From a virus: 34,264 nucleotides of DNA. Below, piece after piece: positions 1-34,264 of this stretch. Where the stretch lies: the IMG/VR virus record IMGVR_UViG_3300036760_000621, positions 1 to 34,264 of that record; one strand, written 5' to 3'. Each line of letters opens with the position of its first letter. Within the stretch, counting starts at the first letter, position 1. Below the pieces are notes generated by a model. It was given only the letters and a program-made list of their open reading frames with translations, did no database searches and was not told where the DNA came from. The position numbers were made by a program, and so were the translations under genes.

Positions 1-408
1 CGACAATTTATTTCAGATTCAAGTACTTACAGAGTTCAACAATACCGAGAAAATAAAAGATCAAAAGATGAAACGTTTCAGAAACGTTCCAGAAACGTTG
101 TAGATACAGATACAGATACAGATACAGAGAAGATCTATATCGATCATTTTGCGGATCTTTTTGTGGATCGATTCGATCTTTTTTGGAATTTATATCCTCG
201 TAAGGTTGCTAAAAAAAAGTGCAGACAAAAATTTGTACTACTTTGCAAAAAGGACAAAGTGCCTCCTGATGAAATTCTTCAGGGCTTACAAAATTATTTG
301 CCTCACTGGGAAAATAAATCCCTTGATTACATTCCCCATCCCTTCACCTGGCTTAACCAAGGTCGATGGGCTGATGATTTATCCAACATCGAGGTACACC
401 CATTTTGA
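1..408 (+). CDS. Replication initiator, O-like, C-terminal part (starts at 33998)
   Basis: This is the remainder of the initiator opened at 33998. It reads RQFISDSSTYRVQQYRE, then a low-complexity DTDTDTDTE linker encoded by four GATACA units (about 105-128), then a C-terminal domain (FDLFWNLYPRKVAKKKC to QGRWADD) shared by many phage initiators, where 'F..FW..YP.K..K..A' and 'HP.TWLN..RW.D' are recurrent. The whole protein would be 222 residues if the six duplicated end bases are collapsed, or 224 if not. Three tandem 11-bp repeats starting GAAACGTT lie at 70-102 inside the gene, as iterons lie inside lambda O. The stop overlaps the TTG start of the next gene, which suggests coupled translation. 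Confidence 0.75.
   Translation, partial: RQFISDSSTYRVQQYRENKRSKDETFQKRSRNVVDTDTDTDTEKIYIDHFADLFVDRFDLFWNLYPRKVAKKKCRQKFVLLCKKDKVPPDEILQGLQNYLPHWENKSLDYIPHPFTWLNQGRWADDLSNIEVHPF
70..102. repeat. Three tandem 11-bp iterons, candidate replication origin
   Basis: GAAACGTTTCA, GAAACGTTCCA and GAAACGTTGTA lie head to tail with no gap. The same GAAACGTT core occurs twice more as a palindrome at 34110-34130, on the other side of the window junction. Iterons inside the initiator gene are the lambda/O arrangement. The repeats also encode protein, so part of the similarity could be codon driven. Confidence 0.55.
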
Positions 409-851
409 AAAAAATTCTTAAAACAATTTTTGATTATCATCGTTTGGAAAATTCTCCTGAGCTTAAACAACTTTGGCATGATGATTTATATCCATTCAAC
501 GAAACTGAAATCACAAAAGCCTGGAATGAATGGCGTAAGTCAGAAGCAAATGATTTTAAAAAACCAACGAGTTGGGATATTGCACGCATTATTAAAAAAT
601 CCAGACCTAAACCCAATCGACAAAATATCGTACCCAACGTTCCCTTGAAAAAAGGAATTTCTTTCACGGAAGATTTACTAATCGATAAATTACAAATGAT
701 GAATGCCACGATGCCGGATTTGAACGAACGTGTGAAAGAATGCAAAAGCGCAAAAGAAAAAATAATCCTCTGCGCTGTAGCCTCAGGTGATGAAAAATTA
801 GTCAGTCATCCCCTGGTTAAATCGTTTGTTAATAAATTAAACAATGAATAA
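405..851 (+). CDS. Replication partner, P-like / helicase-loader-type protein
   Basis: A 148-residue protein encoded directly downstream of the O-like initiator, starting at TTG 405 that overlaps the initiator stop (TTGA). The first 70 residues (FDYHRLENSPELKQLWHDDL, then ITKAWNEWRKSEANDFKKPT, then SWDIARIIKK) resemble the N-terminal module of many phage proteins in the P/DnaT position, where a pattern of 'W...L..f....v..A...h......f.P.p.di...' is common. The C-terminal half is helical and charged with no recognised catalytic motif, so it is not a helicase itself. The role as adaptor between the initiator and the host replicative helicase is inferred from gene order and this pattern. There is no close family name I can defend. 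Confidence 0.5.
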   Translation: MKKILKTIFDYHRLENSPELKQLWHDDLYPFNETEITKAWNEWRKSEANDFKKPTSWDIARIIKKSRPKPNRQNIVPNVPLKKGISFTEDLLIDKLQMMNATMPDLNERVKECKSAKEKIILCAVASGDEKLVSHPLVKSFVNKLNNE

Positions 852-1048
852 TTTTAAGATATATTTTATGAGTTTTTTAAACAAGGAGCCATCATCGCAT
901 TGGTTAGGTGGCAAGCGTTTAAATTTGACCTATAGGATTTCGTTTAATCGATGTTTAATGAATAGTTTTTAATGTAATTTCACACTTGGAGAAAAATATG
1001 AATATTTTAGATGATTTTAATACAAACTTAAGAATTCGTGAAAATTAA
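852..1048. other. Short gap with remnants of coding sequence
   Basis: A gap of about 200 bases between the P-like gene and the next open frame. It holds a 34-codon frame at 868-972 with no ribosome site, and a 16-codon frame at 998-1048 (MNILDDFNTNLRIREN) behind a good TTGGAGAAAAAT ribosome site. No convincing promoter or terminator is visible. Confidence 0.4.
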
Positions 1049-1402
1049 TTGAGGCTGATAAAGATTCAATATGAGAAGCGCATAAAATTCTTAAAGATGA
1101 TTATAATTGATTTACAATTTATATGTACGAAGGCGGTCAATGATGCAGATGCCAAATGGAAAGATATTCAAGCGAATCATTTGCGCTATAAAGCTGATAT
1201 TGAACAAGCAATTGCGGTATCACGTTCTGAAAGAATTTCGGAACGTGAACGATATGATATAAATCGTGAAAAATATCAGGATACTTTATCAAAAAATATT
1301 GAGTTAGAAAAAATTGTAGCGTATAAAAATAAAGAAATAACTGCATTAACAAGTAAACTAACGAAAGCATTAAATGAAATAAAAAAACCAAAAGTAGAAT
1401 AA
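1049..1402 (+). CDS. Coiled-coil protein, N-terminus uncertain or interrupted
   Basis: Open frame of 117 codons whose C-terminal 80 residues are clearly coding: a charged alpha-helical coiled coil rich in E, K and R (KADIEQAIAVSRSERISERE and onward, ending NEIKKPKVE). No recognised family. The start is a problem. TTG 1049 and ATG 1097 have no ribosome site, whereas an ATG at 998 with an excellent site is in the same frame and is cut off by a single TAA at 1046-1048. The gene may therefore be interrupted at codon 17, or translated by re-initiation. It sits in the early rightward operon, followed after 13 bases by the next gene. Confidence 0.5.
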   Translation: MRLIKIQYEKRIKFLKMIIIDLQFICTKAVNDADAKWKDIQANHLRYKADIEQAIAVSRSERISERERYDINREKYQDTLSKNIELEKIVAYKNKEITALTSKLTKALNEIKKPKVE

Positions 1403-1415
1403 AGAGGATTTATTG

Positions 1416-1796
1416 ATGTTTAATAGAAAAGAATTAAAACATTTACGATACATGATCGCGTTCCTAAGAAGATATGTTGACAAAATAGATAAAAATTATT
1501 GCAGAGTTTTTCAAGATTTAATGAAAACTCAGGTAAAAGTTTTTCAATTATTAGATTATGATAAAAAAATTGAATATATGCAGGCGTGTAAATTATCACA
1601 TCCTCCTACGGATTTTTATGATCCATTAGAAAATACATATGAGCGATGGTGGAATTATGTGCATATAATTGATTGCCAGATTGTATTTAAAGAAGAAGCG
1701 TGGTTAAACGCTCTTGATATTGAATTTAGAGTTTATATAAAAAGAGAAATTGTGCCCGAATTATTTAATAATAATATAAAATTTAAAGAGACGTAA
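1416..1796 (+). CDS. Hypothetical early protein, 126 aa
   Basis: I do not recognise this protein. It starts at ATG 1416 behind AGAGGA; a TTG three bases earlier is possible but less well placed. It begins MFNRKELKHLRYMIAFLRRY, a basic helix, and has a Trp/Tyr-rich middle (YERWWNYVHIIDCQIVFKEE). No signal peptide, membrane segment or catalytic motif is visible. It lies in a run of small rightward genes separated by 2-13 bases, so it is probably co-transcribed with the replication genes. Confidence 0.6.
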   Translation: MFNRKELKHLRYMIAFLRRYVDKIDKNYCRVFQDLMKTQVKVFQLLDYDKKIEYMQACKLSHPPTDFYDPLENTYERWWNYVHIIDCQIVFKEEAWLNALDIEFRVYIKREIVPELFNNNIKFKET

Positions 1797-1798
1797 AC

Positions 1799-1990
1799 AT
1801 GCTTAAACCAGATGATAAAGAACAAATACTAACAGCGCTATATAGGTTGCAAGATAAATTAGAAGAACTTGAAGGGAATATTAATAATTTTAATCATCAA
1901 TATGATGATCATATTTCATTTAGTGAACATGCTAAAATTGTGGATGATCTTGAAAATGAAATTATTGAATTGAAACGTAATAAAGATTAA
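1799..1990 (+). CDS. Small acidic coiled-coil protein, 63 aa
   Basis: Small acidic, helical protein (MLKPDDKEQILTALYRLQDK, then LEELEGNINNF, ending EIIELKRNKD) with a heptad-like pattern of L and I. It starts two bases after the previous stop, behind AAAGAGACG. No family recognised. Its position between other coiled-coil genes suggests a small accessory early function, perhaps part of a complex with its neighbours. Confidence 0.55.
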   Translation: MLKPDDKEQILTALYRLQDKLEELEGNINNFNHQYDDHISFSEHAKIVDDLENEIIELKRNKD

Positions 1991-1997
1991 ATACGGT

Positions 1998-2273
1998 ATG
2001 ATAGATATTAATCTTGCAATGAATGATTTAGATGATGCTATCTTAAAAAGAAACGGAAGAGTTAAAATGAAAGAAGATTTAGAAGTTATTAACAATCAGT
2101 TACAAAATAAAATATTGGATTTGGAATATCAATTATCAGAATGCAAAGCCTCTTTGAGTCATTATATAGGTTCAATTGATGTGTATAAAAAACAATCCGA
2201 AATTTATACTAATGTGAGTGAAATTATTTTAGAATTAGCTGAGATGATTTTAAATGACAATGTAGAGGAATAA
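1998..2273 (+). CDS. Coiled-coil protein, 91 aa
   Basis: Predicted all-helical protein: residues 25-50 (KEDLEVINNQLQNKILDLEY) read as a parallel coiled coil, and the C-terminus is hydrophobic and acidic (ISEIILELAEMILNDNVEE-like). The ribosome site upstream is weak (TAAATACGGT). It follows the previous gene by 7 bases and abuts the next. No function recognised. Phage proteins of this size and make-up are common beside replication genes but are not a defined family. Confidence 0.55.
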   Translation: MIDINLAMNDLDDAILKRNGRVKMKEDLEVINNQLQNKILDLEYQLSECKASLSHYIGSIDVYKKQSEIYTNVSEIILELAEMILNDNVEE

Positions 2274-2274
2274 A

Positions 2275-2532
2275 ATGCCATATTCTAAAAAAACAATTCT
2301 GTCTGGGAATTATAAAACCAAATCTAATATTCCAAAAACCGCTTTACAAAAAGCGAATTGGAAAACCGCTACAGGTATAGCAGTTAAACAATCCGGCAAG
2401 TATACTGAAAAAAATATACCCTGGGGATTGGTTAACACCATTTATCAAAATGCAGAGAAAGCCAAGAAACAAATTAAAAAGTCGGACGTCACTAAAGCAA
2501 AATATTCTAAGGCCGTTTCGAAATATACATAA
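2275..2532 (+). CDS. Small Lys-rich phage protein, 85 aa
   Basis: Very basic protein (about a quarter Lys), MPYSKKTILSGNYKTKSNIP at the N-terminus, with alternating short helices and no hydrophobic core region. It starts behind TAGAGGAATAAA, a good ribosome site. The type resembles the small Lys-rich proteins many podophages encode near structural or nuclease genes, whose function is unknown; DNA binding or virion incorporation are guesses from charge. Its last 83 bases overlap the possible start region of the nuclease gene in another frame. Confidence 0.55.
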   Translation: MPYSKKTILSGNYKTKSNIPKTALQKANWKTATGIAVKQSGKYTEKNIPWGLVNTIYQNAEKAKKQIKKSDVTKAKYSKAVSKYT

Positions 2533-2875
2533 ACATCCAGAAGCGGATGAGCAATCGGCTTTTGTTGAATGGGCTAATTTTCAACCAATGGTTAGGAATG
2601 CATTTTTTTCAATTCCAAATGATGGGTTAAGAGGGGCAGGCGAAATGATCCGTATGAAGAGAATGGGATTGCGTAAAGGTGCATCGGATATGTTTGTGAT
2701 GATACCTAATTCCACTAAACACGGATTGTTTATTGAATTTAAAATAAAACCTAACAAGCCAACGCCAGAACAATTATTATTCTTTGAAGATGCACGCAAA
2801 CGCGGTTACGATACTTATCTAGCTTATAGCTTTACAGATGCAAAAAATTATTTATTAAATTACTTAACGAGTTAA
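2450..2875 (+). CDS. VRR-NUC domain nuclease
   Basis: A PD-(D/E)XK-type nuclease of the VRR-NUC family. The domain starts near residue 28 (HPEADEQSAFVEW), then IPNDGLRGAGEMIRMKRMGL, the catalytic D in KGASDMFVMIP, E and K in GLFIEFKIK, and the conserved PEQLLFFEDARKRGYDTYLA. Phage VRR-NUC proteins act as structure-specific nucleases on branched DNA. The only in-frame ATG before the domain is at 2450; it has no clear ribosome site and overlaps the previous gene by 83 bases, so an alternative start or a shift from the upstream frame is possible. It is followed after one base by the next gene. Confidence 0.8.
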   Translation: MQRKPRNKLKSRTSLKQNILRPFRNIHKHPEADEQSAFVEWANFQPMVRNAFFSIPNDGLRGAGEMIRMKRMGLRKGASDMFVMIPNSTKHGLFIEFKIKPNKPTPEQLLFFEDARKRGYDTYLAYSFTDAKNYLLNYLTS

Positions 2876-2876
2876 T

Positions 2877-3227
2877 ATGAAAAAAAAATATTATCATTGT
2901 GTTCTAAAAAAGAATGGACATTTTTACTATGAAATATTTGAAGAACATTATAATCCCACATTAGCAGTACGTACCATTTTTCCAACTATATCATTGTTTG
3001 ATTACGATGAAACTCAGAAGACTGAGCGAACATTTACATTTAAAACAGTGTTTGATTTAAAACACAATCACACACAAAATAATATGCTATTAGAAACGCT
3101 TGGTGAAGAGCGATTGTTTTTCTTATCGTCTATAGAAGTTATAGATTCCATAAAGAAGTTTTATACTGATTTGGCGCAAATTGAGATATCCCAAATACTT
3201 AAAAAATATGATAATCTCAATGATTAA
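2877..3227 (+). CDS. Hypothetical protein, 116 aa
   Basis: Not recognised. Soluble mixed alpha/beta composition with a Lys-rich start (MKKKYYHCVLKKNGHFYYEI) and an aromatic beta-rich first half, then a helical end (SSIEVIDSIKKFYTDLAQIE). It starts one base after the nuclease stop, so translation is probably coupled to it. No catalytic motif, signal peptide or membrane segment is seen. Confidence 0.55.
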   Translation: MKKKYYHCVLKKNGHFYYEIFEEHYNPTLAVRTIFPTISLFDYDETQKTERTFTFKTVFDLKHNHTQNNMLLETLGEERLFFLSSIEVIDSIKKFYTDLAQIEISQILKKYDNLND

Positions 3228-3273
3228 CTATCCTTCACCTATTAATTTAGAAAAAATACTGGAGCACTCCATC

Positions 3274-3468
3274 ATGGCAACAAAGAAAAATTGGATCCAA
3301 GGCGCAATCAAGAAACCAGGCGCTTTCACCGCACAGGCTAAAAAGGCTAAAATGCCGGTAGCTAAATTTGCATCTAAAGTAACCAATAACCCCGATAAGT
3401 TTTCTACGACAACCGTTAAGAGAGCGAATCTGGCTAAAACATTAATGAAGATGAGCAAAAAGAAGTAG
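3274..3468 (+). CDS. Small basic phage protein, 64 aa
   Basis: The start chosen is ATG 3274, behind GGAG at 3261, rather than an upstream in-frame ATG, because MATKKNWIQGAIKKPGAFTA matches a widespread phage family: short, very basic proteins with 'WIQ.AIKKPGA.' at the N-terminus and a helical, Lys-rich tail ending 'A.LAKTL.KM'. Their function is unknown; in many podophages they are encoded close to DNA-metabolism or virion genes. This is the last gene of the rightward early run; a Rho-independent terminator follows 50 bases later. Conservation of the WIQ motif is from memory. Confidence 0.7.
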   Translation: MATKKNWIQGAIKKPGAFTAQAKKAKMPVAKFASKVTNNPDKFSTTTVKRANLAKTLMKMSKKK

Positions 3469-3469
3469 A

Positions 3470-3498
3470 TTGACTTCAGATTTTTTATTAGTTACGCT
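3470..3498 (+). promoter_or_regulatory. Possible sigma70 promoter before the terminator
   Basis: TTGACT at 3470-3475 and TACGCT at 3493-3498 are 17 bases apart. The -35 box is good, the -10 box poor. A transcript from it would start near 3505 and end at the terminator 50 bases on, so it would be a tiny RNA with no reading frame. Confidence 0.25.
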
Positions 3499-3517
3499 TA
3501 TCGTGTGTGAGATGAGA

Positions 3518-3555
3518 GGGGGTGTAGAGCTGTAATAGTAATACACCCTTTTTTT
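3518..3555 (+). terminator. Rho-independent terminator of the early rightward operon
   Basis: GGGTGTA at 3520-3526 pairs with TACACCC at 3542-3548 and is followed at once by seven T. It lies 50 bases after the last rightward gene and directly against the 3' end of the oppositely oriented tRNA gene. Confidence 0.85.
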
Positions 3556-3556
3556 A

Positions 3557-3632
3557 TGGCTCCCGAGGTTGGACTCGAACCAACGACCTAATGGTTAACA
3601 GCCACGTGCTCTACCAACTGAGCTACTCAGGA
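3557..3632 (-). tRNA. tRNA-Asn (GTT), CCA encoded
   Basis: A 76-nt cloverleaf on the minus strand: acceptor TCCTGAG/CTCGGGA, D-arm GCTC/GAGC, anticodon loop CTGTTAA, T-arm GTTGG-TTCGAGT-CCAAC, discriminator G, and an encoded CCA. Anticodon GTT reads the Asn codons AAC and AAT, which are frequent in this AT-rich genome. The anticodon stem CGTGG/CCATT is weak: one C-U mismatch at 27-43 and a G-U pair at 28-42. It is the last element of the leftward operon that starts near 6514 and would be cut out of that transcript. Confidence 0.93.
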
Positions 3633-3637
3633 ATATT

Positions 3638-3817
3638 TTACTTTTTCTTACCTTTTGGTTTCATGTTTGGTTTCATACCTGTACCAGGCGCCATTTTAGA
3701 TTTCCCTGCTGTTTTATAACCATTAGCGGTGCCGCTGGCTACTTTCTTCATTTTCATCATACCTGGCATTGCTGGCATTTGGGCGCCCATTGCATTTTTG
3801 TTCTTTGAACCTTTCAT
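3638..3817 (-). CDS. Small basic Met/Lys-rich protein, 59 aa
   Basis: A 59-codon gene starting MKGSKNKNAMGAQMPAMPGM and ending KPNMKPKGKKK, with a ribosome site CCGGAGATTC just upstream. Composition is extreme: Met, Lys, Gly and Pro dominate, with no acidic residue. Similar short M-P-G-M-K proteins are frequent in podophages and remain uncharacterised. It lies between the helical-protein gene at 3860 and the tRNA, in the same leftward operon. A disordered nucleic-acid-binding protein is possible from charge alone. Confidence 0.65.
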   Translation of the reverse strand: MKGSKNKNAMGAQMPAMPGMMKMKKVASGTANGYKTAGKSKMAPGTGMKPNMKPKGKKK

Positions 3818-3859
3818 TTTGAATCTCCGGATTGTTAAAACAAAAAGTATATAGCGTTA

Positions 3860-4138
3860 CTATTGAACAGTATAGTTTTGTAACTTAAAATTTTCCGCTT
3901 GTCGTTTTAAAGCTCTAAATACTTCATCTAGAAAAGCCGTGTACTCATCTTGAAGTGCAAAGCTTTTAATGGTTGAAAATAAAAGTGACTGTCCTAAAGC
4001 CGCCGTGACTTTTATGAAGTCATCTTCTGAGGCACCCATGGCTTTAGAAATATTGCCTATGATTTTGTGAAAATCATGTAATGCGTTCATAATGGCACTC
4101 GTGTACGCATCGAATTCTTTATCTGATTGTATGCTCAT
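3860..4138 (-). CDS. Small helical protein, 92 aa; member of a local paralogue group
   Basis: Predicted all-alpha protein starting MSIQSDKEFDAYTSAIMNAL. Its segment DDFIKVTAALGQSLLFSTIK, followed by a helix ending near ALKRQAENFK, follows the same pattern as segments of the proteins at 5005, 5630 and 5812 (acidic turn, hydrophobic helix with small residues, then a second helix), so I group them as diverged paralogues. Function unknown. Ribosome site GGGTAAAAAA is weak. The gene is near the end of the leftward operon. Confidence 0.6.
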   Translation of the reverse strand: MSIQSDKEFDAYTSAIMNALHDFHKIIGNISKAMGASEDDFIKVTAALGQSLLFSTIKSFALQDEYTAFLDEVFRALKRQAENFKLQNYTVQ

Positions 4139-4164
4139 TTTTTTACCCTTAGTTTGAGAAATAT

Positions 4165-4491
4165 TTATTCGTTTTTACCTTCACCAAAAACATAAGGTTC
4201 AACTTGCCCTGACTTGATGTCATCGATGCCTTTGAGGATATCTTGATGATGGAGATATTCTTCGACTTTTGCTTTATATTCCTCAATGGCATCTTGAAGA
4301 AGCATTGATTCTTCAGCGGCATTGCTTCCAATCGCTAATTTACATTGTAGATCTTTTCCTTTTTTTGGAACATATGTATCTGAAAGAAAATTTAACTCTG
4401 TAAACTTATCTCGTATTTTTAACAATTTTACTCTTATATCATGAGTTATGGATTTTATTTTTTCAAAAAATTCTTTTTCTATTTCAGTCAT
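4165..4491 (-). CDS. Helical hypothetical protein, 108 aa
   Basis: The start is placed at ATG 4491, whose ATGA overlaps the stop of the upstream gene and which has GGGGGA before it; an ATG four codons earlier lies inside the upstream gene. The protein is helical and charged (MTEIEKEFFEKIKSITHDIR, then a KGKDLQCKLAIGSNAAEESM segment and a Glu-rich helix). No family recognised. The shared stop/start suggests translational coupling with the gene at 4488-4847. Confidence 0.6.
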   Translation of the reverse strand: MTEIEKEFFEKIKSITHDIRVKLLKIRDKFTELNFLSDTYVPKKGKDLQCKLAIGSNAAEESMLLQDAIEEYKAKVEEYLHHQDILKGIDDIKSGQVEPYVFGEGKNE

Positions 4492-4847
4492 TTTTTCCCC
4501 CATGTTATGTAAACATTTTTTCTATAGTACAATTCAGATTCTTTGCCCGGTGATAATCCATGCATTCTTTCTGTTTTCATTTTTAATTTATATCCACGTT
4601 GTTTCAACAGGTGATAAATATATAATCTCGTTTCTCTTTCATCATCGCTTAGATGAGTAATAAGTTCTGGAAAGCCGCATTCAAAATGTCCTCTTACTGT
4701 TGTTTCTTTTATTGCATCACTTACCTGATTAATTGCATACTTTTTCCTACATTTACGGCGTTTATTTTTATTTTCTTCGGAAATGTTATACATCTCATCA
4801 GCCGAAAGAAACTCATCATAGATAAATTCTTTTTCTTCCTCGAACAT
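4488..4847 (-). CDS. Hypothetical protein, 119 aa
   Basis: Not recognised. An acidic N-terminus (MFEEEKEFIYDEFLSADEMY) is followed by a strongly basic patch (NKNKRRKCRKKYAINQ) and a helical C-terminal part (DDERETRLYIYHLLKQRGYK) that could form a winged-helix-like fold: 'L..HLSDDERETR.YIYHLLKQRGY' reads as two helices and a turn. DNA binding is possible but unproved. Starts behind TTGGAGATAAAATA. Confidence 0.55.
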   Translation of the reverse strand: MFEEEKEFIYDEFLSADEMYNISEENKNKRRKCRKKYAINQVSDAIKETTVRGHFECGFPELITHLSDDERETRLYIYHLLKQRGYKLKMKTERMHGLSPGKESELYYRKNVYITWGKK

Positions 4848-5008
4848 TATTTTATCTCCAAATGATTTTGAAGTTCATTTAAAATATCAAGCGTATGTTG
4901 TAATTTTTCTTTGTCATTCGATTTTATATGAAAAAATGAATTAGGATTAGTTGCAACACTTAACGCGCTCGTTGTATCTTTAATGAGTTTTTGTAATTTT
5001 ATGTTCAT
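4847..5008 (-). CDS. Small helical protein, 53 aa
   Basis: The start is set at ATG 5008 because ATGA there overlaps the stop of the upstream gene and GGCGGA precedes it; the longer frame would add nine basic residues from the overlap. Sequence begins MNIKLQKLIKDTTSALSVAT and ends in a helical DILNELQNHLEIK. Its stop overlaps the ATG of the next gene (TAATG). No function recognised. Confidence 0.5.
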   Translation of the reverse strand: MNIKLQKLIKDTTSALSVATNPNSFFHIKSNDKEKLQHTLDILNELQNHLEIK

Positions 5009-5304
5009 TTTGTTTTTCCGCCTTCTTTTTCGCATTTATCGAATTCTTCTTTTACTATTTCACAGAAAGATTCGTAACGTTTTCTAACATAACAAATTAA
5101 CATATCTCTATCGTCTTCGTGCATAAACCAACTAATTGCTGCTATTAAAACGGCACAACTATTAACCGCCGTAGTAATTATCACATCAATTGATATACTT
5201 TCATTTTGTCCTTTTTCTTTCATTTTATATGAAAAATCATTGATGAAGTCTACTATTTCGCGTGAGAATTTTTTTTCTTTTTCATTCATGAAGTCTTGTA
5301 TCAT
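5005..5304 (-). CDS. Helical protein, 99 aa; paralogue group member
   Basis: The start is ATG 5304, seven bases after GGAG and overlapping the upstream stop as TAATG; an ATG six bases earlier is too close to the ribosome site. The core SISIDVIITTAVNSCAVLIA plus AISWFMHEDDRDMLICYVRK is a hydrophobic helix, an acidic turn and an amphipathic helix, a layout it shares with the proteins at 3860, 5812 and (first helix only) 5630. It may look membrane-like, but the stretch is short and contains S, T and N, so a buried helix in a soluble bundle is more likely. Function unknown. Confidence 0.6.
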   Translation of the reverse strand: MIQDFMNEKEKKFSREIVDFINDFSYKMKEKGQNESISIDVIITTAVNSCAVLIAAISWFMHEDDRDMLICYVRKRYESFCEIVKEEFDKCEKEGGKTK

Positions 5305-5549
5305 TAGCATTCTCCATCTAATATGTTTAAACCCTCTCGTAAACAGTTTAAAAAAACATTTTTATCTTCTAGTCGTTTAAATAAATCTCTAATAGACTTT
5401 TCTAACATAATAATTTTTTCTTCATCTTTTTTTGACGACGTACAACATTGTTTACATGGCGAAATAGTGATATTTAATTCTCCGCAATTTTCGTAATTCA
5501 TTAAGTTAGCGAGTTCACCGCAGTTGCCGCATCTAATTTCTATCATCAT
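5304..5549 (-). CDS. Zinc-ribbon-like small protein, 81 aa
   Basis: Begins MMIEIRCGNCGELANLMNYE and carries CGNC at residues 7-10 and CKQCC near 32-36, a C-x2-C / C-x2-C arrangement typical of a zinc ribbon. A helical coiled-coil-like tail follows (EKIIMLEKSIRDLFKRLEDK). Small phage zinc-ribbon proteins often bind nucleic acid or act as transcription modifiers; which is the case here cannot be told. Ribosome site CGGAGAACAATA. Coupled to the next gene through TAATG. Confidence 0.6.
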   Translation of the reverse strand: MMIEIRCGNCGELANLMNYENCGELNITISPCKQCCTSSKKDEEKIIMLEKSIRDLFKRLEDKNVFLNCLREGLNILDGEC

Positions 5550-5562
5550 TATTGTTCTCCGA

Positions 5563-5643
5563 TTAAAGTATTATCATTAGTATTAAATACAATACAATGC
5601 TGCCGCTGATAAAGTTTATGATGTCTGTTTTAGTTATTTTCAT
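5563..5643 (-). CDS. Tiny single-span membrane protein, 26 aa
   Basis: A 26-residue frame starting MKITKTDIINFISGSIVLYL and continuing with more hydrophobic residues, with a very good ribosome site (GGAGAATAAAA). It overlaps the end of the gene at 5630 by 14 bases and fills the only gap in the operon. It would be a short basic N-terminus followed by one membrane helix. Function unknown; size makes the call tentative. Confidence 0.45.
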   Translation of the reverse strand: MKITKTDIINFISGSIVLYLILMIIL

Positions 5644-5815
5644 TTTTATTCTCCATATTCATAAGCGTACATTCTAAGCCGGCTTCTATAATAGAAAGAC
5701 ATGTTTTTGTTACGATGCACATTTCGCTATGAGTTAGATTATTTTTTTGTAATTCGTCTGTGAATTTATTAATACATTTTTCTACAGTTAATTGTGTTTT
5801 TTTATTATGCATCAT
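5630..5815 (-). CDS. Small helical protein, 61 aa; paralogue group member
   Basis: Starts at ATG 5815, overlapping the previous stop as ATGA. The core LTHSEMCIVTKTCLSIIEAG resembles VTDKDMCIIINNVAQSLISE in the upstream neighbour at 5812: the same 'T..(E/D)MCI' start and a hydrophobic helix with small residues. It lacks the second helix found in the longer relatives and ends with a polar NMENKNENN tail, so it may be a shortened copy. Function unknown. Confidence 0.55.
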   Translation of the reverse strand: MMHNKKTQLTVEKCINKFTDELQKNNLTHSEMCIVTKTCLSIIEAGLECTLMNMENKNENN

Positions 5816-6063
5816 TTTTGTTCTTCTTTTTTATTAATTTCATATGCTCTTATTAAATTTTTAATTGATAAAATAATATAATCTGCGCAATCTTTTGGAA
5901 TAAAAGTTTCCACACATTCTGAAATTAAAGATTGCGCTACGTTGTTAATAATAATACACATATCTTTATCTGTTACATCATCGTCATCTTTATATTCACG
6001 TAGAATTTCAACCATGTTTCTATGAAGTCTTTCTGTTATTTCTTTAAATTTAGCCTGTATCAT
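5812..6063 (-). CDS. Helical protein, 83 aa; paralogue group member
   Basis: Start ATG 6063 follows a strong GAGGAG site; a TTG five codons upstream overlaps that site and is not preferred. The protein has an N-terminal helix (MIQAKFKEITERLHRNMVEI), an acidic turn (YKDDDDVTDKD), then MCIIINNVAQSLISECVETF and a final helix. It is the clearest member of the small paralogue group in this operon. Its role is unknown. Confidence 0.6.
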   Translation of the reverse strand: MIQAKFKEITERLHRNMVEILREYKDDDDVTDKDMCIIINNVAQSLISECVETFIPKDCADYIILSIKNLIRAYEINKKEEQK

Positions 6064-6074
6064 TTTTGTTCTCC

Positions 6075-6269
6075 TCAAAATATAAAAATTTGTTGGTCTA
6101 TGTCTTTTCGTATATGCCCTTTGACATACGCTTTTACATCGTCAATAAGTTCATCATTGATGACATAAACGTTTACGATTTCTTTTCTGTCCATCGTTTT
6201 GCTGGTGGTGATAAGTAAGTCTGTATCGAATCGGCTTGTGATGGTTTTTTTTAGTTCAGTTGGCGTCAT
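6075..6269 (-). CDS. Hypothetical protein, 64 aa
   Basis: Starts behind AAAGGAGGTTATAATC, the strongest ribosome site of this operon. MTPTELKKTITSRFDTDLLI is followed by alternating strands and helices (KEIVNVYVINDELIDDVKAY). A small alpha/beta fold is likely; no family recognised. High translation is expected from the site. Confidence 0.6.
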   Translation of the reverse strand: MTPTELKKTITSRFDTDLLITTSKTMDRKEIVNVYVINDELIDDVKAYVKGHIRKDIDQQIFIF

Positions 6270-6271
6270 GA

Positions 6272-6514
6272 TTATAACCTCCTTTCTGGATATATCATTT
6301 CTTGGACTTGAAGAATGATTTCGTTAATGTTGTGTGCATATTCGTGTTTGGCTATTGTTTTTCGAAAGGTGAACTGTTCTGATTCGCCATCGTATGAATA
6401 GGTGAGATATCGATACAATGGATGCCATGCGATGGTTTTTGGGTTTTGTACAAATGTTCTTAAGACTTCTAATGCTTCTGATTCTGAATGAATTCTGATG
6501 TTTAATGATGGCAT
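6272..6514 (-). CDS. Hypothetical protein, 80 aa; first gene of the leftward operon
   Basis: First gene after the leftward promoter at 6556-6584, behind AAAGGGGGCTAAT. MPSLNIRIHSESEALEVLRT is followed by a central aromatic part (WHPLYRYLTYSYDGESEQFT) and a C-terminal helix (NINEIILQVQEMIYPERRL). The pattern fits a small alpha/beta protein; function not recognised. Being first in a strong early-type unit, it is a reasonable candidate for host takeover, which is inference from position only. Confidence 0.6.
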   Translation of the reverse strand: MPSLNIRIHSESEALEVLRTFVQNPKTIAWHPLYRYLTYSYDGESEQFTFRKTIAKHEYAHNINEIILQVQEMIYPERRL

Positions 6515-6555
6515 ATTAGCCCCCTTTGTTTATTATTATTATCTACTACGATAAC

Positions 6556-6584
6556 AGTATATAACAATTAATAACTATAGTCAA
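6556..6584 (-). promoter_or_regulatory. Strong leftward sigma70-type promoter
   Basis: Read on the minus strand: TTGACT, 17 bases, TATACT. The spacer ends AATTGTTA, the same block found at the leftward promoter 33695-33722. Transcription would start near 6549 and serve the operon from 6514 to the tRNA. Confidence 0.75.
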
Positions 6585-6600
6585 TAGATTATATGAAATA

Positions 6601-6710
6601 ATTTTCTTAATTGTCTTATTTGTCCTAATTGTCGTGACTTGTCGTCTTAATGTCTTCTTATTTGCTTATTGTCTTCTTAATGTCTTCTTAATGGTGAACA
6701 TGGTGAACTT
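6601..6710. repeat. Phased TTGTC repeats and ATGGTGAAC tandem repeat
   Basis: TTGTC or ATGTC occurs at 6611, 6620, 6629, 6639, 6650, 6669 and 6680, that is every 9-11 bases (one degenerate position near 6661). ATGGTGAAC is then repeated head to tail at 6691-6708. The block lies between two divergent promoters and 90 bases before the small terminase gene. Possible uses: packaging-recognition site for the small terminase, or a cooperative operator controlling both promoters. Confidence 0.6.
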
Positions 6711-6751
6711 AAATGGTTAAAATTGGAGACTAAGTCATCTATTTATTTTAC

Positions 6752-6780
6752 TTGCCATCTGCGTATAAATTTAATACAAT
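6752..6780 (+). promoter_or_regulatory. Rightward promoter for the packaging and structural genes
   Basis: TTGCCA at 6752-6757, 17 bases, TACAAT at 6775-6780. Transcription would start near 6787, leaving only about 10 bases before ATG 6798. That favours use of the second in-frame ATG at 6810, or leaderless-like initiation. Confidence 0.65.
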
Positions 6781-6797
6781 AATGTATATATTAACTA

Positions 6798-7283
6798 ATG
6801 GGTAATTATATGGAAAATGGTCGACCGCTTGAATGGAAACCTGAATATAACGATAAAGTTATAGAGTTAGCAAAGACAGGTCTTTTTTTAGAAGAAATTG
6901 CAGAGTGCTTTGAAGTCGATTATTGGACAATGAATGCATGGAGACGTAATAAAAGATGCATCGGCTTTTCACAGTCTTATACGCGCGCTCGCAATATTGT
7001 ACTCTCTAATTTAAAGCGTGGAATGCTTACCGGCGGAGAGCAAAAAGGTTTTTCTCCACGAGGTCATCAATTTTTAATTGAACAAATGACGAAGCCTCAA
7101 TTAAAGGGTTTTGCTAAAAAATCCGGTAAAGGAAAAATTGAAGTTGTAATGAAAGCATTAGAGCAAGAGAAAATCACATCTTCTGATTTTAACAATGTAC
7201 TTAACGGATTAAAAACAGCTGCTGAACTTTTACATGCTGATGAAGCATTAGCTAAACTTGAGCGCATAGAAGAGCGCAACTAA
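6798..7283 (+). CDS. Terminase small subunit
   Basis: DNA-recognition subunit of the packaging motor, inferred from position and pattern. The N-terminal region EYNDKVIELAKTGLFLEEIA followed by CFEVDYWTMNAWRRN is a helix-turn-helix of the type found in many small terminases, next to a central helical oligomerisation part and a C-terminal tail rich in E, A and L (LLHADEALAKLERIEERN). Length 161 aa matches P22 gp3 (162 aa). The stop overlaps the terminase large start (TAATG). The ATG at 6810 is an alternative start; neither has a strong ribosome site. Repeats at 6601-6710 just upstream are candidate binding sites. Confidence 0.8.
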   Translation: MGNYMENGRPLEWKPEYNDKVIELAKTGLFLEEIAECFEVDYWTMNAWRRNKRCIGFSQSYTRARNIVLSNLKRGMLTGGEQKGFSPRGHQFLIEQMTKPQLKGFAKKSGKGKIEVVMKALEQEKITSSDFNNVLNGLKTAAELLHADEALAKLERIEERN

Positions 7284-8821
7284 TGCTTGGCCGTTCATTT
7301 ACGCGTCGTGTTGAGAAAGCGTATCAGCGTCATACAGTCGCGCCTATACAACATCTTTATATCGATAACGACGCGTATTCTTTTAATTTGATTAATGAAG
7401 ATAGCGAACTCGTTAAATACATCCCTACTGAAACTGCTTTAAAGTTTCATCAATCCAATGAATTCGTTCGCGGTATCAAAGGTGCATATGGTTCCGGTAA
7501 AACAACGGCCATGATTGCAGATATACTTTTACGTACCTGTAAAATGCCCACTGCGCCGAATGGAAAGCGTTATGCGCGGTGGGCAATCATTCGCAATACG
7601 TATGGAGAACTTGAATCAACGACGTATGTTTCATGGATGGCGTGGTTTGGAAATCTAGGCAACGTACAACGCAATAAGAAGCCCATTTTAACCGTTCGTC
7701 ACGAGTTCAATGATGATGTGGGTACGGTTGAATTAGAAGTCATATTTCTAGCGTTAGACAGCGAAAGCGACGTTCGTAAATTAAAGTCGTTAGAAGTGTG
7801 TGGTGTATTTATTAATGAAGCATCTGAAATTGAGAAACCGATTTTTGATCACTCCAAAGGTCGGGTTGGTCGATACATGCTTAATGTGTTGGGTGATTAT
7901 TGGAAAGGCATTATATTTGATACAAACCCGCCTAATGAGCGTCATTGGATTTATGATCTCTTTGAAAAGAAAAACGAAGATGGTCATGTATTATTTAATC
8001 AGCCTCCAGGATTATTAAAAAATGATAACGGTCATTGGATTTGCAATCCTCAGGCGGATAACTTTTCACGATTAGGTGCATATTACTATTTGAATATGAC
8101 GCATGGTGCAACTGAAGAATTCATTAAAGTATATTGCTTAGGTGAATACGGTACGGTCATCTCTGGTAAGAAAGTTTATCCGGAGTACAATGATGATTTG
8201 CATTCTATCGATATCCTCAATCTTAATGATACATTGCCACTATATATTGGTATGGATTTTGGATTGACACCGGCGGCGGTATTGGTACAAGAGACAACAT
8301 TTGGAACCTATAATATCGTTCATGAGCTTACAAGTGAATCATTGGGTATCAAGCAATTCATTGAGAACGTCTTAACTCCATTTCTATCTCGTCATTGTGA
8401 TGGAATTGAGATTGCCGCTATCATTGGTGATCCGGCCGGCAATAAAATGAATGAAAACGATATGACATCGTGCTTTGACATTCTTCACGAAGCGGGCTAT
8501 ATGATAGATGGCTGCGCTACTAATCTAATTACACCCAGACTTGAAGCCGTTCGTGCTACGCTTACGACGTTAATTGAGGGTAAACCTAAGATAACTGTTT
8601 CACGTAGAACATGTCCTACGTTGCGCGATGGATTCTTGGGCGGTTATCATTTCAAGAAGATGCGTGTTCTTGGTTCTGACATTTATGATACGAAGCCATT
8701 AAAAAACGAGTATTCGCATATACATGACGCGCTTCAATACATTCTGTTATACTTGAATTCTCAATCGAAATTAAATCTCACACAACAAGAGCCGTATAAA
8801 CCGCAATTGATGAGATTTTAA
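7283..8821 (+). CDS. Terminase large subunit (ATPase and headful nuclease)
   Basis: Packaging motor that translocates and cuts DNA at the portal. Walker A GAYGSGKTT at residues 67-75, Walker B strand with acidic glutamate GVFINE at 174-179 (an N-E form seen in this family rather than D-E), coupling motif DTNPP at 213-217, and an RNase-H-like nuclease with D325 (YIGMDFG), D383 (IIGDPAG) and D482 (HIHDAL). Length 512 aa is close to P22 gp2 (499). Translationally coupled to the small subunit by TAATG and followed after three bases by the portal gene. All catalytic residues are present, so it should be active. Confidence 0.95.
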   Translation: MLGRSFTRRVEKAYQRHTVAPIQHLYIDNDAYSFNLINEDSELVKYIPTETALKFHQSNEFVRGIKGAYGSGKTTAMIADILLRTCKMPTAPNGKRYARWAIIRNTYGELESTTYVSWMAWFGNLGNVQRNKKPILTVRHEFNDDVGTVELEVIFLALDSESDVRKLKSLEVCGVFINEASEIEKPIFDHSKGRVGRYMLNVLGDYWKGIIFDTNPPNERHWIYDLFEKKNEDGHVLFNQPPGLLKNDNGHWICNPQADNFSRLGAYYYLNMTHGATEEFIKVYCLGEYGTVISGKKVYPEYNDDLHSIDILNLNDTLPLYIGMDFGLTPAAVLVQETTFGTYNIVHELTSESLGIKQFIENVLTPFLSRHCDGIEIAAIIGDPAGNKMNENDMTSCFDILHEAGYMIDGCATNLITPRLEAVRATLTTLIEGKPKITVSRRTCPTLRDGFLGGYHFKKMRVLGSDIYDTKPLKNEYSHIHDALQYILLYLNSQSKLNLTQQEPYKPQLMRF

Positions 8822-8824
8822 TAT

Positions 8825-10957
8825 ATGTATGATCAAGGCAATGAAAGCGACGTCATTAACGACGATGATGATCCACAAACCAATGAAGAATTCTTAGAAC
8901 AAGCTAAAAAGAATATCTACTCGTGGTACGATTATTTTGCTGTAAATTATCAGACAGGAAACAATGACAAACAATTTGCATTGATGATCCAATGGAATTC
9001 GAATGAGCAAGAAGAAATCATCAGATTAGGCTTACCGTCCTTACAATTTAATAAGCTCTATGATTTCTGTAAAAAGATTATCGGTGAAGCGCGTGATATT
9101 ACACCGACACTGCAAGTGCGTAGTAAAAAATACGTTAGCGATACCGATGATGCATCCAATTTAGATCTACAACAGCGCATCAATCTTATGCAGAATTTCT
9201 TGCGTGCACTTGCCTATAATTCCGAATCGCAAATCGCGTATGAAACAGCTTTTGAGAATGCCATTTACTGCGGTTATGGTGCGATCCATATTAAATACGA
9301 ATATGAAGACTCAACCTCATTTGATAGGAAAATACGCGTTGCCGCTGTGCCAATTTCCGAAAAGGCATTTTTTGATCCGTCTGCTACCAATCCTACAAAA
9401 TCAGATGGTGAATTCTGTGGAGTTTACTACAATGTTGATAAAAGCTTGTTCAAAAAGCTTTACCCCGATATTCCGTTTCCTGTGGGCTTTCCTGAAAACA
9501 CGCCTAACTATTTTGGTTGGGAAGAAGATGACACGATTACTATAGTAGATTACTACTACAAAGATTGGTTTAAGAAATCTCTTATCCTTTTAGATAATGG
9601 TCAAGTGATTGAAGATAGCGAATTGGATGACTATTTAGAATTATGCGCTGAAAATAATTTGCCCATACCGACTATAAGCGATAGACGTGAAGCAGACGAT
9701 AATAAGATCATGCATTGCAAGATGATTAAAGATCACATATTGGAACGCAATGATCATCCGTCAAAAGTATTGCCGGTTATTTATGAAGACGGTGATTCAT
9801 ACATTTATCAGGGCAATCAATACACACAATCGTTTATACACCATGCGATTGATGCGCAACGTTTCTTGAACTACACCGGTATTGCAATTGCGCAAGGATT
9901 AAAGAACGCACGAAAAGAGCAATATATGGCAACGCCTGCGATGATTAAGGGGTATGATTATCAGTGGCAGCGCCCTGAATTGTATCAAGGCGCACTGATG
10001 TATAACTTTGATCCGAAAGCAGGTAAGCCTGATAAATTGCCTCCTTCTGAAATTCCACAATCGCTGTATCAAAACTATGAACGAGCAAATGATGATATTC
10101 AGTCTATCTTGGGTATTTATAATGCTAATCTTGGCGCTCCCACCAGCGAGATAAGTGGCGTTGCGATTAATGCAAAAGTTCAACAAGGCAACTTTGGCGC
10201 ATCGGTTTACCGTAATAATCTGATCCGTTCGATTGAACAAGTTGGGCGAGCTATTTTATCCATGATTCCGACGGTTTATGATACTGAACGGTCGGTTTCT
10301 TTATTAGCACAAGATGGTAAATCAACGGTTGCGCGCATCAATCAACGTACAGCCAATGGTGACATTAAGAATAATGTAACTGAAGAAATTTTTGACTTAG
10401 CGATTGAAGCCGGTGCATCGTATGAAGCGCAAAAACAAACGGCATTGGATTTATTATTAAAGTTACTTTCAATTGCACCACAAGCATTCCCATTGGTTGC
10501 TGATTTAGTAGCTGACAATCTTGATATTATCAATAGGCCGCAGATGGTTGAGCGTTTACGTACATTGGTACCGGCGGCTATTATTGCTAAAGAAAAAGGT
10601 GAAGCGCCGCCACCGCCCCCTCCGCCTGCTTCTCCACCACCTGATCCCGCTGCACAAGCTAAGATGATGCAAGCACAAGTCCAGCAACAGAAAAACCAAT
10701 CTGAATCACAAATACAAAATCGCAAGTTGGATATTGAAGAGCAAAAATTGGCATCGGAGTTACATCGCAATGATATTGCGCAACAACAACAAACAACAAA
10801 TGCGCAAGACTCACAAAGCATGGCGCATGTAAGAAATTTACAAGCTATTGCTGAAATGTATCGAACCAGTGTAGAATCAAAGAACAGTACGCGCGATTCA
10901 ATGGCGAACTTACTCGCAACTACACACAGAATTACATCGTCTCCGGTTGGCGATTAA
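8825..10957 (+). CDS. Portal protein, P22 gp1-like
   Basis: Dodecameric channel at the unique capsid vertex that takes DNA from the terminase. 710 aa, close to P22 gp1 (725). Recognised by position and by a P22-type N-terminal core: 'LPSLQFNKLYDFCKKIIGEA', 'YCGYGAIHIKYEYEDS', and the helical segment 'GIYNANLGAPTSEISGVAIN'. Near residues 594-609 a run of eight prolines breaks the fold; after it comes a Gln-rich coiled-coil tail (AAQAKMMQAQVQQQKNQSES), comparable to the barrel-forming C-terminus of P22 gp1. The poly-Pro/poly-Gln part is the most divergent region. Confidence 0.92.
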   Translation: MYDQGNESDVINDDDDPQTNEEFLEQAKKNIYSWYDYFAVNYQTGNNDKQFALMIQWNSNEQEEIIRLGLPSLQFNKLYDFCKKIIGEARDITPTLQVRSKKYVSDTDDASNLDLQQRINLMQNFLRALAYNSESQIAYETAFENAIYCGYGAIHIKYEYEDSTSFDRKIRVAAVPISEKAFFDPSATNPTKSDGEFCGVYYNVDKSLFKKLYPDIPFPVGFPENTPNYFGWEEDDTITIVDYYYKDWFKKSLILLDNGQVIEDSELDDYLELCAENNLPIPTISDRREADDNKIMHCKMIKDHILERNDHPSKVLPVIYEDGDSYIYQGNQYTQSFIHHAIDAQRFLNYTGIAIAQGLKNARKEQYMATPAMIKGYDYQWQRPELYQGALMYNFDPKAGKPDKLPPSEIPQSLYQNYERANDDIQSILGIYNANLGAPTSEISGVAINAKVQQGNFGASVYRNNLIRSIEQVGRAILSMIPTVYDTERSVSLLAQDGKSTVARINQRTANGDIKNNVTEEIFDLAIEAGASYEAQKQTALDLLLKLLSIAPQAFPLVADLVADNLDIINRPQMVERLRTLVPAAIIAKEKGEAPPPPPPPASPPPDPAAQAKMMQAQVQQQKNQSESQIQNRKLDIEEQKLASELHRNDIAQQQQTTNAQDSQSMAHVRNLQAIAEMYRTSVESKNSTRDSMANLLATTHRITSSPVGD

Positions 10958-11118
10958 TTCAATTTTTTATCTCATAAACACACACATTTCATAAACACAC
11001 ACAACTTTCATACGCACATACGTATCTCATAAACACATATTCTCATTCACGCAGAGTCCGTTGTAATAACGATTTATTTTTATTTTAAAAATGTTGAAAT
11101 AACATTTCGTGGGGAAAT
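10958..11118. repeat. Untranslated gap with degenerate 17-bp tandem repeats
   Basis: Between portal and scaffold, 10971-11050 holds about five copies of a degenerate unit like TCTCATAAACACACACA. A small AAATGTT/AACATTT hairpin (11089-11107) follows, just before the GTGGGG ribosome site of the scaffold gene. The repeat is poor in G and so would give an unstructured RNA leader. Confidence 0.5.
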
Positions 11119-11976
11119 ATGCAGAACTTAGAGACAGCGAACGCGGAAAGCGTAAACGCTTTAAATGGTGCAAACGATCAAAACACACAACACTATGATG
11201 CTGAAACAGCACCACAAGATTATCAGACTGAAGAGCCAAATGCTCCGGAACAGTCCGCTTCTGACGATGTAACATCGGAAGAATCCAGCGAAGCTATGCC
11301 GGATTACATGAAGCAACACTTCAGACGTTTAGAGAAAAAGATAAAAAAAGAGAATCGTGATCTACAAGATGAACTTGCGCAAACGCGGAATCAATTAAAT
11401 TCGTATAACGAATTATTTACGGCCACGTACGCCAATGCTTATCAAGGTCAAGATACTCAAGCTGAGCCACAAGACGAAGTAGAAGCCAAAGCTTTGAAGA
11501 TTTGGAAACAACAAGAAGCCAAACAAAGAGCTGAAAGTGAAAACCGTTATGTAGCACAGCAGCAAGCGCAAATCTTAAGTGAGTTTAAACAAACGATAGA
11601 TGAAGCGTGTGAACGTTACGATGATTTTGAAGAAGTGGTTTTTGATAAACGTATACCGATGTCTCAGGGTGTTGCAGAGGCAGCCCAATATCTGCCAAAC
11701 GCTGCTGATGCTTTGTATTCACTTGCAAAGAATCCAGCGGAATTAAAACGGATATCTTCTCTTGGTATGCGCGAACAGATTAAAGCCGTAGCGGCCTATG
11801 CATTTTCGTTAGCGAAAGGCACAGCGAATGCAAATGTAACCAAAGCGCCTAAACCTGTTAGCAATTCACAAGTAAAAGATAGGCCAAAAATGGCTCCTAC
11901 GACATCAACGATGTCATATGAGCAGTTAAAAGAACATTTAAGAAAACGAAATAAACGTGCTACTCCTAAGAGGTAA
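11119..11976 (+). CDS. Scaffolding protein, P22 gp8-like
   Basis: Assembly chaperone that fills the procapsid and leaves before packaging. 285 aa (P22 gp8 is 303). N-terminal 70 residues are acidic and disordered (AVNGANDQNTQ-like, rich in N, Q, E and S); the middle is helical coiled coil (MKQHFRRLEKKIKKENRDLQ); and the last 20 residues (YEQLKEHLRKRNKRATPKR) form a basic helix-turn-helix-type coat-binding end, as in P22 where basic residues contact coat. Located between portal and coat, the conserved place. Ribosome site GTGGGGAAAT. Confidence 0.85.
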   Translation: MQNLETANAESVNALNGANDQNTQHYDAETAPQDYQTEEPNAPEQSASDDVTSEESSEAMPDYMKQHFRRLEKKIKKENRDLQDELAQTRNQLNSYNELFTATYANAYQGQDTQAEPQDEVEAKALKIWKQQEAKQRAESENRYVAQQQAQILSEFKQTIDEACERYDDFEEVVFDKRIPMSQGVAEAAQYLPNAADALYSLAKNPAELKRISSLGMREQIKAVAAYAFSLAKGTANANVTKAPKPVSNSQVKDRPKMAPTTSTMSYEQLKEHLRKRNKRATPKR

Positions 11977-11981
11977 TTACC

Positions 11982-13181
11982 ATGGCTAATAATTTTTTAA
12001 CTACGGATCTTATTTCGAACTACACTTTAGCTGAGTTCGTAAATAATAATCCTTTTCTACAAACCGCATCACGAAACGTCCAAGCTGACTTTCAGATGGC
12101 TGACTATCGTATTGGCGATACCGTTAATATTCGACGCGTTAACCGCTTTTTAGTGGGTGACGGTCAAGTAGGTCAAGTACAAGATGTATTGGAACAAAGC
12201 GAACAGCTTACTATTAATCATCAGTACAACGTGCTTATCCAATATAGCTCAAAAGATTTAACGTTAGCGATTGATGATTTCAATGAACGTTATATTCAAC
12301 CTGCTGTATTGCACATGATCAATAAAATGGAATTCGATATTGCTATCCAAGCAGCTCGAAATCTTAATTTCTTTGAAGGTACTGCTGGTACCCCAATTAA
12401 CTCATTTGGTGCACTCGATGCAGCCAATAGTAAGTTGATGGAAATGGGTGTTCCTATGTTAGGAACTGATTCTTATTGCGCATTGAGCGTAAGAGATGGC
12501 GGTGCATTGAAAAATTCTCTAGCGAATTTCTTCAACCCAATCTTGAATGAAAATATCACTCAAAACTCTGTATTGGGTCGCTTATCTGTATTTGATATGT
12601 TCCAATCACAAAATATTTTTCGACAAATTTCAGGTACACCTGGTGCCGGTCCGATTACCACTACAGCTATTGTAACCTCCGGTAATTCCATTCCTATGAC
12701 TGGATTTACCCCTGCAACATTAGTGGCTAAAGTTGGTGATATTTTCCATGTAGCGGGCGTGCAAGACATCAATCCATTATCTTATCAACCCAGTGGAAAT
12801 CAGATGCAGTTTGTTGTAACAGCCGATGCTATTTCTACCGGTGGTGGCGCTGCAACGATTTTTGTTAATCCTACCATTATCAGTGATCCAGGCAATCCAA
12901 ACCGCAATGTAAGCAATGCAATTCCTTCCGGCTCTGTTGTAACCTTTATTGGTTCACATACCGTTAATGCGGCTTATATTTCTCGTGGACTTGATATCGT
13001 ATGTCCTCCACTTCAACAATTAGATGTTCCATTTTCTAAAGTATTAACCGATAAGAAAATGAATGTGTCTGTTCGTTTAAGCAAACAAGGCGATATCATT
13101 AACGACATCAACATTTTACGTCTTGATGTATTGTGCGGCTTCTTATGGCATCCACAGTATGCAATTCGTTTAATTTCTTAA
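11982..13181 (+). CDS. Major capsid (coat) protein, P22 gp5-like
   Basis: HK97-fold shell protein. 399 aa compared with 430 in P22 gp5. The start MANNFLTTDLISNYTLAEFV and the following 'RNVQADFQMADYRIGDTVNI' region match the gp5-type coat N-terminus (MANAL...LT..AL..L...); the middle (about 220-330) is the Gly/Pro/Thr-rich inserted domain position (ITTTAIVTSGNSIPMTGFTP). It starts behind GAGGTAATTACC with a strong site and follows the scaffold by five bases. A GU-paired hairpin after the stop may stabilise or attenuate its mRNA. Confidence 0.92.
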   Translation: MANNFLTTDLISNYTLAEFVNNNPFLQTASRNVQADFQMADYRIGDTVNIRRVNRFLVGDGQVGQVQDVLEQSEQLTINHQYNVLIQYSSKDLTLAIDDFNERYIQPAVLHMINKMEFDIAIQAARNLNFFEGTAGTPINSFGALDAANSKLMEMGVPMLGTDSYCALSVRDGGALKNSLANFFNPILNENITQNSVLGRLSVFDMFQSQNIFRQISGTPGAGPITTTAIVTSGNSIPMTGFTPATLVAKVGDIFHVAGVQDINPLSYQPSGNQMQFVVTADAISTGGGAATIFVNPTIISDPGNPNRNVSNAIPSGSVVTFIGSHTVNAAYISRGLDIVCPPLQQLDVPFSKVLTDKKMNVSVRLSKQGDIINDINILRLDVLCGFLWHPQYAIRLIS

Positions 13182-13194
13182 TCGATGTAGATGC

Positions 13195-13217
13195 GGGCGT
13201 GATTAAAACGCATGCCC
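13195..13217 (+). promoter_or_regulatory. Hairpin after the coat gene
   Basis: GGGCGTG at 13195-13201 pairs with CATGCCC at 13211-13217, with one G-U pair in RNA and a 9-base loop, but no T tract follows. More likely an mRNA stability or attenuation element than a full terminator; it would separate abundant coat mRNA from downstream genes. Confidence 0.4.
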
Positions 13218-13234
13218 ATTTGTAGGGGAATGTT

Positions 13235-13972
13235 ATGACACAGACTACGCGTACTGTGAATGATTTGATATTGTCCGCATTTTATCTTATCGGTGAGTTT
13301 GATGAAGAAGATACAATACCGGGCGTTGATTTCGAACGTGCATTTGATTTAATCAATTTAATTATTGATCACTTCAGTGATGCGGCGTCCTACATTCCTA
13401 TTACTGAAGAACGTACATTTGCATTAATACCCGGACAACGTGAATATATATTTTCGAATGTTCCAGGTGTTTTTGCCGATGTGCAATCCAATCGAATTGC
13501 ATCATTGCAATATTGTAATATTGTCCAGCAAGATATTTGGTGGCCTGTTAATATTGTAACTAGAACGCCGTTATTTAATAATTATTACAATTTGAATGTA
13601 ACATTTAGACCGACATACGTATTAGTTCGGCAACAAGTTGAAAAAACAATATTGCAATTTTTTCCAGCGCCTAATCAAACGTATGACTGTCAAATACAGG
13701 CTAAATTTTACATTAATAAATTTGAAAAATTCCAGCCCATACGTAACACGCCTTTATCATTACAGAGATTCTTTATTTATGCGTTAGGTCGTGAATTACT
13801 GCAATACTATCCGTCGGGCAATTGGTCTGCTACCGCTGAAGATACGTATCAAACGATGATGGCTGATTTATTAAATACGAATGATATTGATTTATCAGTG
13901 CGATCATCGGCATTAATTAGATCACGGGCTTATAATTACAATTCATCGCTTGTTAATATTATCGGAGGGTAA
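13235..13972 (+). CDS. Head completion protein, P22 gp4-like
   Basis: Tail-accessory factor that binds below the portal and stabilises packaged DNA. 245 aa; P22 gp4 is 166, so this copy is longer. Start MTQTTRTVNDLILSAFYLIG is the family hallmark ('T..dLI..ALR.IG'), followed by ALIPGQREYIFS and 'LQFFPAPNQTYDCQIQAKFY'. Position between coat and gp10-like protein fits. Ribosome site TAGGGGAATGTT. No signal peptide or membrane segment. Confidence 0.85.
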   Translation: MTQTTRTVNDLILSAFYLIGEFDEEDTIPGVDFERAFDLINLIIDHFSDAASYIPITEERTFALIPGQREYIFSNVPGVFADVQSNRIASLQYCNIVQQDIWWPVNIVTRTPLFNNYYNLNVTFRPTYVLVRQQVEKTILQFFPAPNQTYDCQIQAKFYINKFEKFQPIRNTPLSLQRFFIYALGRELLQYYPSGNWSATAEDTYQTMMADLLNTNDIDLSVRSSALIRSRAYNYNSSLVNIIGG

Positions 13973-13974
13973 TA

Positions 13975-15447
13975 ATGGCTTCAACACGTAAGTCATTTCC
14001 TTTGCCTACTGAATACAAACTCGAACGCGATGTTGTAATCAATGCTGCACGTGTGGTGAATATGTATGTAATTCCTGCTGATAGCACGGTTCAAGGTGTA
14101 GCATGGGTTCCATGTAGCGGATTTCAAAGTCCATTCATGGTTGGCAGTGGCAATATACGTGCTCAATTTATATTTAAAGATACGATGTATGCCGTCTCAG
14201 GTGATGCATTTTACAGAATTGACACGGGACTTGTTCCAACATTTATAAATAATCTAACGACGTTATCCGGTTATGTAAAAATAACAGCCAATGAAGTGCA
14301 ATTGATTATTGTCGATGGCGCAAATGCCTATATTTATAATACGTCAACCGCTGTTTTTTCTACCGTGGCATTTCCATTTCCAGTTGTTCCAACGGATGTT
14401 ACGGTACTTGATAATTATTTTGTGTTGATTAATTCGGGCTCACAAAAATTTTATGTTAGTAATTTAAATGATGGGACCACATGGCAAACGCTGAACTTTG
14501 CATTATTTGAATCCAATCCCGATCAACTATTCGCCATCAACTGCCTAAAACGACGTGTTTATTTATTTGGACATTATTCCACAGAAGTTTGGTATGATGC
14601 AGGCGCTACGGATTTTCCATTACGTCGTGATAATAACTCTTTATTTGAACATGGTTGTGCGTCACCTGGTACGGTACAAGAAGGATTTGAAATCATGATG
14701 TACCTTGCTCAGAATCAAGATGGCGCGGCAGGTGTGATGTTAGTCCAAGGCACGGCTTATCCTCAAAAAGTAAGCTCACCCGAATTAGATCTATATTTAC
14801 AAAATGTTGTGAGTTTATCGTCGTCACAAGCGATTTTATATAAAGAAAATGGGTTTACGTTTTATCAATTATCCTTTTCTACCGATAATAAAACATTTTT
14901 GTATGTCGTTGAAACGAATAAATGGTCTGAAATTGAAATGCCAGACGGTGATAGAAGCCCTATTTCAACCCATGCGTTTTTTAATAATAAACATTATGTA
15001 GGGATGGCAGATGAAAATAAAATTTATCAATTATCCTATCAGTTTTTTACCTATCGTAACGAGTTAATCCGATGCCAGTTAATTTCCCCTCCATTTTATT
15101 CTGATAATAATGAGAGAATAAGAATGGATCGGTTTCAATTAGAGGCCGTAACTGGTATCCCACAAGGAACATTGCCCAATCAAATGATTTACCCACAATT
15201 AAATGATTTGGTTGCATTTAATATACAGCCTACTGTTCTTTTGTTTATTTCCCGTGATGGCGGTGTTACCTATGGAAATGGAAGACGTGCCACCATGGGT
15301 CGATTAGGGCAATATATTAAACGTGTGTTATGGACTCGATTAGGATGTCAACGCGCAAGACGTCTTGTTTTACGGATTGAATTCCCATTTTTAGTTCCGT
15401 TTATCGTCATTGGAGCGTATATTATTTATGAGGTATTGCCAGAATGA
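13975..15447 (+). CDS. Tail hub / DNA stabilisation protein, P22 gp10-like
   Basis: 490 aa, close to P22 gp10 (472). Beta-rich throughout (many FYRIDTG, YIYNTSTAVFSTVAFPFPV-type strands), with the characteristic 'GCASPGTVQEGFEIMMYLAQ' and 'LPLRRDNNS...' region where gp10-type proteins have a Gly-rich turn. It would form the hexameric hub below gp4 to which the needle and tailspikes attach. Two bases after the gp4-like gene, behind GGAGGGTAAT. The last codons overlap the next gene (ATGA). Confidence 0.85.
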   Translation: MASTRKSFPLPTEYKLERDVVINAARVVNMYVIPADSTVQGVAWVPCSGFQSPFMVGSGNIRAQFIFKDTMYAVSGDAFYRIDTGLVPTFINNLTTLSGYVKITANEVQLIIVDGANAYIYNTSTAVFSTVAFPFPVVPTDVTVLDNYFVLINSGSQKFYVSNLNDGTTWQTLNFALFESNPDQLFAINCLKRRVYLFGHYSTEVWYDAGATDFPLRRDNNSLFEHGCASPGTVQEGFEIMMYLAQNQDGAAGVMLVQGTAYPQKVSSPELDLYLQNVVSLSSSQAILYKENGFTFYQLSFSTDNKTFLYVVETNKWSEIEMPDGDRSPISTHAFFNNKHYVGMADENKIYQLSYQFFTYRNELIRCQLISPPFYSDNNERIRMDRFQLEAVTGIPQGTLPNQMIYPQLNDLVAFNIQPTVLLFISRDGGVTYGNGRRATMGRLGQYIKRVLWTRLGCQRARRLVLRIEFPFLVPFIVIGAYIIYEVLPE

Positions 15448-15758
15448 GCGTATTTGATTCGTTGCAGTATCCATTTACTAACAATAAATTTGTTAATGAG
15501 GACGGTATGTTATCGCCCGCTGGCGTTAATTGGTTTAACCAATTAGTTCAAACCATTAATTTGGTATTTAAAGCAGGACGAGACACATTAGGGGCAGGCG
15601 CGACAACACAATTGAATATTTATATGTTGAATTCACCGGGATATACGACAACACAGCGCAATTCAATGACAGGATTATCAGATGGCCTCATTATTTATAA
15701 TACGACTACCAATAAATTTCAAGGGTATGCGGGAGGTACATGGGTGGATTTTCATTAA
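15444..15758 (+). CDS. Small tail-associated protein in the gp26 position, 104 aa
   Basis: In P22 the gene between gp10 and gp14 encodes the 233-aa trimeric tail needle gp26. Here it is only 104 aa with no long coiled coil, so it is not an ordinary needle. MSVFDSLQYPFTNNKFVNED and LSPAGVNWFNQLVQTINLVF at the front resemble small phage tail proteins with a short helix, and the end (TMG-like turn, GLIIYNTTTNKFQGYAGGTW) is the 'LIIYNTTT.KFQGY..G.W' motif found at ends of fibre proteins. It may plug or decorate the hub. Coupled to gp10-like gene by ATGA. Confidence 0.6.
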   Translation: MSVFDSLQYPFTNNKFVNEDGMLSPAGVNWFNQLVQTINLVFKAGRDTLGAGATTQLNIYMLNSPGYTTTQRNSMTGLSDGLIIYNTTTNKFQGYAGGTWVDFH

Positions 15759-16213
15759 AAGTATGGGATGACGATGAGCGTAAACGCTTTAATAAAATTA
15801 TATTACGTGAGGAAATTGGCTCTGTTTTATTTCCTTGGTATCACACAATAAAGAATAATATTGGACAATTTGAAGAAAACTTTGAACGTTCAATAAAAAC
15901 AAAAAAGACATCGTGTTATTTATTGTGTAATGAAGAAAAGGATTTGGGAGTTGCATGCGTTTTAGTATTACCGCATATTAATAGATGTGTAGCAGATATC
16001 GGGAGCGTTCCAGATGGTCGCGGTAAGGATTTAAAATATGCGACATTGGATGCGATGAAAATGTTTTTTGAAGAATATCCCAAATACGATATGTTTACAT
16101 ACGTAAAAGCGAACAATAGACCGTCACTGATATTTTCGCAGCAGGTGGGATTAAAGATTTTTAAACGAATACGTGGCGATTATGTATTGAGGTACAAACA
16201 TCATGATGGGTAA
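15740..16213 (+). CDS. GNAT-fold acetyltransferase-like protein in the gp14 position
   Basis: 157 aa. The motif 'ADIGSVPDGRGKDLKYATLD' (acyl-CoA-binding loop of the R/Q-x-x-G-x-G/A type, here degenerate), followed by 'DMFTYVKANNRPSLIFSQQV' and GLKIFKR, fits the C-terminal half of GNAT proteins ('V...N.RS..f..k.GF'). P22 gp14, at the same place, is a small protein of unclear function needed for head assembly. Whether this protein modifies a virion protein or has a lost activity is unknown; the loop lacks the fully canonical Q/R-G-x-G. Overlaps both neighbours, so translation is coupled. Confidence 0.65.
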   Translation: MGGFSLKVWDDDERKRFNKIILREEIGSVLFPWYHTIKNNIGQFEENFERSIKTKKTSCYLLCNEEKDLGVACVLVLPHINRCVADIGSVPDGRGKDLKYATLDAMKMFFEEYPKYDMFTYVKANNRPSLIFSQQVGLKIFKRIRGDYVLRYKHHDG

Positions 16214-17087
16214 AGGTTCAAGTTCGAGTGGTGGCGGTGGCGGAAAAAAATCCTCAGCGTCTAATGCTTCCAGTGGCGGCCAACAAAATGCATATGCCAA
16301 TATGGCGAAAGAATACGCACAAGCGATGCAAAATTCATCGGGTGCTATGCAACCATGGACACAAGGCGCCTCAATGAACCCCTGGGAAAGCCAGAGTGGT
16401 AATTGGCTTAACCAATATCAAAATGCGTTGCAACAAAGGCAAAATCCACAGCAATTTTATCAACAAATGATGTCGGGTTATACGCAATCACCCCAAGCTG
16501 CTTATGCACAGCAACAAGGTATACAATCTGCCAATGCCGCAGGTGCCGCATCAGGTATGCAAGGTAGTGGTGCTGAACAAACGGCATTACAACGTCAAGG
16601 TCAGCAGATTACTCAGCAAGATCAAAGTGATTATTTTAATAAAATGATGGGCATTAATGATCAATATCTTTCTGGCATGGGTGGTTTGCAACAACAAGCT
16701 ATGGGTGCTAATCAAACTCAAAATTCACAAGCACAACAAGCACAAGAATTTTTACAAGGACTTCAAGCCAATTTATTAGGCTCACAATCACAGGCTCAAG
16801 CGGGCTCACAGATGGCACAACAACAAGGACAGAATACTAATAAAGGCTCCGGTATGTCAGCGGGTCTAATGAATATGGGTGGGCAAAAGGGATCTGCATC
16901 GCCCGCAGGTGGCTCAAGCGGTGGAAAAAATTCAGGCTCAAGCAGTGGCGGAAAAGGATCCGGATCAAGTTCAGCGCTGGGTGATATTGGCTCTATAGGA
17001 GGCGGTATAGTTGGCGGAATGTATGGTGGTCCGATTGGGGCAATGGCAGGAAGCGAAGCCGGTGGTTATGTTGGAAATGAATTGTAG
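16203..17087 (+). CDS. Ejection protein, P22 gp7-like
   Basis: 294 aa, P22 gp7 is 229. Low complexity: a Gly/Ser-rich start (MMGKGSSSSGGGGG), a long Gln/Ala/Met-rich region, a second Gly/Ser block, and a C-terminal glycine-zipper-like hydrophobic segment (GDIGSIGGGIVGGMYGGPIG) of the sort that spans membranes. P22 gp7 is ejected into the host and forms the first part of the trans-envelope channel; order (gp7, gp20, gp16 types) supports this. The start may be the first or second ATG, overlapping the previous gene by 11 bases. Confidence 0.72.
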   Translation: MMGKGSSSSGGGGGKKSSASNASSGGQQNAYANMAKEYAQAMQNSSGAMQPWTQGASMNPWESQSGNWLNQYQNALQQRQNPQQFYQQMMSGYTQSPQAAYAQQQGIQSANAAGAASGMQGSGAEQTALQRQGQQITQQDQSDYFNKMMGINDQYLSGMGGLQQQAMGANQTQNSQAQQAQEFLQGLQANLLGSQSQAQAGSQMAQQQGQNTNKGSGMSAGLMNMGGQKGSASPAGGSSGGKNSGSSSGGKGSGSSSALGDIGSIGGGIVGGMYGGPIGAMAGSEAGGYVGNEL

Positions 17088-17096
17088 AGGTAAGTT

Positions 17097-18614
17097 ATGT
17101 TAATGAACGGCCAATATGGTGCAATGAGCCCGTGGAGCGGTTTCATCGGTGCTACTAATTCGTTATCCGGCATGATGGATAATTATAATAAAATGAAGAT
17201 GACGCAGTTATATACGAATAATTATCCGCAGATATTGCAACAAAATATGTTGTCAACGCAGTTGGCTAATCAAACGAATCAAACTAATTTAAATTACTTA
17301 GCCAACTATGATATGCTTAGAAATCAAGGAATGGGGCTATCGAATCAAACAGCACAAACTAATTTAAATTATCTACCTTCGATATTGAAAAATACATTGA
17401 CCAGCGATCAATTAAACCAAATGTTGACAGAGGCTAAACTTAAACAAGCACAAAATCCTTTAGCGAATTTATCATCACCGATGGGTCAAGCATTAAGTGA
17501 CCAACAAACGATTCATAAAATTTACGGTGATGGAAGCCCACAAGCATTAGCGGCAGATGCTTATGTACAAAAATTAAATGCAATAAAAAGCGCAACAAAT
17601 GCAGCGCCTAATATGGTACAGCTGCCCAATGGTGCTGTAGTGCCTGCTGCTGCACAACCAACGCAAGCAACAGCACCTTTAGCGGCTCCATTGTCGCCAT
17701 CGTTACCAGTACAAACGAATGTAGCGCCAAATGCTGCTACTGTAGCGCCACAACAACAATCTGCTGCTACACAAGGGTCAGTTGTTCCTTCGATGCCTAC
17801 TGTAGCGCCACAACAACAAATTGCCGCTACAACCGCTACTGCTGCTACGGGTGAACAAGGTCAACCCGTGCAAGTGAGCGCTATTGGTCAAAATCCAAAT
17901 AAAACAGGTGGTGGTGTTGTATATTATAATCCGGCAACTCAACAATCCTTCATTACGCCTACACGCGCCACAATAAGTAATGCGCAAGCACAATTATCGG
18001 CATTAGGTGTAGCGCGATCAAATATACAAGATTTATATCAAAATATATCGCCCGAATTGGGTGGATACCAAGGAGCCATTAATCGAACACAAGGTGCGCT
18101 AGGCCAAATTTTAAATATAGGCGATCCAACTTATGAAAAATATTTAGCGGCCAAAAGAAATATTCCTACAACGGTTGATAATGTAATGAAAGCGATGGGA
18201 TTGCCTAAAACAAATGAAGTCTATCAAGATTTAGAAAAGGTTATGGCACCAGCAACATTCGGTACAAAAACAGCCTATTTGCGTTCGATTTCAGAAACAT
18301 TAGCCGATTTAACATTAAAAGATACAACCAATAATGCATTATTGTCACAAGGTTTTGATTTAAGCGGCAACAAAAAATTACCGTCGCAATCTGAAATTGC
18401 CGATAAAATTTATAATGAGCTTAATACTGATCAACCTGCATCTGCAACAGGAGCTCCAGCGTCTGCAACTGCATCGGAACAAGCTCCATATGGAAAACAT
18501 CAATGGTCATATGCAGCACGGGCAGCATATGGCGCCAAGAATGGTATGACGATACCGCAAGTAGATGCCTTAATTGATCAACATGATGCCCAAACAGCAC
18601 AAGGAGGCCAATAA
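17097..18614 (+). CDS. Ejection protein, P22 gp20-like
   Basis: 505 aa (P22 gp20 471). Long Asn/Gln/Ala-rich helical protein with two short repeats at the front (QTNLNYL at about residues 60 and 87), an Ala/Pro/Gln-rich linker with an imperfect 60-bp DNA repeat (17737-17819), and a C-terminal helical domain (residues about 300-460, ALGVARSNIQDLYQNISPEL and further). Second of the three expected ejection proteins by position. Start behind TAGAGGTAAGTT. The stop overlaps the next ATG (TAATG). Confidence 0.7.
   Translation: MLMNGQYGAMSPWSGFIGATNSLSGMMDNYNKMKMTQLYTNNYPQILQQNMLSTQLANQTNQTNLNYLANYDMLRNQGMGLSNQTAQTNLNYLPSILKNTLTSDQLNQMLTEAKLKQAQNPLANLSSPMGQALSDQQTIHKIYGDGSPQALAADAYVQKLNAIKSATNAAPNMVQLPNGAVVPAAAQPTQATAPLAAPLSPSLPVQTNVAPNAATVAPQQQSAATQGSVVPSMPTVAPQQQIAATTATAATGEQGQPVQVSAIGQNPNKTGGGVVYYNPATQQSFITPTRATISNAQAQLSALGVARSNIQDLYQNISPELGGYQGAINRTQGALGQILNIGDPTYEKYLAAKRNIPTTVDNVMKAMGLPKTNEVYQDLEKVMAPATFGTKTAYLRSISETLADLTLKDTTNNALLSQGFDLSGNKKLPSQSEIADKIYNELNTDQPASATGAPASATASEQAPYGKHQWSYAARAAYGAKNGMTIPQVDALIDQHDAQTAQGGQ
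17737..17819 (+). repeat. 60-bp-spaced direct repeat inside the gp20-like gene
   Basis: A 23-base block starting CTACTGTAGCGCCAC occurs at 17737-17759 and again at 17797-17819, in frame and exactly 60 bases apart, giving T-V-A-P-Q-Q-Q twice. A slipped-strand duplication in the disordered linker is the simplest reading. Confidence 0.75.
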
Positions 18615-20323
18615 TGGAAACACGACAATTAACATTAGATGATTATTTAGGTTCACCATCTAATTATTCACAACCCACGCAACAATCTGCACCGTTAGAA
18701 CAAGCATTAGGTTCTAATCCATCCTATATTCCAACAGCGCCAGCAATGCCACTTACATTTGGTCAAAAAGCCGAAAATGTAGGTAGTGATATATTAAGTG
18801 GCGTCAATAAATATGTAGCACAACCCATTAATACAGGTGTTGGAAGTGCGATTGAAGGCTTTACACAAGGTGTAGCAGATGTAGCGAATACACCTGTTCT
18901 TGGGCAACTAATAGAACCAATGACCGGCCTTTTCCCGAATATGAAAGCTGTAAAAGCACCCTTTGTAAATGAATCCAGCATAACAGGAAAAATAATTAAA
19001 ACACTCGCGCCATTTGCTGTCCCCGAAATGGGTGCTAAAAGTGCTGTAGGTTCATTAGGCATAGAAGGTTTTCGCGGAGCCAATATCCTAAGAAATATAT
19101 TAACGCAAGCAGCAACAGGATATGTAGCAACCAGTGGGAGTCAAGCCCATAGAGCAACGAATGCATTGATTGGTGGAACGTTAGGCGGTGCAACATCAAC
19201 CATATTAAAAATACCCGGCGTATTAAATACGCTGCGTAAATTGCCACAAGAGTTTATCGATACTAAAGCGCAAAACACGGTAGCCACACTAGCGCAAGGT
19301 AATACACCACAACCTAGTAACGCAATGAATGATTTCTTAAAATTCAGTTACAATAAATTTTTAGGTAATCCAACTGATTCTAAAATCGGAATGCCGGATT
19401 TTAAACAAATTAATGATATCAATGGTACAAAAATCATTGAAAGCGCTAAAAACCAAAAAAACATTTGGGGAAATGAATTTAACAAAACAGAGCAATCGGC
19501 TGTTAATAAAGGTTATACCGCTGATGCAATGCCAAAAGTAGATACAAATACAGGAACTGTAACTACCACAGGTAAAATCATAAATACTAGCCAAAAAACA
19601 GGCGAAATGTTTAATAATTTATTAAATCCAGAATCGAAATCATTGATTAAATCTATTAGTCCAACAACACAAAAGTTAATTCAAAATTATAAACGTATAC
19701 CATCTTATACGAACGCCCATCTATTACAAAGCGCTCTAGGGAATGAATCTGCTGACTTTAAAAATATAGCAATAAAAGATGCAGGAGATAGAGAAACAGC
19801 GAGTGCATTATATAATACGCAACAGGCCGTGCGTAAAGATATTATGGATACATTTAAAAAAAATGGTGATACGGATTTACAAAAACAATTAATTTACGCT
19901 CGAAACGGATGGAAAAATAATGTAGTTCCATACGGAAAAGCAAAAGGTATTAAAGGAATGGTTAGAACGGGTAATATACCTAATGATGTTTTAAAAACGT
20001 TAAGTTCTGGTGATACTAATAATTACATGAATGTCATCCGAAGTCATGTTGCAAGCGATTCAAGTTTTAGAAATTCATTATTAGCACAACAATTGATGAC
20101 TCGAACGCAAGGCATTACCAAGCCAAATGTAGGTGTAAATGAAGTAATTTCACAATATGAAAAAACACCTAATGTTTTACATGCATTACATATGCCAGAC
20201 ACGGGAAATGCATTGAATGCGCTTCGAGACCAAGCTGCATCGGTTAAAAAGTACGGAAATTGGGTTAAGGGCACTGGTGCATTGATAGGCGGATATGAAG
20301 GTTTACGTCATTTGGGATTGTAA
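18614..20323 (+). CDS. Ejection protein, P22 gp16-like
   Basis: 569 aa (P22 gp16 609). Third of the ejection-type genes by order. N-terminus is disordered (METRQLTLDDYLGSPSNYSQ, then PTQQSAPLEQ). Residues about 55-100 contain a Gly/Ala-rich helix (SDILSGVNKYVAQPINTGVG), and about 165-200 a hydrophobic Gly/Ala part (ATSGSQAHRATNALIGGTLG) that may insert in membrane. A C-terminal hydrophobic Gly segment (GTGALIGGYEGLRHLGL) ends the protein. Starts behind AGGAGG. No lytic transglycosylase motif was recognised. Confidence 0.7.
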   Translation: METRQLTLDDYLGSPSNYSQPTQQSAPLEQALGSNPSYIPTAPAMPLTFGQKAENVGSDILSGVNKYVAQPINTGVGSAIEGFTQGVADVANTPVLGQLIEPMTGLFPNMKAVKAPFVNESSITGKIIKTLAPFAVPEMGAKSAVGSLGIEGFRGANILRNILTQAATGYVATSGSQAHRATNALIGGTLGGATSTILKIPGVLNTLRKLPQEFIDTKAQNTVATLAQGNTPQPSNAMNDFLKFSYNKFLGNPTDSKIGMPDFKQINDINGTKIIESAKNQKNIWGNEFNKTEQSAVNKGYTADAMPKVDTNTGTVTTTGKIINTSQKTGEMFNNLLNPESKSLIKSISPTTQKLIQNYKRIPSYTNAHLLQSALGNESADFKNIAIKDAGDRETASALYNTQQAVRKDIMDTFKKNGDTDLQKQLIYARNGWKNNVVPYGKAKGIKGMVRTGNIPNDVLKTLSSGDTNNYMNVIRSHVASDSSFRNSLLAQQLMTRTQGITKPNVGVNEVISQYEKTPNVLHALHMPDTGNALNALRDQAASVKKYGNWVKGTGALIGGYEGLRHLGL

Positions 20324-20339
20324 GTATGTATGCTATAAT
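20312..20339 (+). promoter_or_regulatory. Promoter for the tailspike gene
   Basis: TTGGGA at 20312-20317, 16 bases, TATAAT at 20334-20339, with TGC directly before the -10 box (extended -10). The transcript would begin near 20346 in ACTCATCTCGTACACACA. The promoter partly overlaps the end of the gp16-like gene. Confidence 0.65.
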
Positions 20340-20384
20340 AAACTCATCTCGTACACACAACACGCTATTACTTGGGTATGAGAT

Positions 20385-21815
20385 ATGATTAGTTATAATT
20401 TGGCACCTATTCCACTGTGGGTATTACGTGATAATACCGGCGAACCGTTAGCTAATGGCTATATGAAAGCGTATCGCAATACCGTAAGAAGCCAATTTAA
20501 AGCCGTTTATCAAAATCCAGCCGGAACTATTGCATGGGTTCAACCGATTGTATTCAATGCCGCAGGATTTCAAGGACCATTCTACTGGGCATCTGATGAA
20601 AATTATTATTTAGAAATATTTGATGTTAATAATAATATTGTAAGAACAATACCTGATTTTAATGCGCCGCAAGATGGCGGAATTGTTCCCGTTACAATTA
20701 ATAATGATTTCACAAATTTTATTTATGATTCGCAATTCAATTTTGCACTAAAAACAACATTTAGTCCTTTAACGGTATCTCAACAAATTGGTTCAGGAAA
20801 TTGGTTTTTTGTTAAAACAAATACAAGTGCAACTGACGAAATTAAGATTGTTGCATTTTTACCGGGTTCTGCGTTACCGCTCTATAATCCACCTAATTAT
20901 TTTTCCTATGAATGTTCTGTGCCAGGAAGTGGTGAATTAATTAAAGATTTGTATTTTGTATTTGAAGATGTAAATTCATTTCAAAATAGCACTATATCCA
21001 TAGCTTTCTGGGGTCAATCAACGACACTCGCCAATCCGGTCGAAGTACGTTATTTTCAATATTTTGGTACAGGTGGCACACCCTCCGCATCGGTTGATCA
21101 AACCATACAAACATTTAATTTAACCCCAATATGGGCGCCTTATGTTATAAATGGAACAGCCATTGCATCCATTGCCGGTAAAACATTAGGAACCAATCGA
21201 GATAGTTCGTTTCAAATACGATTTAGATTGCCACAGGATGCAGCAAGTACAATTAATTTAACGAATATACAGTTAAATAACACACCTACATTGCAATCTT
21301 TTGATTATTTAACAAAAGAAAATATTACCTGCCTTCAGATACCGCCTTTTAATTCATATACTGAAAAAAATGCATTTCCTTATATAAATTTTTCAGGACA
21401 CTTAGGCTGGGCGAATCGAAATGACGTTTTTATAGAATGCAATTCCGGCGTAACAAATATAGGAACAAGTAACACGCTTATTCCGCTTGTATTTACGGGC
21501 GGATTTCCATCCACTTGGATTTCAGGCGGACGTATAACGCCCGATAAGCCCTGTGTGGTGATAGTAAGTGGATGGGCGAATGTTGAGAGTTCTGGTTTTG
21601 ATACATTTTATATAAAATGTCTTTTTGATGGCATAGATACTATTTATTCTGCATCCTATCCCTTTGTACTTGCACAGACAACCAATGCTAATATACCTAT
21701 AAATGCAATGGTTGAGATTGGATTGGGTCATTCACTTGAATTCGTAGGCGTAAAAAGTGCCGTGGGTGGTATTACGGCACAAATTGGATTTTTGGCAATA
21801 ACGATTATTTTATAG
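20385..21815 (+). CDS. Tailspike / receptor-binding protein with P22-like head-binding domain
   Basis: 476 aa. Residues 1-105 form the attachment domain: 'PLWVLRDNTGEPLANGYMKA', then VYQNPAGT, PIVFNAAGFQGPFYW and 'NYYLEIFDVNNNIVRTIPDF' follow the same order as the P22 tailspike N-domain ('GKIYIG...VY...DG...PI..NAAG...SM.IYD..G'). The rest (DFTNFIYDSQFNFALKTTFS onward) is beta-rich and shows no pectate-lyase-like repeat, unlike P22; it could be a jelly-roll or lectin-like receptor module. It has its own promoter upstream. Follows the gp16-like gene, as in P22. Confidence 0.72.
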   Translation: MISYNLAPIPLWVLRDNTGEPLANGYMKAYRNTVRSQFKAVYQNPAGTIAWVQPIVFNAAGFQGPFYWASDENYYLEIFDVNNNIVRTIPDFNAPQDGGIVPVTINNDFTNFIYDSQFNFALKTTFSPLTVSQQIGSGNWFFVKTNTSATDEIKIVAFLPGSALPLYNPPNYFSYECSVPGSGELIKDLYFVFEDVNSFQNSTISIAFWGQSTTLANPVEVRYFQYFGTGGTPSASVDQTIQTFNLTPIWAPYVINGTAIASIAGKTLGTNRDSSFQIRFRLPQDAASTINLTNIQLNNTPTLQSFDYLTKENITCLQIPPFNSYTEKNAFPYINFSGHLGWANRNDVFIECNSGVTNIGTSNTLIPLVFTGGFPSTWISGGRITPDKPCVVIVSGWANVESSGFDTFYIKCLFDGIDTIYSASYPFVLAQTTNANIPINAMVEIGLGHSLEFVGVKSAVGGITAQIGFLAITIIL

Positions 21816-21827
21816 CGAGATAATATT

Positions 21828-22163
21828 ATGTTTTCAACGACCTTTAAAACTGTTCCGATAGATCCGTATAATCGAAGTGAGCATCTTGGCATTGTATTTA
21901 CGCGTGGTGGCGCAGTTACATTGGATCAATATTTCCTTACAGATACGGGTACACAACCCGAACTGGCTAAATTTGTAGTAAGCGGAACTGCGGGTGCTAT
22001 TGTATTTCAATTTCCAGATGGTCAGTTTGGTTATTATCCGGCAGTAACTGCGGGTCAATTAATTCCTGTAGGGGCGATTAGGGTTGTTACGAATCATACA
22101 TTTAATTCTGTGGGTTTATTAGCAACAACGGCTACTGGGATATGGTGGTTTGGAGGTGCATAA
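21828..22163 (+). CDS. Small beta-rich tail protein, 111 aa
   Basis: Beta-strand-rich protein (MFSTTFKTVPIDPYNRSEHL, GIVFTRGGAVTLDQYFLTDT, ending LLATTATGIWWFGGA). It starts 12 bases after the tailspike stop and has only a weak ribosome site (GCGAGATAATATT). Similar small proteins are found next to phage tailspikes and are thought to be fibre-associated, but I cannot name one. Possible function: cap or connector to the adhesin that follows. Confidence 0.6.
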   Translation: MFSTTFKTVPIDPYNRSEHLGIVFTRGGAVTLDQYFLTDTGTQPELAKFVVSGTAGAIVFQFPDGQFGYYPAVTAGQLIPVGAIRVVTNHTFNSVGLLATTATGIWWFGGA

Positions 22164-22300
22164 TGTTTCATCAAACCAGTGGGTATTTTATTGTATTGAT
22201 AGATTCAAATATATTCTTTCCAGCAGTACCTGATAATTTGATAGATAATGCAAATAATTTGTTAACTGACAATACGCCAGATCAATTAACAGATAATTAA
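22163..22300 (+). CDS. Small protein, 45 aa, coupled to the previous gene
   Basis: A 45-codon frame opened by TAATG at the stop of the previous gene, with TTTGGAGGTGCATA as a strong ribosome site. MFHQTSGYFIVLIDSNIFFP is followed by a D/N-rich tail with repeated L-(I/T)-D-N-(A/N) units. No membrane helix or family is recognised. The good site and gapless layout support it being real. Confidence 0.5.
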   Translation: MFHQTSGYFIVLIDSNIFFPAVPDNLIDNANNLLTDNTPDQLTDN

Positions 22301-22312
22301 TATAGGTGATAT

Positions 22313-24316
22313 ATGGCAAATATTCGATATGATCAAGAACCCGCACTTGTAGGTAATCTAATTCCCACGGATACGTTTTGCGTAACGCGCTTTCCCTTTG
22401 GTGCCACTGCGCCTTTTCAAAAATGTACACTATTAAATACACAAGTGTATATGGAGAATAATTTATATTTATCCGGTGTAGCTGATCCAACAACAGCAAC
22501 GGTGGGTTTTTTAGGTCAGACTTATGTAAACACAACCGCTAATACGTATTTCATTTGTACGGATATTACAGGAATTGTATATACATGGGTAAGTTCGTCA
22601 CCCATTACCGATGCAGCATTACTATGGGATGCCACCACCAATACACCTACCTTAGTAAGTAGTGTCGGTACGGAAGGTGATGTTTATATTGTAAGTGTAG
22701 CAGGAAATACGATATTGAATGGTTTTGGAAATTGGTTGACAGGACAAGCCGTTATTTTTACTGCTGGTGGTTGGACAAAACAACCCGCATTACAACCGCT
22801 CTCTATTCCTTACTCAAATAGTGTTGGAAATTTAATATCGGACGCAAATTTTTTAGCTTCTGATGCTCCGGGAAAAGCTATTTCAATAAATGATGCATCG
22901 ACGACGACATCTGTAGATGCAATATCAATCAAATCACCCTTTAATGCGAGTATTGAAGTTTCTAATCAAGCTGTGGGTATATTTAAATCGTACGCTAATG
23001 CACAAAATCATTTTTCTACGTATAGTTTAGGTGCGCGAGGAACCAAGAGTGCTCCGCTTATTGTTAATAATGGCGATGTGGTGGGTTCGCATTACTTTGG
23101 TGGTTATGATGGTGCAACATTTCGTTTAAGTTCTGCGATTGTAAGTCGAATTGACGGAGTGCCATCTCTAGGAAATATAAAATCCAATTTAGAGTTTTCA
23201 GTAGCTTCTGGAATGGGGCTTGTTATTCGATCAGATATGTATGGGCAATATAATGATTTATTTCGTGTTACAAAATCCATAGCAACAGGCGCAGTCCCTG
23301 CTACAGTTTTCGATCCACAAATGTTTTTCTACCCAGGAAAAGCAGCATTTAGAGCAGGTCAAGTTAATGGCGTCCAATGGAATAATAGTATTATTGGGAC
23401 ACACTCTTCTTCATTTGGAGAAAATTGTACCGCTTCAGGCAGTTGGTCATTTTCATCGGGTCAAAATACGACTGCCGCAGGCAATTGGTCATTTTCATCG
23501 GGTCAAAATACGACTGCGTTAGGTAACTGGTCATTTGCGGCACTTTTAAATGCCTCAGCGTCTGCTATATATAGTGCGGCTATGGGATTAAATGCGATTG
23601 CATCGTTCGAAGGTGCAATTGCATTAGGTGGCTTTGGTTCAGTTGCATCAGGACAAGCATCTGCCACTATGGGGGGTAATGGTAATACATCATCTGGGGT
23701 ATTAACGGCTACGGTAGGTGGTGGATTAAATACAAATGCGGGAACATTTTCAACAATTGTAGGGAGCGTAGGTTGCAGTACGGCAAGTGGTGTTTTTATT
23801 GGAACTATTATCGGCGGACAAGGCAATCTTTTGACGGGTACATCGAGTAATTCTACCGCAATCGGTTCAAATTGTACGATATCGAATAATAATGTAGTAA
23901 TGGTTGGTGCTTCATCAATAGCGATGTCATCAACGACCGATCAAACATTTATTATTAATGCGCCAAATGGAACAGGCGTAAGTACAAATACGCCGATTTC
24001 TACATTATCCGTAAATGGAACGGTTAACTGTGCAACAGTGACTGTGAGTGCGGACTTTACTACATCGACGACGAAATGTAAGGCGATATTTGTAAATACG
24101 ACCACGCTAGCTATTACTATTACATTAGCATCCACTGATGCTGTTAATGGACGAGAATATTTTGTTAAAGACAAATCTAATAATGCATTTACAAATAATA
24201 TTACCATTACACCCAATGGTGGAAAAACAATAAATGGTGTGGCATCTGTTACAATAACTGTAAGCGGTGGTTCATTTTTTATTTTTTCTGATGGTACAAA
24301 CTGGTATACAAATTAA
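22313..24316 (+). CDS. Tail fibre / adhesin with YadA-like head repeats
   Basis: 667 aa. N-terminal 150 residues include phage-fibre-like strands (ADPTTATVGFLGQTYVNTTA, NTYFICTDITGIVYTWV). Residues about 350-530 are a run of 14-residue repeats of the YadA/Hep_Hag head type: 'ASGSWSFSSGQNTTA', 'AAGNWSFSSGQNTTA', 'ALGNWSFAALLNASA', then 'AIALGGFGSVASGQA' and so on, which fold as a left-handed trimeric beta-roll. The last about 100 residues are beta-rich (TISVADFTTS-like, ending FFIFSDGTNWYTN). It would be a trimeric fibre exposing a receptor-binding tip. Starts after TATAGGTGATAT. Confidence 0.8.
   Translation: MANIRYDQEPALVGNLIPTDTFCVTRFPFGATAPFQKCTLLNTQVYMENNLYLSGVADPTTATVGFLGQTYVNTTANTYFICTDITGIVYTWVSSSPITDAALLWDATTNTPTLVSSVGTEGDVYIVSVAGNTILNGFGNWLTGQAVIFTAGGWTKQPALQPLSIPYSNSVGNLISDANFLASDAPGKAISINDASTTTSVDAISIKSPFNASIEVSNQAVGIFKSYANAQNHFSTYSLGARGTKSAPLIVNNGDVVGSHYFGGYDGATFRLSSAIVSRIDGVPSLGNIKSNLEFSVASGMGLVIRSDMYGQYNDLFRVTKSIATGAVPATVFDPQMFFYPGKAAFRAGQVNGVQWNNSIIGTHSSSFGENCTASGSWSFSSGQNTTAAGNWSFSSGQNTTALGNWSFAALLNASASAIYSAAMGLNAIASFEGAIALGGFGSVASGQASATMGGNGNTSSGVLTATVGGGLNTNAGTFSTIVGSVGCSTASGVFIGTIIGGQGNLLTGTSSNSTAIGSNCTISNNNVVMVGASSIAMSSTTDQTFIINAPNGTGVSTNTPISTLSVNGTVNCATVTVSADFTTSTTKCKAIFVNTTTLAITITLASTDAVNGREYFVKDKSNNAFTNNITITPNGGKTINGVASVTITVSGGSFFIFSDGTNWYTN
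23443..23517 (+). repeat. 33-bp exact direct repeat coding for adhesin units
   Basis: A 33-base block beginning TTGGTCATTTTCATCGGGTC is identical at 23443-23475 and 23485-23517, 42 bases apart (14 codons, one YadA-type unit). It indicates recent unit duplication and could vary in copy number. Confidence 0.85.
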
Positions 24317-24324
24317 GGTGATAT

Positions 24325-25143
24325 ATGTTTAATTCAGTAGGTAAAGGCAATCTTATACAATTTTATTCAGAAAATAATGTTTCTTTTTCCGTTAATCCGA
24401 ACGTATCCAATATATTTTATAGTATGATAGGGGCGGGTATTATAGCTACATTACCTGATCCTACTTTAACAAAATCAGGATTTTTCGCTACATTTTCAAA
24501 TTATAATGCAACGCAATCTACATTATCGTGCCCGTCAGGAACAATAAATGACGCCTCAATTTATAGGTTAAATCAATATGATTCAGTGACACTTGTAAGT
24601 GACAATGCAAATCTTTATAGAATATCACATGCATTTACCTATGCGAAAACAAGAATGTTATTTAATACGGGTTCTACCAGTATCGTTGATGGACAACCAG
24701 CATTTGCTCGAACTAATTTAAATTCATTTGTTACGGGATTAAATTTTGCAGATAATGACAGAGCATTTGTGGCACAAGTTATTATTCCAGATGATTATGT
24801 ACCCAATACTGATATGACATTTGAATTTATGTCAACACCTAGCACTACCACGGCCGGATCATTTGGATGGACATTATATTTTCAACTTTTAGACGCAGGC
24901 GATTTAATTGGAAATCCTCCGACTGCACCCGTTGTAACTAAAACAGCGACCACAACATCATCAGCGGTTTTATTAAAACGCATGACAACAAGTATTACAA
25001 TTACTGCCGCAGATCTAGGCTCTGCGTCTATAGCAGGAAGAGATATGTTTTTTACGTTAGTAAATACATCCAGTCCAGCGTCTACAAATCCATATGTACA
25101 GCGTGTTTCGTGCAAATATAAAGCCTTTGTAGACGGTCAATAA
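24325..25143 (+). CDS. Tail/fibre-associated protein, 272 aa
   Basis: Beta-rich protein without recognised family. The first part (KGNLIQFYSENNVSFSVNPN) is followed by 'MIGAGIIATLPDPTLTKSGF', a phage-fibre-like Gly turn region, and a C-terminal beta sandwich-like part with many T and S. The same leader AAGGTGATAT as before the adhesin precedes its ATG. A second, smaller receptor-binding component is a reasonable guess from position. Confidence 0.6.
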   Translation: MFNSVGKGNLIQFYSENNVSFSVNPNVSNIFYSMIGAGIIATLPDPTLTKSGFFATFSNYNATQSTLSCPSGTINDASIYRLNQYDSVTLVSDNANLYRISHAFTYAKTRMLFNTGSTSIVDGQPAFARTNLNSFVTGLNFADNDRAFVAQVIIPDDYVPNTDMTFEFMSTPSTTTAGSFGWTLYFQLLDAGDLIGNPPTAPVVTKTATTTSSAVLLKRMTTSITITAADLGSASIAGRDMFFTLVNTSSPASTNPYVQRVSCKYKAFVDGQ

Positions 25144-25159
25144 TAACGGAGATAAACGA

Positions 25160-25402
25160 ATGTTAGATCAATATCAAATTCTCAAAATATCTTATGACGA
25201 AGATGGCAATCGCACGATGACATCTAGCTATTTAAATATGCAAGATGCGCACTTTACGGCTGTTGCACACGATTCATCTGATAATATTGCTCTATTAATA
25301 GCAAACAATCCTGATTTACCAAAATGTTTTATATATGACGATACGAATAAAGTATTGAAATTTTGGGATGGTGTTACTTTGAATACAATTGCATATGCAT
25401 GA
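25160..25402 (+). CDS. Small tail-region protein, 80 aa
   Basis: Small acidic protein (MLDQYQILKISYDEDGNRTM, ending DDTNKVLKFWDGVTLNTIAY-A). The C-terminal 'KCFIYDDTNKVLKFWDGVTL' is like short beta-strand pairs at the tip of some fibres. Starts after ACGGAGATAAACGA. Follows the 272-aa gene by 16 bases and precedes the 86-aa gene by 8, so it belongs to the same tail operon. Function unknown. Confidence 0.6.
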   Translation: MLDQYQILKISYDEDGNRTMTSSYLNMQDAHFTAVAHDSSDNIALLIANNPDLPKCFIYDDTNKVLKFWDGVTLNTIAYA

Positions 25403-25410
25403 GGTAAATT

Positions 25411-25671
25411 ATGTATAATTCGGATTATTTTAATACGTTGATAGATCATGATAGGGCATTGGGCTATGCATGGTATATGTATAATACAGTTTCAGATCCC
25501 AATGAACATTTTAATGATATTATTGCTGATGGTTATTTTAATCAGGTTAATATCGATAATCCAGGTACATTATTAGTGAATGATGTTATTACAGTATGTG
25601 CATTAGACGGATATGGTAATTTTATTGTAAGCGCCGTATCGCCTGATGTTGTTCTAGTAGTACGACAATAG
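25411..25671 (+). CDS. Small protein with a GYF/VxD domain, 86 aa; paralogue of the 25753 gene
   Basis: Carries DIIADGYFNQV, then NPGTLLVNDVITVCA and NFIVSAVSPDVVLVV, the same order as DTAATISASGYFDAA, AGTLEVNDLIYISA, AMLLVTAITPNVTTT in the protein at 25753. This domain recurs in phage structural regions ('GYF....L.VGD.I...'), where its function is not established; virion decoration is a guess. Starts behind TGAGGTAAATT. It ends in a short polar tail and lacks the C-terminal part of its paralogue. Confidence 0.62.
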   Translation: MYNSDYFNTLIDHDRALGYAWYMYNTVSDPNEHFNDIIADGYFNQVNIDNPGTLLVNDVITVCALDGYGNFIVSAVSPDVVLVVRQ

Positions 25672-25688
25672 CGAATTTTTTGGCTATC

Positions 25689-25717
25689 TTGGTTATTTTT
25701 TCACACAATGTTATACT
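25689..25717 (+). promoter_or_regulatory. Promoter before the 173-aa virion-type gene
   Basis: TTGGTT at 25689-25694, 17 bases, TATACT at 25712-25717, with TGT directly before the -10 box. Transcription would start near 25724, 30 bases before ATG 25753. It could boost the 173-aa gene and the lysis genes behind it. Confidence 0.65.
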
Positions 25718-25752
25718 GATTTTATTTTTTATTCATTTACGAGGGTTTTACA

Positions 25753-26274
25753 ATGGCTTTAGATCTATTACATATGACAATTGACCGTGGCACTTTTAAT
25801 TCAGTAACTGGGCATTCATCGCCAGCAATTCATCGTTATAAATCAAGTACCGATACCGCAGCGACTATATCTGCTTCAGGTTATTTTGATGCTGCATTGC
25901 CACCCACTCAAAATCAATTAACCAATCAAGCAGGCACTCTAGAAGTGAATGATTTGATTTATATAAGCGCATCTGATTCGACTGCTATGTTATTGGTAAC
26001 GGCTATTACACCTAATGTAACGACTACTTTCACTGCATTTGCGCCTTTTGTAACACAATTTGCAGGAACTTTTGCTTACGGCGGTGGCGCTGCAACATTT
26101 AATATTTCTGTACCTGGTCTTCTTGCAACCGATATTCCTGTTGTTCAAGTACGAGGCAGTACAAACGCCGTCTCTGTTCAAAAAGTATTGGCTGCTGCAA
26201 ATAACATTATTACAGTACTTTCAGCTGATCCGGGTGCAGCCACTACACTTAATTACGCAGCATTTAGAGTTTAG
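25753..26274 (+). CDS. Putative virion/decoration-type protein, 173 aa
   Basis: N-terminal 'TFNSVTGHSSPAIHRYKSST' and DTAATISASGYFDAALPP followed by GTLEVNDLIYISASDST is a module seen in phage structural proteins and duplicated in the shorter gene at 25411. The second half (about 95-173) is a small beta domain ending AAFRV, with 'PVVQVRGSTNAVSVQKVLAA'. It has its own promoter and a strong site (ACGAGGG), so high expression is expected. Role in the virion is inferred, not shown. Confidence 0.62.
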   Translation: MALDLLHMTIDRGTFNSVTGHSSPAIHRYKSSTDTAATISASGYFDAALPPTQNQLTNQAGTLEVNDLIYISASDSTAMLLVTAITPNVTTTFTAFAPFVTQFAGTFAYGGGAATFNISVPGLLATDIPVVQVRGSTNAVSVQKVLAAANNIITVLSADPGAATTLNYAAFRV

Positions 26275-26277
26275 AGA

Positions 26278-26712
26278 ATGTCCGAACCATTAACTGAATT
26301 AGAAAAACAGTTAATACAGCATGAAGGTTTCAAGCTCAGGGTATATAAAGATACCTTGGGCATTGAAACGATTGGCGTGGGTAGAAATTTACGTGATAAG
26401 GGCATATGTGATTCCGAAGTCATTTATCTATTACGTAATGACATTGCCGAATGCAGGCAATCGTTAGAGAAATTCGATTGGTATAATCAACTTATTGAGC
26501 GCCGTAAGCGTGTTCTGATTGATATGTGTTTTAACATGGGCATGAGGCGATTATTAGGCTTTACAAAAATGATTGCTGCTTTAAAAGAAAGTAATTATGC
26601 CAAAGCAGCTGATGAAATGCTTAACAGCAAATGGGCTGATCAAGTTAAATCCCGCGCTATCAATTTATATAAAATGATGGTTCCGAATGAACAAGACCTC
26701 TACAGCAATTAA
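26278..26712 (+). CDS. Endolysin, GH24 lysozyme (T4-type)
   Basis: Cuts host peptidoglycan at the end of infection. The catalytic triad has exactly the T4 spacing: E16 (HEGF), D25 (YKDT) and T31 (ETIGVG). Length 144 aa is typical. No signal peptide is visible, so it needs a holin to reach the wall. The C-terminus 'RRKRVLIDMCFNMGMRRLLG' followed by 'FTKMIAALKESNYAKAADEM' is the usual helical lobe. It starts four bases after the previous stop and overlaps the holin gene by 26 bases. Confidence 0.93.
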   Translation: MSEPLTELEKQLIQHEGFKLRVYKDTLGIETIGVGRNLRDKGICDSEVIYLLRNDIAECRQSLEKFDWYNQLIERRKRVLIDMCFNMGMRRLLGFTKMIAALKESNYAKAADEMLNSKWADQVKSRAINLYKMMVPNEQDLYSN

Positions 26713-27205
26713 AAGCATTATCAGCAATGTGGCGCCTGTTATTGGAACTGCACTGGGTTCCCCGTTAATCGGGGCAGCTATTGCCGCCATTAGTACTGCA
26801 TTATTTGGCAACCCTAATGCCACTCCGGATAAAATCCTAAAAGATTTAAATGTAAACACAGAAGAATGCCTTGTTAAATTACAACAAGCGGATAATGATT
26901 TTAAAATAAAAATACAACAATTAGATATTGATTTAGAAAAATTAAGTTATGACGACAAAGCCGATGCTAGATCAATGAATGAAAAAGCATTTAAGGCGAG
27001 TTTTTTAAATCGTAATATTACACCTATACTTGCTTTGCTTATTACATTTGGTTTCTTTTCAACGATGGTTGCATTAATGTTTGTGAATATTGATGCAGAT
27101 GCAAAAGGCTCTGTAGATATCCTAAGTGGCGCATTAGGAATGGCTTTTTCGATTATCTTGGGTTTTTATTTTGGTAGTTCTATTGGATCGCTTAATAATC
27201 GATAA
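26687..27205 (+). CDS. Holin, probable three-TM-type
   Basis: 172 aa with a hydrophobic N-terminal segment (VAPVIGTALGSPLIGAAIAA and following), a long charged helical middle (residues about 55-110, EECLVKLQQADNDFKIKIQQ), then two membrane spans (ITPILALLITFGFFSTMVAL and GALGMAFSIILGFYFG). This resembles the Pfam Holin_3TMs group ('R..TP.la......f'). It overlaps the lysozyme gene and would make the membrane lesion that releases it. The stop lies 14 bases into the converging sigma-like gene. No spanin gene was found next to it. Confidence 0.8.
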   Translation: MNKTSTAIKSIISNVAPVIGTALGSPLIGAAIAAISTALFGNPNATPDKILKDLNVNTEECLVKLQQADNDFKIKIQQLDIDLEKLSYDDKADARSMNEKAFKASFLNRNITPILALLITFGFFSTMVALMFVNIDADAKGSVDILSGALGMAFSIILGFYFGSSIGSLNNR

Positions 27206-27791
27206 ATTCTTTTTTCATATGTGGAAAATCTCTAATTTTTCTTAACGCTTTAAATTCTATTTGTCGTACTCTTTCTGTGCTTATATCCAGTTGTTTAGAA
27301 ATATCGTCTAATGATTTTTCTCCACAATCATTAAGGCCATACCTGTACGTTAGAATCGTTGCTTGTCTTGGTGTTAAATAAGATAATGCATTATTTATTC
27401 TATTTTTTAAATTATGTGAATCAACTTCCTCATCAAGAGATTTATTTTCTATATATAATCCATTAACGTCAGATGTCATTAATTGCTTGATATCATTCAT
27501 TGATAATTTTAATTGGCTCGTATTTTTATTTAATTTTAAAGTTAATTGTTCTTTAGTAAATAATTCACACGGAGCACATCCTAATATTTCCATTAATTTT
27601 TTTGCAGCCGGACAAAATTGCCCATTAAATTCATTAATGGGTCTTATACGCATTGTGACTAACTCATCAAAATACTGAGTTCTAACACCGTTATCTCTTG
27701 CAAACTCCGTCAAATATTTATAACCTCTTTTTTCTATTGCCTCCATGATTAAATTATTTCGTACAGATACCTTTACACGAATTTCTTTCAT
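27192..27791 (-). CDS. XRE-like HTH fused to sigma70 region 4
   Basis: 199 aa. N-terminal part (about 10-80) reads as a Cro/C1-type HTH domain: 'NNLIMEAIEKRGYKYLTEFA', then RDNGVRTQYFDELVTMRIRP and AAKKLMEILGCAPCELFTKE. The C-terminal 70 residues are sigma70 region 4: 'LSYLTPRQATILTYRYGLND', CGEKSLDDISKQLD, then ISTERVRQIEFKALRKIRD, the sigma-70 region 4.2 signature. Regions 2 and 3 are absent, so it cannot be a complete sigma factor; it could tether RNA polymerase at a specific promoter. Last gene of the leftward operon, convergent with the holin. Such two-domain proteins are known in some phages as predicted genes, with no assigned function that I know. Confidence 0.82.
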   Translation of the reverse strand: MKEIRVKVSVRNNLIMEAIEKRGYKYLTEFARDNGVRTQYFDELVTMRIRPINEFNGQFCPAAKKLMEILGCAPCELFTKEQLTLKLNKNTSQLKLSMNDIKQLMTSDVNGLYIENKSLDEEVDSHNLKNRINNALSYLTPRQATILTYRYGLNDCGEKSLDDISKQLDISTERVRQIEFKALRKIRDFPHMKKEFIDY

Positions 27792-27793
27792 AT

Positions 27794-28045
27794 TTAATCC
27801 AAATCATTAACATTGTATTCTTTTAAAATCTCGTAAATAGCATTTAATATTTTTTCAGCTAAATCGTATTGTTCCTGTGTTTCTAATTTTATCATATAGG
27901 AAGAGCTTTCTTCATATTTTAAAAGCGATCTAGAAAGTTGACGTATATCAGAAATGGCGCCTGCCATATCATTAAATCGTATTGCACGTTTATAGCAAAA
28001 CGAATCATCTTCATCATTTAAATCAAATTTAAGTATTGCTTTCAT
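27794..28045 (-). CDS. Hypothetical helical protein, 83 aa
   Basis: Not recognised. An acidic start (MKAILKFDLNDEDDSFCYKR) is followed by predominantly helical sequence (DMAGAISDIRQLSRSLLKYE) and a C-terminal helix (QYDLAEKILNAIYEILKEYN). Such sequences occur in phage genes named only as hypothetical. It is translated from an AAAAGAAAAG site overlapping the previous gene by 17 bases and precedes the sigma-like gene by two bases, so it may be co-expressed with it. Confidence 0.55.
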   Translation of the reverse strand: MKAILKFDLNDEDDSFCYKRAIRFNDMAGAISDIRQLSRSLLKYEESSSYMIKLETQEQYDLAEKILNAIYEILKEYNVNDLD

Positions 28046-28187
28046 TTTCTTTTCTTTTTAATTCATAAGTTAAATTTTCACAATCATTTTTCCATGGGAT
28101 TTGTAATGATTGAGATAACTGTTCATTTTGTTTAATTTTTTTCGTCCATTCATCTAATTGATTAAATAATTTTTCATATGCTTTCAT
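28029..28187 (-). CDS. Small helical protein, 52 aa
   Basis: A 52-codon frame starting MKAYEKLFNQLDEWTKKIKQ and ending ELKRKENESNT, behind TAGAGATGAAAA. It fills the gap between the neighbouring genes and overlaps the next by 17 bases. Charged and helical; no known family. Coding character and gapless position support it. Confidence 0.5.
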   Translation of the reverse strand: MKAYEKLFNQLDEWTKKIKQNEQLSQSLQIPWKNDCENLTYELKRKENESNT

Positions 28188-28199
28188 TTTTCATCTCTA

Positions 28200-28724
28200 T
28201 TAATCATTTCTTTGATTGATCCACCCAGTTGTTATTTCGTATCCCTTTTCCATATTATCTTTAATCCATTTTTCTTCATCTTCTTCTGTCCATTCAGAAA
28301 TTATATTTCTACCCGGACTATATGTATCATCACTGTATTGTCCGCCTTCGCTCCACTGAGACTGTACGCGACAAAAAAGTCTCCATATTCCATCTTCAAA
28401 TATCTCACCTACGAATGGATATCCGTAATTTTGGCGAGAGAAACTTTTAAAACCGACACGAGCTTTGCAACCTCGCTCTGTTTTATAATATTTTCCTACT
28501 TCAATTTTCACTTCTGCTATCTCCGTTGTACACATAGGACACTTTTTACATGGCACAAAATCTTCAGCTAGCATAATCAATTTAATCGTAGCGCTCATCT
28601 CATCATCTAGAATATAGAATTCTTCAGAATGTTTATTAAATATAACATATTTTCCATCTCGTCGTGTACGCAAAAGAAAGTTATGTGATTCATATATGAT
28701 TTTATCGACTCTATATTCAGTCAT
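28200..28724 (-). CDS. Hypothetical protein with a Cys cluster, 174 aa
   Basis: Not recognised. Residues 58-65 (CKKCPMC) hold a C-x2-C-x2-C cluster that may bind zinc; a beta-rich region follows (VEVGKYYKTERGC-like, GKYYKTERGCKARVGFKSFS), with many aromatic residues and an acidic end (EWTEEDEEKWIKDNMEKGYE). Parts like 'GKYYKTRGG.KA.V' recur in unnamed phage proteins. Starts behind GAGGTAGAAATATA. No membrane segment. Confidence 0.6.
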   Translation of the reverse strand: MTEYRVDKIIYESHNFLLRTRRDGKYVIFNKHSEEFYILDDEMSATIKLIMLAEDFVPCKKCPMCTTEIAEVKIEVGKYYKTERGCKARVGFKSFSRQNYGYPFVGEIFEDGIWRLFCRVQSQWSEGGQYSDDTYSPGRNIISEWTEEDEEKWIKDNMEKGYEITTGWINQRND

Positions 28725-28736
28725 TATATTTCTACC

Positions 28737-28826
28737 TCAAATTAATTTCCCTAATATATACCCTATCGATAGACACGCTACTAGAATTATTCCAAATAAA
28801 AGTATTAAACAAGGATTCTCATGCAT
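28737..28826 (-). CDS. Tiny membrane protein, 29 aa
   Basis: A 29-residue frame starting MHENPCLILLFGIILVACLS and ending GYILGKLI: a single hydrophobic helix. It begins inside the end of the 95-aa gene (ATGCATGA) and stops 13 bases before the next gene. Tentative because of size, but placement is exact. Confidence 0.45.
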   Translation of the reverse strand: MHENPCLILLFGIILVACLSIGYILGKLI

Positions 28827-29106
28827 TATCTTTCTCCAATATCGTTTTCAATTCATCATAAAAATCTATTTTATATCTATTATCAGGATCCATTTTCAAG
28901 AATTTAAATACATTATCAATAGCTTCAAATTCATCGCCTTCACCTGAATCACAAGAATCAACTAGGTCAATTCTATAGAGAGCCTCAGAAACTAAATGTA
29001 ATAATTTACAAAAGGATACTCTACGTTTATCACATTTATTACGACGAATATCATTAGCTACTGTTATAATATTATGATGAATATAATCATATGAACCACC
29101 ACTCAT
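28819..29106 (-). CDS. Conserved phage protein with MSGGSYDY start, 95 aa
   Basis: The start MSGGSYDYIHHNIITVANDI followed by RRVSFCKLLHLVSEALYRID and LVDSCDSGEGDEFEAIDNVF matches a recurrent small phage and bacterial family ('MSGGS.nY.y..v...A......R..f...l..va.aLhdiEwvdS.d...gDe..ai'). No activity is assigned to it, as far as I know. Starts behind GTGAGGTAAAAA. Middle of the leftward operon. Confidence 0.68.
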   Translation of the reverse strand: MSGGSYDYIHHNIITVANDIRRNKCDKRRVSFCKLLHLVSEALYRIDLVDSCDSGEGDEFEAIDNVFKFLKMDPDNRYKIDFYDELKTILEKDNA

Positions 29107-29114
29107 TTTTTACC

Positions 29115-29357
29115 TCACACAATTGTTTTTTGTAAATTATCAATAATCTGTGTATGATAATCTATCAGCGCACGTTTTATTTTATTATCTATGGATTCTA
29201 ACAATCCAGTAGATATTACTTCATGAAGATTTATTATTTGATTTTCTATTTCTTCAATTCTATCAATAAATTTTTCATGAATAATATTTTCAATAATTTC
29301 TATTTTATGTATTAATTTATTAATATCATGATTTACGGTATTAGAATCTAATCTCAT
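29115..29357 (-). CDS. Helical coiled-coil protein, 80 aa
   Basis: The start is ATG 29357, behind GGGAGAGATT and overlapping the preceding stop (TGATG); a longer frame from TTG would extend through another gene. The protein is charged and helical (MRLDSNTVNHDINKLIHKIE, then IEEIENQIINLHEVISTGLL and a Lys-rich helix). Function unknown, coiled coil likely. Confidence 0.55.
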   Translation of the reverse strand: MRLDSNTVNHDINKLIHKIEIIENIIHEKFIDRIEEIENQIINLHEVISTGLLESIDNKIKRALIDYHTQIIDNLQKTIV

Positions 29358-29536
29358 CAATCTCTCCCATAAAAAAATAAATAAAAAGCAATAAGAAAAA
29401 TAGGTATAACAATACAAAGTGGTAGCCACAATGGAATTGTCACGAGCCACCAAGACCAGTTAATAATATGCTCTAATTTTAATATTAAAAATATAATAAA
29501 TAACATCATTGATGAGCCACCAAGTTCAATTTTCAT
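29357..29536 (-). CDS. Phage transmembrane protein, 59 aa
   Basis: Starts MKIELGGSSMMLFIIFLILK, then HIINWSWWLVTIPLWLPLCI and ends in a basic YGRD. It has two or so hydrophobic spans joined by a Trp-rich segment. The pattern MxxxxGGSSMLLFxIFLxLK...WSWWxVTxPLWxPL is one I know from many phage small membrane proteins, some of which databases label 'transmembrane Fragile-X-F protein'. Starts 10 bases inside the end of the previous gene. It is hidden by a longer frame in another reading frame, so it may be missed by gene callers. Confidence 0.75.
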   Translation of the reverse strand: MKIELGGSSMMLFIIFLILKLEHIINWSWWLVTIPLWLPLCIVIPIFLIAFYLFFYGRD

Positions 29537-29780
29537 TATTTAATTTGTCTCTTAAAAAATTAATCAAGTCGCGTTTAGTTCTAAAAAGATAATCTTCATT
29601 AATTCCTATATATGAAAGTTTAAACTCACTATTTTCAACATCTTCTAATTTATAATAGACTTTTGTTGGAAGTTCAGAATTAATATATATATCTGCTCCA
29701 AATACTTTAGTTTTATAAATTTTACTTGTAAGAAGCAAAAATACAGTTTCACCAATGTTATATTTTGTTTCAATTTTCAT
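29526..29780 (-). CDS. Hypothetical protein, 84 aa
   Basis: Soluble beta/alpha protein: MKIETKYNIGETVFLLLTSK, then YYKLEDVENSEFKLSYIGIN and DYLFRTKRDLINFLRDKLN. The 'KY.IGE.VFLL...K' start is a common beginning of small phage proteins in a SH3-like fold; I give it no name. The last ten bases overlap the membrane protein gene. Between the paralogue pair and the membrane proteins. Confidence 0.58.
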   Translation of the reverse strand: MKIETKYNIGETVFLLLTSKIYKTKVFGADIYINSELPTKVYYKLEDVENSEFKLSYIGINEDYLFRTKRDLINFLRDKLNNEN

Positions 29781-29788
29781 ATATTATC

Positions 29789-30019
29789 TCAAATAACATA
29801 CCGATGAGTTATGATTTCTTCGATATCTGGATCTCTTTCTATATCATATTCACTGAGTGCCCACAGATATTGAGGATTTCTTAACTTCATATTTACAATA
29901 TGCCGTTCCGCATCTTCTTTTGTTTTGAAAAAATCAGTTTCATTTAATAAAACTATACTTCCAAATAATTTACCATCATGAGATTTTTGTTTAAATTTGG
30001 CAACGCTATATTTTTTCAT
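29789..30019 (-). CDS. Small protein, 76 aa; tandem paralogue
   Basis: Begins MKKYSVAKFKQKSHDGKLFG, then NETDFFKTKEDAERHIVNMK and LRNPQYLWALSEYDIERDPD. Its neighbour at 30034 begins MRKYTVVKFNTHPNKG and shares the same sequence of strands and helix (NE..(I/F)(Y/F).....A...(C/V)..(L/M)(R/K)..(D/N).(D/Q)(H/Y)L). This is a duplicated pair, diverged. Function unknown. Ribosome site TTGGAGAATAATA. Confidence 0.62.
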   Translation of the reverse strand: MKKYSVAKFKQKSHDGKLFGSIVLLNETDFFKTKEDAERHIVNMKLRNPQYLWALSEYDIERDPDIEEIITHRYVI

Positions 30020-30033
30020 TATTATTCTCCAAG

Positions 30034-30273
30034 TTAAAAGTGAAGGTAGCCTAAAATTATTTTAGCAGGCTCTAAGCCATCCATTAAAATAAGATCTAAT
30101 TCTCTAACTAAATAAAGATGATCTAAATCGCGTATTCTTAAATTTATACAAGCTTTAATAGCATGATCTCTATGAGTATAGATACCAATTTCATTGGTTT
30201 CTACCATTCGCTTAAAAAACTCAACCCCTTTATTAGGATGCGTATTGAATTTTACAACAGTATATTTTCTCAT
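30034..30273 (-). CDS. Small protein, 79 aa; tandem paralogue
   Basis: Sister of the gene at 29789: MRKYTVVKFNTHPNKGVEFF, then VETNEIGIYTHRDHAIKACI and NLRIRDLDHLYLVRELDLIL. Both start with M(K/R)KY(S/T)V(A/V)KF and keep the length. Starts behind CTGGAGATAATGA, overlapping the previous gene by four bases (ATGA). No known family. Confidence 0.62.
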   Translation of the reverse strand: MRKYTVVKFNTHPNKGVEFFKRMVETNEIGIYTHRDHAIKACINLRIRDLDHLYLVRELDLILMDGLEPAKIILGYLHF

Positions 30274-30734
30274 TCATTATCTCCAGTTAGTTGTTTTTGT
30301 AATTGCTGATTTAAAAATTTAGCCGCATTAGCAGGAAGTTGGGAAATGTCTTTATTAGTAGATGCATAATGTATGCCATAAATTGCGATGATATCTTTTT
30401 TAGAGGGGCAACAAAAAGTTAGTATTGATAAAATAAAGAATAAAATGCTGAATTTAAAAGCACGTCGTGAATTAACTTTAAGTGATTCATATACTTTAAT
30501 ATCCTCTTCGTTTTCCACCATCCAATCAGCAGACATCATCCAGCATACAAATGAAATCGCCATACTAATCGCACCACCTACAGCAAGTGGAGCATTCGCA
30601 GTAGAGAGACTCGGAATAAGATACAATAAAAAATATAATTTAATTAAACTCATTTCAATATACTCATAACAAAAAACAAAAATACCTAAAGGCCATAATA
30701 AAGGACTGCATATATAAAACCAATTATTATCCAT
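30270..30734 (-). CDS. Phage membrane protein with PSKK motif, 154 aa
   Basis: Several hydrophobic segments: SPLLWPLGIFVFCYEYIEMS, IKLYFLLYLIPSLSTANAPL, GGAISMAISFVCWMMSADWM, and FKFSILFFILSILTFCCPSK. The last is followed by the recurrent 'PSKK..I.(I/A).G' motif of a small group of podophage membrane proteins and a Gln-rich helical end. Topology likely about four spans. Two starts are possible: ATG 30734 or an in-frame ATG 28 residues later; neither has a good ribosome site. Function unknown; superinfection exclusion or lysis control are mere possibilities. Confidence 0.6.
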   Translation of the reverse strand: MDNNWFYICSPLLWPLGIFVFCYEYIEMSLIKLYFLLYLIPSLSTANAPLAVGGAISMAISFVCWMMSADWMVENEEDIKVYESLKVNSRRAFKFSILFFILSILTFCCPSKKDIIAIYGIHYASTNKDISQLPANAAKFLNQQLQKQLTGDNE

Positions 30735-30748
30735 ATGATGTGTTAATT

Positions 30749-30850
30749 TTAATATACAGAAATAATTATTACTAATAATGAAATAATAATCACAAGAAAT
30801 GCAATTGATCTTTTAAGTTGTTCACATTCCTGGCAATCTCTGGATTTCAT
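30749..30850 (-). CDS. Tiny membrane protein with CxxC, 33 aa
   Basis: A 33-residue frame starting MKSRDCQECEQLKRSIAFLV: a C-x2-C and a basic segment, then one hydrophobic helix (IAFLVIIISLLVIIISVY). The ATG directly abuts the stop of the 69-aa gene. There is an AGGATAT site ten bases before the ATG. Small size makes it tentative. Confidence 0.45.
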   Translation of the reverse strand: MKSRDCQECEQLKRSIAFLVIIISLLVIIISVY

Positions 30851-31060
30851 TTATATATCCTCAGTTTCTTTTATTAATTGTAATATTTTTCCGATTGATT
30901 CTACAACTTCAAAACTTTCACTTTCAATCAAATAAATTTCAGATCCCCCACCATCCCCAGTAGTAAATTGATTTATATGGATTATATAAGCTGGATTTAT
31001 AAAAAACTCATAGGAAGGTATTCCGGTCTTATATAGATTCGTAAGTTTTATAAATTTCAT
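30851..31060 (-). CDS. FlbD-like small protein, 69 aa
   Basis: MKFIKLTNLYKTGIPSYEFF, then INPAYIIHINQF and SEIYLIESESFEVVESIGKI-LQLIKE follows the layout of the FlbD-like family ('MI.LT..NG..f.lNp..I..i...pdt.I.L..g....V.Esv.Ei...i'). FlbD is a regulator beside flagellar genes, but phage copies have unknown role. It resembles both halves of the next gene upstream. Starts behind GGTGGATTACAT, overlapping that gene by four bases. Confidence 0.6.
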   Translation of the reverse strand: MKFIKLTNLYKTGIPSYEFFINPAYIIHINQFTTGDGGGSEIYLIESESFEVVESIGKILQLIKETEDI

Positions 31061-31443
31061 ATGTAATCCACCATTTTTAATGTTTCTTTTTCTATTAATA
31101 ATATGATTTCTTCTGGATCTTCATCCCAGTCCAACCAAACGCCTTCTATGAAGGTTCTGCCTTTACAGTGCGAAAATTTATGTTTTGGTCTAACAATCGT
31201 GCATATTTTATCGCTATTTACATACGCAGTTTTTTCTTGATGATGTAGTTCAATCAAAGGAATATAATCACGTATTATATCGAAAACATCCTCAATGTTA
31301 TCATTCCAATACAGCCATTGCCCTTGTACAAGCGTACAACAACTTTGGTCATCTCTATATTTTCCAGGTACACTAAGGCAACAAATACTATAGATATCTA
31401 CGTAAGATACAAATCCCTCGTTCATTAATAAAATTGATTTCAT
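31057..31443 (-). CDS. Two-repeat protein, 128 aa, of the same small-domain family
   Basis: The start is ATG 31443 after AGGATAGAA; a longer frame lacks a site. Two similar halves: 'SYVDIYSICCLSVPGKYRDD' to GQWLYWNDNIEDVFDIIRDY, and 'AYVNSDKICTIVRPKHKFSH' to GVWLDWDEDPEEIILLIEKE. Each half is a strand with 'Y(V)(D/N)...IC', a loop, then '(Q/E)G.WL.W...(P/I)E(E/D)(I/V)...I', so this is an internal duplication. Function unknown; the FlbD-like neighbour suggests a family of small beta-alpha proteins here. Confidence 0.62.
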   Translation of the reverse strand: MKSILLMNEGFVSYVDIYSICCLSVPGKYRDDQSCCTLVQGQWLYWNDNIEDVFDIIRDYIPLIELHHQEKTAYVNSDKICTIVRPKHKFSHCKGRTFIEGVWLDWDEDPEEIILLIEKETLKMVDYI

Positions 31444-31450
31444 TTCTATC

Positions 31451-31774
31451 CTAATTATTTTTATCAAAAAAAATCAAATCTTTAACAAATCCCCATGTTA
31501 CCCACAACCATAAGGTAGATAATAAAAGCGACGAAATGACAATCCATAAAGGAAGAGTAAAGAAAAAAGTCAAAGATAATAAAAAATTCAAAATAAAAAT
31601 ACATCCGAAGACGGTTATATTTTTACATGTTGAATCATAATATCTATCTAGTTTAGTAAATTCGTGGTTAGTTCGATTACATAATTGACTATAATTTTCT
31701 AAATCTGATGTAAGAGGATAATCGTGATTTTCTTGTAGTTTTTTTGCAATCCAATCTTTTTTATATCTTTTCAT
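31451..31774 (-). CDS. Two-span membrane protein, 107 aa
   Basis: Soluble N-terminal half (MKRYKKDWIAKKLQENHDYP, NYSQLCNRTNHEFTKLDRYY) and two adjacent hydrophobic segments (ITVFGCIFILNFLLSLTFFF and LPLWIVISSLLLSTLWLWVT), ending KDLIFFDKNN. Basic start implies the N-terminus is inside. Starts behind TTAGGTGAATT. It is directly downstream of the structured RNA element at 31802-31860, so its expression may depend on it. Confidence 0.6.
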   Translation of the reverse strand: MKRYKKDWIAKKLQENHDYPLTSDLENYSQLCNRTNHEFTKLDRYYDSTCKNITVFGCIFILNFLLSLTFFFTLPLWIVISSLLLSTLWLWVTWGFVKDLIFFDKNN

Positions 31775-31801
31775 AATTCACCTAATTATTTTTATAAAAG
31801 G

Positions 31802-31860
31802 GATGCCCTTCAACATCGGCCAAAGAGGGATAGCCTGTGTGAGATGAGGAAGGACATCAA
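31802..31860 (-). ncRNA. Structured RNA element between SSB-like and membrane genes
   Basis: Read leftward, GATGTCCTTC pairs with GAAGGGCATC over 10 bp with one G-U pair, which pairs only in the leftward RNA (it would be an A-C mismatch in the other strand). Inside lies a CATC/GATG step next to GGCTA/TGGCC with a loop TCCCTCTT. A CCTTTTAT tail follows. It could be an attenuator, an mRNA-processing site or a riboswitch-like leader. No known class recognised. Confidence 0.5.
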
Positions 31861-31865
31861 ATCAT

Positions 31866-32309
31866 TTAAAACGGAATATCATCATTAAACGTTTTTGTTT
31901 TTTCTAATTTAATTTGATTTTCTTTTTTAATGAAATCTTTTATTTTAATAGTTTGTTTCGTAGTGCCATCAGAACCAATGAATGAATCTTCTTTAAAAAT
32001 TAATTGTCCGATTCTATGTTTTAGAGATTCAAAATCAACTTCATTTTTATCATACATATGAATAGCACCCAATGAATCCATAAAATGCGCTACCATCCAC
32101 ATCATTTTTTCATGCAAAGAAATTGTGGATTTAAAAGTTGGATTAGATCCATGTTCATCAAATATTTTTAACACAACTTTCCACATAGGAGATCCAGATT
32201 GTGATATGGCATCTTCAATACTTAATAATTCAAATTCATAAGGTATATTAGTTAAAAATAAAGGCCTATCTAATTCGGCTCTATCAATCCAATTAGGTAT
32301 TTTATACAT
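31866..32309 (-). CDS. Single-stranded DNA-binding-type protein (SSB-like)
   Basis: 147 aa, ending in DDIPF, the SSB C-terminal tip type (D-D-I-P-F) used by SSB proteins to bind partner enzymes. The body (MYKIPNWIDRAELDRPLFLT, WKVVLKIFDEHGSNPTFKST, RIGQLIFKEDSFIGSDGTTK) has the beta-rich spacing of an OB fold as in DUF669-like phage SSB proteins that are often next to Sak4. It would cover single strands during replication and work with the adjacent ATPase. The first 8 bases overlap the end of the ATPase gene. Confidence 0.72.
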   Translation of the reverse strand: MYKIPNWIDRAELDRPLFLTNIPYEFELLSIEDAISQSGSPMWKVVLKIFDEHGSNPTFKSTISLHEKMMWMVAHFMDSLGAIHMYDKNEVDFESLKHRIGQLIFKEDSFIGSDGTTKQTIKIKDFIKKENQIKLEKTKTFNDDIPF

Positions 32310-33174
32310 TTTCTTCTCCGGTAGTTACTTTACTCAATAAAAATTCAATACATTTTTGTATGGCATCTTGCGTCATTTCATTAAATGTTTCAGCATTGGC
32401 CTTTGCTTTCCATTTATCGGTAACATCTTCTTGTATATTTAATAAGGCAATCAAGCTTTTTAATTTTAAAACTTGCTCTTGTGAGGCCAACACTTCCGGA
32501 ACAGCATCTTTTTCTAACATATCAATGCCATAACGTTTAGATATTTCTTCGTATGAAAAAGGGAAAAACTCATTTTCTGGAAATTCTTTGATACGTGATT
32601 TATCAACATAAGCACGACGTTCTTTGCCAAACTTTTCGATTCTAAATACAATATCAAATAAATAATCTAATTTCTTATAGCAGTCGAAGGTTTGACCTAT
32701 CAATTCTAATTTTGCGCCGTATTCATTTTTACTATGAGCTGTAATGATCACATTCATATCCAAGCGTAATAATAGATTCAACAAATGTTTAATCTTTTTG
32801 TTAGCCAGATTGTAATGACGTCCAAACTCAGTACCGTCCTTACCATCCTTGGAAAGCATGGCGGCTGATTTTTCGAGTAAATCGTTATAGACTATTGTTA
32901 AAGGATCTATAATCAATGTTTTGTACTCGTGCTTTATAGATAAAAGCGTAATGATTTCTTTTATCATCTCATCAAAATCAGTTGTACTAAAAATAACTCC
33001 CCCTGATTTTTCTAAGAGATCAATATATTGATCGTTTTCAGCGCCATGCTCTGTATCGATAAGATATGGCCGTGGAAATTGAATAGCGGCCATCGTCTTA
33101 CCAACACCGGCTTTACCGTAAAATAAAGCCTTTAATCGCTTTTTAACCGCTTCAGGTTTTTTTGCTCGTAACAT
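32302..33174 (-). CDS. Sak4-like RecA-fold ATPase
   Basis: 290 aa. Start ATG 33174 behind GGGAGATCT, chosen over a longer frame that reads back into the upstream gene. Walker A GKAGVGKT at residues 20-27, the following 'QFPRPYLIDTEHGAEN', a Walker B-like strand YKTLIIDPLTIVY, the sensor-like segment MNVIITAHSKNEYG, and 'VDKSRIKEFPENEFFPFSYE'. This fits Sak4-type phage recombination ATPases (AAA_24 group), a shortened RecA relative that anneals or pairs single strands with an SSB partner. SSB-like gene is next, the usual association. A RecA-type loader role is also possible. Confidence 0.82.
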   Translation of the reverse strand: MLRAKKPEAVKKRLKALFYGKAGVGKTMAAIQFPRPYLIDTEHGAENDQYIDLLEKSGGVIFSTTDFDEMIKEIITLLSIKHEYKTLIIDPLTIVYNDLLEKSAAMLSKDGKDGTEFGRHYNLANKKIKHLLNLLLRLDMNVIITAHSKNEYGAKLELIGQTFDCYKKLDYLFDIVFRIEKFGKERRAYVDKSRIKEFPENEFFPFSYEEISKRYGIDMLEKDAVPEVLASQEQVLKLKSLIALLNIQEDVTDKWKAKANAETFNEMTQDAIQKCIEFLLSKVTTGEENV

Positions 33175-33175
33175 T

Positions 33176-33586
33176 TTAGATCTCCCGTTCCATTTTATAA
33201 TTTTCATCAACTAAATCTGATAACTCTTCGGCATTTGCAATGGATATTTTTTCTAAATATTGATTGCGATATTCGTCAAAAATTTCATCAAATTGTTGAT
33301 CCCAGGTTTGCATAATGACATCGGTTAGAACGGCTTTTAAATTCCAGGTTGACATCGTAGATTCAGTAAAGAGCGCTGCAAGCGATATTCGGACGTCTTT
33401 ATCGCAAACCACATCTAGATAGTCATCGTCTTTATTATCAAGTAAATAAGCGTTTAAAAGAGCTTCTTGTTCGCAATTATTCATGCAGTCTAAATTAGCT
33501 AAATCATGATGAACTAAGGATTGTATAAATTCAGCGGTTAAAGGGAAGGTTCGTACAAAGCGATCGAATTCCATAGATACTTTCAT
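33176..33586 (-). CDS. Early hypothetical protein, 136 aa; first gene of the operon
   Basis: First gene behind the leftward promoter at 33695-33722. Acidic helical protein, MKVSMEFDRFVRTFPLTAEF at the start and EDLDELQ-like acidic helices later (LDNKDDDYLDVVCDKDVRIS, QQFDEIFDEYRNQYLEKISI). Not recognised. It overlaps no other gene and ends one base before the Sak4-like ATG. Ribosome site TTGGAGAATAATA. Acidic first-gene products in early operons often target host proteins, but that is inference. Confidence 0.58.
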   Translation of the reverse strand: MKVSMEFDRFVRTFPLTAEFIQSLVHHDLANLDCMNNCEQEALLNAYLLDNKDDDYLDVVCDKDVRISLAALFTESTMSTWNLKAVLTDVIMQTWDQQFDEIFDEYRNQYLEKISIANAEELSDLVDENYKMEREI

Positions 33587-33605
33587 TATTATTCTCCAAT
33601 TATTG

Positions 33606-33696
33606 TTATGTTTTTAGCAGAAGAAATTTAAGTAACTTTCTATGTTGGTAGTGATATCAACCGAATGAGGAATAAATTCTTCTGCTAAAAACATAA
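33606..33696. repeat. Perfect 20-bp inverted repeat in the divergent early control region
   Basis: The arm at 33606-33625 (TTATGTTTTTAGCAGAAGAA) is the exact reverse complement of 33677-33696, with 51 bases between. The right arm starts at the -10 box of the leftward promoter, so transcription begins within it and the 5' RNA could fold back on the left arm just before the ribosome site at 33586. It can act as an operator pair or as an RNA hairpin. Confidence 0.8.
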
Positions 33697-33722
33697 TATA
33701 ACAATTGAAACCCATCTGTCAA
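33695..33722 (-). promoter_or_regulatory. Strong leftward early promoter
   Basis: Read on the minus strand: TTGACA at 33722-33717, 16 bases, TATATT at 33700-33695. The spacer ends AATTGT before the -10, as at 6556-6584. Transcription would start near 33688, inside the inverted repeat. Confidence 0.75.
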
Positions 33723-33804
33723 CAATATTTATATAAATAAATATCTATTAATATCCATTGGTATATAATATACTGAACATACTATTTATATAAATGGAGG
33801 ATAA
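33723..33804 (+). promoter_or_regulatory. AT-rich region with probable rightward promoter
   Basis: About 80 bases, nearly all A and T. A TATAAT at 33764-33769 lies 36 bases before the ATG of the HTH gene; a clear -35 box 17 bases upstream is not seen (ATATCT). Together with the leftward promoter this would be a divergent control region. Confidence 0.35.
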
Positions 33805-33984
33805 ATGGATAAAAAGGCTTATACAATTAAAGAGTTTTGTAACATGTACGGAATTAAATTGCCTTATTATTTTCATCTACAAAAAACAGGCCGCGCCCCC
33901 TCGGTCTTAAAGTTAGGTAGAAAGGTATTTATTCCTGTAGAAGCAATAAAAGAATGGGAAGAGAAGCATCTAAAGACATTATAG
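33805..33984 (+). CDS. Small HTH protein, AlpA/excisionase-like, 59 aa
   Basis: MDKKAYTIKEFCNMYGIKLP is followed by YYFHLQKTGRAPSVLKLGRK and VFIPVEAIKEWEEKHLKTL: a winged HTH of the AlpA / excisionase (MerR-like HTH_17) type, where 'y.i.Efc..yGis....y.l...G..P....lGrr..I...a...W' is the signature. Likely a DNA-binding regulator of the divergent early promoters; without an integrase in the window an excisionase role is unlikely. Strong site GGAGGATAA before the ATG. First gene of the rightward early unit, 13 bases before the O-like initiator. Confidence 0.8.
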   Translation: MDKKAYTIKEFCNMYGIKLPYYFHLQKTGRAPSVLKLGRKVFIPVEAIKEWEEKHLKTL

Positions 33985-33997
33985 ACAGGGGGTTTTT

Positions 33998-34264
33998 ATG
34001 TCTAAACCTTGGTTTAGATTTTATACAGAATTTTATCACGATCCAAAAGTACAAAGTATGTCAGAGGAAATGCAACGGCGTTTAGTGATGTTATTTTGTC
34101 TATATGGATGTAACGTTTCTGAAACGTTACATGAAACAGACATCGCTTTTTCGATGCGGATCGATTTGGATCAAATGATCCAAACACGCGATCTATTTTT
34201 GAAAAAAGGATTCATCGAGATAGTTAATGAAAAATGGGTTGTAAAAAATTGGAATAAACGACAA
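33998..34264 (+). CDS. Replication initiator, O-like, N-terminal part (continues at window start)
   Basis: The first 89 codons of a phage replication initiator run off the right edge and continue in the same frame at base 1. The N-terminus (MSKPWFRFYTEFYHDPKVQS) and the segment ending in VVKNWNKRQ are typical of lambda-O-like or DnaD-like winged-helix initiators, in which a W-x-K-R-Q-F-x-S-D-S-S-T-x-R motif follows; that continuation is exactly what is encoded at the window start. The role inferred is binding origin repeats and recruiting the partner protein encoded next. The ATG follows GACAGGGGGT, a usable ribosome site, 13 bases after the stop of the small HTH gene. The gene itself contains a perfect GTAACGTTTC/GAAACGTTAC palindrome at 34110-34130 that may be part of the origin. 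The family assignment rests on motif memory, not on a search. Confidence 0.75.
   Translation, partial: MSKPWFRFYTEFYHDPKVQSMSEEMQRRLVMLFCLYGCNVSETLHETDIAFSMRIDLDQMIQTRDLFLKKGFIEIVNEKWVVKNWNKRQ
34110..34130. repeat. Perfect 10-bp-arm palindrome with iteron core
   Basis: GTAACGTTTC, one base T, then GAAACGTTAC: both arms are exact reverse complements and carry the same GAAACGTT core as the iterons at 70-102. It lies in the initiator coding sequence. It may be an additional initiator-binding site of the origin. Confidence 0.5.

Follow-up and report, generated by a model that had tools for sequence, protein, structure and literature searches.

How do phages that carry no RNA polymerase of their own switch on their late genes? 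To our knowledge, the late-gene switch is not recognisable in many of them. The question is raised here by one gene of a 34,264-base viral DNA (the window, by which we mean the whole stretch analysed), whose product joins a DNA-binding domain of the XRE type to region 4 of a sigma factor. We asked what this protein consists of, how widely it occurs, and what it may do to the host polymerase.

Genomic setting of the gene

The window looks like a whole podovirus genome opened at an arbitrary point. A DnaD-like or replication-initiator ORF is cut at the record ends (33998-34264 runs off one end, and a frame at 1-408 is already open at the other), and this split suggests a complete, circularly permuted genome. 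The plus strand carries P22-like portal, terminase, head, tail-fibre and lysozyme genes. The minus strand at 27.2-33.6 kb has recombination genes, for a Sak4-like annealing ATPase and possibly an SSB, and small uncharacterised genes; the gene in question closes this leftward early block and is convergent with the lysis genes. Relatives of the window among catalogued phages were distant, with portal identities of at most 28%. An earlier note on this DNA had recognised no phage RNA polymerase in it, and our search agreed: T7-type RNA polymerase (PF00940) was absent from the window and from 30 relatives, some of these records being fragments, with a positive T7 control.

The ATG start codon of ORF 27192-27791 (minus strand) begins 2 nt after the upstream gene (27794-28045, minus strand) stops, and a GGA stretch 5' of the ORF is a possible ribosome site. 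The features of the gene and its product were as follows.

27192-27791, minus strand: XRE-sigma4 fusion gene, an ORF of 199 aa with its stop codon at 27192-27194
27561-27755, minus strand: Cro/C1-type (XRE) domain, residues 13-77 (family Pfam matches, hhalign, five helices in AF2)
27657-27716, minus strand: XRE helix-turn-helix, residues 26-45, recognition helix at about 37-45 (AF2 helices 27-33 and 38-45)
27438-27560, minus strand: linker, residues 78-118, with predicted strand 91-96 and helix 98-106; 111-116 of low confidence (AF2)
27198-27437, minus strand: sigma70 region 4 (4.1 and 4.2), residues 119-198 (Pfam Sigma70_r4, PDB RpoD/SigA profile, AF2)
27252-27278, minus strand: sigma 4.2 recognition helix, residues 172-180 (TERVRQIEF; alignment with RpoD)
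27794-28045, minus strand: 83-aa gene of no known family, adjoining the fusion gene in the same early leftward block

The protein joins an XRE domain to sigma region 4

The fusion protein consists of an XRE DNA-binding domain and sigma region 4, and has no region 2 or 3. Residues 1-80 had been read as Cro/C1-like from the single sequence. That sequence on its own fell below Pfam detection, with no match in residues 1-110, and the reading was borne out by the family to which the protein belongs. HTH_26 (Cro/C1-type) matched 13 of 52 family N-terminal domains, above the curated cut-off in member L047; HTH_35 and HTH_3 matched five each, HTH_31 matched others, and Sigma70_r2 and Sigma70_r3 were absent from the Pfam families listed for these 52 domains. 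An XRE profile was built independently from bacterial genes matched by Pfam HTH_3 or HTH_26 in four genomes, and an RpoD region 2-3 profile was built from 78 rpoD genes. In hhalign the family N-terminus scored 96% against the XRE profile (E 5e-9, 61 columns) versus 4.7% against RpoD regions 2-3, and reversed-profile controls stayed below 1%. On this comparison the idea of the N-terminus as a sigma region 3 was rejected, and given its outcome we take the full-length BLAST, phmmer and Foldseek alignments to RpoD as overextending from the true region 4 match. Against PDB sequences the N-terminal profile gave no more than marginal matches, the fourth being the EnrR repressor (E 0.99).

Structure prediction, which the earlier note had suggested as a check, gave a five-helix N-terminal domain followed by sigma4 when AF2 was run with 54 family members (pLDDT 90.7). 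The N-terminal elements were strand 4-9 and helices 13-21, 27-33, 38-45, 61-70 and 74-77; beyond the XRE domain the model placed strand 91-96, helix 98-106, a weak linker and sigma4 from residue 119. The relative orientation of the two domains was predicted with low confidence (pTM 0.56). This family model supersedes the one made by AlphaFold from the single sequence, which was poor (pLDDT 56) and gave uninformative fold matches. Like the XRE regulators of the HTH_26, HTH_3 and HTH_35 families, the N-terminus has a five-helix domain with the helix-turn-helix in register; it differs from them by the strand before the domain and by a long C-terminal extension that ends in sigma4.

That the ORF ends in sigma70 region 4 had been seen from its signature, and Pfam Sigma70_r4 matched residues 135-187 of the window protein well above threshold (E 2.2e-15; 56 bits, cut-off 24). 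Comparison of the family profile with solved RpoD/SigA region 4 in the PDB gave an E value of about 1e-31. The absence of regions 2 and 3, likewise claimed earlier, was upheld, as Pfam matched neither in the window protein nor among the families reported for the 54 members. The protein is like RpoD/SigA in region 4.1/4.2 sequence, predicted fold and the ERxRQIE signature, and unlike them in having no regions 1, 2 and 3 and in carrying Thr for R584. Region 4.1 and helix 5 of the family were RpoD-like in both profile and alignment comparison. The beta-flap contacts of sigma region 4 are made by H1, H2 and H5 (PMC2988021), and since the RpoD-like segments lie around these contact regions, we counted them in favour of docking on polymerase.

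The fusion is fixed and widespread in viral contigs

Family members were retrieved in two ways. The first retrieval used degenerate region-4 patterns and then tblastn confirmation with the whole protein, and it yielded 77 viral contigs with colinear full-length homologues at 24-42% identity; three other loci were RpoD. The non-redundant full-length members (n=54) were aligned. Because members found through region 4 cannot give an unbiased picture of that region, the second retrieval used N-terminal domains only, from two clades, and sigma4 was scored with an HMM made from bacterial rpoD only. All 160 loci so found had the N-terminal domain, with sigma4 in the same ORF in 154/154 complete genes; the six loci without sigma4 (6/160) all run off a contig end. 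The XRE-sigma4 fusion is thus fixed, in that region 4 is present in every complete gene found by its N-terminus. Counted by contig name across both retrievals, about 206 different IMG/VR contigs carry the fusion, and conservation over some 200 contigs excludes chance as an explanation of the ORF.

The two DNA-binding helices differed in conservation in the N-terminally retrieved set. Residues 172-180 of sigma 4.2 had a mean entropy of 1.02 bits, with E173, R174, R176, Q177 and E179 each 90-97% conserved, whereas XRE recognition helix 37-45 was the most variable part of its domain (2.44 bits). A constant sigma4 beside a variable XRE helix is expected if sigma4 meets a near-constant host partner and XRE meets phage-specific sites. 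An apparent invariance of ERxRQIE in the region-4-retrieved alignment was set aside as partly a retrieval artefact, the motif itself having been the search pattern; the N-terminal retrieval was used instead. At the residue equivalent to sigma70 R584, 84/129 sequences of the N-terminally retrieved set have Arg and 23/129 have Lys; the window has Thr. In sigma70, R584 and E585 touch the -35 element at -31 and -33, and changes of R584 lead to relaxed or changed specificity (PMC2613000). With Thr in the window and a residue other than Arg in about one third of this set, reading of the -35 element may be altered.

Searches beyond these contigs were dominated by ordinary sigma factors. Tblastn with four members against 50,697 catalogued phage records, a search that distant members may escape, matched only RpoD and full-length sigmas; these look like bacterial RpoD, as genes or as fragments, within phage records, together with one full-length phage sigma, and were rejected as relatives. 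An invented probe sequence, left out of the evidence, matched only RpoD and full-length phage sigmas, such as Salisaeta phage gp2 with its region 2, and a scan of genome contigs was swamped by rpoD. The window protein alone found no close relative, and plasmids gave no match to the family. Among cellular genomes, one of 369 sampled from the class of a Pseudomonas species carries the fusion gene, in a prophage (G366:C13, ~222-246 kb, L420-L422) of a host genome of 62% GC. The prophage holds a large-serine-recombinase-like gene, a terminase and a portal. The fusion gene of the prophage precedes the terminase gene, both on one strand, and shares 96% identity with its counterpart in IMG/VR contig G021; over 90% identity to G021/G024 is seen for many of the prophage's genes. 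BFVD contained two structural-model relatives, one of them a 200-aa protein of an uncultured marine virus entitled 'Sigma-70 region 3 domain protein'; single members therefore sit in public databases under misleading names. A full-text search of open-access papers returned no description of an XRE-sigma4 fusion, although such a result is weak evidence of absence. The fusion apparently constitutes a common phage protein family without a published description. Each domain is known by itself, and so are phage regulators with a lone sigma4-like unit; what appears to be new is their fixed, widespread fusion.

The neighbourhood of the gene was compared among relatives. In those containing DNA polymerase A (G001, G003, G006, G015, G020 and others) the fusion gene adjoins replication genes in the same orientation, with VRR-NUC-like and Cas4-like genes as further neighbours. 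In G026, which has the P22-like portal in common with the window, some 6 kb separate it from the terminase genes, which follow downstream on its strand; in G014 it has the large terminase gene on one side and the portal gene on the other. This mostly replication-gene setting would suit a middle gene or an early-shutoff factor no less than a late regulator.

Candidate promoters and operators in the window

Three sites bear on where the protein might act.

6752-6780, plus strand: candidate late promoter TTGCCA-17-TACAAT, 10/12 of the consensus, preceding the small terminase gene (6798)
33693-33722, minus strand: candidate early promoter TTGACA-18-TATTAT (or 16-TATATT), 11/12 of the consensus, the best of its region
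6595-6695, plus strand: candidate control site of two adjoining direct-repeat arrays of 9 and 11 bp, with seven WTGTC cores at 6611-6684

The candidate early promoter would serve the leftward block that ends with the fusion gene. Three promoter sites had been named before, at 6556-6584, 6752-6780 and 33695-33722. These do lie in the two divergent intergenic regions and are among the best-scoring sites, but the count of promoter-like sites over the whole window was not above that of shuffles. The repeat array at 6595-6695, whose two adjoining parts together cover 6599-6693, is placed between divergent promoters, upstream of the terminase (late) operon. Seven WTGTC cores in 75 bp were reached in 0/1000 shuffles, and the TRF score of 66 in 1/200. 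As a target of the fusion protein the array is a hypothetical candidate, and it could equally be an origin or a packaging site; no comparable array was found in the terminase regions of relatives G026 and G014. At the other end of the early block, an inverted repeat (33606-33628 and 33674-33696; 23-nt arms, 96% complementary, 45 nt apart) overlaps the best early leftward promoter and is possibly an operator, an origin or a leader hairpin. XRE regulators usually bind their operators as dimers. Palindromes common to intergenic regions numbered six against a shuffled mean of 5.8, and no operator stood out among them.

A proposed role at the host polymerase and its alternatives

The family probably helps phages point host RNA polymerase at their own promoters. 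For the protein itself, we assign a probability of roughly 0.5 to a phage transcription factor whose XRE domain and polymerase-docking sigma4 together redirect host polymerase to promoters of the phage, most likely the late ones. The fusion protein would be made as the last product of the early operon. Its XRE domain would bind phage operators and hold the protein near a phage promoter, where the phage region 4 would be offered to the beta-flap and a -35-like sequence, replacing host sigma region 4 or acting beside it. Since promoter melting is beyond a region 4 by itself, region 2 and contact with the -10 element must still come from host sigma, whose region 2 would stay in place there. Polymerase would thereby be drawn to phage promoters, late ones being the most likely, and ordinary -35 promoters would be used less. 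Polymerase contact, operator binding, activation and a late promoter as target are inferred. Counted for this reading were the fixed fusion, the constant sigma4 beside a variable XRE helix, the lack of a T7-type RNA polymerase and of a sigma region 2 partner in the records searched, the genomic position of the gene, the non-random repeats before the terminase promoter, as with Ltr of Phi13 (PMC13123087), and the precedent of T4 AsiA/MotA, AsiA taking over from host region 4 on the beta-flap (PMC6755090). Counted against it were the want of such an array in relatives and of a standout palindrome, the replication-gene setting in relatives, the Thr for R584 and the low-confidence domain orientation. 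A broader and more tentative proposal is that widespread phage regulators achieve sigma appropriation with a single fusion protein, the holoenzyme keeping region 2 and taking its upstream promoter specificity from the phage.

The strongest alternative, though an unlikely one, is that the protein turns promoters off: XRE would sit on early operators and sigma4 would compete for the beta-flap or the -35 element, silencing early or host promoters with no activation. XRE domains are most often repressors, a region 4 alone occupies -35 sites, and the inverted repeat with 23-nt arms reaches into the leftward early promoter (33693-33722). The Cro/C1 domains are also close to known repressor families, members having matched phrog_769, phrog_4 and phrog_9103. 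A plain repressor would not, however, need a whole region 4 in every complete gene, and a lysogeny repressor in particular is unlikely, as tyrosine integrase was found in 0/31 records and no integrase was found among the window genes searched.

Less probable still is a protein with two DNA-binding heads, in which the sigma4-derived helix-turn-helix serves as a second DNA-binder and makes no contact with RNA polymerase. The base- and backbone-contact residues of region 4.2 are indeed the best conserved part, but region 4.1 and the C-terminal helix, which lie outside the DNA contact, remain RpoD-like. We regard as improbable a split sigma of which this protein would be one half and a separate region 2 protein the other, as in T4 gp55/gp33 or B. 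subtilis SigO/RsoA. A gp33-type half (gp33 is described in PMC7824862) is characterised by having region 4 but not region 2. Sigma region 2 (PF04542) was nevertheless absent from the window and 20 relatives, some of these records being fragments, with positive controls, a search that a very divergent gp55-like protein could escape. Finally, an ordinary sigma whose N-terminus is a worn-down region 2.4-3 would explain why tblastn and phmmer alignments follow RpoD from residue ~15 to 187, why Foldseek aligns 180-230 columns with RpoD and why the similar-model marine virus protein is named for region 3, yet this very improbable origin appears largely refuted by sequence and model comparisons, namely the hhalign preference for XRE, the Pfam matches to XRE families and not to r2/r3, and Foldseek rmsd values of 14-18 A over the RpoD alignments, by which only one domain superposes.

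Comparison with known phage regulators

Late regulation by a DNA-binding protein is known from Ltr of Phi13, where direct repeats lie upstream of the late promoter; the Ltr families reportedly have no sequence similarity to known bacterial transcription factors, and none of the late regulators of that study is described as an XRE-sigma4 fusion (PMC13123087). The RinA/ArpU/Ltr proteins are ~130 aa long, against 199 aa for the window protein, and their genes lie directly upstream of the late promoter, whereas the fusion gene is at 27.2-27.8 kb and the terminase promoter at ~6.75 kb. In sequence, matches of the fusion family to PHROG regulators of this kind were partial and confined to the sigma4 region. 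T4 gp33 is a late co-activator with a sigma4-like helix-turn-helix on the beta-flap. Like the fusion protein it is a region-4-like unit without region 2, and polymerase docking is what we propose for the fusion protein; gp33 has gp55 (a sigma region 2 protein) and gp45 as partners, whereas the fusion protein has an XRE domain and no region 2 partner was found by the search above. T4 AsiA and MotA replace the contacts of sigma region 4 (PMC6755090). The fusion would likewise pair a phage DNA-binding domain with replaced host sigma region 4 contacts, and differs in being one protein with a true sigma4 domain where MotA and AsiA are two unrelated proteins.

A family on some 200 contigs, present in podoviruses and in a serine-recombinase prophage, would give a testable general answer to the late switch of such phages. 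Being a single chain, an XRE-sigma4 protein would also lend itself naturally to redirecting bacterial RNA polymerase as a tool, and the fusion bears on how a lone region 4 competes with region 4 of the resident sigma.

Other features of the window

The earlier note had called the fusion the only strong switch candidate in this genome. That claim is weakened by a second candidate regulator, a 59-aa protein at 33805-33984 on the plus strand (MDKKAYTIKEFCNMYGIKLPYYFHLQKTGRAPSVLKLGRKVFIPVEAIKEWEEKHLKTL), which by eye has a helix-turn-helix of the AlpA/excisionase type and is divergent from the early leftward block. Elsewhere, a tRNA-Asn gene (anticodon GTT; 3557-3632, minus strand) occupies the gap between convergent gene blocks, and a 42-bp tandem repeat of 2.4 copies (23436-23536) lies within a tail or baseplate gene.
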